Assembly: GCA_944322975.1 (NCBI GenBank)
Contig: CALUQS010000048.1
Coordinates: forward strand, 1-64,000
DNA from: Candidatus Gastranaerophilales bacterium
GTDB lineage: Bacteria; Cyanobacteriota; Vampirovibrionia; Gastranaerophilales; Gastranaerophilaceae
Length of the DNA stretch: 64,000 bases
Reading direction: 5' to 3'
Below the pieces are notes generated by a model. It worked only from the letters and a program-made list of their open reading frames with translations. It was not told the origin of the DNA and ran no database searches. Positions 1 through 64,000 of the stretch are shown piece after piece. The position numbers and the translations under genes are program-made. Positions within the stretch are counted from its first letter, which is position 1. The number at the start of each line of letters is the position of its first letter.

Positions 1-17
1 AAAAGGAGATAAATGAA

Positions 18-464
18 TTGACTAAATCTATGACAGCTTCTAACGTTTATCACGTTGATACAAAAGCTAAGTATCTTGGACAGCACGTTTTGGCTGAATT
101 TTTTGAATGCGACCCTAATATTTTAAACAACGCGCAAAAGGTCGAAAGTCTTATGATTGATGCAGCGCTTGAGTGCGGAGCAACAATCGTTCAAAAATGT
201 TTTCATATGTTTAGTCCGCACGGAGTAAGCGGTGTTGTAATTATTTCTGAAAGTCATCTGGCAATTCACACTTGGCCGGAACTCGGCTATGCAGCTGTAG
301 ATTTGTTCACATGCGGCGACAAATGCGACCCTAAAGTTGCTTATGAGTTTCTTAAAAACGCTTTTCACTCCACAAAAGCATCTTTCTCTGAATTAAAAAG
401 AGGAAAAATCGATGCAGCCTGCCATGTTTCAGAAACTCCTTTTGAGATAGTAAATCAGTTTTAA
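18..464 (+). CDS. speD: S-adenosylmethionine decarboxylase proenzyme (SpeD, prokaryotic class 1B)
   Basis: Decarboxylates S-adenosylmethionine to supply aminopropyl groups for spermidine synthesis in the cytoplasm. The 148-residue protein carries the self-processing motif SESHLAIHTWPE. Cleavage before Ser79 should leave a pyruvoyl group on the alpha chain, as in short bacterial SpeD enzymes. The LGQHVLAEFFECDP stretch near residue 20 is also typical. The start chosen is TTG at 18, because GGAG lies about 9 nt upstream and the ATG at 13 meets a stop after two codons; ATG at 30 is an alternative. It stands alone in the window and is followed by a strong terminator. Confidence 0.93.
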   Translation: MTKSMTASNVYHVDTKAKYLGQHVLAEFFECDPNILNNAQKVESLMIDAALECGATIVQKCFHMFSPHGVSGVVIISESHLAIHTWPELGYAAVDLFTCGDKCDPKVAYEFLKNAFHSTKASFSELKRGKIDAACHVSETPFEIVNQF

Positions 465-486
465 ACAATAGTTTATAAACCTTAAT

Positions 487-520
487 AAAAACCCGATGTC
501 AGCGTTGACATCGGGTTTTG
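487..520 (+). terminator. Rho-independent terminator after speD
   Basis: An 11-bp perfect stem (491-501 with 506-516, GCGT loop) is followed by TTTTG and further T-rich sequence. It is flanked by A4/T4, which could extend the stem. It separates speD from the ribosomal protein genes. Confidence 0.9.
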
Positions 521-540
521 TTTGGGTTTTGATATACTTG

Positions 541-660
541 TATCCCTATCGGGAGTACAGATTTGTGCTGAATTCTGATTTCCGCTACGGGTATGACGCA
601 CGGAGCGTCGTTGCAAACTCCGTAAAAACTAGGGCTAAGGTGTGTTGCCTGACCTGAATT
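541..660 (+). promoter_or_regulatory. Structured 5' leader upstream of rpsL
   Basis: This gap of about 175 bp before rpsL is less AT-rich than other gaps and holds several short hairpins. One is TCCC/GGGA (543-554). GACGC (595-599) can pair with GCGTC (605-609), while ACGGAG (600-605) can pair with CTCCGT (618-623). The last two overlap and so exclude each other, as expected of an attenuator or protein-binding leader. Ribosomal protein leaders upstream of rpsL are known in other bacteria, but I do not recognise this one. Confidence 0.45.
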
Positions 661-695
661 AATAATTATTAAAAATTTATATACAAGGAGAAATC

Positions 696-1079
696 ATGCC
701 AACAATTGCACAATTGGTAAGAAAAGAACGTAAAAAATTAGTTGACAAAACTAAATCACCGGCTCTTACAAACTGCCCTCAAAGACGCGGCGTTTGCACA
801 AGAGTTTATACAACTACACCGAAAAAACCTAACTCAGCTTTAAGAAAAGTTGCAAGGGTTAGATTAACTAACGGTTTTGAAGTTACATCTTATATTCCGG
901 GTATCGGACACAACCTGCAGGAACACAGCGTTGTTCTTATCAGAGGCGGAAGGGTTAAAGACCTTCCGGGTGTTCGTTATCACATCGTAAGAGGCACATT
1001 AGATACTGCAGGTGTTGCAAACAGAGCACAAAGCAGATCTAAATACGGTGCTAAAAAAGCTAAAGCAGCTAAAAAATAA
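696..1079 (+). CDS. rpsL: 30S ribosomal protein S12
   Basis: Decoding-centre protein of the small ribosomal subunit. All S12 hallmarks are present in 127 residues: [21 protein letters not shown] near 31-51, [12 protein letters not shown] near 67-78, and [11 protein letters not shown] near 86-96. The two lysines whose replacement gives streptomycin resistance are both wild type (Lys44 in PKKPNS and Lys88 in RVKDLPG, counting Met1). A good AAGGAG ribosome-binding site precedes the ATG. It is followed by rpsG in the usual order. Confidence 0.98.
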
Positions 1080-1093
1080 CGATTTTACCGGAT

Positions 1094-1138
1094 GATGGGA
1101 GGTATCCCCATCTAATAATGGCAAACATAACTTTTGCC
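1094..1138 (+). promoter_or_regulatory. Two intercistronic hairpins between rpsL and rpsG
   Basis: GATGGG (1094-1099) pairs with CCCATC (1107-1112), and GGCAAA (1120-1125) pairs with TTTGCC (1133-1138). Neither is followed by a T-run, so they are not terminators. In E. coli, S7 represses translation by binding the S12-S7 intercistronic mRNA. These hairpins sit in the same place, but equivalence is an inference. Confidence 0.4.
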
Positions 1139-1186
1139 TGCGGGACAAATCTAATACAGTAACTACAAGAAAAAGGAATTATAAAG

Positions 1187-1657
1187 ATGTCAAGAAGAAA
1201 TAAACCACCAAAACGCATACCGGCACCTGATGCAATATACAACAGTGTCGATATAGCTAAATTCATCAACAGATTGATGAGAAGAGGCAAAAAATCCATT
1301 GCAGAAAAAATCTTTTACGAAACAATGGAAGCTATCAAAGAAAGAACAAAAGAAGACCCTATCGAAATCTTCAACAAAGCTTTCACTAACACAACACCGC
1401 TTTTGGAAGTTAAAGCAAGAAGAATCGGCGGTTCTACTTATCAGGTACCTGTAGAAGTTAAGCCTGACAGAGGCAAAGGGCTTGCTGCTATATGGATGAT
1501 TGATGCAGCTAAGAAAAGACACGGCAAATCAATGAAAGAAAAACTGACAGCCGAGTTAATCGATGCATCAAACGGACAGGGTGCAGCTTGCAAAAAACGT
1601 GAAGACACCCACAAAATGGCAGAAGCTAACAAAGCATTTGCTCACTACAGATACTAA
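1187..1657 (+). CDS. rpsG: 30S ribosomal protein S7
   Basis: Primary 16S rRNA binding protein that nucleates assembly of the small-subunit head. Its 156 residues are the usual bacterial length. They contain the conserved KFINRLMRRGKK segment near residue 25, RRIGGSTYQVPVEV near 78-91, and the C-terminal HKMAEANKAFAHYRY end. AAAAAGGAAT upstream supports the ATG. Unlike the classical str operon, fusA and tuf do not follow; a terminator lies within 100 bp. Confidence 0.98.
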   Translation: MSRRNKPPKRIPAPDAIYNSVDIAKFINRLMRRGKKSIAEKIFYETMEAIKERTKEDPIEIFNKAFTNTTPLLEVKARRIGGSTYQVPVEVKPDRGKGLAAIWMIDAAKKRHGKSMKEKLTAELIDASNGQGAACKKREDTHKMAEANKAFAHYRY

Positions 1658-1716
1658 TTGTTACAAAAATATTGCCGGCAGTAATGCCTGCGCACATTGC
1701 GTAATAAAGTTAAATA

Positions 1717-1752
1717 AAACAGCTCCTTTTTATATAAAAGGGGCTGTTTTTA
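1717..1752 (+). terminator. Rho-independent terminator after rpsG
   Basis: AAACAGCTCCTTTT pairs with AAAAGGGGCTGTTT (one G-T pair) across a short AT loop, followed by TTTTATT. It ends the rpsL-rpsG unit. Confidence 0.85.
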
Positions 1753-1950
1753 TTGTTGTATTAAAGAAAAATAGTGTTTGTGTTAAACATTTTGTGTCGT
1801 CTTTAACTGTCTCAGAACAGTTTTATGAATCGATGGTTCTGTAATCCTTCTATTTGCATTAATTAACAATAATTAATGTTGTGGCAACTTTTTGTATTCT
1901 TTTGTTTTAATGTAAACAGTGAAGCAAATAAATTATGCAGATTTTTGTTT

Positions 1951-3666
1951 ATGTATGTGAATCCGCTAAATAGTACGTATAAAAACTTTTTAACTACGCC
2001 TGCCGTGGGTGTACCTGTTATAGCAGAGCAGGAACAAAAACAGCCTGCTGCAGTTAGGGTAGGTGATATTCCTTCAAACAGAAAGAATTCAACAGCCGCT
2101 GAAAACGATGAAAAAAGACACAGCAACAAAAAATTATTCGGGATAATAGGTATTTCCGTAGGTTCAGCACTGCTGCTGACTGTAATAGGTTTGTTTACAC
2201 TAAGCAAAGGTTTTTCCGGAAATATCGCAAGAAAATTAAGAAAAATATCAGACAGTGCAAGAAAAGCTATTTATGACCTGTCAACCCAGTCACAGGAACT
2301 TACGGAGTCTCAAAAAATAAAACTGAGAATTCATAAAGGAGTTCAACATTTTGCTGATGCAATGCAGGCGTCTTCTAACATTTCTGCGGTTAAAGACAGT
2401 GCTATGCTAAAATTAATGCAGACATTACATCTTCAAAAAGCAGTCAACGTTATTAATCAATTTTTCAAAAATAAATTAATTTTAAAAACAAAAAATGTTG
2501 CCTACAACGAGGCTGAATACGCTACCATAGAATTTTGCAATTACCTTGAAAAACTTGCAAAATTAAAAAACAACCCTGAACTTGCACAAAAAGCAAAACA
2601 AATTATGGCTGATTATACTGCCAATTTTTCAACGGCAAACCATGTAAAACGCTCGCAGCAAGCATGGCAAAGTATGCAAGGATTGCATTCAGAGGTTTAT
2701 AACAGGCTTTTTAAACAGAAAAAAGGCTTTTTGAAAAATCTAAAACAGTTTCGGTCTTATGTTACAACCGATATAATTGCACCGGAAAGAGGAATAGCAG
2801 AAAACAATATTACTAAAGCAAAAGCAGCTATTTCTAACAATTTGACAGATGTTAACCTGGCGATTAAAGAAGCTTTTAATAACTTAAAAATCAGCATAAA
2901 TCCGCGTAATGACAATGCTGTTGATATAGTTAAAAAGATTAACAAATTGTTAGATGAAAGCAAAAACTTAAAAGGACAGACAGAAGCCGGTCAAAGAGAG
3001 GCCCTTTTTAAAAACATAAAAGACTATTTGAACCAGCTTTCCAAAATTGCCGGACAAGATATAAAAAATCCTGATGACTATAAACTCGCTATTCAAAGAA
3101 TAGATAAATTTTACGAAATAATAAAACCTGATTTTTATAAAAAAGGACTTGCGCAAGAGGCAATAACCGATGTTAAGTTTATGTTTGAAGGGGGAGCTCT
3201 GTCAAAAGAATATAAGCTTGCCCACAAATATATGAAAAATATGAACACAAAACTAAACAATGCTATTTATCAGGAAATGAATGTTTATGAAAAAATGGCG
3301 GAATTGGCTGTAGGGTCTGCGCCGTCAGATATTATAGGTATTCTTGCACCGACTGCACTTGGCGTGGGAATGGTTGTTAAAGCAGATAACCAAGATGAAA
3401 GGATATCAAAAACGCTTACTCAGGGTGTGCCTATCTTAGGCGGTGTAGGTGTGACTTATTACGGTACTGTAAGAGGCTATACAGGTGCCAAAAACCTTAT
3501 CCTCGGTCTTGGTTCAGGTTGGCTGCTCAGTATAATTGGCACACAGGCTGACGAACTCGTAAAAAAATATCGAAATGAGCAGCATAAGCTGAAAGCTGCT
3601 TTTGAATCCTGGACAAAATTACAAAAAACACAGGAATCAAATAATAATCCCCAAAATTTAGTCTAA
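1951..3666 (+). CDS. Large coiled-coil membrane protein of unknown function
   Basis: Not recognised. The frame is open from an ATG at 1876 (596 residues). I prefer ATG 1951 (571 residues) because the upstream codons read like untranslated AT-rich sequence, but neither has a clear ribosome-binding site. After a polar N-terminus of about 60 residues comes one strong membrane helix (IIGISVGSALLLTVIGLFTL). Next are roughly 350 Lys-, Asn- and Gln-rich residues predicted to be helical or coiled coil. Two Gly-rich hydrophobic stretches (ILAPTALGVGMVV and LILGLGSGWLLSIIG) lie near the C-terminus. No signal peptide or enzymatic motif is seen. It probably spans the inner membrane, possibly as a lineage-specific protein. 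Confidence 0.6.
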   Translation: MYVNPLNSTYKNFLTTPAVGVPVIAEQEQKQPAAVRVGDIPSNRKNSTAAENDEKRHSNKKLFGIIGISVGSALLLTVIGLFTLSKGFSGNIARKLRKISDSARKAIYDLSTQSQELTESQKIKLRIHKGVQHFADAMQASSNISAVKDSAMLKLMQTLHLQKAVNVINQFFKNKLILKTKNVAYNEAEYATIEFCNYLEKLAKLKNNPELAQKAKQIMADYTANFSTANHVKRSQQAWQSMQGLHSEVYNRLFKQKKGFLKNLKQFRSYVTTDIIAPERGIAENNITKAKAAISNNLTDVNLAIKEAFNNLKISINPRNDNAVDIVKKINKLLDESKNLKGQTEAGQREALFKNIKDYLNQLSKIAGQDIKNPDDYKLAIQRIDKFYEIIKPDFYKKGLAQEAITDVKFMFEGGALSKEYKLAHKYMKNMNTKLNNAIYQEMNVYEKMAELAVGSAPSDIIGILAPTALGVGMVVKADNQDERISKTLTQGVPILGGVGVTYYGTVRGYTGAKNLILGLGSGWLLSIIGTQADELVKKYRNEQHKLKAAFESWTKLQKTQESNNNPQNLV

Positions 3667-3810
3667 CCAGCTCCATAAAAGCATAACAACGCATTTTGGG
3701 CTAATTTTTCTGTTATATAACCGGTTTTCACTATAATTTATGCTTCAATTGTAACAATTGTAAAGATTATATTGTCCTAAAATCTAAAGTTTATCAAATT
3801 TATTCCGATA

Positions 3811-3845
3811 TACTATATAGTAAAACAGATGTTTATATAGTATAA
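3811..3845 (+). promoter_or_regulatory. Palindromic operator-like site upstream of the winged-helix gene
   Basis: TACTATATAGTA (3811-3822) is a perfect 12-bp palindrome. TATATAGTATAA (3834-3845) repeats most of it 23 bp downstream, about two helical turns. The second copy doubles as a -10-like sequence. The position just before the predicted DNA-binding protein at 3859 suggests autoregulation; this is an inference. Confidence 0.4.
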
Positions 3846-3858
3846 AGTAGTAATAGAT

Positions 3859-4176
3859 ATGTATGATATCGAGCTTGAAGACAAAGAACTAAAGGAAGTA
3901 GGACTGGAACTGATGTTCCTGACTCCTGAAAAATGCAGCCACGAGGACGGCATAACGGCCGTAGAACTGAGCCGCCACTTAAATATGCCTTTAGAAACCG
4001 TCAAAAAAAAGCTTAAAATTTTGTTTGACAAAGGTATTGTGCGTGTAAAAGGAATTAACCCCAAAATTTGGAAATTTGATGAATACAACTTCCAGCGAAT
4101 GGACGAAGATGACGAAGTTTACAGACTTTTATGCAGTTTCGATGATGTTGATTTTGACAAATACTTTTCTTATTGA
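3859..4176 (+). CDS. Small winged-helix DNA-binding protein
   Basis: The 105 residues look like a MarR/ArsR-style winged helix. A helix-turn-helix is formed by GITAVELSRHLNMPLETVKKKLKILFDKGIV (residues about 30-60), followed by a wing-like KGINPKIWKF strand. The C-terminus is very acidic (MDEDDEVY, FDDVDFDKYF). It has no metal-binding Cys/His cluster. The ATG at 3859 has no evident Shine-Dalgarno sequence, and a palindrome pair lies just upstream. It converges on the Ycf46 cassette. The regulatory target is unknown. Confidence 0.6.
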   Translation: MYDIELEDKELKEVGLELMFLTPEKCSHEDGITAVELSRHLNMPLETVKKKLKILFDKGIVRVKGINPKIWKFDEYNFQRMDEDDEVYRLLCSFDDVDFDKYFSY

Positions 4177-4230
4177 TGTATTATCCTGTTATTGCCGGAC
4201 GTATTGCATAACAAATATAATATCCACACT

Positions 4231-4437
4231 TTAAGCGCCTGTGTTATACAAATTGTTATCCTCAAACACTTCTGTTTCGTAGTATTCGTCTGTTAACTCC
4301 TGTGAGGTAATTTTGGCATCCGCAAGCTGTTCTAAAAGCTTTGCATAATCAAGGCATTTTTTACCTTTAATGCCTTCTGTATGCATTTTTATCTCGCCGT
4401 TTGGCAAAAGTTGTATTTTTATCTTTTTTTTATCCAT
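4231..4437 (-). CDS. DUF2997 family protein
   Basis: The 68-residue protein has the DUF2997 layout. A short beta hairpin comes first (IKIQLLPNGEIKMHTEGIKG), then a conserved Cys (KKCLDYAKLLEQL), then an acidic tail. DUF2997 proteins are found mainly in cyanobacteria and commonly sit beside DUF1257/Ycf35 and AAA genes, as here. This is the last gene of the five-gene minus-strand cassette, 9 bp after the DUF1257-like gene. Function is unknown; the size and context suggest a small subunit or substrate of the complex. Confidence 0.7.
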   Translation of the reverse strand: MDKKKIKIQLLPNGEIKMHTEGIKGKKCLDYAKLLEQLADAKITSQELTDEYYETEVFEDNNLYNTGA

Positions 4438-4446
4438 ATTGCACCG

Positions 4447-4995
4447 CTAATTAATATTTATTGTAAGCATAATCGAGTTATCTTCAAGAATTTCCTCTTC
4501 ATCTATCTGCAGATTTTTCTGCGCAAGTCTTTCTTTTATTTTTAGATAACTTTCTTCCTGCGCATTCATTCCGTACTCAGAGCTTAAATCTTCAAGAATC
4601 ACAGTGTCATCGCAATTTTGTTCACATGTAACTTTCAATTTAAAAGGAGTTGATTCATCCGGTCTGAAAAAATTGAGGTGAAAATTTTCTATATCAGCCT
4701 CTACTTTATTTTTATCAACCATAAGCGTTTGTATACCGTACTCCTGCAAGGTTTTCATAAGCAGGTCTCTGTCCATAAAAACAGTGTCATATTCATTGCA
4801 TATTTTTTCTATGTTTTCTTTAGTAATATTTTGAGGAGTATTCAAGGATTCTTTTAATTGTGCATTAATTTTTGCTTTTATAGCCTCTTGTGACTCGATT
4901 AATTTCGCTTCTCTTTCAGTTTGAATTCCGTAAGATATAGAAGAAACTACAGCATACAAAAGTCCGAAAGGCAGTAATGATATAGTACAAGACAT
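4447..4995 (-). CDS. Ycf35/DUF1257-like protein with N-terminal membrane anchor
   Basis: The C-terminal 100 or so of the 182 residues resemble DUF1257 (Ycf35). They have an LLMKTLQEYGIQTL segment, and they close with SYLKIKERLAQKNLQIDEEE followed by a final strand SIMLTININ. Unlike typical Ycf35, the N-terminus is a hydrophobic helix (LLPFGLLYAVVSSISYGI, about 6-24) followed by a charged coiled coil, so it is probably tethered to the inner membrane. AAAGGA lies 8 nt before the ATG. It lies between ycf46 and the DUF2997 gene. The DUF1257 assignment is moderate because the match is by pattern only. Confidence 0.6.
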   Translation of the reverse strand: MSCTISLLPFGLLYAVVSSISYGIQTEREAKLIESQEAIKAKINAQLKESLNTPQNITKENIEKICNEYDTVFMDRDLLMKTLQEYGIQTLMVDKNKVEADIENFHLNFFRPDESTPFKLKVTCEQNCDDTVILEDLSSEYGMNAQEESYLKIKERLAQKNLQIDEEEILEDNSIMLTININ

Positions 4996-5011
4996 AAGTT
5001 AAATCCTTTCA

Positions 5012-6646
5012 TTAAAAGTCAAGAGAGCGTCCGCCGCGGGTTTTAGACACATCTTTTTGTGATGAGTTGTTTTCTATATTGATATCTTGAGTATAAGCAC
5101 TCAAATCTTCTTTTTTTGTTGCGGCAACAGCCCTAACGTTTGCCCAGGCCCTCAGCGCAAGTATCTGCTCTCTTTGAGTGGTGGACAAAGGTACAGTGTT
5201 TTTTATAGTTTTTTCTAAATCGCTGAACTCAAGCGCTCTTTTTTCAAAAAACGCTTCATAAAGTGCTGATATAACAACCTGCTCTATTTCTGCACCTATA
5301 AACCCTTCTGTCAGAGAGGCAAGCTTTTTACAAACATCGTCTGTTACCGGAACATTGCGTGCAACCTCTTTGTCTTTCAGTCTCTTTTTAAGGTGGAGTC
5401 TGAAAATCTCAACTCTTTCGTTAAAGGTAGGAATATCAACAAAGAAAATTTCATCAAAACGGCCTTTTCTCATGAGTTCCGGAGGAAGATTGTTTATGTT
5501 GTTTGCTGTTGCTATAACAAACACAGGCGCTTCTTTTTCCTGCATCCACGTTAAAAATTGACCGAATATTCTTGAGGTAACACCGCTGTCGCCTCCGGAG
5601 TTTACTCCGCTCAAGCCTTTTTCGATTTCATCTACCCACAATATCGATGGTGCAACAGCTTCTGCTGTAGCGATTGCTCTTCTCATATTTTCTTCGGAAC
5701 TGCCTACAAGACCGCTGAAAATTTTGCCTAAATCAAGTCTTAACAAAGGCAGCTGCCAGATTTCGCTCATAGCTTTTGCTGTCAAACTTTTACCGCATCC
5801 CGGAACACCTGTAATAAGCACGCCTTTTGGAGCAGGAATGCAATATTTTTTAGCGTTTTCCGACCACGAGTTTTTTCTCTTTTTAAGCCAGCTTTTGAGG
5901 TTATCCAGACCGCCTATATCTTCTATGCCAAGGTTTGTGCTTACAAATTCAAGAATACCTGTTTTTTTAATAACCTGCATTTTTTCATCCATAATTATTT
6001 TTAAATCATCGATGCTTATTGTACCGTCGTTTACCATTGCAAGAGCAAAGGCGTTCTCTGCCTCCTGCAAGGTTAGGCCTAACGCTGCTTTACAGAGTCT
6101 TTCTTTATCCTCTTCCGTCAGAGTATCTGATTTCACTTTTACGTTTTGAGAAATCATGCTGTTTAGTTTTGCGCTTATTTCTTTTAATGACGGCAGTGGA
6201 AAATTACAGATAGTAATATCTTTTTGCAATGTATCAGGAATAACCAAATCAGGCGAGATAAAGAAAACATTTTTACGCGCCTGACTTGTTTTTAGTACGC
6301 TGACAAGGTCTCTTAGTCTTCTTACAAGCTCGTAATCGCAGGAGCGGTTTTTTATCCCGAAATTTACATGCATGTCGTAAAACAAAAATACTGCATCTTT
6401 GTCGCATTTTTCAACAAATTCCAGAGCTTTTGAGGGGGTAATAGTACCCGGAACAGGCTTTTCTGTTTCTTCGTTAACAAACCCGTTAGTCTCTGTCCAG
6501 ATGTAAACTTCTCTGGGGACTTTAACAAGTTTGGGCTCTCTTACTATCTTTTTAATAAGGTTTGTGACCCTTTCTTCTTCATAGGTTGTTATGTATATGT
6601 AAGGGAACCTTGCTCTTATGAGGTTTGATAACTTTTTAACAAGCAT
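5012..6646 (-). CDS. ycf46: Ycf46-type AAA+ ATPase
   Basis: AAA+ protein of the cyanobacterial/plastid Ycf46 family. Residues 1-220 form the family's degenerate N-terminal P-loop-like domain, starting with the characteristic LIRARFPYIYITTYEEER. The active AAA module follows: Walker A GVPGCGKS (280-287), Walker B SILWVDE (334-340), sensor Asn in ATANN (380-384) and the RKGRFDEI second region of homology with arginine fingers (393-396). The C-terminal lid is at about 440-500. The length of 544 is usual. It probably remodels a protein partner; in cyanobacteria its role is still poorly defined. It overlaps the radical SAM gene by 11 bp, implying translational coupling, and has its own GGAG site. 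Confidence 0.88.
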   Translation of the reverse strand: MLVKKLSNLIRARFPYIYITTYEEERVTNLIKKIVREPKLVKVPREVYIWTETNGFVNEETEKPVPGTITPSKALEFVEKCDKDAVFLFYDMHVNFGIKNRSCDYELVRRLRDLVSVLKTSQARKNVFFISPDLVIPDTLQKDITICNFPLPSLKEISAKLNSMISQNVKVKSDTLTEEDKERLCKAALGLTLQEAENAFALAMVNDGTISIDDLKIIMDEKMQVIKKTGILEFVSTNLGIEDIGGLDNLKSWLKKRKNSWSENAKKYCIPAPKGVLITGVPGCGKSLTAKAMSEIWQLPLLRLDLGKIFSGLVGSSEENMRRAIATAEAVAPSILWVDEIEKGLSGVNSGGDSGVTSRIFGQFLTWMQEKEAPVFVIATANNINNLPPELMRKGRFDEIFFVDIPTFNERVEIFRLHLKKRLKDKEVARNVPVTDDVCKKLASLTEGFIGAEIEQVVISALYEAFFEKRALEFSDLEKTIKNTVPLSTTQREQILALRAWANVRAVAATKKEDLSAYTQDINIENNSSQKDVSKTRGGRSLDF

Positions 6647-7253
6647 AGTTATTCTCCAATGATTTATAATTACGTGTTAAATATTTTTTCAGTTTTTTAA
6701 AATCAGCCATTCCATTGACAAAAACAACGCCGTTTTCGTCAATTCTCAGCTCTACTTTATTTTTATAATGCATAATTTCAGGCAGCGAATAGCGCTCTGT
6801 CAAAAATATGTAGCGCTGGTTTTTTGACCCCACCCACGGACGGGAAAGGTCAAACTCGTTTTCGCAAAATTCACCGTCGACAAGCAGGTCAGTGTATTTT
6901 AAAAGGTTCTGTATATCTGCAGTTTCGCTGTTTTTCAATTGCTCATAGGAGTTGCCAGTAAAAGTCACAACCGAAAGCCCTGACTCTTTAACTTTTTGTG
7001 CAAGAAAAGCAAGCGCTTGGGCCTGTTCAAAAGGCTCTCCGCCAAGAAAGGTTACACCCTCAATATCTTTTTGTATTTTTATAAGTTCATAAATTTCTTC
7101 TACATCAAGCATTTTATTGGGGTTGTGCGGCCACGTGCTTTTAGCATGGCATCCGTCGCAATGGCGGGAACAGCCCTGAACCCACAGGCAAAATCTTTTG
7201 CCCGGCCCTTCTGCATTTGTTTTATTTATTATTTTAAAAACATTGATTTTCAT
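6636..7253 (-). CDS. Radical SAM 4Fe-4S activase-like protein (NrdG/PflA type)
   Basis: This short 205-residue radical SAM protein resembles glycyl-radical-enzyme activases. It has GPGKRFCLWVQGC leading into C28-x3-C32-x2-C35 for the iron-sulfur cluster, GGEP at 71-74 and a compact C-terminus. It would cleave SAM to generate a 5'-deoxyadenosyl radical. NrdG is the closest well-known relative, but no class III ribonucleotide reductase or other glycyl-radical enzyme lies nearby. It is embedded between an HhH membrane protein (1-bp overlap, TAATG) and ycf46 (11-bp overlap), so a role with the AAA system is more likely than nucleotide reduction. Confidence 0.82.
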   Translation of the reverse strand: MKINVFKIINKTNAEGPGKRFCLWVQGCSRHCDGCHAKSTWPHNPNKMLDVEEIYELIKIQKDIEGVTFLGGEPFEQAQALAFLAQKVKESGLSVVTFTGNSYEQLKNSETADIQNLLKYTDLLVDGEFCENEFDLSRPWVGSKNQRYIFLTERYSLPEIMHYKNKVELRIDENGVVFVNGMADFKKLKKYLTRNYKSLENNYAC

Positions 7254-8113
7254 TACAGGTCAATTATTCTTTCTGCTTTTGCTTTTCTGACTTTTTTAAT
7301 ATTTACTTTGTTCACACAAATTTCATCTCTCAAACGCTTTGCAAAGTGCGGTTTTATTCCCATAACAGCAATAAAGTCGTCTACTGATTTAAACGGTCTT
7401 ACGGTATCGCGGTATTTGATTATTTTTTTGGCAAGCACAATATTTATACCGCTCAATGCAGTAAGTTCAGCCTCCGATGCGTTGTTTACATCGGTAAGCC
7501 CGTCAGTAAGTTTTACAAAATTTTCTATATCTTTATTTAGTTTGCGGTTTTCTTTCTGGTCAGCAGATGCCTGTGTATATTTTTTTGCCACCTGTGATTT
7601 TGGCGGAATATTTGGATTAACAGAGGTATCAACAGATCTGGAGGAATAGACGGTCTCTGTTATTATTGCATTAGCTTTCAGCGAGTTATAAATTTCAGTA
7701 TAACGTGTACTATAGTTAAATATTTCGCACATCATGTCAAAATATTCATCAATATCCATCGGGCTGAATCTTTTTGCCGTAAGCATCATACATTTTCCGT
7801 TTTCATCGTATTCTTTGCTTATGCAAATAATCGTGTCGCCTGTTTGGTTTCTGTTAAGAGAGCAGAATTTGTTAGACAAGGTAAGGGAACCGAATATTTT
7901 TTCATACGGCTTAATATAGTTTGCAGCGGTTTTGAGGGCTGTTATTCTGCGATTTCTGCGGTTTATACGATTTATTCCCCAGGCAAAAATATTGTTTATC
8001 GGTGAATCTCCGTAATAATAATCATCACCGTAGCCTAAAAAACCGCGCCTTCGCGTTCCGCCGAGAGCCAGACCAACAATCATAACTATAATATATATTA
8101 CAAAGTAGGGCAT
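7253..8113 (-). CDS. Membrane-anchored helix-hairpin-helix (ComEA-like) protein
   Basis: The 286-residue protein begins with a membrane helix (FVIYIIVMIVGLALGG, about 4-19) followed by an Arg- and Tyr/Gly-rich linker. The middle of about 130 residues is unrecognised. Residues about 207-270 form two helix-hairpin-helix motifs of the ComEA type (DVNNASEAELTALSGI, then FKSVDDFIAVMGI). Such domains bind DNA non-specifically or mediate protein contacts. A ComEA-like DNA-uptake role is possible, but the gene leads the Ycf46 operon with TAATG coupling to the radical SAM gene, so it may instead anchor that complex to the membrane. Confidence 0.65.
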   Translation of the reverse strand: MPYFVIYIIVMIVGLALGGTRRRGFLGYGDDYYYGDSPINNIFAWGINRINRRNRRITALKTAANYIKPYEKIFGSLTLSNKFCSLNRNQTGDTIICISKEYDENGKCMMLTAKRFSPMDIDEYFDMMCEIFNYSTRYTEIYNSLKANAIITETVYSSRSVDTSVNPNIPPKSQVAKKYTQASADQKENRKLNKDIENFVKLTDGLTDVNNASEAELTALSGINIVLAKKIIKYRDTVRPFKSVDDFIAVMGIKPHFAKRLRDEICVNKVNIKKVRKAKAERIIDL

Positions 8114-8269
8114 GGATTACAGTTAACCTTTATAAGGGATGATTATTATTATAATCCTTCTGTATGCAATATTTTAAAACCGCCAAATATATGAAATATG
8201 AGCAATAAAAAATTTTATATTGTTTTTATATATATAGCATTAACAGATAAAATGAGTTAAAATAAAAGA

Positions 8270-8446
8270 ATGGACAACATTACCGATATTAAAGAGTTAC
8301 TGGCACAAAAAAACAAGGCTGACGCAAAAGACAATAAGCCTTCTAAAACCGTGTCAAATGCTACAAACCCTATTTTAAAAAAGCTTATGCAATTTAAAAA
8401 TGATAATTTGTCCCAAAAATTCAATATAAATGATTTGTTAAAATAA
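8270..8446 (+). CDS. 58-residue hypothetical protein
   Basis: A short, Lys- and Asn-rich polypeptide without Cys or membrane segment. It reads MDNITDIKELLAQKN at the start and ends FNINDLLK. Its TAA shares bases with the ATG of the next gene (TAATG), which argues that it is translated and coupled. No good Shine-Dalgarno sequence is visible upstream. It faces away from the Ycf46 cassette across a 156-bp gap that must hold both promoters. Function is unknown. Confidence 0.5.
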   Translation: MDNITDIKELLAQKNKADAKDNKPSKTVSNATNPILKKLMQFKNDNLSQKFNINDLLK

Positions 8447-8949
8447 TGTATTATCTTAAAAATACCATTTTTTTAGATTTAACTAAAAATCAAAAAGCCG
8501 CACTGTTCGGTTTTATAAAGAGTTTTGTCAAAAAACATCCGCAAAAAACTACAGACGAAATTCTCTCGCTTTTTATAGAAGACGAACAATACTACTATGA
8601 ACAGAAAAATCCGCATTTTGAATGGATTATAAAAGAATTTGAGAATGAAAATTTCTTAAAAGAACTTTCGATGCTTATTGATGAAAATAAAAAACAGCTT
8701 GCACTTAAAGAGGCCTGTAAACCATTTATTGAAAAGCAAAAAGCACTTGCAAAAGAGCAGAGGAAAAAAGCAGCTGAGTACAAGCAGTCAAAACAGCCCC
8801 CTACCAAAAAACAAATTTATTATTATGATATGCTTTGTAAAAAGTATAAAATTAAACAGGAGCCTGTTGAAAATTTGTCACGGCTTGATTTAAAAAATAT
8901 GATAGGAAAAATCTTAGATGAACACGATACGGGACTTAAAAAAATCTGA
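8446..8949 (+). CDS. Hypothetical protein with a C-terminal PPTKKQ helical domain
   Basis: The 167-residue protein is very Lys-rich and mostly helical. The first 75 residues contain FGFIKSFVKKHPQKTTDEIL. A charged coiled coil (about 80-115) leads to a C-terminal motif, PPTKKQIYYYDMLCKKYKI ... LSRLDLKNMI. This motif resembles the short helical domain found at the ends of several nucleic-acid-associated proteins (TKKQ...L...LSK..A...I). It is coupled by TAATG to the 58-residue gene and overlaps prmC by 32 bp. A nucleic-acid role is a guess from composition. Confidence 0.55.
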   Translation: MYYLKNTIFLDLTKNQKAALFGFIKSFVKKHPQKTTDEILSLFIEDEQYYYEQKNPHFEWIIKEFENENFLKELSMLIDENKKQLALKEACKPFIEKQKALAKEQRKKAAEYKQSKQPPTKKQIYYYDMLCKKYKIKQEPVENLSRLDLKNMIGKILDEHDTGLKKI

Positions 8950-9784
8950 TTTGATAAAAGACTATATTTCCGCAGGTTTTTCTGCAGAAACAGCCTCTGC
9001 AGAGATTGATTTTGCAATAGAAATAATAAGCGGATTAACGCCAAAAGATTTGATTATAGGAATAATGCCCTCCCCAAAAGACATTAAAAAACTTTATGAT
9101 ACCGTACAAACAAGACTTGCTGCAAGACAGCCAATTGCACAAATTTTAGGATATTCTTTTTTTATGGGAAACAAATTCGAAGTTTCCATAAATACGCTTA
9201 TACCAAGACCGGAAACAGAATTGCTTGTTAAAAAATCTGTAGAAATAATTAAAAATAACGGCTTTAAACAGGTGATTGATATAGGAACCGGCTGCGGGTG
9301 CATAGCCTGCATGATTGCCAAAAATACGGATGCGCAGGTACTGGGAGTTGATATATCTAACGATGCACTAAAAATTGCACTAAATAACGCGATGCACCTT
9401 GATTTAATGAATAGAGCGCTGTTTAGAAAATCCGATTTATTTTCTAAAATCAGGGAAGAAGAAAAATTTGATTTGATAGTTTCAAATCCACCTTACATAC
9501 CGTTGTCGCAAAAACCGCATCTGCAATCCGAGGTGAGAGACTTTGAACCGCAAAGTGCATTATTCACAAAAGATTCTGCAGGACTTGAGTTTTACGAAAA
9601 AATTTCGCAAAATGCTTATAGATATTTAACACCGGGAGGGTATTTAGCATTTGAAACAGGGATAAATCAGGCATGCGACGTAAAAGATATTATGCAGGCA
9701 AACGGATTTGAAAACATCGAGATTTTAAACGATGTCTCGGGTATTCAGCGTGTAATTTCAGGAACTCTCCCGCAAAAAAGCTGA
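8918..9784 (+). CDS. prmC: Peptide chain release factor N5-glutamine methyltransferase
   Basis: Methylates the Gln of the GGQ motif in RF1/RF2 using S-adenosylmethionine. The 288 residues hold an N-terminal helical RF-binding domain with RPETELLV near 97-104, the SAM site DIGTGCGCIA (121-130), VDIS at 144-147 and the catalytic NPPYIP (190-195). The ATG at 8918 has AGGA about 11 nt upstream and overlaps the previous gene, so the three genes probably form one unit. prfA, a frequent neighbour, is not present. Confidence 0.93.
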   Translation: MNTIRDLKKSDLIKDYISAGFSAETASAEIDFAIEIISGLTPKDLIIGIMPSPKDIKKLYDTVQTRLAARQPIAQILGYSFFMGNKFEVSINTLIPRPETELLVKKSVEIIKNNGFKQVIDIGTGCGCIACMIAKNTDAQVLGVDISNDALKIALNNAMHLDLMNRALFRKSDLFSKIREEEKFDLIVSNPPYIPLSQKPHLQSEVRDFEPQSALFTKDSAGLEFYEKISQNAYRYLTPGGYLAFETGINQACDVKDIMQANGFENIEILNDVSGIQRVISGTLPQKS

Positions 9785-9857
9785 CAGAGACTTTGTTTTT
9801 TTTTGCGCTAAATTTACAATCAGTGCAAACTGATAAAGTTTATTTTTTAAACTTATA

Positions 9858-10916
9858 TCACGTATTTGTTGTTTCAAGCTGCAATAATTTTTCGTAAAGC
9901 TTTATCTGCTCCTCTGTCAAATCTTTTGGCACAGCAAGGCTTATTTTTACGTTCAAGTTCCCGTAGCCGCCGGATTTTTTAGGCAGTCCCAGTCCTTTTA
10001 ATCTTAATACAGCACCGCAGGAGGTTCTGGGCGGAATTTTAATATTGATATTGCCATGGAGGGTTTGAATCTCTTTTTTTGTGCCGATAACAGCCTCAGC
10101 AGGTGTGATTTCTATTGTTTTTGTTAAATCTGTTCCGTTTATTGTATAGTCTTTATCGGCAAATTTTACAACAAGATACAAATCACCTTTCATTCCGTTA
10201 GAAGCTGATTTGCCCTCGCCTTTGAGTCTTATTTTTTGCCCTTCTTTTACTTCCGGCGGAATCTTTACGTTCAAAGTTTTTGAAAAAGTAACAAACCCTG
10301 TTCCGTGGCACTGGCTGCACATTGAGCCGACACCTGAACAGCTTGTACATTTTTCAAGGTTGTTTATTCTTACACTTACAGGTTTCTGGTTAAAAATGTC
10401 TTTTGCGTTGACTTTTATTTCCTGTGTAATATTTAAGTCGGCAGGTGACTTCTGTTGTTTTGCACTGCTGCGCCCCGTACGAGATGAAAAGCCGCCTAAA
10501 TCGTCGTAAAAAGAACCGGCAGAACTTCTCGTTCGTGAAGACGCAGAGCTGAACCCGCCGCCGAACAAACTGTTAAAGAAATCGGAAAAGCCTCCCAAAT
10601 CTTCAAAGTTTATGCCGGATGTACTGTAACTGTAGCCATTGCCGCCACCAAAGTTAAAATTTTCAAACCCCGGCGGAGGTGTATAATTTGCACCAGCCTG
10701 CCAGTTTGAACCAAGACTGTCATAGCGTGCTCTTTTGTCTTTATCCGACAGCACTTCAAAGGCCTCGTTTATATCTTTGAATTTTGCGGAAGCCTCCGGT
10801 GTTTTATTTACATCAGGGTGATATTTCTTAGCCAGTTTTCTATAGGCTGATTTTACCTCTGCCTGTGTGGCGTCTCTTTTTACACCCAGTATTTCATAAT
10901 AATCTTTATATTCCAT
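9858..10916 (-). CDS. DnaJ-like co-chaperone with a half zinc finger
   Basis: Hsp40 protein of 352 residues. It has a J-domain (1-70, HPD at 33-35) that stimulates DnaK ATPase, and a Gly/Phe/Ser-rich linker (71-155). Only two Cys repeats follow (CTSCSGVG at 190-197 and CSQCHGTG at 200-207) where canonical DnaJ has four, so it can bind one zinc rather than two. The C-terminal substrate-binding beta domains follow ([18 protein letters not shown], then LRLKGLGLP). It is intermediate between DnaJ and CbpA. It is transcribed away from the GHL10 gene, with no grpE or dnaK nearby. Confidence 0.88.
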
Positions 10917-11075
10917 AGCAGATTTACATCTCCGTTGCGATAGTTATTTGTTCATATATCATCATGATAATACAAAATATGCACTAATTAGTTGATTTTA
11001 ATTATTTATTAATAAAGTTATTCTAAAAGTTGCCGATAATATATTTGTAGACTACATAATTTTTTAAATAAGCTT

Positions 11076-13076
11076 ATGAAAAATTTAGTGAAAAAATTTT
11101 CAATAGTTTTAATTATCGCATGCCTGATGTCTAACGCACTCAGTGCTGAGGCTTTTTGGTGGGGGAAAAAGGATAAACAGCAGCCAAAATCTCAAAACAC
11201 TAATAAAACCGAAACTTTAACCAAAAAAGAAGAGGAGGCAATCTCAACAGCAGTGCCAATTCCCGAGGGAATCCTTTCTCAATCGTCATACCGGATTAGT
11301 GCAATAGACCCGATTTCCGGCGTGGCAAAAAACGGGGGCTTTTACCCGGGAGGCAGGGGGGCAAACCAGCTTGTTATTTACACTCACAGGATAGGCCAAA
11401 GAACCGGTACCAACGAATTCGGCGCTGAAGCTATTGTTGTAAACGGCACAGTAGTTAGAATAAGCGGTGCTGACTCTATCATCCCCAAAGGCGGTTTTGT
11501 AATAAGCGGGCACGGCAAAGCAAAAACCTGGATGAATTTGAACCTGACAGTAGGTACAAAAATTTATATCGACTACAGAAACAGAATGATAAACGCATAT
11601 TTAACAAATGACAGTTTTATATATGCAACAAAAGAAAAAATTAAAGAAATAGACCAGATGATGCGTTATTACAAAGATAATGACATCTATTACGATGATT
11701 CTGTTGCGCACAGCTATATTACAAAAGCGCTTGATAACCTTAAACGAGCCAACAAACACCCTGATGATACGCAAAAATATTCCTCTATGGCAATAAATGC
11801 GGCTAACAAAGCCATGCAATATGCCCTGCCGTATTACAAGGATGAGTTTAAAGGCGTCTGGCTGCGCCCGACGGAAAAAACTCCCGCAGAAATCGCAAAA
11901 ACTCTGGACAAGGTAAAAAAATACGGGCTTGAAACGGTATTTTTAGAAACCTATTATCAGGGCAAAACTATTTTTCCGTCCGAAACTCTTGCTAAATACG
12001 GGGTACAACCGCAGCGTCCCGAGTTTATAGGCTTTGATCCTTTACAAATCTGGGTGGAAGAAGCACACAAACGCGGTTTGAAAATACACATATGGTTTCA
12101 GACCTATTACGCAGGGCCTGAAAACCCTATGAATAATCCGATGAATGTAATATCTGTTTATCCCAAATGGGCTAACGTTACAAAGATGAAATACAATTCT
12201 CCAACACCTGTAGCCTCTTTGTCGGAGCACAACGGATATTTTATAGACCCTGCTAACCCAGAGGTGCAAACTTACCTTTTGACACTGCTTGAAGAAATTA
12301 TTACACGCTACAAACCTGACGGTATAAACCTTGATTACATAAGATATCCGCAGAGCATAAGCGCAAAATTTTCCGGCTATGAGCTTTCTAACTGGGGTTA
12401 TACAGAATATGCAAGAAACGAGTTTAAACAAGCAATGAATGTTGACCCCGTTGATATAAAATACGGAACCGCCCTGTGGGACGCATGGGCAAAATACCGC
12501 CAGAACAAGATAACCTGCTTTGTTTTTAAAGCCAAACAGCTTACCTCAAAATACAATATCCCTCTTACGGCAGTTATATTCCCTGACAGATACAAAAGTA
12601 TGGAAGTCAAAATGCAGGACTGGAAAACATGGTCTGACAACAACTATGTCAACGGATTTACCCCGCTGATTTTAACATGTGACCGAGATACTGCAGTTTA
12701 TTTAATTAACGATATCAGAATAAATTCAAAACAAAATACCAAAATTTATCCGGGGCTTTTTGTGACATTTATGAACGGAAACCCTGACGACCTGCTTAGA
12801 CAAATACATGAAAGCCGAAAACTGAAAACCTCGGGTATCGTGTTATTTGACTACGCACACTTAGATAAAAAATACATTGATGTGCTGCTTACAAATGCAT
12901 TTACGCCGAGCACTCCGACACAAACAACACTGTCAGAAGAAAGTACACCTGCAAAACAGGAAAAAATTGAACAAAAGAAAAAGAAAAAATTTCTCTGGTT
13001 CGGAACAAAAGATGACCTGTCAAATGCATCTTATGTACCTACACCAAAACTAGCAAACACTTCTTCTAAAAAGTAG
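11076..13076 (+). CDS. Secreted GHL10 (DUF187) glycosidase-like protein
   Basis: The 666-residue protein starts with a signal peptide (MKNLVKKFSIVLIIACLMSN, cleavage probably after AEA). Residues about 85-170 form a small beta domain with NQLVIYTHRIGQRTGTNEFG and GGFVISGHG. The TIM-barrel-like family-10-type hydrolase-like domain is at about 265-620. It holds FKGVWLRPT, TVFLETYYQG, KIHIWFQ, DGINLDYIRYP and GIVLFDYAH. Such proteins occur in cyanobacteria and bacilli, and are thought to cleave envelope polysaccharide or peptidoglycan-linked glycan. The Lys-rich C-terminus is low complexity. Substrate is unknown. Confidence 0.82.
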   Translation: MKNLVKKFSIVLIIACLMSNALSAEAFWWGKKDKQQPKSQNTNKTETLTKKEEEAISTAVPIPEGILSQSSYRISAIDPISGVAKNGGFYPGGRGANQLVIYTHRIGQRTGTNEFGAEAIVVNGTVVRISGADSIIPKGGFVISGHGKAKTWMNLNLTVGTKIYIDYRNRMINAYLTNDSFIYATKEKIKEIDQMMRYYKDNDIYYDDSVAHSYITKALDNLKRANKHPDDTQKYSSMAINAANKAMQYALPYYKDEFKGVWLRPTEKTPAEIAKTLDKVKKYGLETVFLETYYQGKTIFPSETLAKYGVQPQRPEFIGFDPLQIWVEEAHKRGLKIHIWFQTYYAGPENPMNNPMNVISVYPKWANVTKMKYNSPTPVASLSEHNGYFIDPANPEVQTYLLTLLEEIITRYKPDGINLDYIRYPQSISAKFSGYELSNWGYTEYARNEFKQAMNVDPVDIKYGTALWDAWAKYRQNKITCFVFKAKQLTSKYNIPLTAVIFPDRYKSMEVKMQDWKTWSDNNYVNGFTPLILTCDRDTAVYLINDIRINSKQNTKIYPGLFVTFMNGNPDDLLRQIHESRKLKTSGIVLFDYAHLDKKYIDVLLTNAFTPSTPTQTTLSEESTPAKQEKIEQKKKKKFLWFGTKDDLSNASYVPTPKLANTSSKK

Positions 13077-13110
13077 ACCTGTACCTGTACTACTGATAAA
13101 AATCTTCTAC

Positions 13111-13302
13111 CTAACTGTTGTTGTTTGCAGATAAAAATTTTACAATTCCCCACACTGCCAGAACAATCAACGTTACAAGAATAGTTCTGCTAATAGAATC
13201 AGTCTCCGGATTGCTTTTGTTGAAAGCCCCGCCACAGAACCAGTTTATTGTCAGTATAAAAACAAGTACAATTTCAAACCCGTGAGATTTTAAATTAAAC
13301 AT
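13111..13302 (-). CDS. Small two-helix membrane protein
   Basis: The 63-residue protein has two hydrophobic helices (EIVLVFILTINWFCGGAF and TILVTLIVLAVWGIVKFL) joined by a short polar loop. It starts 2 bp after the stop codon of the pterin methyltransferase gene and so closes the minus-strand folate operon. Not recognised; its role beside folate enzymes is unknown. Confidence 0.5.
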   Translation of the reverse strand: MFNLKSHGFEIVLVFILTINWFCGGAFNKSNPETDSISRTILVTLIVLAVWGIVKFLSANNNS

Positions 13303-13304
13303 TT

Positions 13305-14231
13305 TTATATCTCCAGATAGCTGTTTGTATAAACATTCTGATTTAAAAGTATTTTAGCTGTTTTAATTATTTTAACCTGTTCCGGGTCATTATTGTCATA
13401 TTTTACACAATCAATATCTTCAAAATTTTGCATCATATTAAATAAATCAAGGTATACGTTATCATAACTTTTGTGAGGGGTTTTAGTTTCAATAACCTCA
13501 TTAATTCTCAAAAGTTCGTCATCAAACGAGTCAACAATGGCGCTGTCTATGGAACAGCCTGAGGCAAGCACCATAAACACTCTGTTGATAAGCGGTCTTA
13601 ACTCTTTCGGACATCCGTTAGAAACATTAGAAAGCCCGATAGTGGTATTAACTGCCGGCTCAAAACTCTCTTTTAGCATTCTTATAGTGTTTAATGCTTC
13701 TGTTGCCTGCGTCTGGTCAACACAAACCGGCAGAATCAAAGGGTCAAAATACAATCTGTCGTTAGAAATTCCTTTTGACTCAGCGGCTGCTGAAATTTCA
13801 AAAGCAAGTTCAAGCCTTTTGTCCGCTTCTTTGGGAATACCAAGTTCACTGTTCATTGTCAGGGCAATCAGGCTGCAGTCGTATTTAGCGGCAATATCTG
13901 TAACCCTGTCGAGTCTTTGTTCGTCTGCACTTGTGCTGTTTATAATCCATTTTTCAGGCTGTTTTGCAAGCGCAAGCCCGAGCTCTATCTCATCGGCGTT
14001 TGTACTATCCAGTGAAAGTGCTATATCGGTCATTTCCTGTGCAATGTTTACAAGCCACTGCATTGTACCTGCGAAAGCTCCTCTTGCCGGCCCGATATTT
14101 AAGTCTATCCAGTCCGGTTTTGTTTTTATCTGTTTTTCAAGCAGATTTTTTATATAATTTTCGTCGCGGTCTAACACCGCCTGTTTTGTGGTCTTTGAAA
14201 TTATATGAAGATTTTCTGATATTAGTTTCAT
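13305..14231 (-). CDS. Pterin-binding methyltetrahydrofolate:corrinoid methyltransferase-like protein
   Basis: A 308-residue TIM barrel of the dihydropteroate synthase/AcsE/MetH-pterin superfamily. DWIDLNIGPARG near 35-46 and SLDSTNADEIE near 73 are the pterin-barrel motifs. GLSNVSNGCPKE (near 200) matches the GLSNVS signature of methyltransferases rather than folP. It should move a methyl group from 5-methyl-tetrahydrofolate to a corrinoid protein. metF, which makes that substrate, lies immediately upstream in the same operon. The corrinoid protein is not in the window; the final acceptor could be homocysteine or a Wood-Ljungdahl-type corrinoid protein. Confidence 0.82.
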   Translation of the reverse strand: MKLISENLHIISKTTKQAVLDRDENYIKNLLEKQIKTKPDWIDLNIGPARGAFAGTMQWLVNIAQEMTDIALSLDSTNADEIELGLALAKQPEKWIINSTSADEQRLDRVTDIAAKYDCSLIALTMNSELGIPKEADKRLELAFEISAAAESKGISNDRLYFDPLILPVCVDQTQATEALNTIRMLKESFEPAVNTTIGLSNVSNGCPKELRPLINRVFMVLASGCSIDSAIVDSFDDELLRINEVIETKTPHKSYDNVYLDLFNMMQNFEDIDCVKYDNNDPEQVKIIKTAKILLNQNVYTNSYLEI

Positions 14232-14247
14232 TTGATTTTTCCCTGTA

Positions 14248-15105
14248 TTATAAATATTTTAGTATTTCAGACACGGCATAAGCTTTGTTAAGCGTATAAA
14301 AATGCAGCCCCTTAACTCCGTTTTGCAAGAGTTCGCTGCACTGCTGCGCGGCATATTCTATTGCGTATTTTTTTGTATAATCCTTATCCTCCTGATATTT
14401 TTCAAGTACTGTTTTCATTTTTTGAGGGATTTCAACCTTGCACATATCAGCCATTTTAAGCAGTTGATTATATGATGAAACCGGTAAAATTCCCGGTATT
14501 ACAGGCTGAGTTATACCGATTTTGCTGCATTTTTCAACAAAAGAAAAGTAATGCTCATTATTAAAAAACATCTGTGTATAAATAACATCAGCACCTTTGC
14601 CGGTTTTTTGCTTGAGATAAAACAAGTCTTTTTCAAAAGATTCACACTCTTTATGTCCTTCGGGATAACCTGCAACGGCAACGGAAAGGTCAGTGTTTGA
14701 TTTTATGTATTGCACAAGTTCATCTGCATGTTTAAAATCGTGGCATACATTGCCTTCTTTAGGGACATCGCCTCTGAGAGCAAGTATATTTTTTACCTCA
14801 AAGGACTCTATTGTTTTTAAGTATTCGCTTATGTTTTTAGTGCTGGTGGAAACACAGGTAAAATGCGGCATCGGCGGAATTTTTAGCTCTTGTTTTATTC
14901 GTCTTATTATTTCTATGGATTCGTTGCGGTTTGAGCCTCCGGCTCCGTATGTGACGGATATCAATGACGGATTAAACACCATAAGTTTATTTAATTCTTC
15001 AAAGAGGTTTTTGAGTTTTTCGCCGTCAGCGTCATCTTTGGGCGGGAACACTTCATAAGATATTACCGGTTTTTTGCCTTGAGAGTAGATTTCCTTTAGT
15101 TTCAA
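14248..15105 (-). CDS. metF: 5,10-methylenetetrahydrofolate reductase
   Basis: FAD enzyme that reduces methylene-tetrahydrofolate to methyl-tetrahydrofolate. The 285 residues have the MetF barrel motifs: ISYEVFPPKD at the N-terminus, SVTYGAGGSNR near 50, HFTCVS near 80, ILALRGDVPKEG near 106, and GADVIYTQMFF near 170. FPPK and the catalytic Glu in YEVFPP are present. The pterin methyltransferase gene follows after 16 bp. A Xer recombinase gene precedes it by 13 bp, so all may share a transcript. Confidence 0.95.
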   Translation of the reverse strand: MKLKEIYSQGKKPVISYEVFPPKDDADGEKLKNLFEELNKLMVFNPSLISVTYGAGGSNRNESIEIIRRIKQELKIPPMPHFTCVSTSTKNISEYLKTIESFEVKNILALRGDVPKEGNVCHDFKHADELVQYIKSNTDLSVAVAGYPEGHKECESFEKDLFYLKQKTGKGADVIYTQMFFNNEHYFSFVEKCSKIGITQPVIPGILPVSSYNQLLKMADMCKVEIPQKMKTVLEKYQEDKDYTKKYAIEYAAQQCSELLQNGVKGLHFYTLNKAYAVSEILKYL

Positions 15106-15118
15106 ATATGTTTTCCTT

Positions 15119-15988
15119 TTATTTGTTAATTGAAAAATAGACTTCTTTTAAGCGCTTTTTGCTTACGTGCGTGTAAAGCTGGGTTGTAGAAACATCGCTA
15201 TGCCCGAGCAGTTCCTGTACCACTCTTAAATCTGCACCGTTTTCGAGCATATGTGTTGCAAAACTGTGTCTTAAGGTATGCGGGGATATATGTTTTTTCA
15301 ACAATTCTCCCTGTTTTCTTATAAAAACATAAACATCCTGCCGTGTCACTGCAGAGCCATTCTCTTTGATAAAAAGCTTTTTTGTATCAAGCCGGAATTT
15401 TTTTATTACAAGCTCACGTTTTTTAAGATAAGTTTTAAGCGCCTTAATTGCTTTTTCTCCTACGGGTATAATCCTTTCTTTTGAACCTTTGCCGATACAT
15501 CTCACATATCTTGCGGACATATCAATGTTATTAAGCTCAAGATTGACAAGCTCTGATACCCTTAAGCCGGCGCCGTAGAGAAGTTCTAAAACCGCTGATT
15601 CAATATCCGTAAGGTGATTTTTAAGGATATTTTCTATTTCTGCCACCGAAATGACTTTAGGCAGTTTTTTAGTAAGTTTTGGCAGTTCAACACTGAGGCT
15701 GGGGTCGTTTTGTACAATTTCGTTTGCGCTGAGCCACCTGAACCAGCCGCGTATTGCAGCTATTTTTCTTGTAACACTCGTAGGAGTGTATTTTTTGTCA
15801 TGGAGTTCTTTTATATAATAATTAATGTGATTTCTTGCAATTTTTGAAAACTCATCTATTTCAAAAAGCTTATACAAAAAGTCGCAAAAAAATGTAATAT
15901 CACGTCTGTAGGCATCTATTGTATTTTTGGCAAGCCCTCTTTCTGCCTGCAAATATTCGAGATATTCCGCTATATATTGTATGAGCAT
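15119..15988 (-). CDS. Tyrosine site-specific recombinase, XerC/XerD type
   Basis: The 289 residues are the length of chromosomal Xer proteins. An N-terminal SAM-like core-binding domain (about 1-90) precedes the catalytic domain, with the full set of active-site residues: Arg143 (GLRVSEL), Lys167, His237-x-x-Arg240 (HTLRH), His263 (LGHSDVSTTQ) and nucleophile Tyr272. It probably resolves chromosome dimers at dif. No att sites, cargo or phage genes surround it, so it is not read as an integrase. Whether it is XerC, XerD or a single XerA-like protein cannot be told here. Confidence 0.9.
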   Translation of the reverse strand: MLIQYIAEYLEYLQAERGLAKNTIDAYRRDITFFCDFLYKLFEIDEFSKIARNHINYYIKELHDKKYTPTSVTRKIAAIRGWFRWLSANEIVQNDPSLSVELPKLTKKLPKVISVAEIENILKNHLTDIESAVLELLYGAGLRVSELVNLELNNIDMSARYVRCIGKGSKERIIPVGEKAIKALKTYLKKRELVIKKFRLDTKKLFIKENGSAVTRQDVYVFIRKQGELLKKHISPHTLRHSFATHMLENGADLRVVQELLGHSDVSTTQLYTHVSKKRLKEVYFSINK

Positions 15989-16100
15989 ATAACATTATAC
16001 TATTTTTTATATTTATATGTATTATGTTATAAATTGTTAAGCACAAAATGTCCGAGAATGCGAACTTGTAACAGCGCACTCTCAAAATGTAATTTATACA

Positions 16101-17279
16101 TTATTTTTGCATTTTATAGCTTATACCAGCTCGTTTCATTCTTCTTAAAGCTTCTTGAATCTGTTCAACAGGCTTTGTTAATGCAATTCTAAAGAAACCT
16201 TCGCCGCATTTTCCGTATCCGTTTCCGGGAGGAACAACCACGTGGGCTTTTTCAAGCATTACTGTAACAAATTCTTCAGATGTAAAACCTTCCGGAACAG
16301 GCAGCCACAAATAAAATGTAGCCTTAGAGGGCTCAACTCTCCAGCCTAAATCTCTCAACCCCTCTTCCATTACTTCTTTACGTTCTTTATACATTTGATT
16401 TAGTCTGTCAATTTGCTCCTGAGGCGCATGATAAGCTTCTATTGCCGCTTCTTGTATAGCTTTGAACGTACCTGAGTCAATATTGTTTTTTATAGTGCCC
16501 AGTGCTTTTATTGCTTTTGCATTACCGCAAACAAAACCAACCCTCCAGCCGGTCATATTATATGATTTTGAATGAGAATAAAATTCAATTGCACAATCCA
16601 TAGCACCTTCAACCTGTAAGACGGAAGGCGCTTTATAACCGTCATAAGTCATTTCTGAATATGCCATATCAGAGCATAAAAGAATATCGTATTTTTTACA
16701 AAAATCAACTGCTTTTTTGTAAAAATCAAGGTCCGCAACCGCAGCAGTAGGGTTGTTAGGATAATTCAAAAACATCAATTTTGATTTTTTAGCAATTTCC
16801 TGAGGAATATCATCAAAATCCGGAAGAAAATTATTTTCAGCCTTTAAAGGCATTGAATAAGGAGTTCCGCCGGCAAAGATAGTAGCATTTTTGTATACTG
16901 GATATCCAGGATCGGGAACGAGGGTGTAATCTCCGTCATCAACGAAAGCAAAGAAAACGTGAGCAATAGCTTCTTTAGAACCAATGTTACAGAGCATTTC
17001 CGTGTCCGGGTTCAAATCAACGCCAAAACGTTTTTTCATCCATTCACAAGATGCTTTTCTGAATTCTGCCGTACCGTTATAAGGCGGATAATCATGGTTT
17101 TTAGGGTTATCAACAGCTTTATGCATTGCTTCAACAACAGACGCTATAGTAGGTGTATCGGGATCGCCTATACCAAGCGAAATGATATCATGCCCTTTTG
17201 CCTTTGCTTCAGCTATTTTTCTATCGATTTCCGCAAACAAATACGGTGGAATTTTATCTAATCTTTGTGATGTTCTCAT
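16101..17279 (-). CDS. dapL: L,L-diaminopimelate aminotransferase
   Basis: PLP enzyme that converts tetrahydrodipicolinate directly to L,L-diaminopimelate, bypassing succinylated or acetylated intermediates in lysine and peptidoglycan synthesis. The 392 residues show the class I aminotransferase fold with SLGIGDPDTPT near 34-44, YPPYNGTAEFR near 64-74, NYPNNPTAA near 172-180 and PLP-binding Lys238 in SHSKSYNMTGWR. DapL occurs in Cyanobacteria and related lineages. Its upstream region carries a dispersed repeat with a long hairpin. Confidence 0.92.
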   Translation of the reverse strand: MRTSQRLDKIPPYLFAEIDRKIAEAKAKGHDIISLGIGDPDTPTIASVVEAMHKAVDNPKNHDYPPYNGTAEFRKASCEWMKKRFGVDLNPDTEMLCNIGSKEAIAHVFFAFVDDGDYTLVPDPGYPVYKNATIFAGGTPYSMPLKAENNFLPDFDDIPQEIAKKSKLMFLNYPNNPTAAVADLDFYKKAVDFCKKYDILLCSDMAYSEMTYDGYKAPSVLQVEGAMDCAIEFYSHSKSYNMTGWRVGFVCGNAKAIKALGTIKNNIDSGTFKAIQEAAIEAYHAPQEQIDRLNQMYKERKEVMEEGLRDLGWRVEPSKATFYLWLPVPEGFTSEEFVTVMLEKAHVVVPPGNGYGKCGEGFFRIALTKPVEQIQEALRRMKRAGISYKMQK

Positions 17280-17307
17280 TTCTTGCTCCTATTTATTGAG
17301 TTTATTT

Positions 17308-17437
17308 CATATAGCCGACTGACTCCGGTAACTTATTGAACAGGTGCATAAACCAAGTTCAATTATTGTTTTATAACACAGGCACCTGCAATAAGTGAAC
17401 GGGAACACTTCTGAAAAATGCCGGACAAAGTGCCCCG
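17308..17437. repeat. Dispersed intergenic repeat, copy A
   Basis: It begins with the conserved end CATATAGCCGACTGACTCCG (17308-17327). A long hairpin follows, CTTATTG-aa-CAGGTGC paired with GCACCTGCAATAAG (about 17332-17395), then a shorter inverted repeat. The right-hand motif seen in copies B-D is not clear here. It lies upstream of dapL on the opposite side from its coding sequence. Confidence 0.5.
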
Positions 17438-17513
17438 CTTGCCATCTTTGTAACATTTTAACAAGAAAGCTCCCTATCAGAAATTATTATACCACAACTC
17501 TGCCGGTGCAAAA

Positions 17514-17942
17514 CTATTTATGTTTACTGGCACAACTCTGGCACTCGCCGTAAAGTTCAAACTTATGACCGGTTATAAGAAAGCCTGTTTTACCGGCAAT
17601 ATTTTTTTCAAGTTCTTTTACCGGACAATCATCTATTGGTATCACTTTTTTACACTTTACACAAATCATATAATGATGGTGAGTCTGTTCATCTTTCACA
17701 AGTTCATATAAAGCTTTGCTGTCATCGAGCATAGCGGCTTTGCGCACAATATTCAACGCGGCAAGCTTTTCAATAATCCTGTAAACCGTAGAAAGCGAAA
17801 TTTTGTTATTAACACATTTTATTTTCTGATAAATATCTTCCACGGCAATCGGAGTTGACTGCTTTTGCAGCAAAGAAATCACTTCGTTTCTGTTTTTAGA
17901 GGTTCTTGTTCCCTTTAGTTTTTCTGAAATTTGATTTTGCAT
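17514..17942 (-). CDS. Fur family metal-dependent regulator (Fur/PerR/Zur type)
   Basis: The 142-residue protein has an N-terminal winged helix (TPIAVEDIYQKIKCVN ... LSTVYRIIEKLAALNIV). A C-terminal dimerisation domain follows, with HHHYMICVKCKKV and a terminal CQSC pair that together would form the structural zinc site. The start is set at 17942 because GGGGG lies 6 nt upstream; an ATG at 17948 is too close, and longer open frame has no support. Divergent from the MerR gene. The nearby rubrerythrin gene makes a PerR-like peroxide role plausible, but the sequence does not separate Fur, PerR and Zur. Confidence 0.85.
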   Translation of the reverse strand: MQNQISEKLKGTRTSKNRNEVISLLQKQSTPIAVEDIYQKIKCVNNKISLSTVYRIIEKLAALNIVRKAAMLDDSKALYELVKDEQTHHHYMICVKCKKVIPIDDCPVKELEKNIAGKTGFLITGHKFELYGECQSCASKHK

Positions 17943-18029
17943 TTGCATCCCCCGACATAATAATTTTAACACAATTTTTGATATATGAAATTTTTGCCAC
18001 TTTTTCACACAGCTTAGAAATTTTTGTGC

Positions 18030-18035
18030 TATAAT
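18030..18035 (+). promoter_or_regulatory. -10 element for the MerR-type gene
   Basis: A perfect TATAAT at 18030-18035 stands 28 bp before the ATG, inside the 120-bp divergent gap with the Fur-family gene. No good -35 at 17 bp is visible, as expected if activation is needed or the spacer is unusual. Confidence 0.5.
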
Positions 18036-18062
18036 GCATTGGAACAGTTCAGGAGGTGTGTT

Positions 18063-18479
18063 ATGTATACAATAAAAGAAGTTTCGGAAAAAATGGAAGT
18101 ATCTGAACACACTTTAAGATTCTGGGCAAAGAGCGGTTTTTTCCCTTTTGTTAAAAGAAATCGCAATAATATCCGCTTATTTTCCGACAATGATCTCGAC
18201 TGGGTTAAAATAGTAAAATGTCTCCGCTCTGTGGGAACTGAAAACAAAGCTATAAAAAGATATATTGACCTTTGTATAAAAGGCGACAGCACTATAAAAG
18301 AACGTTACGGAATAATTTGCGACACAAAACAAAAAGCGCTGAAACAGATGCAAGAGCTTAAACAACAGCTTGATATGCTGGATTATAAAGAAAAATTTTA
18401 TCAAAACCTTATAAAAAACAATCTCGAAGATGTCTGGAATCCAATGAACACAATAAACCCAACAGACAAAGCCGTGTAA
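18063..18479 (+). CDS. MerR family transcriptional regulator
   Basis: The 138-residue protein has the MerR N-terminal winged helix (YTIKEVSEKMEVSEHTLRFW, then NNIRLFSDNDLDWVKIVKCLR). A coiled-coil dimerisation helix follows (about 85-120). The C-terminus has no metal-binding Cys pair. ATG 18063 is chosen over the longer frame because GGAGG lies 7 nt upstream and the MerR domain begins there. Its stop overlaps the next start (TAATG), so it is co-translated with the MmcQ-like gene. The effector is unknown. Confidence 0.88.
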   Translation: MYTIKEVSEKMEVSEHTLRFWAKSGFFPFVKRNRNNIRLFSDNDLDWVKIVKCLRSVGTENKAIKRYIDLCIKGDSTIKERYGIICDTKQKALKQMQELKQQLDMLDYKEKFYQNLIKNNLEDVWNPMNTINPTDKAV

Positions 18480-18811
18480 TGAAAAAAGAAGAATTGATAA
18501 AGTTATGTATTTTTTGCGATGACGCTGTCGTAACATATCCTTTTAATGACAGCGCTAACAAATACTACCCTGTAATCAGGCATAAAAGCAACAACAAATG
18601 GTTTGCTCTTATATTTAAACAAAATAACAAATTATTTATAAATTTGAAATCTAACCCTATTGATTCTGCTATACTCAGAGACACATATGACTTTATTTTG
18701 CCGGCATGGCATATGAATAAAACACACTGGATTACGGTAGATGTCCAAAAAGCACCGGTTAACTTGCTTTTATCTCTAATCAAACAAAGCTTTAACCTTA
18801 CTAAAAAATAG
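18479..18811 (+). CDS. MmcQ/YjbR family protein
   Basis: The 110-residue protein matches the MmcQ/YjbR fold. YPFNDSAN near 19-26 and KWFALIF near 39 are followed by lysine-rich strands, and the conserved AWHMNKTHWITVDV lies near residues 77-90. The family is small, cytoplasmic and possibly DNA-binding; its function is not established. It is translationally coupled to the MerR gene and followed by repeat B and a strong terminator. Confidence 0.75.
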   Translation: MKKEELIKLCIFCDDAVVTYPFNDSANKYYPVIRHKSNNKWFALIFKQNNKLFINLKSNPIDSAILRDTYDFILPAWHMNKTHWITVDVQKAPVNLLLSLIKQSFNLTKK

Positions 18812-18818
18812 TTTTAAA

Positions 18819-18966
18819 GTATAAATTGACTGATAGAGATTTGGTGCAATAAATTGCACACTACTGACTATACCGCACGCAAAAGCTTTACTTTTGAGTG
18901 CAGTATAAAAATTACGAGCCATACATATCAGGAGGCCCTCGGGTACAAGTGATGTCCCTCTCAGAC
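18819..18966. repeat. Dispersed intergenic repeat, copy B
   Basis: The left end GTATAAATTGACTG is a diverged form of the motif in copies A, C and D. Hairpins follow: TGCAAT/ATTGCA and a longer CTATACcGCAC...GTGCaGTATA (about 18867-18907). The right segment 18918-18967 starts with GCCATACATATCAGGA, which is identical to copy C. It matches C at about 43 of 50 positions, ending in CTCAGACA. Confidence 0.6.
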
Positions 18967-18970
18967 ATTT

Positions 18971-19003
18971 ACGGCAGCAAAAATTTTTGCTGCCGTTATT
19001 TTT
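18971..19003. terminator. Perfect palindrome/terminator between convergent genes
   Basis: Positions 18971-18996 form a perfect 26-bp palindrome (ACGGCAGCAAAAA and its complement) followed by TATTTTTAT. It can serve as terminator for the MerR-MmcQ unit, and its A-rich side may also stop rubrerythrin transcription. Confidence 0.75.
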
Positions 19004-19042
19004 ATACAAGCACCACCTAATGCATTATGCCAAACATGCACA

Positions 19043-19621
19043 CTACATGTCAGAAACAACAAAAAAGTATTCTTTTGAGTGTTTACAAAACGGACAAACA
19101 TCAGGCGCCTGCTCTTTTTCAAATCTATAACCGCATTTAGAGCACTCCCACAACACGGGTTTGTCTTTTAAATAATAAGTGTTGTCCTCAAGCTCGGCTA
19201 AAAGCCTGTTGTATCTTGTCATGTGCATTTTTTCAATGTTTCTTACCGTTTCAAAAAGAGCTGCAATTTTTTCAAACCCTTCTTCTTTTGCTTGTGCTGC
19301 AAAATTTGCGTACATATCCTGCCATTCATAACTTTCTGTTTGCGCGGCTGAGCGTAAATTTTCTTTAGTATCCGGTATTTTTCCGCCTAACAGCAGCTTT
19401 AGCCATATTTTTGCATGTTCTTTTTCGTTTTCAGCTGTTTTATCAAAGATATCAGCAACACTGATAAGTCCTTCTTCTCTTGCTTTTTGTGCAAAAAAGT
19501 TGTATTTATTTCGTGCCTGTGATTCACCGCAGAACGCCTCCTTTAAATTATTTTGTGTCCTTGTTCCGTCTAACTCTTTGTTTATACATGAGCTAAAGTC
19601 AAAATCCTCTCTAAAACTCAT
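19043..19621 (-). CDS. Rubrerythrin
   Basis: Non-haem diiron peroxidase of anaerobes that reduces hydrogen peroxide with electrons from reduced rubredoxin or NADH. The 192 residues have an N-terminal ferritin-like four-helix domain with the Glu ligands in FCGESQARNKY, ENEKEHA and NIEKMH. The C-terminal rubredoxin-like iron site has WECSKCGY and CPFCKHSKEYF (two CxxC). Length and order are typical. A Fur-family regulator gene lies 1.1 kb away and could be its regulator. Confidence 0.93.
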   Translation of the reverse strand: MSFREDFDFSSCINKELDGTRTQNNLKEAFCGESQARNKYNFFAQKAREEGLISVADIFDKTAENEKEHAKIWLKLLLGGKIPDTKENLRSAAQTESYEWQDMYANFAAQAKEEGFEKIAALFETVRNIEKMHMTRYNRLLAELEDNTYYLKDKPVLWECSKCGYRFEKEQAPDVCPFCKHSKEYFFVVSDM

Positions 19622-19762
19622 TTATAGCTCCTTTCTTTTTCAAGATTAGAGCACAAATTATAAAAATAACTGTTATACTATCGGGCTAGTTATATGTTCC
19701 TATTTTCATTAAAACGATTAAGTGTATTTCTTACCATAAATAAATATAGCAAGGGTTTAAGA

Positions 19763-19774
19763 GGGATTAATCCC
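19763..19774. promoter_or_regulatory. Palindrome GGGATTAATCCC upstream of the NAGPA gene
   Basis: A perfect 12-bp palindrome lies in the 292-bp divergent gap between rubrerythrin and the NAGPA gene. It might be an operator for either gene; no known factor is recognised. Confidence 0.25.
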
Positions 19775-19842
19775 CTAAAAATCATTAAGAAATATTAAGC
19801 TCGAAACGTGCTAAGTGATTGATTTTTTAAAAATAAGTTACA

Positions 19843-19878
19843 TTGACAATTGTAGTGTATTATCAAATGTGTTACAAT
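19843..19878 (+). promoter_or_regulatory. Probable promoter of the NAGPA gene
   Basis: TTGACA (19843-19848) and TTGTAG (19850-19855) lie upstream of TACAAT (19873-19878). TTGTAG to TACAAT has a 17-bp spacer. The start codon is about 36 bp downstream. Confidence 0.45.
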
Positions 19879-19913
19879 AGTAGTAGAAAGGATATACAAA
19901 AGAGTTAATCATT

Positions 19914-21194
19914 ATGAGCATTACAGTAGCCTACAATTACAAAAGTATACGAAAGATGATTAATCATTCATTATACTTTACTGTATTGTTAAGCGTTTTT
20001 TGCTCTCAATCTTTTTTGATTAACAACAATCTTTTTGCTAACGCGGACGAAGCAATTAATACAGGAGCGAATATACAACAAAATAAGGTCGAGGAGCAGA
20101 CAAGGAGTCTGACAGAAGAAAAACAGCGCTGGGAATCTATGTTACGGCAGCGCTATCGTAACGGGGCAATTCTCACCATCGCAGACGGGGTAAAACATAT
20201 CCGTATGGTGAAGTATATCAACAAACGTCCCGTAAAAATAAACATAGTTGAAGTTAATACAAAACTCAATCCGAATATCGAAATCGCTCCGCAGCTAGCC
20301 TCCGCAAATACAAAACTTAAAAACAGGGCAACTATCAGAACTATTGCCTCCCGTAATAATTCTATCGCCGCAGTAAACGGCACATATTTTAAGTTCCAAA
20401 ACGGTGTTCCATTAGGCACACTTATGATTAACAAAAAGGTTTACACAGGCCCTTTGCACAATCGTGTTGCAATGGGCATAGGCAAAAATGAGTTCAAAAT
20501 GGCGCAGGTGCAGTTTGATTCAACAATCAAAACCGGTCGAAACATTGTTAAAGTTGACAACATTAACCAGCCGAGAATCCTCTCCACTCTTGTACTTATG
20601 TACACACCTGACTGGGGACAAACTTCTCCTGCCGCCCCTAAATACGGAATCAACTTAACTATCCAGGGTAATAAAGTCACTGCATTATCACAGGCTCCCG
20701 CGCTCATACCACAGGACGGGTATGTAATATCCGGCCCTAAATCCAAATTGGGAGCCTTTTTATTGGACAAAAAAGTAGAACTTGATATAAAAATAGCACC
20801 GCAATGGGAAAACATTGACCACATAATAAGCGGCGGACCTTATCTTGTAAAAGACGGAGGTATTTATATAGACGTAACCGCGCAAAAATTAAAAGCAATT
20901 ACAGGAAAAAACCCCAGAACCGCCATAGGTTATACTGCGAACAACGAGTTTATAATGGTCACTGTTGACGGGCGGGAACACGCCTCTGTCGGTATGACAT
21001 TAGGCGAACTTGCCAGAATGATGAAAAGTTTTGGATGTATAAATGCGATGAACCTTGACGGCGGAGGTTCTACCGTAATGTATGTTCAGGGCAAAATAGT
21101 CAACAACCCCGCACAAAGAGGCGGCATACCGATTTCAAACGCTTTAACAATTACAGAAAGGACAAGGATAGCTTATGACAAAAACAATTCGTAA
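19914..21194 (+). CDS. Secreted phosphodiester glycosidase (NAGPA domain) protein
   Basis: The 426-residue protein has an N-terminal hydrophobic signal (about 15-35, SLYFTVLLSVFCSQSFLI) and so is exported. The NAGPA domain spans about 120-420, with SIAAVNGTYF, DHIISGGPYLV, NPRTAIGYT, VTVDGR and MNLDGGGSTVMYV. Relatives remove N-acetylglucosamine from phosphodiesters, and bacterial members act on envelope glycans. The middle (NQPRILSTLVLMYTPDWGQ ... GYVISGPKSKLG) resembles the N-terminal module of the GHL10 protein at 11076. It overlaps a 36-residue peptide gene. Confidence 0.85.
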   Translation: MSITVAYNYKSIRKMINHSLYFTVLLSVFCSQSFLINNNLFANADEAINTGANIQQNKVEEQTRSLTEEKQRWESMLRQRYRNGAILTIADGVKHIRMVKYINKRPVKINIVEVNTKLNPNIEIAPQLASANTKLKNRATIRTIASRNNSIAAVNGTYFKFQNGVPLGTLMINKKVYTGPLHNRVAMGIGKNEFKMAQVQFDSTIKTGRNIVKVDNINQPRILSTLVLMYTPDWGQTSPAAPKYGINLTIQGNKVTALSQAPALIPQDGYVISGPKSKLGAFLLDKKVELDIKIAPQWENIDHIISGGPYLVKDGGIYIDVTAQKLKAITGKNPRTAIGYTANNEFIMVTVDGREHASVGMTLGELARMMKSFGCINAMNLDGGGSTVMYVQGKIVNNPAQRGGIPISNALTITERTRIAYDKNNS

Positions 21195-21285
21195 GTACTT
21201 GAGAAAATTAAGAAGAAAAATTCTTAAGACTGTAAAACAAAGCTGGGAGTATTTTGTGTCTAACACGCTTATGCTTATTTTTTAA
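21175..21285 (+). CDS. 36-residue cationic amphipathic peptide
   Basis: A small open frame overlaps the last 20 bp of the NAGPA gene. AAGGA lies 5-6 nt before the ATG, and a strong terminator follows after about 30 bp. The peptide begins MTKTIRKYLRKLRRKILK, continues with WEYFVSNT and ends in LMLIF. It has nine or ten Lys/Arg residues in the first half and a hydrophobic C-terminus. It is likely membrane-active or membrane-associated. Good spacing, coupling and terminator placement support expression; no family is recognised. Confidence 0.5.
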   Translation: MTKTIRKYLRKLRRKILKTVKQSWEYFVSNTLMLIF

Positions 21286-21315
21286 AACAATTTTTAATTT
21301 TCCGGAAAAAAGCTT

Positions 21316-21345
21316 GGGCGGCTTGTTTTAGCCGCCCTTTTGGTT
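21316..21345 (+). terminator. Rho-independent terminator after the NAGPA/peptide unit
   Basis: GGGCGGC (21316-21322) pairs with GCCGCCC (21331-21337), followed by TTTTGGTTT. Confidence 0.88.
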
Positions 21346-21441
21346 TAGATGATTTTTTGTATTAATATTTAAATAATGTAACAGATTAAAATATTTTTGT
21401 ATTATAATTATAAAAGGTACTATTAAATTAATAAGGTTGTT

Positions 21442-22548
21442 ATGAAACGAAATTTGGTTGTAGGAGCAGGTTTTTCCGGTGCAGTAATTGCCAGATTATT
21501 GGCTGAACAGTCTGATGAGCAGGTTCTTGTTATAGACAAAAAAGAACACATTGCAGGAAACAGCTATGACTATACAGACGAAAACGGTATAAAAATACAT
21601 AAATACGGTTCACATATTTTTCACACCAATGACGAAAAAGTTTGGAACTTTATAAAAAGATTTACGGATTTTAATACATACATGCATAAAGTTGTCGCGG
21701 TTATTGACGGAATAGAGACAACTATTCCATTTAATATAAACTCTTTGTACGATGTCTTTCCAAAATCTCTTGCTTCAAGGCTTGAAGAAAAATTATTAAA
21801 AGCCTTTGAATACAACAAAAAAGTCCCGATACTGGAGTTTCAAAAACAGGCAGACAACGATTTAAAATTTCTTGCCAATTATGTTTATGAAAAAGTCTTT
21901 TTACACTACACAAACAAACAGTGGGGCAACTCTCCTGATGAAGTTGACAGTGCCGTAACAGCCAGAGTACCGGTTTACATAAGCTGCGATGACAGATATT
22001 TTCAAGACAAATATCAGGGAATTCCGACAGGCGGTTACACAAAAGTCGTTGAAAAAATATTAAAACACTCCAATATCTCGGTAAAATTGAATACAGACTA
22101 TAAAGATTTATCAGGACATTTTGACAGAATTTTTTACACAGGTCCGATTGATGAATTTTTTGATTACAAATACGGAGAACTTCCGTACCGCAGCGTAAAC
22201 TTTAAACTGGAAACGCACAACCATGAACACTATCAATCAAATTCCGTTGTAAATTATCCGTGTAATTACGATTTCACAAGAATACATGAATACAAATACT
22301 ATCTAAATGATATCTCATCAAAAACCGTTATTGCAAAAGAATACTCAGAACCCTTTGTAAACGGAAAAAATGAAAGATATTATCCGATTCCAAAACCTGA
22401 AAATACACAGCTGTATAATAAATATCTTGAAGATGCCAAAAAACTTGACAGCGTATATTTTTTAGGCAGACTCGGAGATTACAAATACTACAACATGGAT
22501 CAGGCTGTTGCCAGAGCAATTGAATTGTATGAGGAGCTTAATAAATGA
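21442..22548 (+). CDS. glf: UDP-galactopyranose mutase
   Basis: FAD enzyme that interconverts UDP-galactopyranose and UDP-galactofuranose. The 368 residues show the N-terminal dinucleotide motif VVGAGFSGAVIA (6-17), KKEHIAGNSYD near 33, HKYGSHIFHT near 53-62, and the C-terminal LGRLGDYKYYNMDQAV that closes the FAD site. First gene of a five-gene glycan operon. It overlaps galE by 4 bp (ATGA). Confidence 0.96.
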   Translation: MKRNLVVGAGFSGAVIARLLAEQSDEQVLVIDKKEHIAGNSYDYTDENGIKIHKYGSHIFHTNDEKVWNFIKRFTDFNTYMHKVVAVIDGIETTIPFNINSLYDVFPKSLASRLEEKLLKAFEYNKKVPILEFQKQADNDLKFLANYVYEKVFLHYTNKQWGNSPDEVDSAVTARVPVYISCDDRYFQDKYQGIPTGGYTKVVEKILKHSNISVKLNTDYKDLSGHFDRIFYTGPIDEFFDYKYGELPYRSVNFKLETHNHEHYQSNSVVNYPCNYDFTRIHEYKYYLNDISSKTVIAKEYSEPFVNGKNERYYPIPKPENTQLYNKYLEDAKKLDSVYFLGRLGDYKYYNMDQAVARAIELYEELNK

Positions 22549-23540
22549 TTCTGATAACAGGCGGGGCAGGCTACATAGGCAGCCACACGGTACTTAATTT
22601 TTTAAAAGACAATTACGATGTTTTGATTTTTGATAATCTTGAAACTGGACACATTGAAACTGTTGAAGAATTAAAAAAAGCAGGCAATGTAACTTTTGAA
22701 AAAGGAGATTTAAGAAATCTTGATGATATTGACAGGGTATTTTCAAAATACAAAATCGATGCTGTTATACACTTTGCCGCTTTTTCGCTGGTCGGAGAAA
22801 GCGTTATAAATCCTGCAAAATACTACAGAAACAACACAGTAGGCACGCTCAATCTGTTAGACACAATGATTAAACACAACGTAAAAAAAATAATTTTTTC
22901 ATCAACCTGTGCAACATACGGAGAGCCTGAATATACACCTATAGATGAAAAACATCCGCAAAAACCGATTAACCCTTACGGTTCATCTAAATTGATGGTG
23001 GAAAGAATAATGGCTGATTACGATTCTGCTTACGGGCTAAAATCCGTAAAACTCAGATATTTCAACGTAGCAGGCTGTGACACACAAAACAGGGTAGGCG
23101 AATGGCATGATACAGAAACACACCTTATCCCGAATATTATTAAATCCGTTTTTGAAAAAGGTCAAACCTTTAAAATCTTCGGCGATGATTATCCGACAGC
23201 AGACGGTACATGCATAAGGGATTATGTCAACGTTGAAGACCTCGCACAGGCACACAAACTTGCTTATCTGTGGCTTGAAAAAGAAAACCGCTCTGACGTT
23301 TTTAACCTTGGTACGGAAAACGGCAACAGCGTAAAAGAGGTCTTTGATACATGCGAAAAAGTTTTGAATCAAAAAATTGATGTTGAAATTACACAACGAA
23401 GACCGGGAGACCCGGCAACGCTTTATGCTAACGCTGCTAAAGCAAAAAATACCCTTAAATGGGAACCTCAAAACACGCTGGAGCACAGTATAAAAACAGC
23501 TTACAAATTCGAACAAAAACTGCAAAGCCTGAAAAAATAA
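22545..23540 (+). CDS. galE: UDP-glucose 4-epimerase
   Basis: Extended short-chain dehydrogenase that makes UDP-galactose, the substrate of Glf. The 331 residues have GGAGYIGSH (6-14) for NAD, HFAAFSLVGES near 82-92, the catalytic YxxxK in NPYGSSKLMVE (about 144-154) and RYFNVAGCD. The C-terminal QRRPGDPATLYAN is typical of GalE. Its start overlaps the glf stop, and the next gene starts 2 bp after its stop. Confidence 0.95.
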   Translation: MILITGGAGYIGSHTVLNFLKDNYDVLIFDNLETGHIETVEELKKAGNVTFEKGDLRNLDDIDRVFSKYKIDAVIHFAAFSLVGESVINPAKYYRNNTVGTLNLLDTMIKHNVKKIIFSSTCATYGEPEYTPIDEKHPQKPINPYGSSKLMVERIMADYDSAYGLKSVKLRYFNVAGCDTQNRVGEWHDTETHLIPNIIKSVFEKGQTFKIFGDDYPTADGTCIRDYVNVEDLAQAHKLAYLWLEKENRSDVFNLGTENGNSVKEVFDTCEKVLNQKIDVEITQRRPGDPATLYANAAKAKNTLKWEPQNTLEHSIKTAYKFEQKLQSLKK

Positions 23541-23541
23541 T

Positions 23542-24525
23542 ATGGAAAACACTCAGACTCAAAATCTTATAAAACCGGAAATAAAGAGTATTGCAATATC
23601 GTGCAATACATTTTTGAGACCTGAAATTTTGGAAAAAACATTAAAAAGCATTGCAAATTTAAAAATACCAAAAGGGGTTGAAATAAAGGTTCTTGTTGTC
23701 GACAACGATGCAAATGCAACGGCAAAACCGGTTATAGATTATATTAAAGCGGACTTTCCTTTTGAAATAATTTATAAAATTGAAGAAAAAAGAGGTCTTG
23801 CTAATGCAAGAAACAGATTGCTGCAAGAGGCTATAAATCTTGGTGTGTCGCATATTGCTATTTTAGATGATGACGATGTAGCAGACGAAAACTGGATAAA
23901 AAATCTTGTTGAACTATATCAAACACAAGACAATGCATATATAATCTCAGGCCCGGAATATTGTTGTTTTGACGGAGAATTTCCAGATTATTTGACTAAC
24001 AATAACATATTTGTCAAAAAAACAACAAAGAAAAAAGGAGAAATAAGAAAAGTCTGCTCCACCCACAATGCAATGTTTCCGCTAAAAATAGTCACTGAAT
24101 CAAATATATGGTTTGACAAATCATTTGTATTTATGGGCGGAGAAGACGGTGATTTCTTCTATAGAGCCGGCAAAGCCGGTTACACAATAGTGTTCAACCC
24201 TGATGCAATTGTTCGCGAAATAAACGGAAAAGACAGGGTTAATGTCAGATGGATATTGAGCAGAAACTATTACAACGGGTATTCTGGTTCTTATCTGCAA
24301 TATAAAAACAAACCGAAAACCTTAAAAAGACATTTGTATTTAACAAAACTGTTTTTTATTTGTATTTTAAATTTGATAATAACTCCACTATCTTTAATTT
24401 TAGGAGCAACCGTCTTTTTTAACGTGTTAGGCTTATCAAGCAAAAATCTCGGAAAATTCATAGGCGCAATAAAATTACAGCCGATGAATTATTACGAACA
24501 CCTTAACGGAGGGGTTAACAAGTGA
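23542..24525 (+). CDS. Glycosyltransferase family 2 protein with C-terminal membrane segment
   Basis: The 327-residue GT-A enzyme has AISCNTFLRPEILEKTL near the N-terminus and KVLVVDNDANAT near 50. Its metal-binding DDDD motif is in IAILDDDDVADENW (near 112-117), and GGEDGDFFYRAGKAG is the acceptor-side ED motif. A hydrophobic helix (LFFICILNLIITPLSLILGA, about 268-290) suggests inner-membrane attachment. It probably adds a sugar, possibly galactofuranose, to a lipid-linked glycan. It overlaps the next gene by 4 bp. Confidence 0.88.
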   Translation: MENTQTQNLIKPEIKSIAISCNTFLRPEILEKTLKSIANLKIPKGVEIKVLVVDNDANATAKPVIDYIKADFPFEIIYKIEEKRGLANARNRLLQEAINLGVSHIAILDDDDVADENWIKNLVELYQTQDNAYIISGPEYCCFDGEFPDYLTNNNIFVKKTTKKKGEIRKVCSTHNAMFPLKIVTESNIWFDKSFVFMGGEDGDFFYRAGKAGYTIVFNPDAIVREINGKDRVNVRWILSRNYYNGYSGSYLQYKNKPKTLKRHLYLTKLFFICILNLIITPLSLILGATVFFNVLGLSSKNLGKFIGAIKLQPMNYYEHLNGGVNK

Positions 24526-25598
24526 TAAAACTCTCCGTTATAATTCCTGTTTATAATGTAGAACAATATCTCGGAGAATGTCTTGAAAGTGTCATTAAAC
24601 AAACACTAAAAGATATAGAAATAATTTGTGTAAACGACGGCTCAACAGACAATTCGTTAGAAATAATAAAAAAATTTGCCAGAAAAGATGAGCGTATTAA
24701 AATAATAGACAAACCTAATTCCGGCTACGGTGATTCTATGAATAAAGGTCTGGAAACTGCAACGGGAGAGTACATAGGCATTGTCGAGTCAGATGATTTT
24801 ATTGAGCCTGACATGTTTGAAAAACTGTACAATCAGGCTAAACTAAATGACTGTGACATTGTCAAAAGCGACTGGTATAATTTTTGGACAGAAACTAATA
24901 CTAAAGAGAAAAACGGCAGGATTAAAAATTACGGAGGAAAAGTAACAAATGTTTTACAACACCCTGAAATCTTAACCCTGCAGCCTACTTTATGGAGCGC
25001 AATTTATAAAAAAGAGTTGATAACAAATAACGGCTTAAAATTTTTAACAACCCCTTCCGCAAGTTATCAGGACACTTCTTTTTCTTTTAAAGTATTGTGT
25101 CTTGCTAAAAGAATACTTTTCACAAACAAAGCCTTTTTGTACTACAGACAGGATAACGTAAATTCATCTATCAACAATCCGGCAAAAGCTCTTTTTGTAT
25201 GTCAGGAGTACGATGAAATAGATGATTTTCTAAAAAATCATTCCGACATAAAAGCAAAAGTACTCACTCAAAAACTTATTGCACAATACAAAGCTTATCG
25301 CTGGACTCTAAGAAGGATTGCCCCGGAATACAGAAAAGATTTTGTTTTAAGAGCCTCAAAACAGTTTTTGCAATATAATAAAGACAATGAATTAACAAAA
25401 GAATTTTTAAACAAATATAACCCCCAAAATATAAATACATTAATTAATTCTCCGCTGGAATTTTTGACACAGCACGAACAAAAAAGCTTAAAAAAAGAAA
25501 AATGGAAAAATATTCGAAGAAATTTATTTTCTGTTAAAATTAATAAAACAAGAGTAAACGTCAAAATTTTAGGTAAGCACATAATAAACATAGGTTAA
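24522..25598 (+). CDS. Glycosyltransferase family 2 protein
   Basis: The 358-residue enzyme has a textbook GT2 N-terminus: LSVIIPVYNVEQYLGECLESV, CVNDGSTDNSLEI and the metal-binding ESDDFIEPD. A DTSF motif follows in SYQDTSFSFKV (near 190). The C-terminal 100 residues are helical and basic and end in a strand-like KILGKHIINIG, a tail seen on many polysaccharide GT2 enzymes. Its start overlaps the previous glycosyltransferase gene, and the ABC exporter gene starts 2 bp after its stop. The donor and acceptor sugars are unknown. Confidence 0.9.
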   Translation: MIKLSVIIPVYNVEQYLGECLESVIKQTLKDIEIICVNDGSTDNSLEIIKKFARKDERIKIIDKPNSGYGDSMNKGLETATGEYIGIVESDDFIEPDMFEKLYNQAKLNDCDIVKSDWYNFWTETNTKEKNGRIKNYGGKVTNVLQHPEILTLQPTLWSAIYKKELITNNGLKFLTTPSASYQDTSFSFKVLCLAKRILFTNKAFLYYRQDNVNSSINNPAKALFVCQEYDEIDDFLKNHSDIKAKVLTQKLIAQYKAYRWTLRRIAPEYRKDFVLRASKQFLQYNKDNELTKEFLNKYNPQNINTLINSPLEFLTQHEQKSLKKEKWKNIRRNLFSVKINKTRVNVKILGKHIINIG

Positions 25599-25599
25599 A

Positions 25600-27429
25600 A
25601 TGATTAAAGAAAAATTAAAAGAACTTATACAAAAAATAAGCAAACTGCGCTTTGTGGTAAACTACAGAAGAATGTGGCCTTATGTAAAACCCTTCTGGTT
25701 CAGGGCTTTGCTGGCAGTCACTATTTGTATTCCGATAGGCGGCTTAGATGCTGTTATTGCTTTATCCTTAAAGCCCTATATGGATCTTGTAATGGTAGAA
25801 AAGTCAATAGAATCCCCCTGGTATATTCCTTTCGGGATTGTTGCCTTTACCTCGCTGCAAGGCGGACTAAATTATCTTGCCACTTATCTGAATACCTGGG
25901 TAGGCGGGAAAATCACTCAGAAGTTGAAGTTTGACCTGTTTAAAAAAATGCTTACTTTCCAGACCTCATTTTTTGACACAAAAAATTCGGGGGATGTTGT
26001 GTTTACCTTCAACAACAATGCGGATATGGCATGCACAGGACTTTTAGATAATCTCAAAGTATTTACCCAAAGGTTGTTCTCTTCAATTTCACTTGTATGT
26101 GTATTATTTTACAATTCATGGCAGCTTGCCTTGATTGCTGTTGTAGTGCTTGGTGCTGCATTTTTGCCTGTTGCAAGAATCAGAAAACGAATACAGGATG
26201 TTATGAGCAGAACACTGAAAGCTGACGCGGCCGTGATTACTGCGTATAATGAGGCTTTTGCAGGCAACAAAACAATTATCTCCTACAACCTTGACGCCCA
26301 GCAAAAAGGTAAGTTTGAAGATATTTTAAAAAGTATATTTAATTTAAGAATAAAAATGGTGCAAAGAACCTCATGGCTGTCCCCGATGATGCACGTTATT
26401 GTATCTGTCGGCATTGGTCTGGCTATAGGTTACGGCAGCCACCTGATTTTGACAAAACAAATTACAAGCGGCAACTTTGTATCGTTCATTACGGCGTTGA
26501 TTATGCTTTATACACCGATAAAGAGTCTCGGTAATAACTTTAACCAGGTACAGCTCTCGTTCTTTGCAATAGAAAGAGTATTTGACGTAATGGATATGGA
26601 ACCCTCCATCAAAGACAAGCCTGACGCAAAAGAGCTTTCAGACAATTATTCTAAAATAGAGTTAAAAGATGTATGTTTTGAATACAAAAAAGGAATACCG
26701 GTATTAAAACACATAAACCTGACGGTGAATCGCGGCGAGACAGTGGCGTTTGTAGGCAACTCCGGCGGCGGCAAAACAACTATAGTCAATCTGCTGCCAA
26801 GATTCTACGATGTAAAATCCGGTTCAATTCAAATTGACGGCACTGATATCAGAGATTTTACGCTGAAATCATTGAGACAAAATTTTGCAGTAGTCTTTCA
26901 GGATAACTTCCTGTTTTCCGGAACTATACGTGAAAATATAATGCTGGGTAACGAACACGCTAATGAAGAACAGCTGCAAAAAGCTATAAAAATGGCGTTT
27001 TTAGATGAGTTTATCTCCGCATTAAAAGACGGAATCGACACCCAGATAGGAGAAAGAGGAATTCTTCTTTCAGGCGGACAAAAACAGAGAGTTGCAATCG
27101 CCCGTGCGTTCTTAAAAAATGCGCCTATAGTTATTCTTGACGAGGCAACTTCAGCGCTTGACAACAAAGCAGAGGCTATTGTACAAAAAGCAATCGATAA
27201 CCTTATGCAGGATAAAACTGTATTTGTCATTGCACACAGGTTGTCAACAATTCAAAATGCAGACAAAATCGTTGTTATAAATGAAGGTGAAATTGTTGAA
27301 CAGGGTTCGCATGAAGAACTTTTAAACATTGAAAACGGTGCATATAAAGCGCTTTATAACGCCCAGTTCAAACATCAGGAGCAGCACAAACAAAATCAAC
27401 AACACTCCCAAGAAGCTGTTACAGTGTAA
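25600..27429 (+). CDS. ABC-type lipid/glycolipid exporter, MsbA-like
   Basis: A fused half-transporter of 609 residues has six membrane helices (about 30-330, starting WFRALLAVTICIPIGG). The ATPase domain has Walker A GNSGGGKTT (about 388-396), the Q-loop VVFQDNFLFSGTIREN, signature LSGGQKQR, Walker B VILDEATSALD and switch IAHRLSTI. It works as a homodimer flipping lipid-linked substrate across the inner membrane, most simply lipid A-core or the product of the preceding glycosyltransferases. It ends the glf operon. Confidence 0.88.
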   Translation: MIKEKLKELIQKISKLRFVVNYRRMWPYVKPFWFRALLAVTICIPIGGLDAVIALSLKPYMDLVMVEKSIESPWYIPFGIVAFTSLQGGLNYLATYLNTWVGGKITQKLKFDLFKKMLTFQTSFFDTKNSGDVVFTFNNNADMACTGLLDNLKVFTQRLFSSISLVCVLFYNSWQLALIAVVVLGAAFLPVARIRKRIQDVMSRTLKADAAVITAYNEAFAGNKTIISYNLDAQQKGKFEDILKSIFNLRIKMVQRTSWLSPMMHVIVSVGIGLAIGYGSHLILTKQITSGNFVSFITALIMLYTPIKSLGNNFNQVQLSFFAIERVFDVMDMEPSIKDKPDAKELSDNYSKIELKDVCFEYKKGIPVLKHINLTVNRGETVAFVGNSGGGKTTIVNLLPRFYDVKSGSIQIDGTDIRDFTLKSLRQNFAVVFQDNFLFSGTIRENIMLGNEHANEEQLQKAIKMAFLDEFISALKDGIDTQIGERGILLSGGQKQRVAIARAFLKNAPIVILDEATSALDNKAEAIVQKAIDNLMQDKTVFVIAHRLSTIQNADKIVVINEGEIVEQGSHEELLNIENGAYKALYNAQFKHQEQHKQNQQHSQEAVTV

Positions 27430-27451
27430 AAAGTTGAAAAAAGATTGTTTT

Positions 27452-28252
27452 TTATTTAAAATTATCACTTGCTGAGGGCATCCATCTTGATTTTAACAAA
27501 TTCAAATGTCCTTTTCTTCTTAGTTCATCAAGCGCAAGGTTAACTTCTGTTTTTAAAGACGCGCTTTGAGGTTCCTTTCTGAATGCTATTGCATAAGCAT
27601 CTTGAGAATAACGCTGTGGTAAAATTTTGAACTCAGGATGATCCATAACAAATCCGGCAAGTATAGTGTCATCTGTTGTCATTGCCTGTGCACGTCTTTG
27701 CAGAAAAGCTTCAAAACCTTCCTGATATGTTCTGTAACCTGTTAAAACAACGTCAGGCGCAAAATATCTTATGTTTTTTTCACCTGTTGTGCCGAGTACA
27801 ACAATAACCCTGCGTCCGTTTAAATCTCCGACAGTTTTTATATCAGTGCCTTTTCTTATCATTATTGCCTGCCCCGTATAAAAATACGGCAAAGAAAAAT
27901 CAACTACCTCCATTCTTTTAGGGTTGATGGTCATGGTGGCAATAAGCATATCAACCTCACCGGAATTTAGCTTTGTTATACGGTTAGATGCATTCACTTC
28001 TACAAACCTGACAAGTTTTTCGTTTCCAAAAATTCTTTTGGCAAGCAAATGAGCAATATCAATATCATAGCCCTGAAGTTTTCCGTCTTCTATAAACCCG
28101 AAAGGCTTTGAGTCAAATTTTACCCCGACAACAAGTTCACCTCTCTTTTTAATTACCGATAACAGGTCTTTATTTTCCGGCTCTTTTTTAGTACAGCCGG
28201 TTAAAAATATTATTGATAATAATGTCAGACACAAAATAAATTTTTTTATCAT
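27452..28252 (-). CDS. Amino-acid ABC transporter substrate-binding lipoprotein
   Basis: Family 3 solute-binding protein of 266 residues from the ATG at 28252; the frame is open further upstream but lacks a signal there. A lipoprotein signal MIKKFILCLTLLSIIFLTGC is followed by Lys/Glu residues. Family motifs are KKRGELVVGVKFDSKPFGF, GYDIDIAHLLAKR, MLIATMTINPKRMEVVDFSLPY and VVLGTTGEKN. It binds polar amino acids in the periplasm. No permease or ATPase follows, so it depends on components elsewhere. It lies just downstream of spmB. Confidence 0.87.
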   Translation of the reverse strand: MIKKFILCLTLLSIIFLTGCTKKEPENKDLLSVIKKRGELVVGVKFDSKPFGFIEDGKLQGYDIDIAHLLAKRIFGNEKLVRFVEVNASNRITKLNSGEVDMLIATMTINPKRMEVVDFSLPYFYTGQAIMIRKGTDIKTVGDLNGRRVIVVLGTTGEKNIRYFAPDVVLTGYRTYQEGFEAFLQRRAQAMTTDDTILAGFVMDHPEFKILPQRYSQDAYAIAFRKEPQSASLKTEVNLALDELRRKGHLNLLKSRWMPSASDNFK

Positions 28253-28275
28253 ATAAATTAGATTCCTTTTCCAGA

Positions 28276-28812
28276 TTATAAAAACAGCCACCTTGCCACA
28301 GCAACGGCAGCAACTATACCGATTATATCAGCTAAAATCCCGGTCAAAACAGCATGCCGGAATTTTTTTATTCCTACGGAGCCAAAATAAACCGCAAGTA
28401 CATAAAAAGTCGTTTCGGAACTTCCCACCATTATAGCAGTTAATTTGGTTACATAAGAATCCGGCCCGAAATTGTTTGCAATCTCGGAAAAAAGTCCTAG
28501 AACAGCACTGCCGGAAAGTGAACGAACAACCATAACAGGCAGAACATCCAGCGGAATTTTTAACCATTCCAGAACACCTGAGAGCAAATGCTGTGCAATT
28601 TCAAAAAATCCTGAGGCTCTAAGCATAGAAACTGCAACAATTATCGCTATAAGATACGGTAAAATATCAACAGACACTTTAAGTCCGTCTTTTGCCCCGT
28701 CTATAAACGATTCATATACCGGAATTTTTTTTGCTATACCCCATACAAGAACTATGAGAATTATAGCCGGTATAAGCCAGAGAGAAATTAAATCGATTGC
28801 AGCTTTAATCAT
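28276..28812 (-). CDS. spmB: SpmB-like nucleoside recognition (Gate) domain membrane protein
   Basis: The 178-residue integral membrane protein has helices such as LWLIPAIILIVLVWGIA and YLIAIIVAVSMLRASGFF. The Gate-domain GSSETTFYVLAVYFGSVGI segment is near 125-143, with VRSLSGSAVLG at about 98. The start is ATG 28812, with GGAGG 6-7 nt upstream, overlapping the spmA stop by 8 bp. SpmA/SpmB are named for Bacillus spore maturation but are widespread in non-sporulating bacteria, where their role is unclear. Confidence 0.87.
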   Translation of the reverse strand: MIKAAIDLISLWLIPAIILIVLVWGIAKKIPVYESFIDGAKDGLKVSVDILPYLIAIIVAVSMLRASGFFEIAQHLLSGVLEWLKIPLDVLPVMVVRSLSGSAVLGLFSEIANNFGPDSYVTKLTAIMVGSSETTFYVLAVYFGSVGIKKFRHAVLTGILADIIGIVAAVAVARWLFL

Positions 28813-29428
28813 TATCTGCCTCCGCTTTGTCATCTCCTGTATTTATCGTTTGCGGCGGGCTGAATTTTTCTAACACCTTGACAATAACAATTGCACTGAC
28901 AAATGTTATTGTTGTAACAATCAACGTAGGAAACACAATTTCTGTTGCGTTTTTAGAGCCGTTAGCCACCAGCACGGCTATCACGGTAGCTGGAACAAGC
29001 TGCCAGCCGGCTGTGTTCATCGCAAGCAGTGTACACATATCATTAGAGGCTGTTTTCTTATTTTGGTTAAGTTTTTGCAGTTCCTTCATTGCTTTTATCC
29101 CTATGGGGGTAGCTGCATTAGACAAACCGAACGCGTTTGCGCTAAAATTCATTGCTATATCACCAATTGCAGGGTTGTCAGGGGGAATATCCGGAAACAG
29201 TTTTTTTGCAACAGGCGACAAAAGCTTTGATATTCCTGAAACAAGTCCTGATTTTTCCGCTATTTTCATTATACCGAGCCAGAAGGCCATTATGCCTGCA
29301 AGATACAGTGCAATTTCAACAGAAGTCTGGGCGCCTTTCATTATTGCGTTAACCATATCGTTAATTCTACCTGTGTATGCGGCGGAAATTACAGAAATAA
29401 GTATTATAAAAAACCATATATAATTCAT
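28805..29428 (-). CDS. spmA: SpmA-like nucleoside recognition domain membrane protein
   Basis: The 207-residue integral membrane protein carries the SpmA markers IALYLAGIMAFWLGIMKIAEKSGLV (about 40-64) and MNFSANAFGLSNAATPIGIKAM (about 113-134). TLLAMNTAGWQLVPATVIAV follows. Together with SpmB it forms a split version of the B. subtilis-type pair, in the usual order. No other sporulation operon is visible. The substrate is unknown, although Gate-domain proteins are often regarded as transporters. Confidence 0.88.
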   Translation of the reverse strand: MNYIWFFIILISVISAAYTGRINDMVNAIMKGAQTSVEIALYLAGIMAFWLGIMKIAEKSGLVSGISKLLSPVAKKLFPDIPPDNPAIGDIAMNFSANAFGLSNAATPIGIKAMKELQKLNQNKKTASNDMCTLLAMNTAGWQLVPATVIAVLVANGSKNATEIVFPTLIVTTITFVSAIVIVKVLEKFSPPQTINTGDDKAEADND

Positions 29429-29543
29429 AATCTAATTTTTACAAATTAAGCACAAAAAGGCAACTTTGTGGCAAATTATAACAATAAATAACCTGTATTT
29501 CTGCTATATGAAATTTACCGGAATTTTATGATATCCTATAAAT

Positions 29544-30056
29544 ATGATAGAACTTTTGATTTTGTACAGCTTAAAAAACAGGGAACGCACGGTTTATTCT
29601 TTGCGATCCGATATTATCGAAAAATTCGGTTATTTTACAAAACCAAGCATTGGAACAATTTTTCCTGCACTTAAGCGGTTGTTAAAATCAAATACAGTGA
29701 CTATGAGAAACGACTACTCGCAGGGCGGAAAAAAATCCACCTACTATTCTGTTACAATGCACTGGACAAAAAAATTTCACGACCTGTTTTTTACTCCGCT
29801 CAGCGATAATCCGACCCAGTTTTTTACCGAGGTTCAATCGCGCATAGCCGTAATGTCGTTATTAGATGAAGAACTTAAACAAACTTTTATAAATGATATA
29901 TTAATAAAAATAGAGTCTTTTCAGCTGGATTTGCAAAATGCGCTTGAAGACGAGTATATTGAATATGATAAATACCAGCAGTCACTGTTAAAAATGAACA
30001 TAAAATATCTTGAAGATTTTAAATCCCTCCTGCAAACTTTTGAGGAGAAAAACTAA
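29544..30056 (+). CDS. PadR family transcriptional regulator
   Basis: The 170-residue protein has the PadR winged helix at 1-85 (MIELLILYSLKNRERTVYSL, IGTIFPALKRLLKSNTV, GGKKSTYYSVT). A C-terminal helical dimerisation domain follows. Its stop overlaps the start of the DUF512 radical SAM gene by 1 bp, an unusual partner for PadR. PadR proteins usually respond to small hydrophobic ligands; the ligand here is unknown. Confidence 0.85.
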   Translation: MIELLILYSLKNRERTVYSLRSDIIEKFGYFTKPSIGTIFPALKRLLKSNTVTMRNDYSQGGKKSTYYSVTMHWTKKFHDLFFTPLSDNPTQFFTEVQSRIAVMSLLDEELKQTFINDILIKIESFQLDLQNALEDEYIEYDKYQQSLLKMNIKYLEDFKSLLQTFEEKN

Positions 30057-31351
30057 TGAGTGCTGTTATTTCGGAAGTCCTTGACGATTCTATTGCACAA
30101 GAGCTCGGGTTAAATGTCGGAGACAAACTGCTGTCTATTAACAAAGAAAAACCGCAGGATATGATTGATTACCGTTACATGATGTGCAGTGAAGATGTCG
30201 AGATAGAAATAGAACGATTAAACGGCGACATTGAAATTTTTGAAATAGAAAAAGATTTTGACGATGATTTAGGTGTTGTGTTTGAATCGGCTGTGTTTGA
30301 CAAAATAAAACCCTGCACAAACCATTGTATATTTTGTTTCGTTGATCAGCAACCGGAAGGTCTCAGAAAGTCTTTGTATATAAAAGATGATGACTACAGA
30401 CTTTCTTATCTGCAAGGCACTTATGTTACACTTACAAACCTGACAACAAAGGACAGAGAACGGATAGAAAAGCTTCATCTAGGGCCGTTGTATGTTTCTG
30501 TACACACAACAAATCCTGAACTCAGGGTAAAAATGCTTTCCAATCCCAAAGCTGCCGGTATCCTTGAAGATTTAAAATGGTTAAAAAAAGCAGATATTCC
30601 TGTACATGCCCAGATTGTGCTGTGCCCCGGATACAACGACGGAAAAGAACTTGAAAGAACCTTGAGTGATCTGGAAAAATTTAAATCTATTATACGTTCT
30701 ATCGCCATAGTTCCTGTCGGAATAACCAGATTTCATAAAAACGAACTCAAAACCATAACACGAGAAAACGCGCTCAATGTTATAAAGCAGGTAGAAAACT
30801 TTAATGCAAAGGTCAAAAAACATCTCGCAATGGCGAGTGATGAATTTTTCTTAAAAGCGGATTATCCGGTTCCGGATAAAAAATATTATTCAAATTTCTC
30901 ACAGCTGGAAGACGGTGTTGGTGCGTTACGACTTTTGATTGATGATTTTAACGGGAGAAAGAAAAAACTGCCTGAGTCTGTTAAAACTCCTCTCAGTCTT
31001 ACTTTTGCCGTAGCAAAAAGTGCATTTAACATATTTAAAGATATAACAGCAGAACTTAATAAGATAAAAAATTGCCGCTGCGAGATTATACTTCTTGATA
31101 ACCTGTTTTTTGGCGAAAATGTTACTGTTGCAGGGTTGATAACAGGCCGGGACTTGATTAATCAGGTTAAGAACAAAAATGTAAAAACACTTGTCATACC
31201 GTCAATAATGCTGCGTCCGTTCAGTAATGATTTTTTGGACAATGTAACGGTTAGTCAGGCAGAAAAAGAATTGTCATGTAAAATTGTTGTGATAAAAGAT
31301 ATATATTCAACCAAAGAGATATTTAATTTGGTTATGAAACATAAACATTGA
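30056..31351 (+). CDS. PDZ-radical SAM-DUF512 protein (TIGR03279 type)
   Basis: The 431-residue cytoplasmic protein has three parts. A PDZ-like N-terminus (VLDDSIAQELGLNVGDKLLSIN, 1-60) comes first. A radical-SAM-like barrel with C87-x3-C91-x2-C94 in PCTNHCIFCFVDQ is next, with HAQIVLCPGYNDG near 180. The DUF512 domain runs from about 240 to the end and contains IPVGITRFHK-like sequence and VTVAGLITGRDL. The family occurs in cyanobacteria and clostridia; the reaction is unknown. Coupled by TAATG to the PadR gene. Confidence 0.87.
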   Translation: MSAVISEVLDDSIAQELGLNVGDKLLSINKEKPQDMIDYRYMMCSEDVEIEIERLNGDIEIFEIEKDFDDDLGVVFESAVFDKIKPCTNHCIFCFVDQQPEGLRKSLYIKDDDYRLSYLQGTYVTLTNLTTKDRERIEKLHLGPLYVSVHTTNPELRVKMLSNPKAAGILEDLKWLKKADIPVHAQIVLCPGYNDGKELERTLSDLEKFKSIIRSIAIVPVGITRFHKNELKTITRENALNVIKQVENFNAKVKKHLAMASDEFFLKADYPVPDKKYYSNFSQLEDGVGALRLLIDDFNGRKKKLPESVKTPLSLTFAVAKSAFNIFKDITAELNKIKNCRCEIILLDNLFFGENVTVAGLITGRDLINQVKNKNVKTLVIPSIMLRPFSNDFLDNVTVSQAEKELSCKIVVIKDIYSTKEIFNLVMKHKH

Positions 31352-31391
31352 TTACACGCTGTTTTCTTTTGCGCAACAAATGACCGCAGCT

Positions 31392-32942
31392 TTAAGATTT
31401 TTTTCTTCTACCGTACAAAATAAGCAAAGGCAGGCATACAAACGCAACAATACCCCATATTCGGAAGGTTTCAATATATGCGCTGAGGGTTGATTGCTGA
31501 ACAAGTGTGTTATAAAGCATACCCTGTGCTTTTGCCTGCGCAACGGCTAAGACATCATACTGATAAAAATATGAGGTTAGCGCAGACAATTTTTCCATAT
31601 AAACGTGATTCTGTGTATTAAGCTGCTCTACAAGATTGTGCTGAAAAGCCTGAGAATATCGCGAGACCATTGTTGCAACAAGAGAGGTGCCTATTGCTGC
31701 CCCGAGGTTTTTTATAAGGTTTTGAACCCCGCTTGCATTTGTCATCTGTGCATTGCTTATTGTCTCCATTGAGGCGGTTGTTAACACAGTGATTGTCATA
31801 CCAACAGAAAACCCGAAGATAATGTTGGGAATAACTATATTAATCATCGAAAACTCAAGGTTCAATTCTCCGAACATTAAACCGGATACACCCAGACCCA
31901 AAAGCCCGAGGGCTGTTAACAAACGGAAATCAAAAATCTTGTTTGTAATGCTGTAAAGAGTTATTGCAGCAACCGACCCGAATCCTCTAGGCATTAAAGA
32001 ATACCCGCTCCAAAAAGCGTTATAGCCCATAAGGTTTTGCAAAAATAACGGCATTATTGTTGTAGAGGCGTATAAAACCATATTGGCTATTACAAGTATC
32101 ACAGTTCCTATAAGAAAATTTCTGTCTTTAAAGACTAATAAATCAATAATCGATTCTTTTTGTACAATCTGTGAGTAAATAAATAAAACCATCGCTACCA
32201 TTGAAATACCAAAAGTCCAGCATATCCATTCAGAACCGAACCAGTCTGCATTGTTACCTTTATCAAGAAACACCTGAAAAGTCACAAGCCAGATTATAAG
32301 AAAGAAAAAACCGACAAAATCTATTTTTGCGTTTGCCTGCTTTCGTGCATACGGAGGATCGTAAATCCAGAGCTTTGAGGTTATTGCAGCGAGAATACCG
32401 AATGGGATATTTATAAAGAAAATCCAGTTCCATGACCAGTTATCAGTCAGCCATCCGCCTAAAATAGGCCCGATAACAGGTGCAACTACTACCCCGAACC
32501 CAAAAATCGACATAGCAAGCGCCCTTTTTTCCAGAGGAAAAGCCTCAAGCAAAATTGCCTGAGAAACAGGCAGCAAAGCCCCGCCGCCAAGTCCCTGCAA
32601 AATTCTTGAAAATATCATCATCTCTAATGATGTTGACATACCGCATAGCAAAGATGCAACAGTAAATAACAAAATGCAGGCAATAAAGAAGTGCTTGCGA
32701 CCAAAAAATTTAGAAAACCAGTCTACCGACGGAACAACAATACCGCTTGCAATCAAATAACTGGTTAAAATCCACGTTGCCTCATCATTACTTGAAGAAA
32801 AGCTCCCTGCCATCTGTGGTAATGCTACGTTAGCTATTGTTCCGTCAAGAACAAAGATAAAAGTTGCGCTCATTACGGCAATTGTAGTTAACCACGGGTT
32901 TATTTGTGCTGTGTTTCCTGTTGTTGCTTGTGTACTATCCAT
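31392..32942 (-). CDS. DHA2 family (EmrB/QacA-type) drug efflux MFS transporter
   Basis: The 516-residue protein with about 14 membrane helices has the DHA2 signatures LDGTIANVALPQMAGSFSS (motif D1, near 29-47), RILQGLGGGALLPVSQAI (near 112) and GPILGGWLTDNWSWNWIF (near 157, motif C). A large loop sits near the C-terminus before the last helix. It is a proton-driven exporter of hydrophobic compounds. EmrB proteins often work with EmrA and TolC. A TolC-like gene is 2 kb away, but no EmrA adaptor is seen. Confidence 0.9.
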   Translation of the reverse strand: MDSTQATTGNTAQINPWLTTIAVMSATFIFVLDGTIANVALPQMAGSFSSSNDEATWILTSYLIASGIVVPSVDWFSKFFGRKHFFIACILLFTVASLLCGMSTSLEMMIFSRILQGLGGGALLPVSQAILLEAFPLEKRALAMSIFGFGVVVAPVIGPILGGWLTDNWSWNWIFFINIPFGILAAITSKLWIYDPPYARKQANAKIDFVGFFFLIIWLVTFQVFLDKGNNADWFGSEWICWTFGISMVAMVLFIYSQIVQKESIIDLLVFKDRNFLIGTVILVIANMVLYASTTIMPLFLQNLMGYNAFWSGYSLMPRGFGSVAAITLYSITNKIFDFRLLTALGLLGLGVSGLMFGELNLEFSMINIVIPNIIFGFSVGMTITVLTTASMETISNAQMTNASGVQNLIKNLGAAIGTSLVATMVSRYSQAFQHNLVEQLNTQNHVYMEKLSALTSYFYQYDVLAVAQAKAQGMLYNTLVQQSTLSAYIETFRIWGIVAFVCLPLLILYGRRKKS

Positions 32943-33151
32943 TTAAGTATTTAGTGATTATTTTTTAGTCTTTAATTAGCCCGTGCAGACACACATATAA
33001 AAATTTTGTCTACAAGAAAGGTTAAAAGAAAACCCGGCTTATTTTTTAACGGCTCTGTGAGTTTTATTGCTGCTTTAGTGCATTATAATTTCACAATATA
33101 TTTTATTAAATATTGTTAAACCTGGCAAATTGTAAAGATTCCGAAGTATTA

Positions 33152-33634
33152 TCAAACCGTTAGCGGTTTAAGGCTAAGAGGAACAAGTTTTTGTAAATCG
33201 TCAATACTCAATTCTACCTGATATCCGATTTTTCCTGCGCTAAAGATAATGGTTTTAAAATTGAGCGCTGATTCATCTACAACAGTTGCGAACAATTTTT
33301 TCATCCCTATAGGTGAACATCCCCCGTGAATATAGCCAGTTACCGGTAAAAGGTCTTTTAAATGAATCATTTCAACAGATTTTTCATTGACCGCGGCAGC
33401 TGCTTTTTTCAGGTCAAGCTCTTTTGCTACCGGAACCATAAAGACATAATATTTTTTAGACTTACCGCAGCAAACAAGCGTCTTAAAAACCATATCAGGG
33501 TCTTGCTTGAGAACAGCTGCAACCTCTACTCCGCTTATGGCATTTGTATCGGCGTATGTATAGTGTTTATAGCTTATTTTATGTTTGTCTAAAATTCTCA
33601 TTACATTGGTTTTAAAATCTGATTTTGAACTCAT
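33152..33634 (-). CDS. ybaK: Cys-tRNA(Pro)/Cys-tRNA(Cys) deacylase, YbaK/EbsC type
   Basis: Trans-editing enzyme that hydrolyses mischarged Cys-tRNA(Pro). The 160-residue protein has NVMRILDKHKISYKHYTY at the N-terminus, VFKTLVCCG near 45, and the catalytic KELDLKKAAAAV and HGGCSPIGMKK motifs. The start is ATG 33634 (MSSKSDF), where GAGGA lies 7 nt upstream; longer frame would run into the thioredoxin promoter region. The divergent thioredoxin gene starts 102 bp away. Confidence 0.9.
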   Translation of the reverse strand: MSSKSDFKTNVMRILDKHKISYKHYTYADTNAISGVEVAAVLKQDPDMVFKTLVCCGKSKKYYVFMVPVAKELDLKKAAAAVNEKSVEMIHLKDLLPVTGYIHGGCSPIGMKKLFATVVDESALNFKTIIFSAGKIGYQVELSIDDLQKLVPLSLKPLTV

Positions 33635-33735
33635 ATTAATATCCTCAGGATTGTTTTGTCTTTTTAAATAGCCGGCATGTGGAATACAGCTTATGTATAC
33701 ATTAAATAAAATAAGGCAACAAAAGGGAGAAAACA

Positions 33736-34065
33736 ATGGCTAATGTAGTTGAATTAACAGATGAAAATTTTGATACACAGATTAAAAGCACAACCAATCC
33801 GGTTCTTGTTGATTTTTTTGCACCCTGGTGCGGACATTGCAAAGTGCAGGAACCTATTATAACTAAACTTGCTGATGAGATGAAAGACAAAGCAGTGATA
33901 GCAAAGATAAATGTTGATGAAAACCGTGACACTGCCGCAAGATTTTTTGTAAGCGGAATACCGTCTATGCTGGTATTTAAAAACGGAAAACTGGTTGATC
34001 AGATTGCCGGTGTGCGACAGATGGTTGAGTTAAAAAAACTTGTCGAAAAATATCAGAATACTTGA
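33736..34065 (+). CDS. Thioredoxin with a CGHC active site
   Basis: The 109-residue thioredoxin fold has VLVDFFAPWCGHCKVQEP (22-40), the cis-Pro loop GIPSMLVFKNG (about 73-83) and the usual C-terminal helix. The redox pair is Cys32-Gly-His-Cys35. The CGHC sequence is typical of protein disulfide isomerases rather than the CGPC of standard thioredoxins, so the redox potential may be more oxidising. There is no signal peptide, hence it is cytoplasmic. AAGGGAG precedes the ATG. Confidence 0.93.
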   Translation: MANVVELTDENFDTQIKSTTNPVLVDFFAPWCGHCKVQEPIITKLADEMKDKAVIAKINVDENRDTAARFFVSGIPSMLVFKNGKLVDQIAGVRQMVELKKLVEKYQNT

Positions 34066-34110
34066 TTATTTTATATTGCAAACTGTCAAAAAAGACAGCA
34101 CCTGTCTTTT

Positions 34111-34731
34111 TCACTCAATATCTTTGCAGGCAAATTGAAGGAAACTGCCCATCAGGTTTTCGTTCCAAACTTTTACCGTAGGAGGAACTTTAAGCACAAC
34201 CGGAGTAAAATTCCATATATATTTTATGTTTGATTCAATTAAAAACTCTGCAACCTGTTGTGCTGCCTGCCGGGGAACTGTTAAGATTGCAATTTCTACC
34301 CCCAGTCTTTGCACAAGGTTTGGCAGCTTTGATATATGAAAAATTTGTTTGTTGTTAACCTGAATATCTATTTTTTGCGGGTCATTATCAAACAGTGCAA
34401 GTATATTCAAACCGTAGCTGTTAAAGCTGTCATATTTTGCCAGTGCAAGCCCCAGGTGACCGGAACCGACAATAAAAGCGTCTTTTGTCTTTGAAAAGCC
34501 GAGGGTCTTTTCAATAGAGTCTTTAAGGTCTTTTACCATATAACCAACACGACATTTGCCAGCATTATTCAGCAGTTTAAAATCTTTACGTACTTGAGAA
34601 TCGTCTATACCGAGTCTTTGTGCAATTTGAGGGCTGGAGATTGTTTCTATTCCCGCCTCAATGTATTCAACCATAATACTGTGGTATAGAGTTAATCTGT
34701 TTGAAACTTTTTCAGGTATATTTTTGCTCAT
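34111..34731 (-). CDS. rex: Redox-sensing transcriptional repressor Rex
   Basis: Senses the NADH/NAD+ ratio and represses fermentation and hydrogenase genes when NAD+ is high. The 206 residues have the Rex winged helix (RLTLYHSIMVEY, ISSPQIAQRLGIDDSQVRKDFKLL) and the Rossmann domain with FIVGSGHLGLALA (near 85-97) and ALFDNDP. The C-terminal swapped helix contains NENLMGSFLQF. One small deviation is GHLG where GNLG is usual. It fits the HydE gene and anaerobic genes in the window. Confidence 0.94.
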   Translation of the reverse strand: MSKNIPEKVSNRLTLYHSIMVEYIEAGIETISSPQIAQRLGIDDSQVRKDFKLLNNAGKCRVGYMVKDLKDSIEKTLGFSKTKDAFIVGSGHLGLALAKYDSFNSYGLNILALFDNDPQKIDIQVNNKQIFHISKLPNLVQRLGVEIAILTVPRQAAQQVAEFLIESNIKYIWNFTPVVLKVPPTVKVWNENLMGSFLQFACKDIE

Positions 34732-34813
34732 AATCTAATCTCTTTAATTAAATAAGATTATATACTAAATCAAGAAAAAAATCACGATTTATATTTTGTC
34801 ACGATTAACCGCT

Positions 34814-36133
34814 TTAGAGATTCTCTTCAAACAAGTCAAAATCTTCATTGTTAACTTCACGCAAGAAATCAATCCAATCCGTGTAATAATCTGTGAGTGC
34901 GTTGATATAACCTGTTACAATATCCTGATAAGATTGCTGCATAACAATAACAGAGGTCAGGTCAGTTTTTCCAGCATAGTAATTTTTTTTTGAAATTTTT
35001 ATAAGTTCTTCTGAATCTTTAATAAGTTTTTGTTTGTAAAATAATAAATTTGTTCTTGAGGTAGAAAATCTGTCATAAGCCGAGTTCAGGTCTTTCAGGG
35101 CTTTATTCTTTGCCGATTCATATTTTATTTGAGCCTGTTGCACCTGTAGTTTAGCATTCTGGATTTCCGGTTTATATGTATAAAAAACAGGGATATTGTT
35201 AATGCCTGCTGCTGCAAAAGCTCCCGGCTCAATGCGGCCTGTATCGCTGTGTGATTGCGGAAGATAAGAGTAGCCGCCGGAAATTTCTATATCCGGAATT
35301 CTCTGGCGCTCAATAATGGTCGCGTTCTTTTTAGCTATATCTATTTCTTGTTTTGACGCAGCTATATCAAGCCTTTTTTCAAGTGCGCGGTTAGCAATTT
35401 TTTCAAAAGGCGGTATCGGCCGGTTCAAGTCCGGTGTTTTTAGTGAAATAAATACGGTTTCATCAGGCAGATTGTCCTCTTTGGTATCGTATATTATATT
35501 GGAGGTCTCTTTAAGGTTGAGTGTTTTATTAAAGTTGTTTCTTGCCGTTGTTACACCGGTTTTAGCAGCGTTAATTTTAGTTTCCAGCTGGTTTAGTGCA
35601 ATTTGTGCTTGTATTACATCTGTTTGTGATATTTTGTTGGAAGAATATTTATTTTGGGCAATATTTAAAAGTTCGTTGAGCAACTCTTTTTGTTCCAGAA
35701 GACAGCCCATTATTGTTTTTGCCCCGACAAGATCGGCATAGGTTTCTCTTACATCCATTTCCAGTGTAAATTCTGACAATTTTACTTCAATTTCTTTTTT
35801 ATAAAGATTTGATTTAGCCAGATTTTTTCTGGGGGCTCGTTTGGCTATTTCAAGAGTTTCGGATACTCCTATCTGCTGCGGTTCGCTTTTGCCTGCATTT
35901 CCAAAGTTATAAAAAAGGTTTACATCGGGATTTTTCAGCCTGTTAGCACTTTTTATATTGTTTTTGGCAAGCACTACATCAATCCTTGCCGCTTGAAGAT
36001 CCAGATTGTTGGAAAGAGAAAGCTCAATAGCATCATCGAGGTCGATTTTTTTTATTTCTTCCCCTAAACAGGTATTTAATGTTATTGTCGATGTTATTAA
36101 AGCAGTTAGCAGTGTTTTTATAAATTTATTCAT
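34814..36133 (-). CDS. TolC-like outer-membrane efflux protein
   Basis: An outer-membrane factor of about 440 residues. A signal peptide MNKFIKTLLTALITSTITL precedes two repeated coiled-coil/beta units, including LDDAIELSLSNNLDLQAARIDV and TDVIQAQIALNQLETKI. The second half mirrors these (LEKRLDIAASKQEIDIAKKN, TDLTSVIVMQQSYQDIV). It forms a trimeric channel for type I secretion or efflux. ATG 36133 is preferred; ATG 36148 is in frame too. It overlaps the end of the AsmA gene. Confidence 0.87.
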   Translation of the reverse strand: MNKFIKTLLTALITSTITLNTCLGEEIKKIDLDDAIELSLSNNLDLQAARIDVVLAKNNIKSANRLKNPDVNLFYNFGNAGKSEPQQIGVSETLEIAKRAPRKNLAKSNLYKKEIEVKLSEFTLEMDVRETYADLVGAKTIMGCLLEQKELLNELLNIAQNKYSSNKISQTDVIQAQIALNQLETKINAAKTGVTTARNNFNKTLNLKETSNIIYDTKEDNLPDETVFISLKTPDLNRPIPPFEKIANRALEKRLDIAASKQEIDIAKKNATIIERQRIPDIEISGGYSYLPQSHSDTGRIEPGAFAAAGINNIPVFYTYKPEIQNAKLQVQQAQIKYESAKNKALKDLNSAYDRFSTSRTNLLFYKQKLIKDSEELIKISKKNYYAGKTDLTSVIVMQQSYQDIVTGYINALTDYYTDWIDFLREVNNEDFDLFEENL

Positions 36134-39100
36134 TATTCTGTGTTTCATTTGGCTCTGTAGATTGTGTTTGTTCGTTTTGGTTTTGTGTTGTTTCTTTTGA
36201 ATTTTTATAAAGATTATAAATTCCGCCTAACACTTTTGCGGCCTTGCTTTCTTGCAGCTTTTGAACTTTTTCATTGTTTTTTACAGACTCTGCAATATTT
36301 TGTTTAACCTGTTGTTTGGTCTGTTGTGCTTTTTGCTGAACCTGCTGTTTTAATTCTTCTTTTGTTACAGGTGTTGAGGATTTTTCTTCTGCCTGATTTT
36401 CTAGTTCTGCTTGTTCTTCTTTAATAATTTCAGGAGTGTTTAACCATTTGAACCCGTCAAAAGCAGACGCAGGATTGTTCAGGTTTCCGTTTAAGTTGAC
36501 TTTAAAAGATTTTGTCCCGGTTTGAGCCGGAGTTAAGTCAGGTATTGATTCTAACACGGTTTTGTTAGCAGCCTCGTTATAGGAATTCATTGCAGAAGCT
36601 ATTTTAGAACCGAATGTAGGAATCAATGAAACAAACTTTTCCACAGACAGGTTTGACACTGGTCCGAGAGCTGTCACAACTTCATTTGAGAGTGAACCTA
36701 AAATTTCAATTTTAGAATCCATAGAAAGTATATTAACTGTCCCCTTCAATAAAAGAGACATGTTGTTTCCTGACATTTTTACCTGTTCCAGTATTGCGTT
36801 GCCGCCTGATAGTTTAACATTACCGGTCAAGTATGAAAACTTGCCCGTATTGTATGGTGATATTGTATTAATAACGCTGCCAAGCTGTGTTTTTACAAAG
36901 CTTTGTGACAGCAGATTATCTGCATTAAGAAAACTTTCAAAACGTCCGAGACTGCCTAATTGCCCGTCTTTTAGGCTAAAATCAGCAGTGCCGTTGAGCG
37001 ATTTCATTTGTTGTTCGTAAGTTGAACCGCTCAGTTTTACATCGGCATTAAAGTCCATATTACTTAAAACCTGATCTTTTAAACCGATGAAAACACTTAC
37101 AGCCTGATTTGCGTCTATTTTGGTGCCTTTGGCTTTTGCGGTTATGTCTGTTGTTTTCAGGTTGTATGAAATATTTGCGTCAACAGTTCCGTTATATACC
37201 GTTGCTTTAAGGTCAGGTATTCTTATAAGGTCATTTAAAAGGGTAAAATTACCCGTAATATTTGTTGCATTAAAGTTGCCGCCAACTTGCTTCATTGTAA
37301 ATTTCTTTATATCCGCACTGCCGTTAGAAATTTTTACGGGTAGTACATTGCCTGGCGCAGCAGTTGCAGGCACAGAGGATTGATTGGTTGACGCAAAAAA
37401 TGCGTTCATTTTGTCCATTGCAACAAAAAGATTATCCGCATTCAAATCATTGCTTGAAAGTTTCATTGATTTTATAACAAAAATGTCGCCGAAAGTCGTT
37501 GAGGCGTCCGCAATAATATTTAATACGGTTTTATTTATATCAAGATTTTGAATATTAGCGGTAATAGTGTTGTCGTTAAATTCTAAATCTACCCCCTCTG
37601 CTTTAGTAAGCAAGGAAGGAAGATTTATCTCTTTTATGGAAAAGAACCCTTTATAGGCAGGAGCATTTAATGTGCCCTGAATATTTAAATCTCCTCGTGC
37701 ATTTAACGATGCATCCTGCATAAGCGGATGGGAAAGCGAAACAGGCTCTGGTATACTGAATTGTATTTTCATCTCAGGGTAATTCGAGGATATATTGCTA
37801 ATAGTACCTGTTATTCCTGCAATTTTGGCTGCACCCTTTTTGTTTTTACTAAAATCTTCAGACATTGTTGATTTTGAAGGCAAGTACAAAGATACATCAG
37901 CTATATCAAGATTATCGTTTGTATATGACATCTCAGCGTTAACAAGTCCTGTTTTGCCAATCATTTTCTTTACGCTTAAAGGAGAAAAATAGTTGCCGCT
38001 GTCAGGATAGGCCTGTGCTTTAATGTCTATTTTTTCAAGATTTCCGCCGACAAGTCCTTTAAAAGGTATTGCACCTTTATTGCCGATAAACGCTCTTATC
38101 TCTTTTGGCAGCAGAAGGTTTATATCGTTTGTTTTTACGGAACCGTCCGCAGTTATATCTATTTTCATATCTTTCAGGTAATCTTTAACATTCCCTGAAA
38201 CTTTAATTTTTGAAGAATTAAAGATAATATCAAACTGGTTTATCACAGCCTGCGACGGGTCAACATCTACTTTTAATGTAGGGATATTCAAAGAGATTGC
38301 AGGCATGGGCTGTCTTGTTTTCATCAGAAAATTTGTAAGCATAACGTCAACATCCGGCTGAATTTCTGATAATTTCCCCTTTAAAATAACATCTATGTTG
38401 AGTATACCGCTGTTGAGCAAAAATGATTTTTTCATATCAGCCGGGGCAAAGGCATTAAACAACGGGGCTATGTTTATATTTCCGGAAGAAACAGATATAT
38501 CAGTATTAGACGAGGAATCAATAAAACCTCCGGCTGTGATTTTTGTTCCGTTAACAAGTGTATATGCTTTTTTTATGTTTAATGTGTTGTTTGAAAAATC
38601 AATATCAGCAGTGATATTGTTGATTGTCACAGGGATTATTTTATGGGCTACAGAACCTTCTGCAATATTGAAGGTTCCAGAAGATTCGAATTTTTTTAAG
38701 TCCGTTTTTATGTTAAAGTTTGATTTTAAATATCCTGCAACTTTTAAAGATGCAAGGTCATTTTTCATATTAACAGAGTTTAAAAGAGCAACAGCAAAGT
38801 TTTGTATGCTTGAAAAACTTATTTTATCTGTATTCAGATTCAGGTCAACAAGAGTTTTTCTTCCGGTGGTTATATCAGATTTTACACCGGCTTTTTCGTC
38901 TTTGCTTACATATACTACAGAATCAATATTTGTTTCATGTCCTTTTGCAAGCAGGTGAAAATAGCTGTCGGGCAGCTTTTTACCGTTTAATTTAATACTC
39001 AGTTTGTCAATATTTAAGTACCCGTCAAGGTCTATATGCCCTTCATGTTCTTTAGCTGCAATATCAGCCTTTATATCAGCTGTCGGGTTGTATTTAACAA

Positions 39101-39854
39101 GCTCCTGTATAAAATCAATGTCCGGAGCAGTTGTGGTTTGTACTGTCTGTTCATTTGTTTTAAATACCGGCCAAAAGCTTGAAAATTTGATATCATAGTT
39201 AATATTAGTGTTTTTATTGACAAGTATTTTTCCGTCTGTAGTGACTCTAAAATGTTTGTTTAAAACAGCTTTGTCAAAAATAAAATTATTGCCTTTGATA
39301 CTTATACTATTTGAGGATAATTTATCATTAAAAGTTAATGAGTAATCTGTAACTGTTACAACCGGAAGATTTGGTGATATTTTAACAGGAAGTTCCGCTG
39401 TAGTTGTTTGTGTAGTTTGCGCCGATTGTTCAAGATTTTTTGTTATGTATTCAACAATGTCAATATTTCCGTCAGCAAGAAACTCAACGGATAAAGACGG
39501 GCTGTCAGCGATAATATCACTGATTTTAACAGTTTTAAATACTAACGGAAGAAGTTCTATTTTTGCCTGCGCATTTTGTAATTGTGCTATATTTTTCCCG
39601 TCAGGATAGGATAAGTTTAGCCCGCTAATATTTACCCCTGCTTTAAGTCCAGGTGTAGTCACAAGTTTTATATCCTGAAAGTCTAAATTTAGCTTTACAC
39701 TTTGCTGAACAAGTTTTTGTATGTCATCTTTGTAATTATTGAGATTTAAAATTGCAGGCAGAACAAAGACAAACCCCGCATAAAGCAAAAAGATTACGCA
39801 AAGTACTACAGAAACAAATATCTTATGCTTTTTAATAATTTCTATAAAATTCAT
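36126..39854 (-). CDS. AsmA/TamB-like large envelope protein
   Basis: The 1242-residue protein is anchored by one N-terminal helix (IFVSVVLCVIFLLYAGFVFVLPAIL, about 13-37). Next comes the AsmA signature with LPAILNLNNYKDDIQKLVQQ and INISGLNLSYPDGK. A very long periplasmic beta-rich region follows, with repeats of the N-x-x-I-x-G type. The AsmA-2 C-terminal module lies at about 950-1150 (LNGTADFSLKDGQLG, MSLLLKGTVNI). The tail is a Gln/Lys/Glu-rich low-complexity coil. Such proteins are thought to conduct phospholipids to the outer membrane. It shares a transcript with the TolC-like gene. Confidence 0.87.
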   Translation of the reverse strand: MNFIEIIKKHKIFVSVVLCVIFLLYAGFVFVLPAILNLNNYKDDIQKLVQQSVKLNLDFQDIKLVTTPGLKAGVNISGLNLSYPDGKNIAQLQNAQAKIELLPLVFKTVKISDIIADSPSLSVEFLADGNIDIVEYITKNLEQSAQTTQTTTAELPVKISPNLPVVTVTDYSLTFNDKLSSNSISIKGNNFIFDKAVLNKHFRVTTDGKILVNKNTNINYDIKFSSFWPVFKTNEQTVQTTTAPDIDFIQELVKYNPTADIKADIAAKEHEGHIDLDGYLNIDKLSIKLNGKKLPDSYFHLLAKGHETNIDSVVYVSKDEKAGVKSDITTGRKTLVDLNLNTDKISFSSIQNFAVALLNSVNMKNDLASLKVAGYLKSNFNIKTDLKKFESSGTFNIAEGSVAHKIIPVTINNITADIDFSNNTLNIKKAYTLVNGTKITAGGFIDSSSNTDISVSSGNINIAPLFNAFAPADMKKSFLLNSGILNIDVILKGKLSEIQPDVDVMLTNFLMKTRQPMPAISLNIPTLKVDVDPSQAVINQFDIIFNSSKIKVSGNVKDYLKDMKIDITADGSVKTNDINLLLPKEIRAFIGNKGAIPFKGLVGGNLEKIDIKAQAYPDSGNYFSPLSVKKMIGKTGLVNAEMSYTNDNLDIADVSLYLPSKSTMSEDFSKNKKGAAKIAGITGTISNISSNYPEMKIQFSIPEPVSLSHPLMQDASLNARGDLNIQGTLNAPAYKGFFSIKEINLPSLLTKAEGVDLEFNDNTITANIQNLDINKTVLNIIADASTTFGDIFVIKSMKLSSNDLNADNLFVAMDKMNAFFASTNQSSVPATAAPGNVLPVKISNGSADIKKFTMKQVGGNFNATNITGNFTLLNDLIRIPDLKATVYNGTVDANISYNLKTTDITAKAKGTKIDANQAVSVFIGLKDQVLSNMDFNADVKLSGSTYEQQMKSLNGTADFSLKDGQLGSLGRFESFLNADNLLSQSFVKTQLGSVINTISPYNTGKFSYLTGNVKLSGGNAILEQVKMSGNNMSLLLKGTVNILSMDSKIEILGSLSNEVVTALGPVSNLSVEKFVSLIPTFGSKIASAMNSYNEAANKTVLESIPDLTPAQTGTKSFKVNLNGNLNNPASAFDGFKWLNTPEIIKEEQAELENQAEEKSSTPVTKEELKQQVQQKAQQTKQQVKQNIAESVKNNEKVQKLQESKAAKVLGGIYNLYKNSKETTQNQNEQTQSTEPNETQNNE

Positions 39855-39934
39855 TATTATCCATCCCCGTGTTTTATTATTATTGTCTATTATATTAACA
39901 AAAATACTTCATATTGTGTATTAATTAACAATTT

Positions 39935-40024
39935 TATATAGTCAACTGACTCCGATATAATAACTATACTGCACGCCATACATATCAGGATGCCCTAGGT
40001 TACAAGCGAGGTCTCACTCAGACA
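39935..40024. repeat. Dispersed intergenic repeat, copy C
   Basis: The left end TATATAGTCAACTGACTCCG (39935-39954) is nearly the same as copy A. The segment 39975-40024 is nearly the same as copy B, beginning GCCATACATATCAGGA and ending CTCAGACA. It lies in the 320-bp divergent gap between the AsmA and Gfo/Idh genes and is the most compact copy (90 bp), without the inserted hairpin of B. The rest of the gap is AT-rich and holds no gene. Confidence 0.6.
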
Positions 40025-40174
40025 AATTTTCTATACATGCCGTTATTAACAAGTTTCGCCGATTGTATCAATTATGTTAAATAATTATCACCTTTATATA
40101 ATATTAATTTGATTTTTTGTTTTTCGCGTTGATATAATTGGATAATTAAAGAATAGTTTGACAGGGGATTATAA

Positions 40175-41185
40175 ATGAGTTCAGCAAAACCAACCACAAA
40201 AGTAGCGGTGTTAGGGGCAGGAATCTGGGGTAAAAATCTTGTAAGAAATTTTTATAACCTTAATTACCTTCACACTGTTTGTGATATGGATGAAGAAAAC
40301 CGTAAAAAAGTTAATGCAGATTATCCGGAAATATACACCACACCTGATTTTAATGAAGTTTTAAACAATAAAGATATCAATGCAGTCGTTATTGCAACCC
40401 CCAGTCATACCCATTTTAAACTTGTAAAACAGGCTCTGGAAGCCGAAAAACATGTTTATGTAGAAAAACCTATTGCAACGGCCAGCAACGAGGCTCTTAT
40501 TTTAAAAGAGCTTGCAGAGTCAAAAAAACTTGTCTTGATGGTAGGACACCTGCTGTTGTATCATCCGGCAGTTAACCGGTTAAAAATGATTGTCTCCTCC
40601 GGTGAACTCGGAGAAATAAAATATGTTCAATCAGACAGATTAAACATAAACTACTTTAAAAATGACAGAAGTGTTATGTGGGATTTAGCGCCGCATGATG
40701 TTTCAATGGTTAGCTATATTCTCGGAGAAGAACCTGCTCAGGTTATATCTGCAATGGGGGTAAGTTCTGAGGGCAATGAAATTATGGACATTACCCATAT
40801 TGAAATTGAATACGAGTCAGGTTGTATTGCTCACATATCTGACAGCTGGATTCATCCTCAAAAAAGAGTAAATCTCATGCTCAGAGGAACCAAAGGGTCG
40901 GCTATGTTTGATGACACGTTAAAAGAAAATAAATTGCAAGTGTTTAAGAATGACAAGCCAAATTCCGGCAGTACAATTGCTCTTGATTACATAGAAATAG
41001 AACCTTTAAAACTGGAATGCGAACACTTTGTTAAGTGTATAGAAAACGGAAAAAAAGCGAGAAGTGACGGAGAAAACGGATATTTTGTAGTAAAAATTCT
41101 TGAAGATGCGGAAAAAATGATGTTAGGTGACAAACTTAAACTTTTAAACCAGCACAATTTTGTTTCGTCCAGAAGTAAACAGTAA
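40175..41185 (+). CDS. Gfo/Idh/MocA family oxidoreductase
   Basis: NAD(P)-dependent sugar or cyclitol dehydrogenase of 336 residues. The Rossmann motif is VAVLGAGIWGKNLVRNF (about 10-26). AVVIATPSHTHFKL is near 71, the catalytic-type EKP is in HVYVEKPIAT (about 92-101), and the C-terminal domain has WDLAPHDVSMVSYIL. Related enzymes make UDP-sugar acids or amino sugars for surface glycans. The phosphatidyltransferase gene follows after 23 bp. The substrate cannot be read from sequence. Confidence 0.87.
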   Translation: MSSAKPTTKVAVLGAGIWGKNLVRNFYNLNYLHTVCDMDEENRKKVNADYPEIYTTPDFNEVLNNKDINAVVIATPSHTHFKLVKQALEAEKHVYVEKPIATASNEALILKELAESKKLVLMVGHLLLYHPAVNRLKMIVSSGELGEIKYVQSDRLNINYFKNDRSVMWDLAPHDVSMVSYILGEEPAQVISAMGVSSEGNEIMDITHIEIEYESGCIAHISDSWIHPQKRVNLMLRGTKGSAMFDDTLKENKLQVFKNDKPNSGSTIALDYIEIEPLKLECEHFVKCIENGKKARSDGENGYFVVKILEDAEKMMLGDKLKLLNQHNFVSSRSKQ

Positions 41186-41208
41186 TAAAACACGGAGGAG
41201 TATTTAAG

Positions 41209-41913
41209 ATGGCTAATTTAATAACAATTTTAAGGATGATTATAGCATTTATTGCCATAGGTTTGTTGTTTTATCAAACTCCGGCAAGCTATATAACTGC
41301 ATTTATTTTAACCGTTATAGCAATATGGTTTGACGGGTTGGACGGTTTTGTTGCAAGACTTTTGAATGAAAGTTCAAAATTCGGTGCAGTACTTGATATT
41401 TTAGGAGACAGAGTTGTTGAAAACATTTACTGGATAGTGTTTGCCGTACTGGGCTGGATACCGGTCTGGATTCCGTTAATTGTTGTAACAAGAGGGATTT
41501 TAACAGACGGAGTCAGAAGCATAGCACTTGAACACGGTTTTACAGCTTTTGGAAAAACAACAATGATGCAGACAAAACTCGGTCATTTTCTTGTGGCATC
41601 AAATTTTTCAAGAGGTTCATACGCAGTAACTAAAGCCCTTGCGTTTGCTTTAATGATTTTATGCAACTTTCCGTTTGCAACAATGACGTTGTTTCTTCAA
41701 GGAGAAGACCCTGTATTATCACAACAGGCGATTGATGCCTGGAGTCATTTTCATAACATTTGCATAGGTATTTGCCCGTTTGCTCATTTCTGTGTGTATG
41801 CAGCTGTTGTTTTCTGTGTTTTAAGAGGCTTGCCTGTTTTGATTGAAAGCAAAAGATTTTTTGTTGAAGACAAAAATGAAAAAAAAGAGCAGGAAACCAA
41901 AGAAAATAAATAA
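41209..41913 (+). CDS. CDP-alcohol phosphatidyltransferase
   Basis: Integral membrane enzyme of 234 residues that transfers a phosphatidyl group from CDP-diacylglycerol to an alcohol. The catalytic D-x2-DG-x2-AR-x8-G-x3-D-x3-D is complete (Asp42, Asp45-Gly46, Ala49-Arg50, Gly59, Asp63, Asp67). It is most like phosphatidylglycerophosphate synthase (PgsA), with the LITILRM start, but it is longer because of an insertion at about 160-195. GGAGGAG precedes the ATG. The charged KKEQETKENK tail is cytoplasmic. Confidence 0.88.
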   Translation: MANLITILRMIIAFIAIGLLFYQTPASYITAFILTVIAIWFDGLDGFVARLLNESSKFGAVLDILGDRVVENIYWIVFAVLGWIPVWIPLIVVTRGILTDGVRSIALEHGFTAFGKTTMMQTKLGHFLVASNFSRGSYAVTKALAFALMILCNFPFATMTLFLQGEDPVLSQQAIDAWSHFHNICIGICPFAHFCVYAAVVFCVLRGLPVLIESKRFFVEDKNEKKEQETKENK

Positions 41914-41939
41914 AAAATTTTCTATACTAAAATTTTTAT

Positions 41940-41978
41940 AACCGGCTGATTCAATAGTCTGCCGGTTATTTTTTTTTG
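41940..41978 (+). terminator. Rho-independent terminator
   Basis: AACCGGC (41940-41946) pairs with GCCGGTT (41961-41967) and is followed by ATTTTTTTTT. It ends the Gfo/Idh-phosphatidyltransferase pair. Confidence 0.88.
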
Positions 41979-42067
41979 TAACCAAATTTTTACAATTGTT
42001 ATTTTTAAATCAATTTTTACCGAAAAAAACCGTTTATATCTATATAGGAAAAGTGTGAAAGTTTTTT

Positions 42068-42913
42068 ATGGAAGTAACAAACAGCAGTTTTAATCATGTA
42101 AACAAAAAAGAAAAATCAAAAAGCAGAAACATGGGTGCATCACTGTTAGCAGCAGGCGCAGCACAGGTCGTTCCTGCTATTTCTACGCCTGCAACTATGG
42201 GCATAGTCTCAGAGATGAAAAAAATAGGAGATATTCCGACGGATAAAATAAATCTATTGCACGAAAAAGCAGATGAGGCAATCAAGCTTGCCGGACTGGA
42301 TAAATTCGGGGTAAAAATTCAACACCTTGCGAAACCAAAACAGCAGTCCACGTTAATCAGCTTGTTAATTGATCCGATTTCAATGGTTCAAAACGGTACG
42401 AATGCCGCATTTTTACCTTCAAAATACAGAGGATATGCAGCTAATACTATATTAATGCCGGAAAAGAATATATCATTTGCAGCTTTTCATGAAATCGGGC
42501 ATGCAATGAATCGTAATCTCAGCAAAATAGGCAGAGCGTTACAATATATGAGAACCCCGGGCATGTATGCTGCTGCAGCGTTAGCACTTTTTGGCGCCTT
42601 TACTAAAGAAAGTAAACCTCAAGATGGTCAGGAGCTTAGCAAAGCACAAAAAGTTAAAAACTTTGTAAGAGATAACGCCGGTAAATTATCTTTTGCAGCA
42701 ATGCTCCCAATGCTGGTTGAAGAAGGAATGGCTACTTTTAAGGGAGAAAAACTTGCTAAAAAACTTTTATCACCTGATATGATGAAAAATGTTACCAAAG
42801 GCAACAGAGTGGCTTATCTGTCATATCTCGTTGCGGCAGCCGGTTTGTGTCTCGGGTCTATGGCTGCAGTCAAGATAAAAGATTACTTTGTAGACAAAAA
42901 AGAAAATAAATAG
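42068..42913 (+). CDS. Predicted membrane metalloprotease-like protein (HEIGH motif)
   Basis: The 281-residue protein is not recognised as a named family. The zincin signature HEIGHAMNRN sits at 141-150, just after AANTILMPEKNISFAAF, an arrangement seen in small neutral-peptidase-like domains. LVEEGMATF (216-224) offers Glu218/Glu219 as a possible third zinc ligand. Hydrophobic stretches at about 165-178, 206-217 and 248-268 suggest a membrane association. The N-terminus is polar, then GASLLAAGAAQVVPAIS. It has its own terminators on both sides. Peptidase activity is an inference from the motif. Confidence 0.6.
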   Translation: MEVTNSSFNHVNKKEKSKSRNMGASLLAAGAAQVVPAISTPATMGIVSEMKKIGDIPTDKINLLHEKADEAIKLAGLDKFGVKIQHLAKPKQQSTLISLLIDPISMVQNGTNAAFLPSKYRGYAANTILMPEKNISFAAFHEIGHAMNRNLSKIGRALQYMRTPGMYAAAALALFGAFTKESKPQDGQELSKAQKVKNFVRDNAGKLSFAAMLPMLVEEGMATFKGEKLAKKLLSPDMMKNVTKGNRVAYLSYLVAAAGLCLGSMAAVKIKDYFVDKKENK

Positions 42914-42935
42914 ATTTCCTTTCTTTTTTCTAATA

Positions 42936-42987
42936 AAAAGCCTGCCGGTTTATCACTTGTATGATAAAATAATGGCAGGCTTTTTTA
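42936..42987 (+). terminator. Rho-independent terminator after the HEIGH-motif gene
   Basis: AAAAGCCTGCC (42936-42946) pairs with GGCAGGCTTTT (42974-42984), followed by TT. A smaller TATCA/TGATA inverted repeat lies in the loop. The trmL start is close downstream. Confidence 0.85.
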
Positions 42988-43003
42988 ATAAATGTAAAAG
43001 AAA

Positions 43004-43468
43004 ATGGATATAAAAACAAAACTTAATATAGTACTATATGAACCTGAAATACCTCAAAACACCGGCAATATAGTCAGGCTTGCCGCATGTACAAACTGTG
43101 ATGTTTATCTTGTGGGCAAACTCGGTTTTTCAATTGACAGCAGGCACTTAAAACGTGCAGGATTGGATTATTGGGACTCTGTAAACATTGAAAGAGTAGA
43201 AAATCTTGAAGATTTATGGGTAAAATTTCCGCAAAGCAGGTTTTATTACTTAACTACAAAGACTAAAAATCTTTACACTGATGCAAACTTTAAAGACGGA
43301 GATTTCCTTGTATTCGGCCCCGAGACAAGAGGACTGCCTGAAAAACTGCTAAATGACCAAGCTCAATATGCACTTACTATCCCCATGAAGGATGGACAAA
43401 GAAGCTTAAACTTATCCAACTCTGTTGCTATTGTTGTATATGAAGCACTGCGCCAGATAGGAGTATAA
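43004..43468 (+). CDS. trmL: tRNA (cytidine/uridine-34 2'-O)-methyltransferase
   Basis: SPOUT-class knotted methyltransferase that modifies the wobble base of certain leucine tRNAs. The 154 residues have NIVLYEPEIPQNTGNIVRLAACT (8-30), DYWDSV near 57, VFGPETRGLPEKLL (about 104-117), and the knot SLNLSNSVAIVVYEALRQ near the end. Length is usual. The nnrD gene follows after 3 bp. Confidence 0.94.
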   Translation: MDIKTKLNIVLYEPEIPQNTGNIVRLAACTNCDVYLVGKLGFSIDSRHLKRAGLDYWDSVNIERVENLEDLWVKFPQSRFYYLTTKTKNLYTDANFKDGDFLVFGPETRGLPEKLLNDQAQYALTIPMKDGQRSLNLSNSVAIVVYEALRQIGV

Positions 43469-43471
43469 AAA

Positions 43472-44350
43472 ATGATTGCAAAAGAACTTACAAAAGATTT
43501 TGTATCCGCACTGCTGCCGGAGAGAAACAACGAGTCTAATAAAGGTACCTACGGAAAAGTTTTGAATATTGCAGGCTCAATATACTATCAAGGGGCTGCT
43601 TATCTGTCATCAGTTGCTCCGTTAAAAATTGGAGCCGGGTTAGTAACGCTGGCAACAACAAAACAAGCCGCCAATAACCTGTCAGGCAGTTGTCCGTGGG
43701 TAACTTTTTTGCCGCTGGAAACTTATAATGAAGAGTGTATCTCGCATAATGCCTTTCAACAGATAAAAGATTATATTGATTCCTTCAGTGTTATATCCAT
43801 AGGCCCGGGTTTGTCAACCTTGAGCGAGGTTAGCGAATTTGTTAAAACTGTTGTTAATTATCTCGTTGAAATTAACAAAAAATCCGTAATAGACGCTGAC
43901 GCGTTGAATATCATTGCTGCAGCAAACATAGACAAACTTCCTTCAAATTCTGTTATCACACCGCATCCCGCAGAGTTATCAAGGTTAATCAAGGTACCTG
44001 TTGAACAGATTCAAAAAGAACGTGTATATTATGCTGCATACAGTGCCAAGAAATTTGGCTGCAATGTTGTTTTAAAGGGTAACAAAACAGTCATCTGTGA
44101 TACTGAAGGACAAATTTTTATTAACACTACAGGAAATAGTGCACTTGCAAAAGCCGGCAGCGGTGATGTTTTGACAGGTATTATCTCGGGGCTTGCAGCA
44201 CAGGGGCTTTCTGTTAAAGATGCCGCCCTGCTGGGCGTTTATATACATGGTTTGTGCGGAGAAACAGCAGCAAAACAGCTTACACAATACTGCGTGCTTG
44301 CAACTGACCAGATAGATTTTATACCCGAGGTTATAAAACAACTTCAATAA
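43472..44350 (+). CDS. nnrD: ADP-dependent NAD(P)H-hydrate dehydratase
   Basis: Repairs hydrated NADH/NADPH using ADP. The 292-residue ribokinase-like domain has KGTYGKVLNIAGS (about 23-35), ISIGPGLS near 110, VIDADALNII, ITPHPAELSRL (about 163-173) and KAGSGDVLTGIISGLAAQG (about 226-244). The epimerase half (NnrE), fused in many bacteria, is absent, so the epimerase must be encoded elsewhere. It is in an operon with trmL. Confidence 0.93.
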   Translation: MIAKELTKDFVSALLPERNNESNKGTYGKVLNIAGSIYYQGAAYLSSVAPLKIGAGLVTLATTKQAANNLSGSCPWVTFLPLETYNEECISHNAFQQIKDYIDSFSVISIGPGLSTLSEVSEFVKTVVNYLVEINKKSVIDADALNIIAAANIDKLPSNSVITPHPAELSRLIKVPVEQIQKERVYYAAYSAKKFGCNVVLKGNKTVICDTEGQIFINTTGNSALAKAGSGDVLTGIISGLAAQGLSVKDAALLGVYIHGLCGETAAKQLTQYCVLATDQIDFIPEVIKQLQ

Positions 44351-44480
44351 GAGATTCTCTCAGATTTTTAAATAAATCTTCCATATATATAATAAAAAGA
44401 ATAGCCAACAGGCTATGAGAATTTTCTATGTTTTCAAATAAGCTCTGATATATAAATGATTATTTGAAAGCAGGGAGATA

Positions 44481-45998
44481 ATGAAAACATTATTAAAAAT
44501 TATTTTTATATGTTTAAGTTTATCGCTGCCTGCTTTTTGTGCAGATTCTGAGGGGTTAATATGGAATTACAGAAGCGACAACTTTTTAGAAACGCTAAAA
44601 GAAGGTTATGGATCCTTTGACAAAGCTACACAAAAAGAGCTGGATAACCGGATAAAACAAGGGCTTGATATAAACTTAATCCCTGTAGATTTGGAAGGGT
44701 GTATCTATACAGCATTAAAAAATAACTATGATATAAAAATTGCCGATACACAAATGACAGAGGCAAAATGGACGTATTACAACTCGCTTGCACAGCTACT
44801 GCCCGATTTTTATTACAGGTATCAGATACAATCCGTACACGGGGAATTTTTAGTAGGGGATATTCTTCCTCGTACAGTGGATCAGAATCCTGTATACAGC
44901 GGTTTTATGCTTAATTATCCTATTGTTGGAAACGGCAGCCCTTTTTTTGATATAGCAAGCGCAAACAACTTATATAAAGCCCAAAAGCACAATCTGAAAT
45001 ACACCCAAAGTGAATTGCTTCTAAAAACAGCAACATACTACTATGATTTGCTGGAAGCAAAGTTAAATATAGAAGTACTCATATCAAACATGAGAGACAG
45101 AAATGAACAGCTAAAACTTATGCAGGCAAGATACCAGATAGGTATAGGTTCAAAGTATGATATTCTAAGAGCCGAGGCGCAATTTGCAGACGCAAGGCAG
45201 CAATTTATAAATGCATTAAATGATCTCAGGCTTAAACAGGCGCAGCTTGCCAATATAATGGGGTTAAATGTAACTTTGACCCTGTATCCGTATGAACATA
45301 TAGTATCGCCGAGAGAACTGGTTCATAAAAAGAACAACATAGACTGCCTTTATAACGTGGCACTGCAGGCCAGGGAAGATGTAAAAACAAAACAGGCGCA
45401 GATTCGCTCGCTTGTAAATTTAAAAAATAAGAATTATACCGACTTTGCGCCTAATATAAACTTAAGTTTTGAGTTTGCAAAAGTCGGCACAACTTCAACC
45501 GGAAGTTTGCGTGCAAACCACACTCTGAGTTTAAATGTAGATGTACCAATAGGGAAAAAACTCGGTGTTGGAACCATAACGCAGAAAAACGCCGACCTTG
45601 CCAAAATAAAAACAGCACGTTATGAACTTACTAACCTCGAAAGACAAATAAAAGAAAGCATTGTCAGCTCCTACTACAGTTCCAAAACAGCCTTGCAAAA
45701 GATTGAATCAAACAAAATACAGGTAAAAGCCGCTGATGAGGGGCTGAAATTTTCACTGATAGGGTTTGATGTCGGACAGAACACATTTATTGACGTATTA
45801 ACTTCCCAAACAGAAAAGACGAGCGCGCGCCAGCAGCTTTTGAGATCTATCATTGAATACAACAAAGCACAGGCACAATTATTGTTTGATACAGGACTCA
45901 TAAGCCCTAAAACTCTGCTTTTAAACTACAAAGGTATGCAGTATCCGCCCAAACAGGCTGGTTCTACAGACAAAAAGAAACCCGCATCTAAAAAATAA
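44481..45998 (+). CDS. TolC-like outer-membrane protein
   Basis: The second outer-membrane factor of the window, 505 residues. A signal peptide (MKTLLKIIFICLSLSLPAFC) is followed by a spacer of about 55 residues. The TolC repeats follow: LEGCIYTALKNNYDIKIADTQ, LLEAKLNIEVLISNMRDRNEQ, QIGIGSKYDILRAEAQFADARQ, then the second half with FDVGQNTFIDVLTSQTEKTSARQQ. It forms an efflux or secretion channel. GGGAG precedes the ATG. No adaptor or pump gene adjoins it. It differs clearly from the protein at 34814. Confidence 0.87.
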   Translation: MKTLLKIIFICLSLSLPAFCADSEGLIWNYRSDNFLETLKEGYGSFDKATQKELDNRIKQGLDINLIPVDLEGCIYTALKNNYDIKIADTQMTEAKWTYYNSLAQLLPDFYYRYQIQSVHGEFLVGDILPRTVDQNPVYSGFMLNYPIVGNGSPFFDIASANNLYKAQKHNLKYTQSELLLKTATYYYDLLEAKLNIEVLISNMRDRNEQLKLMQARYQIGIGSKYDILRAEAQFADARQQFINALNDLRLKQAQLANIMGLNVTLTLYPYEHIVSPRELVHKKNNIDCLYNVALQAREDVKTKQAQIRSLVNLKNKNYTDFAPNINLSFEFAKVGTTSTGSLRANHTLSLNVDVPIGKKLGVGTITQKNADLAKIKTARYELTNLERQIKESIVSSYYSSKTALQKIESNKIQVKAADEGLKFSLIGFDVGQNTFIDVLTSQTEKTSARQQLLRSIIEYNKAQAQLLFDTGLISPKTLLLNYKGMQYPPKQAGSTDKKKPASKK

Positions 45999-46034
45999 CG
46001 GGTCTCTTAAAAAAATTTTTATTTAATGCCTGTT

Positions 46035-47090
46035 TTAGTCACCTTCAATACTCAGGCTGATTCTTCTGTCATCAGGATTAAATTTAATAATTGTCGTTTT
46101 GATTTTATCACCGACCGCAAGAATGCAGCCGTTTTTGTTTTGATAGTCAGTGACTTCATTGTTGGGCAATAGAGCCTCAACACCTGCAAATACTTCGACA
46201 AAAGCCCCGAAGTGTTTTATACGGGTAATTGTGCCCTCAACCTTATCGCCTTCTTTAATCTGTTTTTTAGCTTCTATCCACGGATCCGCTTCAAGATTTT
46301 TTAGACTCAGGCTGACACGCTGTTTGTCATGATCTATACCAATAATCTCAACATTGATAGTATCTGCGATTTTTAAAACATCAGACGGATGATCAACCCA
46401 TCTCCATGACATTTGAGAAAGCGGTAACAATCCATCCATACCGCCGATATCTATAAATGCTCCAAAATCTGTTATTCTGACAACTTCGCCTTTAACGACC
46501 TGTCCAACTTCAAGATTTGAGAACATATTTTCTTTTGTTTCTTCCTGATTGTCTGAATATACTTTTTTATTTGACAGTATAAAGTTATTCTGTGCAGGGT
46601 CAAGAGAAAGTATTTTTAATTCTATTTTTTGACCGACAATGTTGTCTGTATCTTTAGCTCTCAAATGGCTCGATGGCACAAAGCCTCTGACACCTTTGAT
46701 TTCAACAAGCACGCCGCCTTTTACAACAGAAACTACAGTTCCTTCAATAGTTTCGTCTTTTTCTTTAAGTTCTTCAAGTTCCTTCCAGGCGTATGCCATT
46801 GCAACTTTTTTATGCGAAAGGGTAAAGCGTCCGTCTTCATCTTCCTCCTTAATTATAAGGAACTCATAAACTTCCCCCTTTTTCAGGGTGTCTTCAACAG
46901 AAACGGATGTATCAATTCTTGCTTCTCTTTCCGGAACACTGGCAGATGTTTTTGCTCCTATATCAACAATTACGCCGTCAGAATCGTATCCGCAGACCAT
47001 ACCTTTTACTAAATCGCCTTTTTGAAATTTGTAATCATACTGCGAAATAAGTGATTCAAATTCATCATCCGTGTAGGCTTTTGTGACCAT
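46035..47090 (-). CDS. rpsA: Ribosomal protein S1-like RNA-binding protein
   Basis: The 351-residue protein has four S1 domains (about 20-90, 105-170, 190-260, 275-347). Representative stretches are GDLVKGMVCGYDSDGVIVDIG, ARDT-like loops and VVRITDFGAFIDIGGMDGLLPLSQMSW. It helps the 30S subunit bind mRNA; four-domain forms occur in cyanobacteria and Gram-positives, whereas E. coli has six. ATG 47090 (MVTKAYTDDEF) is chosen because GGAG lies 7 nt upstream; the longer frame to 47180 is a hydrophobic AT-rich read-through. A hairpin (47191-47211, ATCCTCAA/TTGAGGGAT) lies in its leader. Confidence 0.88.
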   Translation of the reverse strand: MVTKAYTDDEFESLISQYDYKFQKGDLVKGMVCGYDSDGVIVDIGAKTSASVPEREARIDTSVSVEDTLKKGEVYEFLIIKEEDEDGRFTLSHKKVAMAYAWKELEELKEKDETIEGTVVSVVKGGVLVEIKGVRGFVPSSHLRAKDTDNIVGQKIELKILSLDPAQNNFILSNKKVYSDNQEETKENMFSNLEVGQVVKGEVVRITDFGAFIDIGGMDGLLPLSQMSWRWVDHPSDVLKIADTINVEIIGIDHDKQRVSLSLKNLEADPWIEAKKQIKEGDKVEGTITRIKHFGAFVEVFAGVEALLPNNEVTDYQNKNGCILAVGDKIKTTIIKFNPDDRRISLSIEGD

Positions 47091-47353
47091 TAGTTTTCTC
47101 CATTTAATTATCCTAGTATTTATTACTATAAATATAATATTAAAAATTTTAAAGGCTTTTGTCAAATAAAAACTTATCAAAGATTAATAATCCTCAATGT
47201 TTTGAGGGATTTTTTTATAAAAATTATGCTTATTAGAACAATAAATTTTGGAAATTCAGAAATTAACAAATTGTAACAAAATACGCTGAAATTATAAAGT
47301 TTAAAAAAAATTTGCCGATATATAACATGTAGTTTCTAAACAAGGGAGAATAC

Positions 47354-47518
47354 ATGGAACTTAATAACGAATACGACGAAAATCAAATAAAACACATGAA
47401 AATGCAGCAGGATTTGATTGAGCTTATAAAAGTAATTGACAATTGTCTTGAAGAAATGGACAAATTTTACTTTTATGCGATGAAGAAACGAATTCTTTCA
47501 ACTTCAACAAATAATTAG
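47354..47518 (+). CDS. 54-residue hypothetical protein
   Basis: A short acidic-to-basic helical polypeptide beginning MELNNEYDENQIKHMKM and containing LIELIKVIDNCLEEMDKFYF. GGGAG lies 7 nt before the ATG, and it fits neatly between rpsA and argS, 65 bp before the latter. No family is recognised; the amphipathic helix suggests a small protein-interaction module. Confidence 0.55.
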   Translation: MELNNEYDENQIKHMKMQQDLIELIKVIDNCLEEMDKFYFYAMKKRILSTSTNN

Positions 47519-47583
47519 CAATGTATTTTAATTCAGTATTGTTTTGGCTATAATCTTTGTGGAATTAAAAAATAAGGTGGATT

Positions 47584-49338
47584 ATGTTAAAACAGTATAT
47601 TATCGATGTTACAACAAAAGCTGTTAAAACTGCGGCTAAAAACGGCAAACTCAATCAGCTTAAAGAAGAAGACAGTTTTACTTTGAATGCTGAAATTCCA
47701 AAAAATGAAGAGTTTGGTGATATTGCAATAAATGTTTCATCTCTTGCTAAACTGGCAAAAATGGCGCCGCCGGCGATTGCCGCAGCTATCGCTGAATCGA
47801 TATGCATTGAAGACTGTGAAATTTCTACTGTTGCCGGCTTTATAAACTTTAAAACCGGCAAATCGTTTCTTAATTCAATTGTTAGAGAAATATTGAACGA
47901 AAAATCAAATTACGGTTCAAATGATTACGGATGCTCGCAGCGAGTAATTCTTGAGTATGTTTCAGCAAACCCGACAGGCCCCTTTCACATAGGTCATGGC
48001 CGCTGGGCAGCGATGGGCAGTGCTCTTGCAAATCTTTTAAAATTTGCCGGGTATGATGTTTATCAAGAGTTTTACATCAACGACGCCGGCAATCAGATTA
48101 AAAACCTCGGGCGTTCATTGCACATAAGGGTTTTACAGGAATTAGGGCAAAATGTTGATTTTCCTGCTGATGAAACAGAAAGAAAATCATACTACCCCGG
48201 AGATTATCTTATTCCAGTTGCAAAAGATTTTGTTAAAGAAAATCCTGAAATTGCTCAAGCATTAACAAAAGATTTATCGGACGAACAGCTCAACACGCTG
48301 AGTTCTTTTGCAAAGGCTAAAATGCTTGAACTTCAAAAAGAACTTTTAAACAAATTTCATACTCATTTTGACAATTTTTATTCGGAAACTGATCTGCATA
48401 AATCAGGAAAAGTGGAACAATGTGTTAATAAATTAAATGAACTCGGTATGTTATATGAAAAAGACGGGGCACTATGGTTTAAGTCATCACTATACGGCGA
48501 TGATCAAGACAGAGTTCTCAAAAAAACAGACGGTTCAAACACCTATCTAACAGCCGACATAGCCTATCATCACGATAAAATTAAAAGAGGTTTTGATAAG
48601 CTTATTAATATCTGGGGTGCAGACCACCACGGCTATGTTGCAAGAATGAAAGCTGCTATTGAGGCACTGGGTGACAACCCTGACAAACTCGAGGTTTTGC
48701 TGGGACAGCTTGTTAATATTGTTTTAAACGGTGAAGCAACCCGCATGGGTAAAAGAAAAAATATGGTCACATTAGAAGACCTTATTGAAGAGGTCGGTGT
48801 TGATGCAACAAGATACTGGATGATTATAAGAAGCATTGACACTACGCTTGATTTTGATATTGAACTTGCAAAATCAAAAACCGACGACAATCCGGTATTT
48901 TATGTTCAATACGCACATGCCCGAGCCTGCTCTATCTTTAGAAATGCAAAAACACCGCGTATTAATGTTGAGACTAAAGAAGAAATACCTGCGTTATTTG
49001 AAGAGTCTGAACTTGATAAAGCGATTATGGAGGCGGACTTAAACCTTTTATGGTCGGTTGATGATACAAAAGCTTGTGCGTCGGCTAAAAAATTAATATT
49101 AAAACTTGAAGAGTTCAAACCTCTCATTCTTATGGCGGCCAAAAACAGAGCGCCTTATATGATTTGCAAATATCTGCAAGACCTGTCAGGATGTTTTCAT
49201 CAGTTTTATACATTTTCAAGGGTTCTGACAGAGGATAAAAAACTCGCTGCCGCCAGACTGGCGCTTGTTAAAGCAGTTTCAACAGTAATAAAAACAGCAC
49301 TGGAACTCCTTGCTGTTGATGCACCTGAAAGGATGTAA
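47584..49338 (+). CDS. argS: Arginyl-tRNA synthetase
   Basis: Class I aminoacyl-tRNA synthetase of 584 residues. The N-terminal Add-1 domain (1-110) precedes ANPTGPFHIGHGRWAAMG with the HIGH box (about 137-140). EFYINDAGNQI follows, then ADIAYHHDKIKRGFDK and WGADHHGY. The loop RMGKRKNMV (about 384-392) takes the place of KMSKS, normal for ArgRS. The C-terminal DALR anticodon domain ends in ELLAVDAPERM. Confidence 0.96.
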   Translation: MLKQYIIDVTTKAVKTAAKNGKLNQLKEEDSFTLNAEIPKNEEFGDIAINVSSLAKLAKMAPPAIAAAIAESICIEDCEISTVAGFINFKTGKSFLNSIVREILNEKSNYGSNDYGCSQRVILEYVSANPTGPFHIGHGRWAAMGSALANLLKFAGYDVYQEFYINDAGNQIKNLGRSLHIRVLQELGQNVDFPADETERKSYYPGDYLIPVAKDFVKENPEIAQALTKDLSDEQLNTLSSFAKAKMLELQKELLNKFHTHFDNFYSETDLHKSGKVEQCVNKLNELGMLYEKDGALWFKSSLYGDDQDRVLKKTDGSNTYLTADIAYHHDKIKRGFDKLINIWGADHHGYVARMKAAIEALGDNPDKLEVLLGQLVNIVLNGEATRMGKRKNMVTLEDLIEEVGVDATRYWMIIRSIDTTLDFDIELAKSKTDDNPVFYVQYAHARACSIFRNAKTPRINVETKEEIPALFEESELDKAIMEADLNLLWSVDDTKACASAKKLILKLEEFKPLILMAAKNRAPYMICKYLQDLSGCFHQFYTFSRVLTEDKKLAAARLALVKAVSTVIKTALELLAVDAPERM

Positions 49339-49364
49339 AATATAATCGGGTTGTGTAACTAATA

Positions 49365-49398
49365 TAAGCAAGATAATTTAACTGCCTTATCTTGCTTA
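49365..49398. terminator. Hairpin between convergent argS and 49423 genes
   Basis: TAAGCAAGATAA (49365-49376) and TTATCTTGCTTA (49387-49398) form a perfect 12-bp stem with a 10-nt loop. It lacks a clear T-run but sits between two convergent 3' ends, so a termination or mRNA-end role is likely. Confidence 0.5.
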
Positions 49399-49422
49399 AA
49401 ACTGTGTTATATTGATTTATAT

Positions 49423-49791
49423 TTATTCTTCAGATTCTTCTTCAAGACGTTCTTTTACGGATTTTCTTCTTCTGACAAGTTTTGAGGTTGAGGCGGTTTC
49501 ATCTTCCGATTCTTCCTCCTCATCATAGATTCCGTCATCAATAAAATTGGAAAGTACACAGTTTAACAGAGTTCTTTGACCTAAATCAAAATTACCTCTA
49601 AATATCAATTGTGCATCCCTTGCATCCATTGCGTTTAAAAATCTTGAAAATTCTTTCACAATATTGCCTAAATCAGCAGGATTTTTTACTTTAGAAGCAG
49701 CTTTAGCAAGCTTTGCGATTGAAATTTTGTACTCTCCTGCTTCTGAGGAAAAACTGCTTTTTTTACTTTTTATTCTATCTTTTAATGACAA
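49423..49791 (-). CDS. Small charged protein, partner of the CpaE-like ATPase
   Basis: The 122-residue soluble protein is not recognised. The first 85 residues are Lys/Ala-rich and helical (KISIAKLAKAASKVKNPADLGNIVKEF), then DARDAQLIFRGNFDLGQRTLL. The C-terminus is low complexity and strongly acidic (DEEEESEDE, ending RLEEESEE) with a basic patch RRRKSVKE. It starts 14 bp after the CpaE-like gene, so the two are co-transcribed and probably work together. Confidence 0.5.
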   Translation of the reverse strand: MSLKDRIKSKKSSFSSEAGEYKISIAKLAKAASKVKNPADLGNIVKEFSRFLNAMDARDAQLIFRGNFDLGQRTLLNCVLSNFIDDGIYDEEEESEDETASTSKLVRRRKSVKERLEEESEE

Positions 49792-49804
49792 TGTTCTACT
49801 CCAA

Positions 49805-50980
49805 CTATATTCTTACTTCTCTGTTACAATTTTTGTTCAATTTTTGTGTAATTAAATAATCCGATATCTTTGATGCAAATTCTTTATAGTTAACTGCAAC
49901 ATTTGAGTCTGGATTAATCTCGTTAACCGGTACACCTTTGTTGATTGCTGACATCATTATAAGATAATTGTTAGGTATTTTCCAATACACTTTTTGTTTT
50001 ACAACCTCTTCTATATCAGCGGTCTTTATGTCCTCATTTTCCATATACCTGTTGAGGACAAGCTTTATTTTATCAGCATTATATCCCAGCTTGTCAAATA
50101 ACTCCATACATCTTTGCGTACTTCTTATAGCCGGCAGATTGACTATTGCAATCAAAAGTATCAAATCGCTATAATCAAGCGCACTTATTGTTTTAGAATC
50201 GATATTTGTACCAATATCAATAACTATGTATGAAAAAATCTTTTTTAATGCTGTTAAAATATTTTTAATCTGTTGTGCGGTTATATCCTGAGATTTATCA
50301 ATATTCAAAGGGTCTGCAATAACGTAAAGGCTTGTGTTTTTGTAGCGGCTCATTGTTTTTAAAAGTTCGTCTTCACTAAGATTATTGATATTATCTGCTA
50401 TATAATCCATTGCAAAAGGCGGGGTCATGTCCAAAAAAGTTGCTACATCTCCGAGCTGTAAATTCAAATCAACAAGCGCAACTTTTTCTTTAGTTAACTG
50501 TGCTAATTCAACAGCCAGATTTACGGCTATAGAGGTTTTGCCAATGCCGCCTTTATTTGAAAAAGTCGAAATAATTTTACAGCTATCTTGTGATTTATCA
50601 GATTTAATATCGCTTATAATATTGGATAGTATTTCTAAAAATTCCGATTTTATAACAGGTTTTGAGATAAAATCTCTTGCTCCTGCTCGTAACACTTTTA
50701 TAATTATGTCAGCACTGTTGCTTCCGGATAATGCAACAATATAAGCCTCTTTATTTGATGTTTTAAGCGTTTTTATATCGGTCACAACTCTGTCCATATT
50801 GTCAGAGATATCAACAATGACAATACACTTGCCTGAGGTTGAAGCAAGGTTGAACCCTGATTCGTAATCTGAAAATTCTGCAGCAATACCAACACCTTCG
50901 ACTTCATTCAGGTATGCTTTTATAACGTTTCTGGAGTTTTCTTCCCTATCAATCAGTAATACATTCAAATTGTTATCCAT
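49805..50980 (-). CDS. CpaE/TadZ-like receiver-MinD ATPase fusion
   Basis: The 391-residue protein has an N-terminal response-regulator-like domain (1-120, VLLIDREENSRNVI, phospho-acceptor-like Asp57 and SKP at 106-108). A MinD/ParA-type deviant Walker ATPase follows (FSNKGGIGKTS, K143 to T149; VALVDLNLQLGDVATFLD; YIVIDIGT). CpaE/TadZ proteins place Flp/Tad or type IV pilus machinery at the pole or septum; this is the most likely role. No tad/cpa pilus gene lies in the window, so the partner machinery is elsewhere. Confidence 0.85.
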   Translation of the reverse strand: MDNNLNVLLIDREENSRNVIKAYLNEVEGVGIAAEFSDYESGFNLASTSGKCIVIVDISDNMDRVVTDIKTLKTSNKEAYIVALSGSNSADIIIKVLRAGARDFISKPVIKSEFLEILSNIISDIKSDKSQDSCKIISTFSNKGGIGKTSIAVNLAVELAQLTKEKVALVDLNLQLGDVATFLDMTPPFAMDYIADNINNLSEDELLKTMSRYKNTSLYVIADPLNIDKSQDITAQQIKNILTALKKIFSYIVIDIGTNIDSKTISALDYSDLILLIAIVNLPAIRSTQRCMELFDKLGYNADKIKLVLNRYMENEDIKTADIEEVVKQKVYWKIPNNYLIMMSAINKGVPVNEINPDSNVAVNYKEFASKISDYLITQKLNKNCNREVRI

Positions 50981-51080
50981 AAAAATCGCCCGAAATTAAC
51001 ATAAAAATTCTAGTGTTATTTTACCATAAATTCTTATCAAATGATAAATTTTTCTCTGCGGAGTTTTCCAATAAAAAACT

Positions 51081-51212
51081 ATGCACCAAAAAACGCCTGA
51101 GCCTTTTATTCAGTCAGGTTTACAAAAAGGGACAGGCAATGATTATAACAACAATAATCTTGCAGCTAAATTAACATCCGGAAAAAGGTTCTCGGATTTT
51201 ATAAAATATTAA
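51081..51212 (+). CDS. Possible 43-residue Asn-rich peptide
   Basis: An open frame MHQKTPEPFIQSGLQKG ... RFSDFIKY in the 668-bp gap between the CpaE-like and YkgJ-type genes. It has no convincing Shine-Dalgarno sequence. Composition (NDYNNNNLAA) is plausible for a short protein but not decisive. Confidence 0.2.
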   Translation: MHQKTPEPFIQSGLQKGTGNDYNNNNLAAKLTSGKRFSDFIKY

Positions 51213-51241
51213 ATTACAGCTGTATAAAAACCAGGGAAAAA

Positions 51242-51346
51242 CTATCTTTTAATATAATTGTCACAATCTACTGTTATATAAACAGGAGCCAGTTCACAAA
51301 GACCTAAAAGAACGGTTTCAATAAAATTGCTGATAAGATTTAACAT
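51242..51346 (-). CDS. Possible 34-residue small protein
   Basis: A minus-strand frame with AAAGGAAG about 10 nt before the ATG. It encodes a mainly hydrophobic peptide beginning MLNLISNFIETVLLGLCELA and continuing PVYITVDCDNYIKR. It resembles a single membrane-associated helix with a polar tail. The ribosome-binding site and the lack of any other gene support it. The rest of the gap 50981-51648 is AT-rich and shows no gene. Confidence 0.4.
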   Translation of the reverse strand: MLNLISNFIETVLLGLCELAPVYITVDCDNYIKR

Positions 51347-51648
51347 TAAGATTACTTCCTTTCACACACAATTTTTGATTCAACTTCACATATTAATAAA
51401 AACATGAGGCTAAAAAAAATTGCCCGTTTTTAAAGTTTGTATAAAAAATCTTAACACATCTTTTTACATTTGAAAAGTACAAAGTACACTTTATGTTAAT
51501 TAACATTAAAATTATATATATCTAATAAATATTACTTATGACTAAACAAACCGAACACAAAATTTTGATTGAAAAAATTAATTGATATATTATATTCAGA
51601 TAATTAAGTATATGAATTTTCTAAGTTTATCATTATGCGGTGTTGTGA

Positions 51649-52041
51649 ATGTTTGATTTATTAAAATCAATTTACTGGGAAATAATGTCATATTTTGTAC
51701 CGGAAAAATTAGAGTACAAAATTACGGGTTCCTGCAAAAAATGCGGCAAATGCTGCAATTATATGTACAGTTATGACACATATACACCAGACGAATTTAA
51801 AATTATGCAGTTTTTGTTTCCAGCATACAAAAGATTTTATATAAAAGGAACAGATGATCAGGGCAATTTGATTTTTGCATGCAAATATGTGACAAAAGAC
51901 GGTCTTTGTTCTGTTTACAATAAAAGGCTCAAAATGTGCAAACGTTATCCGCTGCCCAAAATCAATTATCCGGCTGCGCTGCACGAGGGATGCGGGTATA
52001 CAGTAAACAAAAAGAGTTTTAGCGATTATTTAAATAAATAG
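51649..52041 (+). CDS. YkgJ-type Cys-cluster protein
   Basis: The 130-residue protein has the YkgJ/CxxCxxCC pattern. The motif C-x2-C-x2-CC is in CKKCGKCCNYM (about 27-37), with later Cys residues in FACKYVTKDGLCSVYNKRLKMCKRYP and EGCGY. The family binds zinc or an iron-sulfur cluster and is of unknown function. It stands alone with no clear Shine-Dalgarno sequence and ends before a bidirectional terminator shared with hup. Confidence 0.8.
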   Translation: MFDLLKSIYWEIMSYFVPEKLEYKITGSCKKCGKCCNYMYSYDTYTPDEFKIMQFLFPAYKRFYIKGTDDQGNLIFACKYVTKDGLCSVYNKRLKMCKRYPLPKINYPAALHEGCGYTVNKKSFSDYLNK

Positions 52042-52050
52042 TTTACACAA

Positions 52051-52095
52051 AAAAAAACAGAGCCCCTAACAGTATGCTAAGTGCTCTGTTTTTAT
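52051..52095. terminator. Bidirectional terminator between the YkgJ-type and HU genes
   Basis: AACAGAGC (52056-52063) pairs with GCTCTGTT (52083-52090). An A8 run lies on the left and TTTTT on the right, so it can stop transcription from both sides. Confidence 0.85.
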
Positions 52096-52105
52096 AATTT
52101 TAAAA

Positions 52106-52378
52106 TTACTTAACAGCTTCTTTGAATTTTTTACCGGCTGAGAAAGCAGGAACTGTTTTAGCAGCAATTTTGATTGTAGCACCTGTTTGAGGGTTACGAC
52201 CTGAGCGAGCTGCTCTTTTTCTTGGTTCAAAAGTACCGAAACCAACCAAAGTAACTTTTTGACCTTTAGATACAGTTTTTGTAACAGTTTCTAAAGTAGC
52301 GGCAATAACATCAGCAGCAGCTTTTTGAGAAACTTTTGCTTTTTTTGCAACTTCTTTTACTAATTCTTCTTTGTTCAT
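52106..52378 (-). CDS. hup: DNA-binding protein HU
   Basis: Histone-like nucleoid protein of 90 residues that bends DNA as a dimer. It has MNKEELVKEVAKKAKVSQKAA at the N-terminus, GQKVTLVGFGTFEPRKRAAR near 40-58, the arm GRNPQTGATIKIAAKTVPAF with the intercalating Pro (about 61-80), and the final GKKFKEAV. ATG 52378 has a perfect AAGGAGG site; an open frame further upstream is not coding. Confidence 0.97.
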   Translation of the reverse strand: MNKEELVKEVAKKAKVSQKAAADVIAATLETVTKTVSKGQKVTLVGFGTFEPRKRAARSGRNPQTGATIKIAAKTVPAFSAGKKFKEAVK

Positions 52379-52535
52379 AAGAACCTCCTTTTTGTTAACA
52401 TAGACTATTATATCTATTTTCCCCAATTTAGCAAGCATTTTTATGTAACAAAAAACAAATATTTCATTTATTATTAGTTTTACAAGTATAGCAAAACTAA
52501 AAACAGTTATTACAAGCGGGTTTTAGCTGTTGTTT

Positions 52536-53423
52536 TTATAGCGCCCATGCCGGATCTAATTTACCGAATTTTACGTTATTGTAATAATAAGTTAAGATTT
52601 GATAAGCACTGTACCCGCTTTGTGCAAGCTTGTTAGCACCATGCTGGCTCATTCCGAGTCCATGCCCGTTCTTTTTTATTCCCTCATCAAACGAAGGTAC
52701 GGATTTTAAGAAAGGTAAATCTTTATTCCATACAGCACCTGAATTAACCGTATGCCCGCCTGCTGAAGCGGAATAGTACGCAGGTATAACTTTTTGGTTA
52801 TAGGTAATAACAACACCCTTTGTCTCTATAACTGCACTGTTTGTTGTGGCTGTTTCCGCAGAAGCTCCGCCGTAGGCCTGATCTTCGGGTGTATCTTTTA
52901 AATCATAACCTCTTGAGGCTCTTTTCCCCTTATTGGCTATAGCATAACTTCTTGCTGCAATTGCCTGCGCCTTTAAAGCCTCATAACTCCATTTTGAAGG
53001 CATTTCAGACGGAACAACACCTAACAGGTAATCTTCTAAAGGCAGATTATTTACTACAACAAGATTTCCTCCACGGTTTTCTATTATAAATTCACCTCTG
53101 TACCATCTTCTTTTGGTAGAAATAAATCCGCTGTCATTAGGTTTTACAACAACTCTGTTAATGTTGAGATTAAACCATTGATTTTGCAGCTCAATAGAAA
53201 TTGTATTGCCTGTAGCTTTAAAAGGATATGCCTTCATTGCCGATAGTTTGTAAAAAGCTTTGTTATGCAAAGGGCTTATTAATTGGGCATCTTTGCTTGT
53301 TCCCACACTAACCTGTTTTACCCCGTCTACCAAACCTATTTTCATTGCAAAAGCTTGTGATTGCAAGAGAAAAGGCGTTGCAACTAATATAAATATAAAT
53401 AATAAAATTTTGTTAACATTCAT
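52536..53423 (-). CDS. SpoIID/LytB domain protein
   Basis: The 295-residue exported protein has a signal peptide (LLFIFILVATPFLLQSQAFA). The SpoIID domain has GGNLVVVNNLPLEDYLLGVVPSEMPSKWSYEALKAQAIAARSYA (about 115-160), with the catalytic-type Glu in PSEMP. YYSASAGGHTVNSG and HGLGMSQHGANKLA follow. It probably cleaves denuded glycan strands of peptidoglycan as a lytic transglycosylase. Members are common in cyanobacteria, so it does not imply sporulation. A 100-residue gene precedes it by 2 bp. Confidence 0.9.
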   Translation of the reverse strand: MNVNKILLFIFILVATPFLLQSQAFAMKIGLVDGVKQVSVGTSKDAQLISPLHNKAFYKLSAMKAYPFKATGNTISIELQNQWFNLNINRVVVKPNDSGFISTKRRWYRGEFIIENRGGNLVVVNNLPLEDYLLGVVPSEMPSKWSYEALKAQAIAARSYAIANKGKRASRGYDLKDTPEDQAYGGASAETATTNSAVIETKGVVITYNQKVIPAYYSASAGGHTVNSGAVWNKDLPFLKSVPSFDEGIKKNGHGLGMSQHGANKLAQSGYSAYQILTYYYNNVKFGKLDPAWAL

Positions 53424-53425
53424 TT

Positions 53426-53728
53426 CTATAACGTTTCTGCTTTTTCAAGAAATCCTATTATCTCTATGGCTATTTGTTTGCGGGTCGATTCATCAGCTTC
53501 TCTTAAATATCCGAAAGCTTCGGCAATTTGCTCATCTGTGTCATACCATCTGTTCAAAACATAATTGAATGCACCGAGCAAATTGTTTTGCAACACAACC
53601 CCGTAATCCTGCGCTTTATTTTTAATAAAACGAGCACATTCAATCTGCGTGTCGTGTTTTGCGTTTTTTATTAAACTGACCGCAAGACTTAAAGTTGGTT
53701 CCTGATCGTACCAGCGTTTGTTATTCAT
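53426..53728 (-). CDS. 100-residue helical hypothetical protein
   Basis: Not recognised. Two similar helical segments repeat a pattern, RWYDQEPTLSLAVSLIKNA and RWYDTDEQIAEAFGYLREA. Each is followed by a helix with RKQIAIEII-type or TQIECARFI-type sequence, so it seems to be an internal duplication of an about 50-residue unit. No signal peptide, hence cytoplasmic. It is co-transcribed with the SpoIID gene downstream (2-bp gap). Confidence 0.55.
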   Translation of the reverse strand: MNNKRWYDQEPTLSLAVSLIKNAKHDTQIECARFIKNKAQDYGVVLQNNLLGAFNYVLNRWYDTDEQIAEAFGYLREADESTRKQIAIEIIGFLEKAETL

Positions 53729-53805
53729 GATGATTCTCCAACTTTTAACATTATATCATTAAATTTTAATATGAAAAATTTGTTAAAAATTTTTCTGTAG
53801 AAAGA

Positions 53806-54483
53806 CTAGGTGCAATTTATTTCACCGCTTACATACATCATTTGTGCAAGGTGAATATCTTTTTTAGTTGTAATTTTTATATTAGAATAACTGCCCTCGC
53901 TTATATAAACATCTTTGCCAAGCGCCTCGACAAGTCCTGAGTCATCCGAAAATCCCCGTCCCTCAAATTTTTTGTGTGCCTGCATAATAAGAGAATATTC
54001 AAAAATCTGAGGTGTTTGAACATACCAGAGACAATTTCTGTCAGGTGTTGAAGTAATTTTGTTATTTTCATCAGTTTTTTTTATTGTGTCAACAGCCCTG
54101 ACGCCTAAAATAGCAGCTTTTGTTTTTATAGCTGTTTCAAGACAATTTTTTATGTCCTCCTGTTTTACAAGCGGACGGGCCGCATCGTGTATTGCAACTA
54201 TATCAGGATTAGCGCACGCTTTAAGCGCATTATACACAGAAGCTTGCCTTGTTGTGCCTCCGGGAACAACTTTTATTCCAAAAAGATTATTTTTCTTTAA
54301 TAGTTCTTTTAACTCCTGTTCAAAATCTTTTGAAGATGAAACCACAATTTCACACGGGTTAAAAGGCAAAAAAGCTTCTATTGAGTGAAGAATAACTTCT
54401 TTCTCTACGATTTTTTCGAGAAGTTTATTTTTTCCGTATCTGGCTGAACTTCCGCCGGCAGTTATAACAACAGCAAATTTCAT
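53806..54483 (-). CDS. ispD: 2-C-methyl-D-erythritol 4-phosphate cytidylyltransferase
   Basis: Third enzyme of the MEP isoprenoid pathway. The 225 residues have the nucleotide loop VVITAGGSSARYGKNK (4-19), VPGGTTRQASVYNAL near 74-88, IHDAARPLVK (about 97-106) and TPDRNCLWYVQTPQIF. Their order is typical. It follows thiL by 11 bp. ispF, a frequent neighbour, is absent. Confidence 0.95.
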   Translation of the reverse strand: MKFAVVITAGGSSARYGKNKLLEKIVEKEVILHSIEAFLPFNPCEIVVSSSKDFEQELKELLKKNNLFGIKVVPGGTTRQASVYNALKACANPDIVAIHDAARPLVKQEDIKNCLETAIKTKAAILGVRAVDTIKKTDENNKITSTPDRNCLWYVQTPQIFEYSLIMQAHKKFEGRGFSDDSGLVEALGKDVYISEGSYSNIKITTKKDIHLAQMMYVSGEINCT

Positions 54484-54494
54484 ATTTATATCCT

Positions 54495-55424
54495 TTAAAA
54501 ATGTTTAAAACTTTTATCTTCAAATTCCTGTTTTATTTTTGCAGCAATTCCTTTTGTTATTTTTTTATCAGAAACCGTACCTATTTTAAAGAAACTTGTT
54601 TTATCAAGTTTTTCAAAAATTTTGGGTTCAACGCAGCATACAAGTTCAAAATCTTCCCCACCCCACATTGTAAGATTTTTCCAATCATCAGGGAAGGTGT
54701 CTTTTAATTCTTTGTCAACCGGTATTGATGGTAAATCGATATCGAACAAATACCCGCATACGGCAGAAAGTTTGTATAATGCATCACCCAAACCATCGGA
54801 AGAGTCCATCATTGCTATACTTTTTATATTACACTCTAAAGCGGTCTGCATGATGACCTTGCTTTTTTCAATTTGCGCTTCCGGTAAGAGATGTTTTTTT
54901 AAAAGAAGAGCCGGTTCTGTCTTTTTCTGAGAAAGCAGTCTTAAACCTCCTGCACTGCTGCCGTGTGTGCCGGTTACAACAATTATATCCCCGGGTTTAG
55001 CGAAGGTTCTTGATACTTTTACATTGTTATATTTTTTGCCTGCGGCGCATATAGAAATATACACATTTTGTGCACCGGTCAAATCTCCTCCGGCAACTGT
55101 AACCCCGTATTTGGAAACAGATTTTTCAACACCTTTGTAAAAATCTTTAACAAAATCAATATCTTTATTTTTAGGAAGAGAAAGAGAAATAGTAACAAAC
55201 AAAGGCACAGCACCGGCGGCTGCAAGGTCAGACAAATTAACATTCACTGCTTTTTGACCGAGTGTATATGCATCAGTTGTCTTAAGAGAAAAATGAACAT
55301 TCTCTACCAGGCTGTCTTGTGTTATACAAAGGTCAAAATCTTTCAGATAAGCGCAATCATCCCCGAGAAGAGAAACATCAGAAAGTGTTTTGTTTATTAT
55401 ATCAAGATATTCAAGCTCTTTCAT
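54495..55424 (-). CDS. thiL: Thiamine-monophosphate kinase
   Basis: Phosphorylates thiamine monophosphate to thiamine diphosphate. The 309 residues show LLGDDCAYL (near 20-28), the double-acid TQDSLVENVHF, NVNLSDLAAAGAVPLFVTISLSLP, GGDLTGA (about 113-119), VVTGTHGSSAGGL and MDSSDGLGDAL. Metal-binding Asp residues in these motifs are intact. It heads a thiL-ispD unit on the minus strand. Confidence 0.94.
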   Translation of the reverse strand: MKELEYLDIINKTLSDVSLLGDDCAYLKDFDLCITQDSLVENVHFSLKTTDAYTLGQKAVNVNLSDLAAAGAVPLFVTISLSLPKNKDIDFVKDFYKGVEKSVSKYGVTVAGGDLTGAQNVYISICAAGKKYNNVKVSRTFAKPGDIIVVTGTHGSSAGGLRLLSQKKTEPALLLKKHLLPEAQIEKSKVIMQTALECNIKSIAMMDSSDGLGDALYKLSAVCGYLFDIDLPSIPVDKELKDTFPDDWKNLTMWGGEDFELVCCVEPKIFEKLDKTSFFKIGTVSDKKITKGIAAKIKQEFEDKSFKHF

Positions 55425-55453
55425 AATAATATTTTAGCAGGAAGTTATTATTT

Positions 55454-56257
55454 TTAAAATTTTATGCTTTTTATATAGTATCTGCCGCAATTACTGCCCA
55501 AATCAATATCAGCGTCAAAAATTTTCGACAAATTAGATGAGGTAAGTATATCTTCCTTTTTCCCCTGTTTGTATATTGTTTTGTTGTATATCAGTGCTGC
55601 GTGAGTAATCTGCGGAAAAATTTCTGCAACATCGTGGGTAACTAGTATTATACATGCATTTTGGGCAAGTTTTTGTAAAGTATTAATAAAACTATACTGT
55701 GCCTTTACATCAAGCCCGGTTGTTGGTTCATCAAGAATAAAAGCCTCGGGGTTGTGAATCAGAGAACGTCCGATTAAACAGCGTCTTTGTTCGCCTGAAC
55801 TCATTTGAGCAAATTTTTTGTCTTTTAGTTTTGTGATTTCAAGAAATTTCATTACCTCTTCGGCTTTTTTAATCTGTTCATCAGAAAAACTGTGGTGTCT
55901 GTATACGCCAAGCGCACTGTTATATCCGCTTAAAACTACTTCGTATGCTGTTTCTGACGGACTGAAACCAGAAAAACGACTTTGTAAACCATTGGAAATT
56001 ATTCCCAGATGTTTTTTTAGTTCAAAAATATCCCACCTGTCTTTTCCAAAAATTTCTTTTTTAAACGGATATTGTGTGTTTGGGTACAAATCATTTGAAA
56101 AAAGTTTCATTAACGTTGATTTGCCGCTTCCGTTTGGGCCTAATATAACCCAGTTTTCACCTTTTTTTATTTTTAGATTGATATTTTCTAAAACAGTTGT
56201 CATTGCATAGTTGACATACACATTTTCAAAATCAATTATTGTTTGGTTACTGTCCAC
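55454..56257 (-). CDS. ABC transporter ATP-binding protein (YlmA/ModF-like)
   Basis: A single ATPase domain of 267 residues has Walker A LGPNGSGKSTLMKL (about 36-49), Q-loop LGIISNGLQSRF, signature MSSGEQRRCLIGRSL, Walker B AFILDEPTTGLD and switch His in LVTHDVAEIFPQITH. The last ending matches the YlmA/ModF-type ATPases, which have no known permease partner. Start is GTG 56257 with GAGG 7 nt upstream. No membrane component lies nearby; thiL follows 29 bp downstream. Confidence 0.86.
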   Translation of the reverse strand: MDSNQTIIDFENVYVNYAMTTVLENINLKIKKGENWVILGPNGSGKSTLMKLFSNDLYPNTQYPFKKEIFGKDRWDIFELKKHLGIISNGLQSRFSGFSPSETAYEVVLSGYNSALGVYRHHSFSDEQIKKAEEVMKFLEITKLKDKKFAQMSSGEQRRCLIGRSLIHNPEAFILDEPTTGLDVKAQYSFINTLQKLAQNACIILVTHDVAEIFPQITHAALIYNKTIYKQGKKEDILTSSNLSKIFDADIDLGSNCGRYYIKSIKF

Positions 56258-56371
56258 TAAAAACCTCGGTTTTTGAAATTAATTATTTAGAGTTATTATC
56301 AAATAAAAATTTTTCTTTGTAAAACAGATACTCACAGATTATCAACTATTTTTGCAATTATTTCATAATTT

Positions 56372-56500
56372 CATATAATCCACTGCCCTCGATAGCATAA
56401 ACCTGATGAATTATGCGACCTCGCTGCCTCTCATAAATATAAATATGCCGGCGGCATATTTACCCGGCAGAGTGCGACAAACGAGGTTCCTCTAAGACAT
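56372..56500. repeat. Dispersed intergenic repeat, copy D
   Basis: The left end CATATAATCCACTGCCCTCG (56372-56391) corresponds to copies A and C. Hairpins in the middle are GCATAA/TTATGC and a near-palindrome AAATATGCCGGCGGCATATTT cut by one base. The right end ACAAACGAGGTTCCTCTAAG (56477-56496), then ACAT, corresponds to the right motif of B and C. It lies in the divergent gap between the ABC ATPase and the transglutaminase-like gene. Confidence 0.55.
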
Positions 56501-56532
56501 TTTTTACCATAATAGCAATTTTAAAATTTCAG

Positions 56533-57186
56533 ATGTTTTATGCAGGTATGCAAATCAATCCGGTAATATCGTTCAAATCAAGAAACAGTCTGATAAAAGA
56601 TGCCGATTATTTACGCCGTACAGTTAACCGGCATTTTCCTGTTGTTGCTTACTCGAAAGCTGCGCATGAAGCGTGGCCGGAGTTTTTGTTAATAAAGAAA
56701 TTTAAGGAATTTATTCTTTCTAAAAACAAAATTCTTTTAGATTACAGACAGGACAGGCGCTATGTAAAAAATCCTTTTACCTGGTACAAAAATATTCTCT
56801 ACTGTATATCAAAAGAAAAAATTGGCGCCTGTGCAGAACAATCAGAGCTAATAGAACTTGCATTGCGCATAAATGGTATACAAAATTGCGGCAAAGCCTC
56901 GCTGGTTGATAGTGCAGGAAATTTTCTCAATCATAGTGTAGCATTCATAAAAACAGATAATAATTCAAAAAAAACTATTATTATTGACCCGTGGTTGCAA
57001 GATTGCGGATACATAGAAGAAATACTTTGTAAATACCGCAACGAATATGCAAAATATTTTAAAAGACCGGCTTGCGGCACCGGTTTAAAATTAGTGGCAA
57101 GACCACCTAAAAAATTAACCCCTGAGCAGATGGAATATTTCAGAGAAAAATACCCCGGGCTTGTTATTCAAAAGAAACTCTTTTAA
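56533..57186 (+). CDS. Transglutaminase-like Cys protease fold protein
   Basis: The 217-residue protein is not a named family to me. A possible catalytic triad fits the transglutaminase-like order. It comprises Cys100 in KIGACAEQSELIELALR, His134 in FLNHSVAFI and Asp152 in IIIDPWLQDCGY. The N-terminus (MFYAGMQINPVISFKS) lacks a signal peptide. The C-terminus (PKKLTPEQMEYFREKYPGL) is charged. It could be a peptidase or a protein-crosslinking or -cleaving enzyme. It is isolated and convergent with the exonuclease gene (6-bp gap). Confidence 0.55.
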   Translation: MFYAGMQINPVISFKSRNSLIKDADYLRRTVNRHFPVVAYSKAAHEAWPEFLLIKKFKEFILSKNKILLDYRQDRRYVKNPFTWYKNILYCISKEKIGACAEQSELIELALRINGIQNCGKASLVDSAGNFLNHSVAFIKTDNNSKKTIIIDPWLQDCGYIEEILCKYRNEYAKYFKRPACGTGLKLVARPPKKLTPEQMEYFREKYPGLVIQKKLF

Positions 57187-57192
57187 ACAAAA

Positions 57193-58119
57193 TCAAGAGT
57201 TGTGTTTGTCTGATTTCAATATTTGAATATTTCTTGTCTCTGAAAAATCGTATCTTGCTGCTTTTATTTTTTCTCTTGTTTCTTCATCAAGACTGTGCCC
57301 GTTAACGAGTCTGTCAACAAAACCATTGTTAAGTTTTACAGCTTTTGGCAGGGCTCCTATTTCATCTAAGATATCTTTTATTTGAACAAAATCATAAGAA
57401 TAAGACTGTTTTGATTGATAAACAAGAGTTTCTCCCGTCATAGACTCAACGGGTTTTCCACCCTCGTCAAAATAAAGTTTAAAAATTGATTTTAAATCCT
57501 GCAGCTCCGACTGCATTGTCTGGACAGCCTGTTGAATCCTCAGGTATCTTTCAAACAGATATTCAATGTTATCAATCTGTTTCATCTGCCAGTCGTATTT
57601 TTTCTCATACAATTTTTTGAGTTTAGGGTAAGCTTTGGCCAGACCTATTGTGTCTGCCATTGCACGGTGTCTTGTATCAAATTCCACACCGAATTTGTTC
57701 ATCAAGTTTTCAAGCCCGTGAGATTCAAACTCCGGATAAACTTCTTTAAATAAAAATTGTGAATCAATCCTCTGGTTTTCTATGGGCTTTCCGTAAAGTC
57801 TTTTAGAGGCCTCATTAATAAAGTTATAGTCAAATATTGCATTATGCGCAACTAACGGATAATCCCCGATGAATTCTAAAATTTTTGGCATGACTTCTTC
57901 TTCAGTAGGCTTGTCAGCAACCATTTCTTCTGTTATACCGTGCACTGCCATACTTGATTTTCGTATATGCTGCAGGGGATTAATCAACGTTTCATAGCTG
58001 TCTTTTATAACCCCGTTTTCAAGTCTTACAGCAGCAAATTCTATTATTCTTTCTTTTTTATAATCCAATCCGGTTGTTTCAACATCAAGGACAATTTCTA
58101 TACATTTTTTTCTTGGCAT
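57193..58119 (-). CDS. DEDDh 3'-5' exonuclease (DNA polymerase III epsilon-like)
   Basis: The 308-residue protein has the exonuclease domain at 1-180. Asp12 and Glu14 in VLDVETTGLDY are Exo I, HNAIFDYNF is Exo II, and HRAMADTIGLAKAY is Exo III with the catalytic His and Asp. The following about 130 residues are unrecognised. They include a coiled coil (QAVQTMQSELQDLKSIF) and a domain with KLNNGFVDRLVNGHSLDEETREKI. This may be the proofreading epsilon subunit or a repair or RNA-processing exonuclease. Confidence 0.85.
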   Translation of the reverse strand: MPRKKCIEIVLDVETTGLDYKKERIIEFAAVRLENGVIKDSYETLINPLQHIRKSSMAVHGITEEMVADKPTEEEVMPKILEFIGDYPLVAHNAIFDYNFINEASKRLYGKPIENQRIDSQFLFKEVYPEFESHGLENLMNKFGVEFDTRHRAMADTIGLAKAYPKLKKLYEKKYDWQMKQIDNIEYLFERYLRIQQAVQTMQSELQDLKSIFKLYFDEGGKPVESMTGETLVYQSKQSYSYDFVQIKDILDEIGALPKAVKLNNGFVDRLVNGHSLDEETREKIKAARYDFSETRNIQILKSDKHNS

Positions 58120-58258
58120 TCAAATCTCCCTCATTATTATATTATCACAAACCATTATTCAGTCATCTAATTAAAAAATTTTTCACTTTATCTAAAAATT
58201 AAAATGTCTTTAAAAAGCAGCAATAACTTGCAATACAGGAGCTAAACACACACAGGAC

Positions 58259-58286
58259 TTGACTTTTTATCTTTATGAAGTAATAT
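58259..58286 (+). promoter_or_regulatory. Promoter for the lytic transglycosylase leader
   Basis: TTGACT (58259-58264) and TAATAT (58281-58286) are separated by 16 bp. Transcription would begin near 58293, about 270 nt before the start codon chosen for the transglycosylase. Confidence 0.55.
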
Positions 58287-58303
58287 AAACAAGAAACAGG
58301 TTA

Positions 58304-58525
58304 TTTAATCTTTTTGTGAATGTCAAAGCAATCAGATTAAAAAATTTGTTTTCCGGGGGCTCCCGATGGGGCTAGGACGGTTAGTCAGCACCGGCGGTGT
58401 AAAATAAATACGTGCTGAAATAATTACATCGCAACAGCTTTAACAAGACTACTGATAACAGCCCAAATTTTGGAGGAAGGTTGTATTTTTAACAGCCGTA
58501 AACAAAATCGAGCCGTAGATACAAG
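58304..58525 (+). promoter_or_regulatory. Structured 5' leader, possible riboswitch, upstream of the lytic transglycosylase
   Basis: The leader is much richer in G and C than neighbouring gaps. It holds an 8-bp stem (TTTAATCT 58304-58311 with AGATTAAA 58334-58341), a CGGG/CCCG hairpin at about 58354-58365, and GGGGCTAGGACGGTTAG. It also holds TCAGCAC (58385-58391) paired with GTGCTGA (58412-58418) enclosing CACC/GGTG. The G-rich core followed by CAACAGC loosely recalls the cyclic-di-AMP (ydaO) riboswitch, which often controls cell-wall hydrolases. The match is not good enough to name it. Confidence 0.45.
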
Positions 58526-58565
58526 CTTTTACCCCGTTTCGATTTACAAAACAGAGGATTACAAT

Positions 58566-59165
58566 TTGATTAGAAAGTTACTAACACTAACCTTACTACT
58601 CATCTCCTGCATTTTAGCAAATCCGCAATACACGCAAGCAGCTACGTCAAAAGCAACAGTCAAAGATTACATTGTTAAGCACTCTTTGGAAATGGGCGTG
58701 GATCCTGCTATCGGATTGAGTATAGCTAAAATGGAATCAGGATTTGTACATGAAAAAAGAAGTTCATTCGGTGCTGTTGGCGTTTTTCAGCTAATGCCTT
58801 CAACCGCCCGAAAACTCGGCTATAACCCGTATCAGCTGAGTGATAATATCCGAGGCGGTTTGATGTATTACAAAATGATGTATCAAAAATTCGGTTCTAT
58901 GGAACTTGCGCTTGCAGCATACAACGCAGGCCCTGGTAATGTCAACAAATACAAAGGTGTTCCGCCTTTTGCAGAGACAAAACGTTTTATCAGCGGAATC
59001 ATGAATGAATATAATTCACAAAAAATTAATCCGGATCCTGCCATATTGAAATATCAAAAAAACGGTATTTACAAAGGGCCTTTAACTATAGACAAAGAGG
59101 CTAATGTATTAAGAAAAAATACACTTGACAGCCTTCCTATAGTTACATTAACGGGTTCTATTTAA
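58566..59165 (+). CDS. Secreted lytic transglycosylase (SLT domain)
   Basis: Cleaves the glycan strands of peptidoglycan, leaving 1,6-anhydromuramic acid. The 199-residue protein has a signal peptide (LIRKLLTLTLLLISCILA). The SLT domain has GVDPAIGLSIAKMESGF with catalytic-type Glu, SSFGAVGVFQLMPSTARKLGYNPYQL, NIRGGLMYYKMM and LALAAYNAGPGNVNKYKG. The start chosen is TTG 58566, with GAGGA 8 nt upstream and the signal peptide beginning there; the longer frame from TTG 58470 runs through the leader. Confidence 0.9.
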   Translation: MIRKLLTLTLLLISCILANPQYTQAATSKATVKDYIVKHSLEMGVDPAIGLSIAKMESGFVHEKRSSFGAVGVFQLMPSTARKLGYNPYQLSDNIRGGLMYYKMMYQKFGSMELALAAYNAGPGNVNKYKGVPPFAETKRFISGIMNEYNSQKINPDPAILKYQKNGIYKGPLTIDKEANVLRKNTLDSLPIVTLTGSI

Positions 59166-59186
59166 CACTTTAGACTTAACAATATA

Positions 59187-59238
59187 AAAAGCATTTTGTA
59201 AAGATTTATCAAAAAAGTACAAAATGCTTTTTTTTATT
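59187..59238 (+). terminator. Rho-independent terminator after the transglycosylase
   Basis: AAAAGCATTTTGTA (59187-59200) pairs with TACAAAATGCTTTT (59218-59231), followed by more Ts. Confidence 0.87.
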
Positions 59239-59276
59239 TTAAAATATAAACATGGTTATAAACGAGCTGAGGACGA

Positions 59277-59957
59277 ATGTTTAAAGAGACAAAAACACAC
59301 GAGGTCACTACCGACGTAGTTATTTTTACTATCAAAGATGATAAACTAAAGGTACTACTTGTTAGACGTGCCAACGAACCTTTTAAAGGCAAATGGGCAT
59401 TGCCGGGCGGTTATATCCGTATTTCGGAAACGATTGACGAGGCGGCTTTACGTATCTTAAAAGAGAAAACAAACGTTCAAAATATTTATCTTGAACAGCT
59501 CTATACCTTTGGAGACCCGCTGCGTCACCCTGCTGCACGTGTTATTACCTGCGCATATTTTGCTTTGATACGTTCTGATGACATAGTCCTTTCTTTTGAA
59601 GAAAACACGGAAATCACAGAGGTAAAATGGCATCCTGTCAACAGTCTTCCGGCGCTTGCATTCGACCACAAAGAGATTATTGAATATTCACTTAAACGTA
59701 CGCGGGAACGTCTTGAATTCTGTCCGATTGCGTTCCAGCTTTTGCCGCAAAAATTTACTCTTACAGAGCTTCAAAAAGCTTACGAACTGATTCTTATGAA
59801 AAAGCTTGATAAACGTAATTTCAGAAAGAAATTTTTATCGCTTTCTATTTTGAAAGAGCTGGATGAATACACTAAATCAGGTTCTAAAAGACCGGCAAGA
59901 CTCTATTCTTTTGACAAGATAACTCTGGATTCCAAAAGAGGACATTTCTTCTCTTAA
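59277..59957 (+). CDS. Nudix-domain regulator of the NrtR type
   Basis: The 226-residue protein has an N-terminal Nudix fold (8-140) with GKWALPGGYIRISETIDEAALRIL. The Nudix box is degenerate: the REUxEExGU part reads RILKEKTNV, so the key Glu residues are partly lost and catalysis is doubtful. A C-terminal winged helix (FTLTELQKAYELILMKKLDKRNFRKKFL) follows. This matches NrtR, a repressor of NAD salvage genes that senses ADP-ribose. GAGG 5 nt upstream supports the ATG. The target genes are not adjacent. Confidence 0.82.
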   Translation: MFKETKTHEVTTDVVIFTIKDDKLKVLLVRRANEPFKGKWALPGGYIRISETIDEAALRILKEKTNVQNIYLEQLYTFGDPLRHPAARVITCAYFALIRSDDIVLSFEENTEITEVKWHPVNSLPALAFDHKEIIEYSLKRTRERLEFCPIAFQLLPQKFTLTELQKAYELILMKKLDKRNFRKKFLSLSILKELDEYTKSGSKRPARLYSFDKITLDSKRGHFFS

Positions 59958-59980
59958 TTTTTGGCAAAAACCGGAATTAC

Positions 59981-61081
59981 ATGCCTGATTTAATAAAAAT
60001 TTTAAACTATAATTGTTTTATGGCTAATAAAAATGAAAAAAGTAAAGTTGCAGTAGCACTTTCCGGCGGTCTTGACAGCAGTGTAACCTGTTATCTGTTA
60101 AAACAACAGGGCTATGATGTGTGTGCTGTTACCGTCAAAATGGTTGATGATGAAAAGTTTGACTCTATTGTTCAAAATGCCAATGATGTTGCTAAAAAAC
60201 TTGATATACCTCATCATGTCTTAAATTTGAGCAGGGAATTTAAAAAAGACGTCATAGATTATTTTGAAAATTCTTATAAACTCGGAAAAACTCCGAATCC
60301 TTGTATTTTATGCAACCGCACAATAAAATGGGGACGGTTATTTGATTACGCAATTGATACACTCGGATGTGATTTTGTTGCGTCCGGACATTACGCCCGC
60401 ATTATTGATGACAACGGGGTAAAAAAAATGTTTCCGGCCAGAGATGAAAAAAAAGACCAGCAGTATTATTTGTTTGAACTTAATCAAAAACATTTGAACA
60501 AAATTCTATTTCCTTTAAGCGATTATCTAAAAGAAGAAATAAGACAAATTGCTATAGATAACGACCTGCCGTCTAAATCCTCAAAAGACAGTCAGGACAT
60601 TTGTTTTATCACAAAACCGCTGACAACAAAAAAATATCTTTTAAACAAATTCGGTACAAAAAAAGGGGATTTTTTATACATAAAAGACTCACGCAAACTG
60701 GGAGTGCATGAAGGTTTTTGGCAATATACAATCGGACAGCGAAAAGGTATAGGCATTGCCTTTGAAGAGCCTTTGTATGTGGTCAAACTCGATGCCAAAA
60801 ACAATGTTGTTTATGTAGGGACAAAAGAAGATTTATACAGTGATTCACTCTCAATAAAAGATGTTAAATTTCAGTACCCGTTTGAAGTTGAAACTTTTTA
60901 TGCAATGGTAAAAATCCGCTACAATATGCAGGCGCAAAAAGCTTTTGTCAAATATAACAGCAATGATAAAACAGCGGTAATAAGTTTTGAATCTCCGGTC
61001 AGCTCAGTTACTCCGGGACAGGCTGTTGTGTTTTATGATGTTAATGACAAACATTTAATAGGCGGAGGCTGGATTGACTGA
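59981..61081 (+). CDS. mnmA: tRNA-specific 2-thiouridylase MnmA
   Basis: Thiolates uridine-34 of Lys, Glu and Gln tRNAs. The PP-loop is SGGLDSS with KVAVALSGGLDSSVTCYLL. The Cys pair for persulfide transfer lies in GKTPNPCILCNRTIKWG and SQDICFI. GHYARI, KDQQYYLFEL, QYTIGQRKGIGI and VSSVTPGQAVVFYD are all typical. Length is 366 from 59981, or 353 if the ATG at 60020 (MANKNEKSK) is used. It overlaps the hydE start by 8 bp. Confidence 0.94.
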   Translation: MPDLIKILNYNCFMANKNEKSKVAVALSGGLDSSVTCYLLKQQGYDVCAVTVKMVDDEKFDSIVQNANDVAKKLDIPHHVLNLSREFKKDVIDYFENSYKLGKTPNPCILCNRTIKWGRLFDYAIDTLGCDFVASGHYARIIDDNGVKKMFPARDEKKDQQYYLFELNQKHLNKILFPLSDYLKEEIRQIAIDNDLPSKSSKDSQDICFITKPLTTKKYLLNKFGTKKGDFLYIKDSRKLGVHEGFWQYTIGQRKGIGIAFEEPLYVVKLDAKNNVVYVGTKEDLYSDSLSIKDVKFQYPFEVETFYAMVKIRYNMQAQKAFVKYNSNDKTAVISFESPVSSVTPGQAVVFYDVNDKHLIGGGWID

Positions 61082-62105
61082 TATTGTTAATTTAATACAC
61101 AAAGCGGGCGAGTCATCCTGCCTGACTGCGGAAGAACTTACAAAAATTTTAAAAGATAATACTTTTAATGATGTTTTATTTGAAACTGCCGATAATGTGC
61201 GTCAAAAAAATGTCGGAGATGAAGTCCATCTGAGAGGATTAATAGAGTTTTCAAATATTTGCAGATGCAACTGTTTTTATTGCGGACTGAGAAAAGATAA
61301 CCGTTCAGTGCAAAGATACAGGATGAGAGCTGAAGAAATAATTGCTCTTGCTCAAACTGCACGGGAGTTTGGTTATAAAACAGTTGTGCTGCAATCAGGA
61401 GAAGATGCATTTTTTGACATTGATACAATATGCAGGATTATTAAATCAATTAAAGAATTAGGGCTTGCGTTAACACTAAGTATCGGGGAAAAGTCTTACA
61501 AAGAATATGAGGCATATAAACATGCCGGAGCTGACAGGTATCTTTTGCGTATTGAAACAACAGATAAACGGCTTTATAAAAAACTGCACCCCTCTATGAG
61601 TTATGAAAACAGGAAAAGATGTCTTAATGATTTAAAATCATTGGGCTATGAAGTCGGAACAGGATGCCTTGTCGGGTTACCGCAGCAAAGCGATGAATCA
61701 CTGGCACAGGATATACTGTTTTTTAAAGAACTCAACGCTGATATGGTAGGGCTTGGCCCATTTATCCCGTGTCCTGATACACCTTTGCAAAATACTGCAG
61801 CAGGAACACTTATAAAAGCGTTAAAAGTAATGGCTCTTACAAGACTGCTTTTGCCTGATATAAATATTCCGGCAACAACGGCAATGGAAACTTTGCAGGA
61901 AAACGGACGTCTAATTGCACTAAAAAGCGGTGCAAATGTAGTCATGCCGGATGTGACAAGTGAAGATTGCAAACAAAAATATACAATCTATCCCGGCAAA
62001 GCCGGCTTGAACAATACCGCACTTGATTATAAAAATACGATTGTTAAAAATATCGAATCAATAGGACGTACAATATCAACCGGCTACGGATTTCGTAAAA
62101 AATAA
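61074..62105 (+). CDS. hydE: [FeFe]-hydrogenase maturase HydE (radical SAM)
   Basis: Radical SAM enzyme that helps build the H-cluster of [FeFe]-hydrogenase. The 343 residues hold C63-x3-C67-x2-C70 in NICRCNCFYCGLRKDN, the RYRMRAEEI segment, VVLQSGED, LRIETTDKRLYKKLHP, CLVGLPQQSDESLAQDI and GPFIPCPDTPL. The TTG start (61074) overlaps mnmA by 8 bp, with GGAGG upstream. HydF, HydG and a hydrogenase are not in the window. BioB-like relatives are unlikely because of the HydE-specific motifs. Confidence 0.9.
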   Translation: MTDIVNLIHKAGESSCLTAEELTKILKDNTFNDVLFETADNVRQKNVGDEVHLRGLIEFSNICRCNCFYCGLRKDNRSVQRYRMRAEEIIALAQTAREFGYKTVVLQSGEDAFFDIDTICRIIKSIKELGLALTLSIGEKSYKEYEAYKHAGADRYLLRIETTDKRLYKKLHPSMSYENRKRCLNDLKSLGYEVGTGCLVGLPQQSDESLAQDILFFKELNADMVGLGPFIPCPDTPLQNTAAGTLIKALKVMALTRLLLPDINIPATTAMETLQENGRLIALKSGANVVMPDVTSEDCKQKYTIYPGKAGLNNTALDYKNTIVKNIESIGRTISTGYGFRKK

Positions 62106-62226
62106 CACTGTCATATATTTGACTTGACATTTAGTCAACACCAAACAGAGTTCTTGCCACCAAAGAGAGAGTATATTTTATGAGGTTTTTATGACGTCAA
62201 TCATATTGTTGAACTCACTTGGAAAT

Positions 62227-64000
62227 TTAAGAAAGAAAGATAAACAAATCTTTATCTGCTTTTATCAACACCGTAACAAAAGAATTCGCCTCGACAAAAC
62301 CATCTTGGTACGGTGAGTCGATTTCTTCCATAGCATTTGTATAGAAAATGCCGTTATTGTAAATTTGAGTTCTAAATTTCAGTTTCTGTTTTTTATTTGA
62401 TTTATTTAAAAATCTTATAATTAAATCACCTGTATCATTAGTTTTTATAGTATTGACTAAAATATTAGAATTGCCTGTCTCAAACAGAACCAAATCTTTG
62501 ATATTAGTTTTAACTGATAAAACAGTCTGATAAAATTTTTCCACCTCAGGTTCACAATCCTGTATATTGTCTTTAAATGTTATTGCAAACCTTGCGCTGC
62601 GCTGTCCTAAAAGCTGTAAATCAGGAACACGCAAAGGCGGTCCGGCCGGAGTTCCGCGGGTAGGATTTTTAGGGTTTGAGATTACGCCTGTTGAGCGCAA
62701 TAAAGTCAATCTCAGATTATTTTGATAAACTTCATATTCCTGAAGCCCCTCTGTAATGATACCGACACCCTGAACAAATAATAATTTTTGGAAAGGAGCA
62801 GTGTTGTATTTCAGCTCAACCCCTCTTGGTGCAGGAAGATGAGAATAAATATCATAATCAGGGTCAAATTCTCTTGTTGTATATCCTGCAAGATCGTCAG
62901 ATTCTGTGTAGTTTACCGGTTTGTCCATTGAAAACTCAAGTTGCAATATATGATCAACACTTTTGTTTTCCCAGTCCAAATTAAATTCCAGAAAGTCATT
63001 CTGATTTTGCAAAATGACGTTCATTGTTATTATATGTTTTCTCTTAACGCGTTCATTTCTTCTGTTTTTTGCACGAACAGGTATTGAAAGTTCAAACTTT
63101 AACTGTAGAACACACTGAATATGGCCTTTTTGCTTAATCTTTGTTTCAATCAATTTTGAGTATAAGGGCTTGTCATTTTCTAATGCACCAAAGTTATAGC
63201 TGTCACCGATATCCGCTCTGTTTATAAACGTTATAAAATCTTCATAAACTTTGTTTTTTGTCTTATCCTTTAACAAAACTTTGTCGTTTTTAACAAACAA
63301 CCCGATTTTATCGTTTTCAATTGACGTATTGGTTATTTTTAGCGTATTAACTTTATTTAGATGTTTATCCGTAATTTCCGTAATACTAAACGGCTTAATA
63401 TCTTTCAGATCAATAAGACATTCATAATAGGTTCTGTATTCCTCTGTAACAGGGGCTGTATAAATATCGTACATATTCTGGAGCGAAAAGCCTTTTTTGG
63501 GATAAAGCATTTGAGATTTAAACTGTCTGCGCAAATTTTTATTGCCGGTTACCCTGATTGCACCGTTAAGTGTGTAGTTAGAAAGATTAACTGCATACAG
63601 TTTATAAGTTTTTTTCCCCGAATCTCTTTGTACTGACTTAACAACGGCGTTCGAGGCTTCTTGAACTTTTAAATATCTCATAAGATTTTCTTTATGCACG
63701 TTATCGACACTGCAGCCGTAAATACTGTCATGGGCATGATTTTTTATTAAAAGTTTATAGATATAATCAACCTCCTGCTGGTATGATTTTGAAAGCGAAA
63801 GAAAGCTGAATATCGCTTGAAAAGGCTGAACCAGACGTGAAAGGTTCCACTGATTTTTGGCATTGCTCTGTTTTAAATCTATTCTTGAAGAATACACCCC
63901 TGGCAAAATAAAATTTCTTTTGGAATCACGAAATTCACAAGTCAAATTTCTGCGGAAATTCTTTTTTACTTTGTTAAAGTATTCAAAAGGCGTAGATAAA
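62227..64000 (-). CDS. Glycoside hydrolase family 38 alpha-mannosidase (5' end beyond window)
   Basis: The C-terminal 591 or so codons are visible. The frame stays open to the right edge of the window, so the catalytic N-terminal half lies outside; a TTG at 63945 is not a real start. NHAHDSIYGCSVDNVHKENLMRY (about residues 70-92 from the TTG) is the characteristic GH38 segment with the zinc-ligand His/Asp region. The beta domains of GH38 follow to the end. It removes alpha-mannosyl residues and probably acts in the cytoplasm or envelope; location is unclear without the N-terminus. Confidence 0.87.
   Translation of the reverse strand, partial: LSTPFEYFNKVKKNFRRNLTCEFRDSKRNFILPGVYSSRIDLKQSNAKNQWNLSRLVQPFQAIFSFLSLSKSYQQEVDYIYKLLIKNHAHDSIYGCSVDNVHKENLMRYLKVQEASNAVVKSVQRDSGKKTYKLYAVNLSNYTLNGAIRVTGNKNLRRQFKSQMLYPKKGFSLQNMYDIYTAPVTEEYRTYYECLIDLKDIKPFSITEITDKHLNKVNTLKITNTSIENDKIGLFVKNDKVLLKDKTKNKVYEDFITFINRADIGDSYNFGALENDKPLYSKLIETKIKQKGHIQCVLQLKFELSIPVRAKNRRNERVKRKHIITMNVILQNQNDFLEFNLDWENKSVDHILQLEFSMDKPVNYTESDDLAGYTTREFDPDYDIYSHLPAPRGVELKYNTAPFQKLLFVQGVGIITEGLQEYEVYQNNLRLTLLRSTGVISNPKNPTRGTPAGPPLRVPDLQLLGQRSARFAITFKDNIQDCEPEVEKFYQTVLSVKTNIKDLVLFETGNSNILVNTIKTNDTGDLIIRFLNKSNKKQKLKFRTQIYNNGIFYTNAMEEIDSPYQDGFVEANSFVTVLIKADKDLFIFLS

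Follow-up and report, generated by a model that had tools for sequence, protein, structure and literature searches.

We identified a five-gene cassette in a Gastranaerophilales MAG that encodes an HhH membrane protein, a radical SAM protein, a Ycf46-like AAA ATPase, a DUF1257-type protein and a DUF2997 protein, and found that the AAA and HhH proteins end in a common C-terminal tail, R-x-[ILVF]-[DE]-hydrophobic-COOH. At a probability of about one half, we interpret the cassette as a membrane-associated AAA+ client-handling machine that recognizes its clients by a terminal tag that the motor also carries. Cyanobacteria and some plastids conserve DUF1257, DUF2997 and Ycf46, families with no settled function.

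The five ORFs occupy positions 4231 to 8113 on the minus strand of the window, the 64,000-nucleotide stretch of DNA that was analyzed, and were verified in an ORF check. The HhH and radical SAM genes overlap by 1 base and the radical SAM and AAA genes by 11 bases, while 16 bases separate the AAA gene from the DUF1257-type gene and 9 bases separate the latter from the DUF2997 gene; the positions, order, overlaps and gaps given in the initial annotation of this DNA were exact to the base. The cassette is flanked by orf8270-orf8446-prmC. The closest named relatives of this genome are Gastranaerophilales MAGs, which are non-photosynthetic cyanobacterial relatives, and this kinship accounts for the presence of plastid-type families without photosynthesis genes.

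The initial annotation had raised the possibility that the gene association is accidental. Scanning genome contigs with the AAA protein yielded 58 loci, and gene order was tabulated in 44 loci (L031-L074) from Gastranaerophilales, Clostridia and Coriobacteriia. The exact order HhH-radical SAM-AAA-DUF1257-DUF2997 was present in 27 of the 44 loci, and 5 more had this set with a second HhH gene. The other loci contained a second DUF1257 gene (1/44), a cassette that was cut short (3/44), only AAA-DUF1257-DUF2997 (4/44) or the permuted order DUF2997-HhH-radical SAM-AAA-DUF1257 (4/44). A strong radical SAM match accompanied every strong AAA match in a set of 59 relatives (15 of 15 genomes); the single radical SAM orphan (G013) adjoined nifU-nifS, a flank that is the cassette site in several genomes of the same genus. 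The five families again lie side by side on plasmids, namely those of Rhodococcus aetherivorans BW2, two Paenarthrobacter strains and one Arthrobacter strain, and overall the association spans Cyanobacteriota, Bacillota and Actinomycetota, with Verrucomicrobiota carrying it without the HhH gene. Because the order recurs in the tabulated loci, in relatives and on actinobacterial plasmids, accidental association is refuted; the five-gene order is far beyond chance.

Within the genus, an AAA gene of the cassette type was present in just 9 of 23 genomes. The 21 other same-genus genomes with orf8446 contained orf8270-orf8446-prmC, and no cassette genes were detected beside it in any of them. DUF2997 was found in 4 of 391 Clostridia genomes, 1 of 298 Coriobacteriia genomes and 14 of 289 genomes sampled around a Verrucomicrobiales MAG. 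The cassette family spreads laterally, and in one lineage it is stably fixed beside the ATP synthase operon. Insertion of the cassette at a tRNA gene was rejected, as the window contains no tRNA. With the DUF1257 protein as query, tblastn found nothing among phage or plasmid records; the distant plasmid-borne cassettes were detected with the AAA protein.

The HhH membrane protein (286 aa; 7253..8113, minus strand, as are all features below; HHH_3 3.1e-15), a putative client or anchor, was modeled by AlphaFold2 with a mean pLDDT of 81. It consists of a hydrophobic N-terminal helix predicted from the model and the sequence to span the membrane (residues 2-25; 8039..8110), an alpha+beta middle domain with no significant fold match in the PDB and viral libraries, an (HhH)2 domain identified by Pfam, alignment and fold match (residues 205-266; 7316..7501) and the C-terminal tail ERIIDL (7256..7273). 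An alignment of 32 sequences had a mean column identity of 28% and only four invariant columns, two of which are tail residues R282 and D285. The best fold matches of the HhH domain were ComEA and PsbU, the latter a non-DNA-binding protein. Although the combination of a membrane helix with (HhH)2 is shared with ComEA, the cassette protein differs from ComEA and PsbU in its extra middle domain, degenerate hairpins and almost invariant tail, and its score of 40.9 bits is below the NCBIfam comE cut-off of 152.35. In the alignment its hairpins read GI[SN] and KxKPH rather than the usual GxG, and DNA-binding GxG hairpins of the ComEA type were not found in the protein. Thus, of the DNA-binding-type membrane protein that had been proposed, the predicted membrane helix stands, whereas DNA binding is unproven because the hairpins depart from GxG.

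The 182-aa protein encoded at 4447..4995 did not match Pfam DUF1257 (PF06868) directly at E values up to 0.1; profile-profile comparison with canonical members by hhalign (96.1%, E=3.3e-9; L076, the lead canonical member, has a Pfam score of 87.6 bits) is what bears out its earlier description as DUF1257-like. Sequence and alignments revealed an additional N-terminal hydrophobic segment (4927..4992) that is absent from canonical MSHF-type members. The 68-aa DUF2997 protein (4231..4437; PF11211, 1.9e-12) exceeded the Pfam gathering score (47.3 versus 24.1 bits), and no homology was found between the DUF1257 and DUF2997 proteins. Hydrophobic segments lie at the N-termini of both the HhH and the DUF1257 protein, in agreement with the membrane tethering suggested in the initial annotation, and the complex is therefore probably located at the membrane.

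The AAA protein (544 aa; 5012..6646) contains an AAA domain (Pfam, 1.1e-28); among solved structures, AAA domains of the Cdc48/p97 type are closest to it in sequence. Its Walker A motif, GVPGCGKS (residues 280-287; 5786..5809), and Walker B DE are intact and invariant in homologues (for Walker A, G280 and G283-S287, n=30). With this domain, intact Walker motifs and linkage to DUF1257 and DUF2997 it is Ycf46-like, a designation that rests on homologues in cyanobacterial genomes (L168, about 4e-120). The protein ends in a linker followed by RGGR-x-L-D-F, here RGGRSLDF (5015..5038). Pairwise identity is 88% over the last 8 residues and 23% over the preceding 25. The tail is predicted to be disordered (pLDDT <50), as would be expected of a peptide that binds something else. 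Docking of the tail in cis was not seen in the monomer model.

The 205-aa radical SAM protein (6636..7253) matched Fer4_12 (4e-36) and Radical_SAM (2e-8) in Pfam. Its CxxxCxxC cluster motif (residues 28-35; 7149..7172; three cysteines invariant, n=26) and GGEP motif are intact and invariant in homologues. The earlier suggestion of an AAA machine partnered by a radical SAM protein held up, and the motifs of both enzymes are intact. The protein shares its fold class and both motifs with the NrdG/PFL-activating enzyme class, and its closest solved relative is PFL-activating enzyme. This kinship is the basis for supposing that the protein activates NrdD or another glycyl-radical enzyme, with the remaining genes as helpers, a reading that we consider highly improbable and that was rejected on co-occurrence. 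The genome-wide look for a glycyl-radical substrate proposed in the initial annotation detected none in two cassette carriers: neither this genome (G000, 85% complete) nor a relative (G008, 96% complete) gave a PF01228 or PF13597 match for a glycyl-radical enzyme or NrdD. Where relatives encode NrdD, another radical SAM gene adjoins it, and the cassette protein, which also differs from the NrdG/PFL-activating enzyme class by a C-terminal extension, did not reach the NrdG NCBIfam equivalog cut-off (111.1 versus 126.1 bits).

To describe the distribution of the common tail, we counted its strict form among 3,782 distinct complete ORFs of at least 60 aa in the fetched loci. It was present on 121 ORFs, all of them cassette genes (61 HhH-class, 54 AAA and 6 others); none of the 3,782 ORFs outside cassettes carried it, nor did any radical SAM, DUF1257 or DUF2997 protein in these loci. 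The HhH tail consensus is E/G-R-x-[ILV]-D-[LIF], with R and D each conserved in 31 of 31 HhH proteins, and both residues were invariant in 22 of 22 AAA tails. A DNA pattern search of the whole G000 assembly, which is 85% complete, returned 32 tail sites, and among those with Arg as first codon and a stop as last codon no ORF of at least 60 aa other than the AAA and HhH genes ended in the tail. Cassette proteins that have no HhH domain kept the tail (L045, L049 and L063), and extra membrane proteins of variant 1 that lack the domain likewise end in it. Judged by sequence, the shared element is the tail and not the HhH fold. AAA tails accompany radical SAM plus HhH genes in the tabulated loci; outside Gastranaerophilales, the strict tail was missing from 18 of 18 AAA genes without a radical SAM or HhH gene, and two loci with AAA, DUF1257, DUF2997 and radical SAM genes and no HhH gene (L086 and L170) had no clear tail. 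The initial annotation had made no mention of the common tail.

We consider it likely that the shared tail is a recognition tag. According to our model, the Ycf46-like ATPase would be a motor that remodels clients, served by two adaptors: a DUF1257 protein anchored in the membrane and the small DUF2997 protein. Clients would be recognized through a short terminal peptide. In the window cassette this peptide would be the R-x-hydrophobic-[D/E]-hydrophobic tail with which the HhH membrane protein ends; in sister cassettes a membrane Mrr-type nuclease and TPR-HhH proteins would carry it too. Because the disordered C-terminus of the ATPase bears the same peptide, motor and client tails may compete for, or pass between, one receptor site. 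A component or client, rather than a glycyl-radical enzyme, would be the target of the NrdG-like radical SAM protein. Short C-terminal peptides also act as docking signals in SspB-ClpX and in the HbYX tails of PAN and p97; the cassette differs from such adaptor-tether machines in that motor and client bear the same peptide and a radical SAM protein belongs to the set.

Alternatively, the tail could be the radical SAM substrate, with the Asp or a neighboring residue modified and the AAA complex presenting clients while being modified itself. We regard this as rather unlikely, even though tails and radical SAM genes co-occur and loci with related tails contain, besides the cassette radical SAM type, at least two others (PflA-like and MiaB/RimO-like). 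PFL-activating enzyme binds an R-x-x-G-Y peptide of its partner, and this spacing is that of R-x-x-D-F. Moreover, RGGRxLDF at the end of the AAA protein is similar to RGGRVKDL, a uS12 loop that is present in the window's own rpsL and is the site of Asp methylthiolation by RimO; the cassette radical SAM protein is not RimO, however, since it has no Pfam match to UPF0004. The invariance of the Asp is equally compatible with an enzymatic target and with a docking peptide. We favor a docking tag whose reader is the AAA-DUF1257-DUF2997 core because these three families are common to all variants, and because tail sharing also occurs in two loci in which no radical SAM gene was detected (L232 and L234).

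Further putative clients came from paralogous cassettes. Four variant-2 cassettes (L113, L117, L160 and L161) encode radical SAM, AAA, TPR-HhH, DUF1257 and membrane Mrr-type proteins, the last with a hydrophobic N-terminus and an Mrr_cat domain (5e-21 to 2e-23) in all four. Tails such as GRKIDW, GRTIDF, GKKLDI and GRKLDI are present on the TPR-HhH and Mrr proteins, including three of the four Mrr proteins; that of L117 has no tail. In verrucomicrobial loci with a PflA-like radical SAM gene nearby (L228 and L230, with candidate ORFs in L229 and L231), AAA tails are SKIEL, RKLEL and RNMEF, and client sequences are GRFSSLELE at a TPR N-terminus and GRFDNIELD at a rhomboid C-terminus. Clostridial loci L158 and L159 encode a MiaB/RimO-like radical SAM protein, in which UPF0004 is present (L158 type), and a fused DUF1257-DUF2997 protein; the AAA protein has RQIRF or RRTIKY close to its C-terminus, and the N-termini of clients have RVIRF or RRKIRF. 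Client ends on Paenibacillus pPPM1a are SRVIHF and KRVIRL. In a blind terminus-matching scan, which was underpowered and gave uncorrected p values, the radical SAM-less loci L234 (AAA TRQLDL, client RRQLQL; p=0.028) and L232 (NSRRIA and GSRRLA; p=0.008) were among those with p<0.05, a level not reached with the expected client in L158 or L228-L231. The tail-sharing rule was clear only in the R-x-hydrophobic-D class and a few others. Because individual significance was found for only some loci, we treat tail sharing in the wider Ycf46/DUF1257/DUF2997 loci as a lead and not a result. More tentatively, the cassettes may represent a new bacterial AAA+ class. Its motor and an open-ended range of clients (membrane, TPR and nuclease proteins) would bear one interchangeable terminal address peptide, which a core of DUF1257, DUF2997 and radical SAM proteins would read or modify chemically, and between lineages this peptide would drift jointly in motor and clients.

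As to biological role, the initial annotation's proposal of a DNA or metal-protein target found no support. The Mrr_cat proteins of the variant-2 cassettes, the patchy distribution within the genus, plasmid carriage and the rarity of DUF2997 in Clostridia and Coriobacteriia would suit an anti-phage or conflict system, compatible with the tag model, in which tailed effectors such as the membrane Mrr nuclease are controlled by the AAA/radical SAM machine. This role appears improbable, as PADLOC gave no convincing match to a named defense system (the AAA protein resembled IetA and the radical SAM protein viperin at the superfamily level only), no nuclease is encoded in the window cassette, and cassettes occupy a stable site beside the ATP synthase operon in one lineage and often lie beside nifU-nifS in this genus. 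We also doubt that the cassette is a housekeeping stress or quality-control machine derived from the cyanobacterial Ycf46/Ycf35 set, with the tail and HhH protein used only for membrane localization, a possibility that we judge distinctly unlikely. DUF2997-ycf35-fed7, with its ferredoxin gene, is a known cyanobacterial cluster (PMC4284462), and slr0374 (ycf46) lies in a stress operon, with a decrease in EcaB carbonic anhydrase activity reported upon its inactivation (PMC7496141). The cyanobacterial set, which comprises the DUF2997-ycf35-fed7 cluster and the slr0373-slr0374-slr0376 operon, shares the AAA class, DUF1257, DUF2997 and a stress or redox context with the cassette; however, the cassette version is patchy, laterally spread and tailed, and has extra genes. 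Cyanobacterial loci pair DUF2997-DUF1257 with ferredoxin or AAA and lack the radical SAM gene (0 of 48 DUF2997 loci examined), the HhH gene and the R-x-hydrophobic-D tail. Homologous AAA genes with part of the set (radical SAM or DUF1257/DUF2997) also occur in contractile injection loci of Treponema pTRESU01, where the AAA tail is RKLEM, and Bdellovibrionota (L076), but there they are embedded among sheath and baseplate genes and no HhH client was seen.

The DUF2997-DUF1257 pairing was already known, whereas the combination of the five genes and a common terminal tag is apparently new: the open-access collection searched, to which most subscription journals do not belong, yielded no description of it and nothing that links ycf46 to radical SAM. 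The initial annotation's view of a conserved and apparently undescribed system thus agrees with the retained gene order and with the literature searched. As a radical SAM substrate, the tail would represent a new modification of protein C-termini; as a docking tag, a new AAA+ client code. In either case it is a testable handle, as sequence allows clients to be predicted and peptide binding allows the receptor to be sought. Because cultured Rhodococcus aetherivorans, Paenarthrobacter and Arthrobacter carry the whole cassette on plasmids, it is open to deletion, expression and purification outside uncultured gut bacteria. The AAA and HhH tails of these plasmid copies are RGGRTFEF and PGRRLEF in Rhodococcus, RGGRRIDF and GGRTLDL or RGGRQIDF and ARKLDI in Paenarthrobacter, and RGGRQIDF and SRRLDL in Arthrobacter.

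The C-terminal extension of the NrdG-like radical SAM protein of the cassette (window 6636-6780) contains a short beta-hairpin, KVELRIDENGVVFVNG, that resembles the first hairpin of DUF2997. Alignment of these two hairpins with hhalign gave a probability of 76% over 18 columns. The radical SAM gene was also the sole cassette gene kept in one related genome (G013, L110:4155-7140), where it adjoins nifU-nifS; this lone gene is probably a cassette remnant. A Clostridial variant (L158:8108-10049 and L159:8330-10263) contains a radical SAM protein of the MiaB/RimO-like type, and its DUF1257 and DUF2997 domains are fused in one protein.

Inspection of the C-terminal tail of the Ycf46-like AAA ATPase, RGGRSLDF (window 5015-5038), revealed a likeness to RGGRVKDL, the uS12 loop that RimO methylthiolates, encoded by rpsL (window 696-1079). 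Few ORFs outside the cassette matched the pattern GGR..[DE][hydrophobic], rpsL being among them. A 596-aa protein encoded between rpsG and the cassette (window 1876-3666) gave no significant match in a Pfam search.

Large plasmids of Bacillus and Paenibacillus (L243, L247) carry genes for an NrdG-like radical SAM protein, a putative tail-bearing partner (client), the ATPase, DUF1257 and DUF2997, with a FAD-dependent thymidylate synthase gene close by. Their ATPase and client motifs form similar-looking pairs (FDQLDF with FSDIEFDF; FEDLDL with YADLELF). At a Lachnospiraceae locus (L087:6591-12805), four adjoining proteins share an ESTxLNMERVSECI-like C-terminal motif that the ATPase lacks. Contractile injection system loci also harbour Ycf46-like ATPase genes, accompanied by DUF1257/DUF2997 or a radical SAM gene, both in a Bdellovibrionota MAG (L076:5628-12854) and on Treponema succinifaciens pTRESU01 (L241:1-11575).
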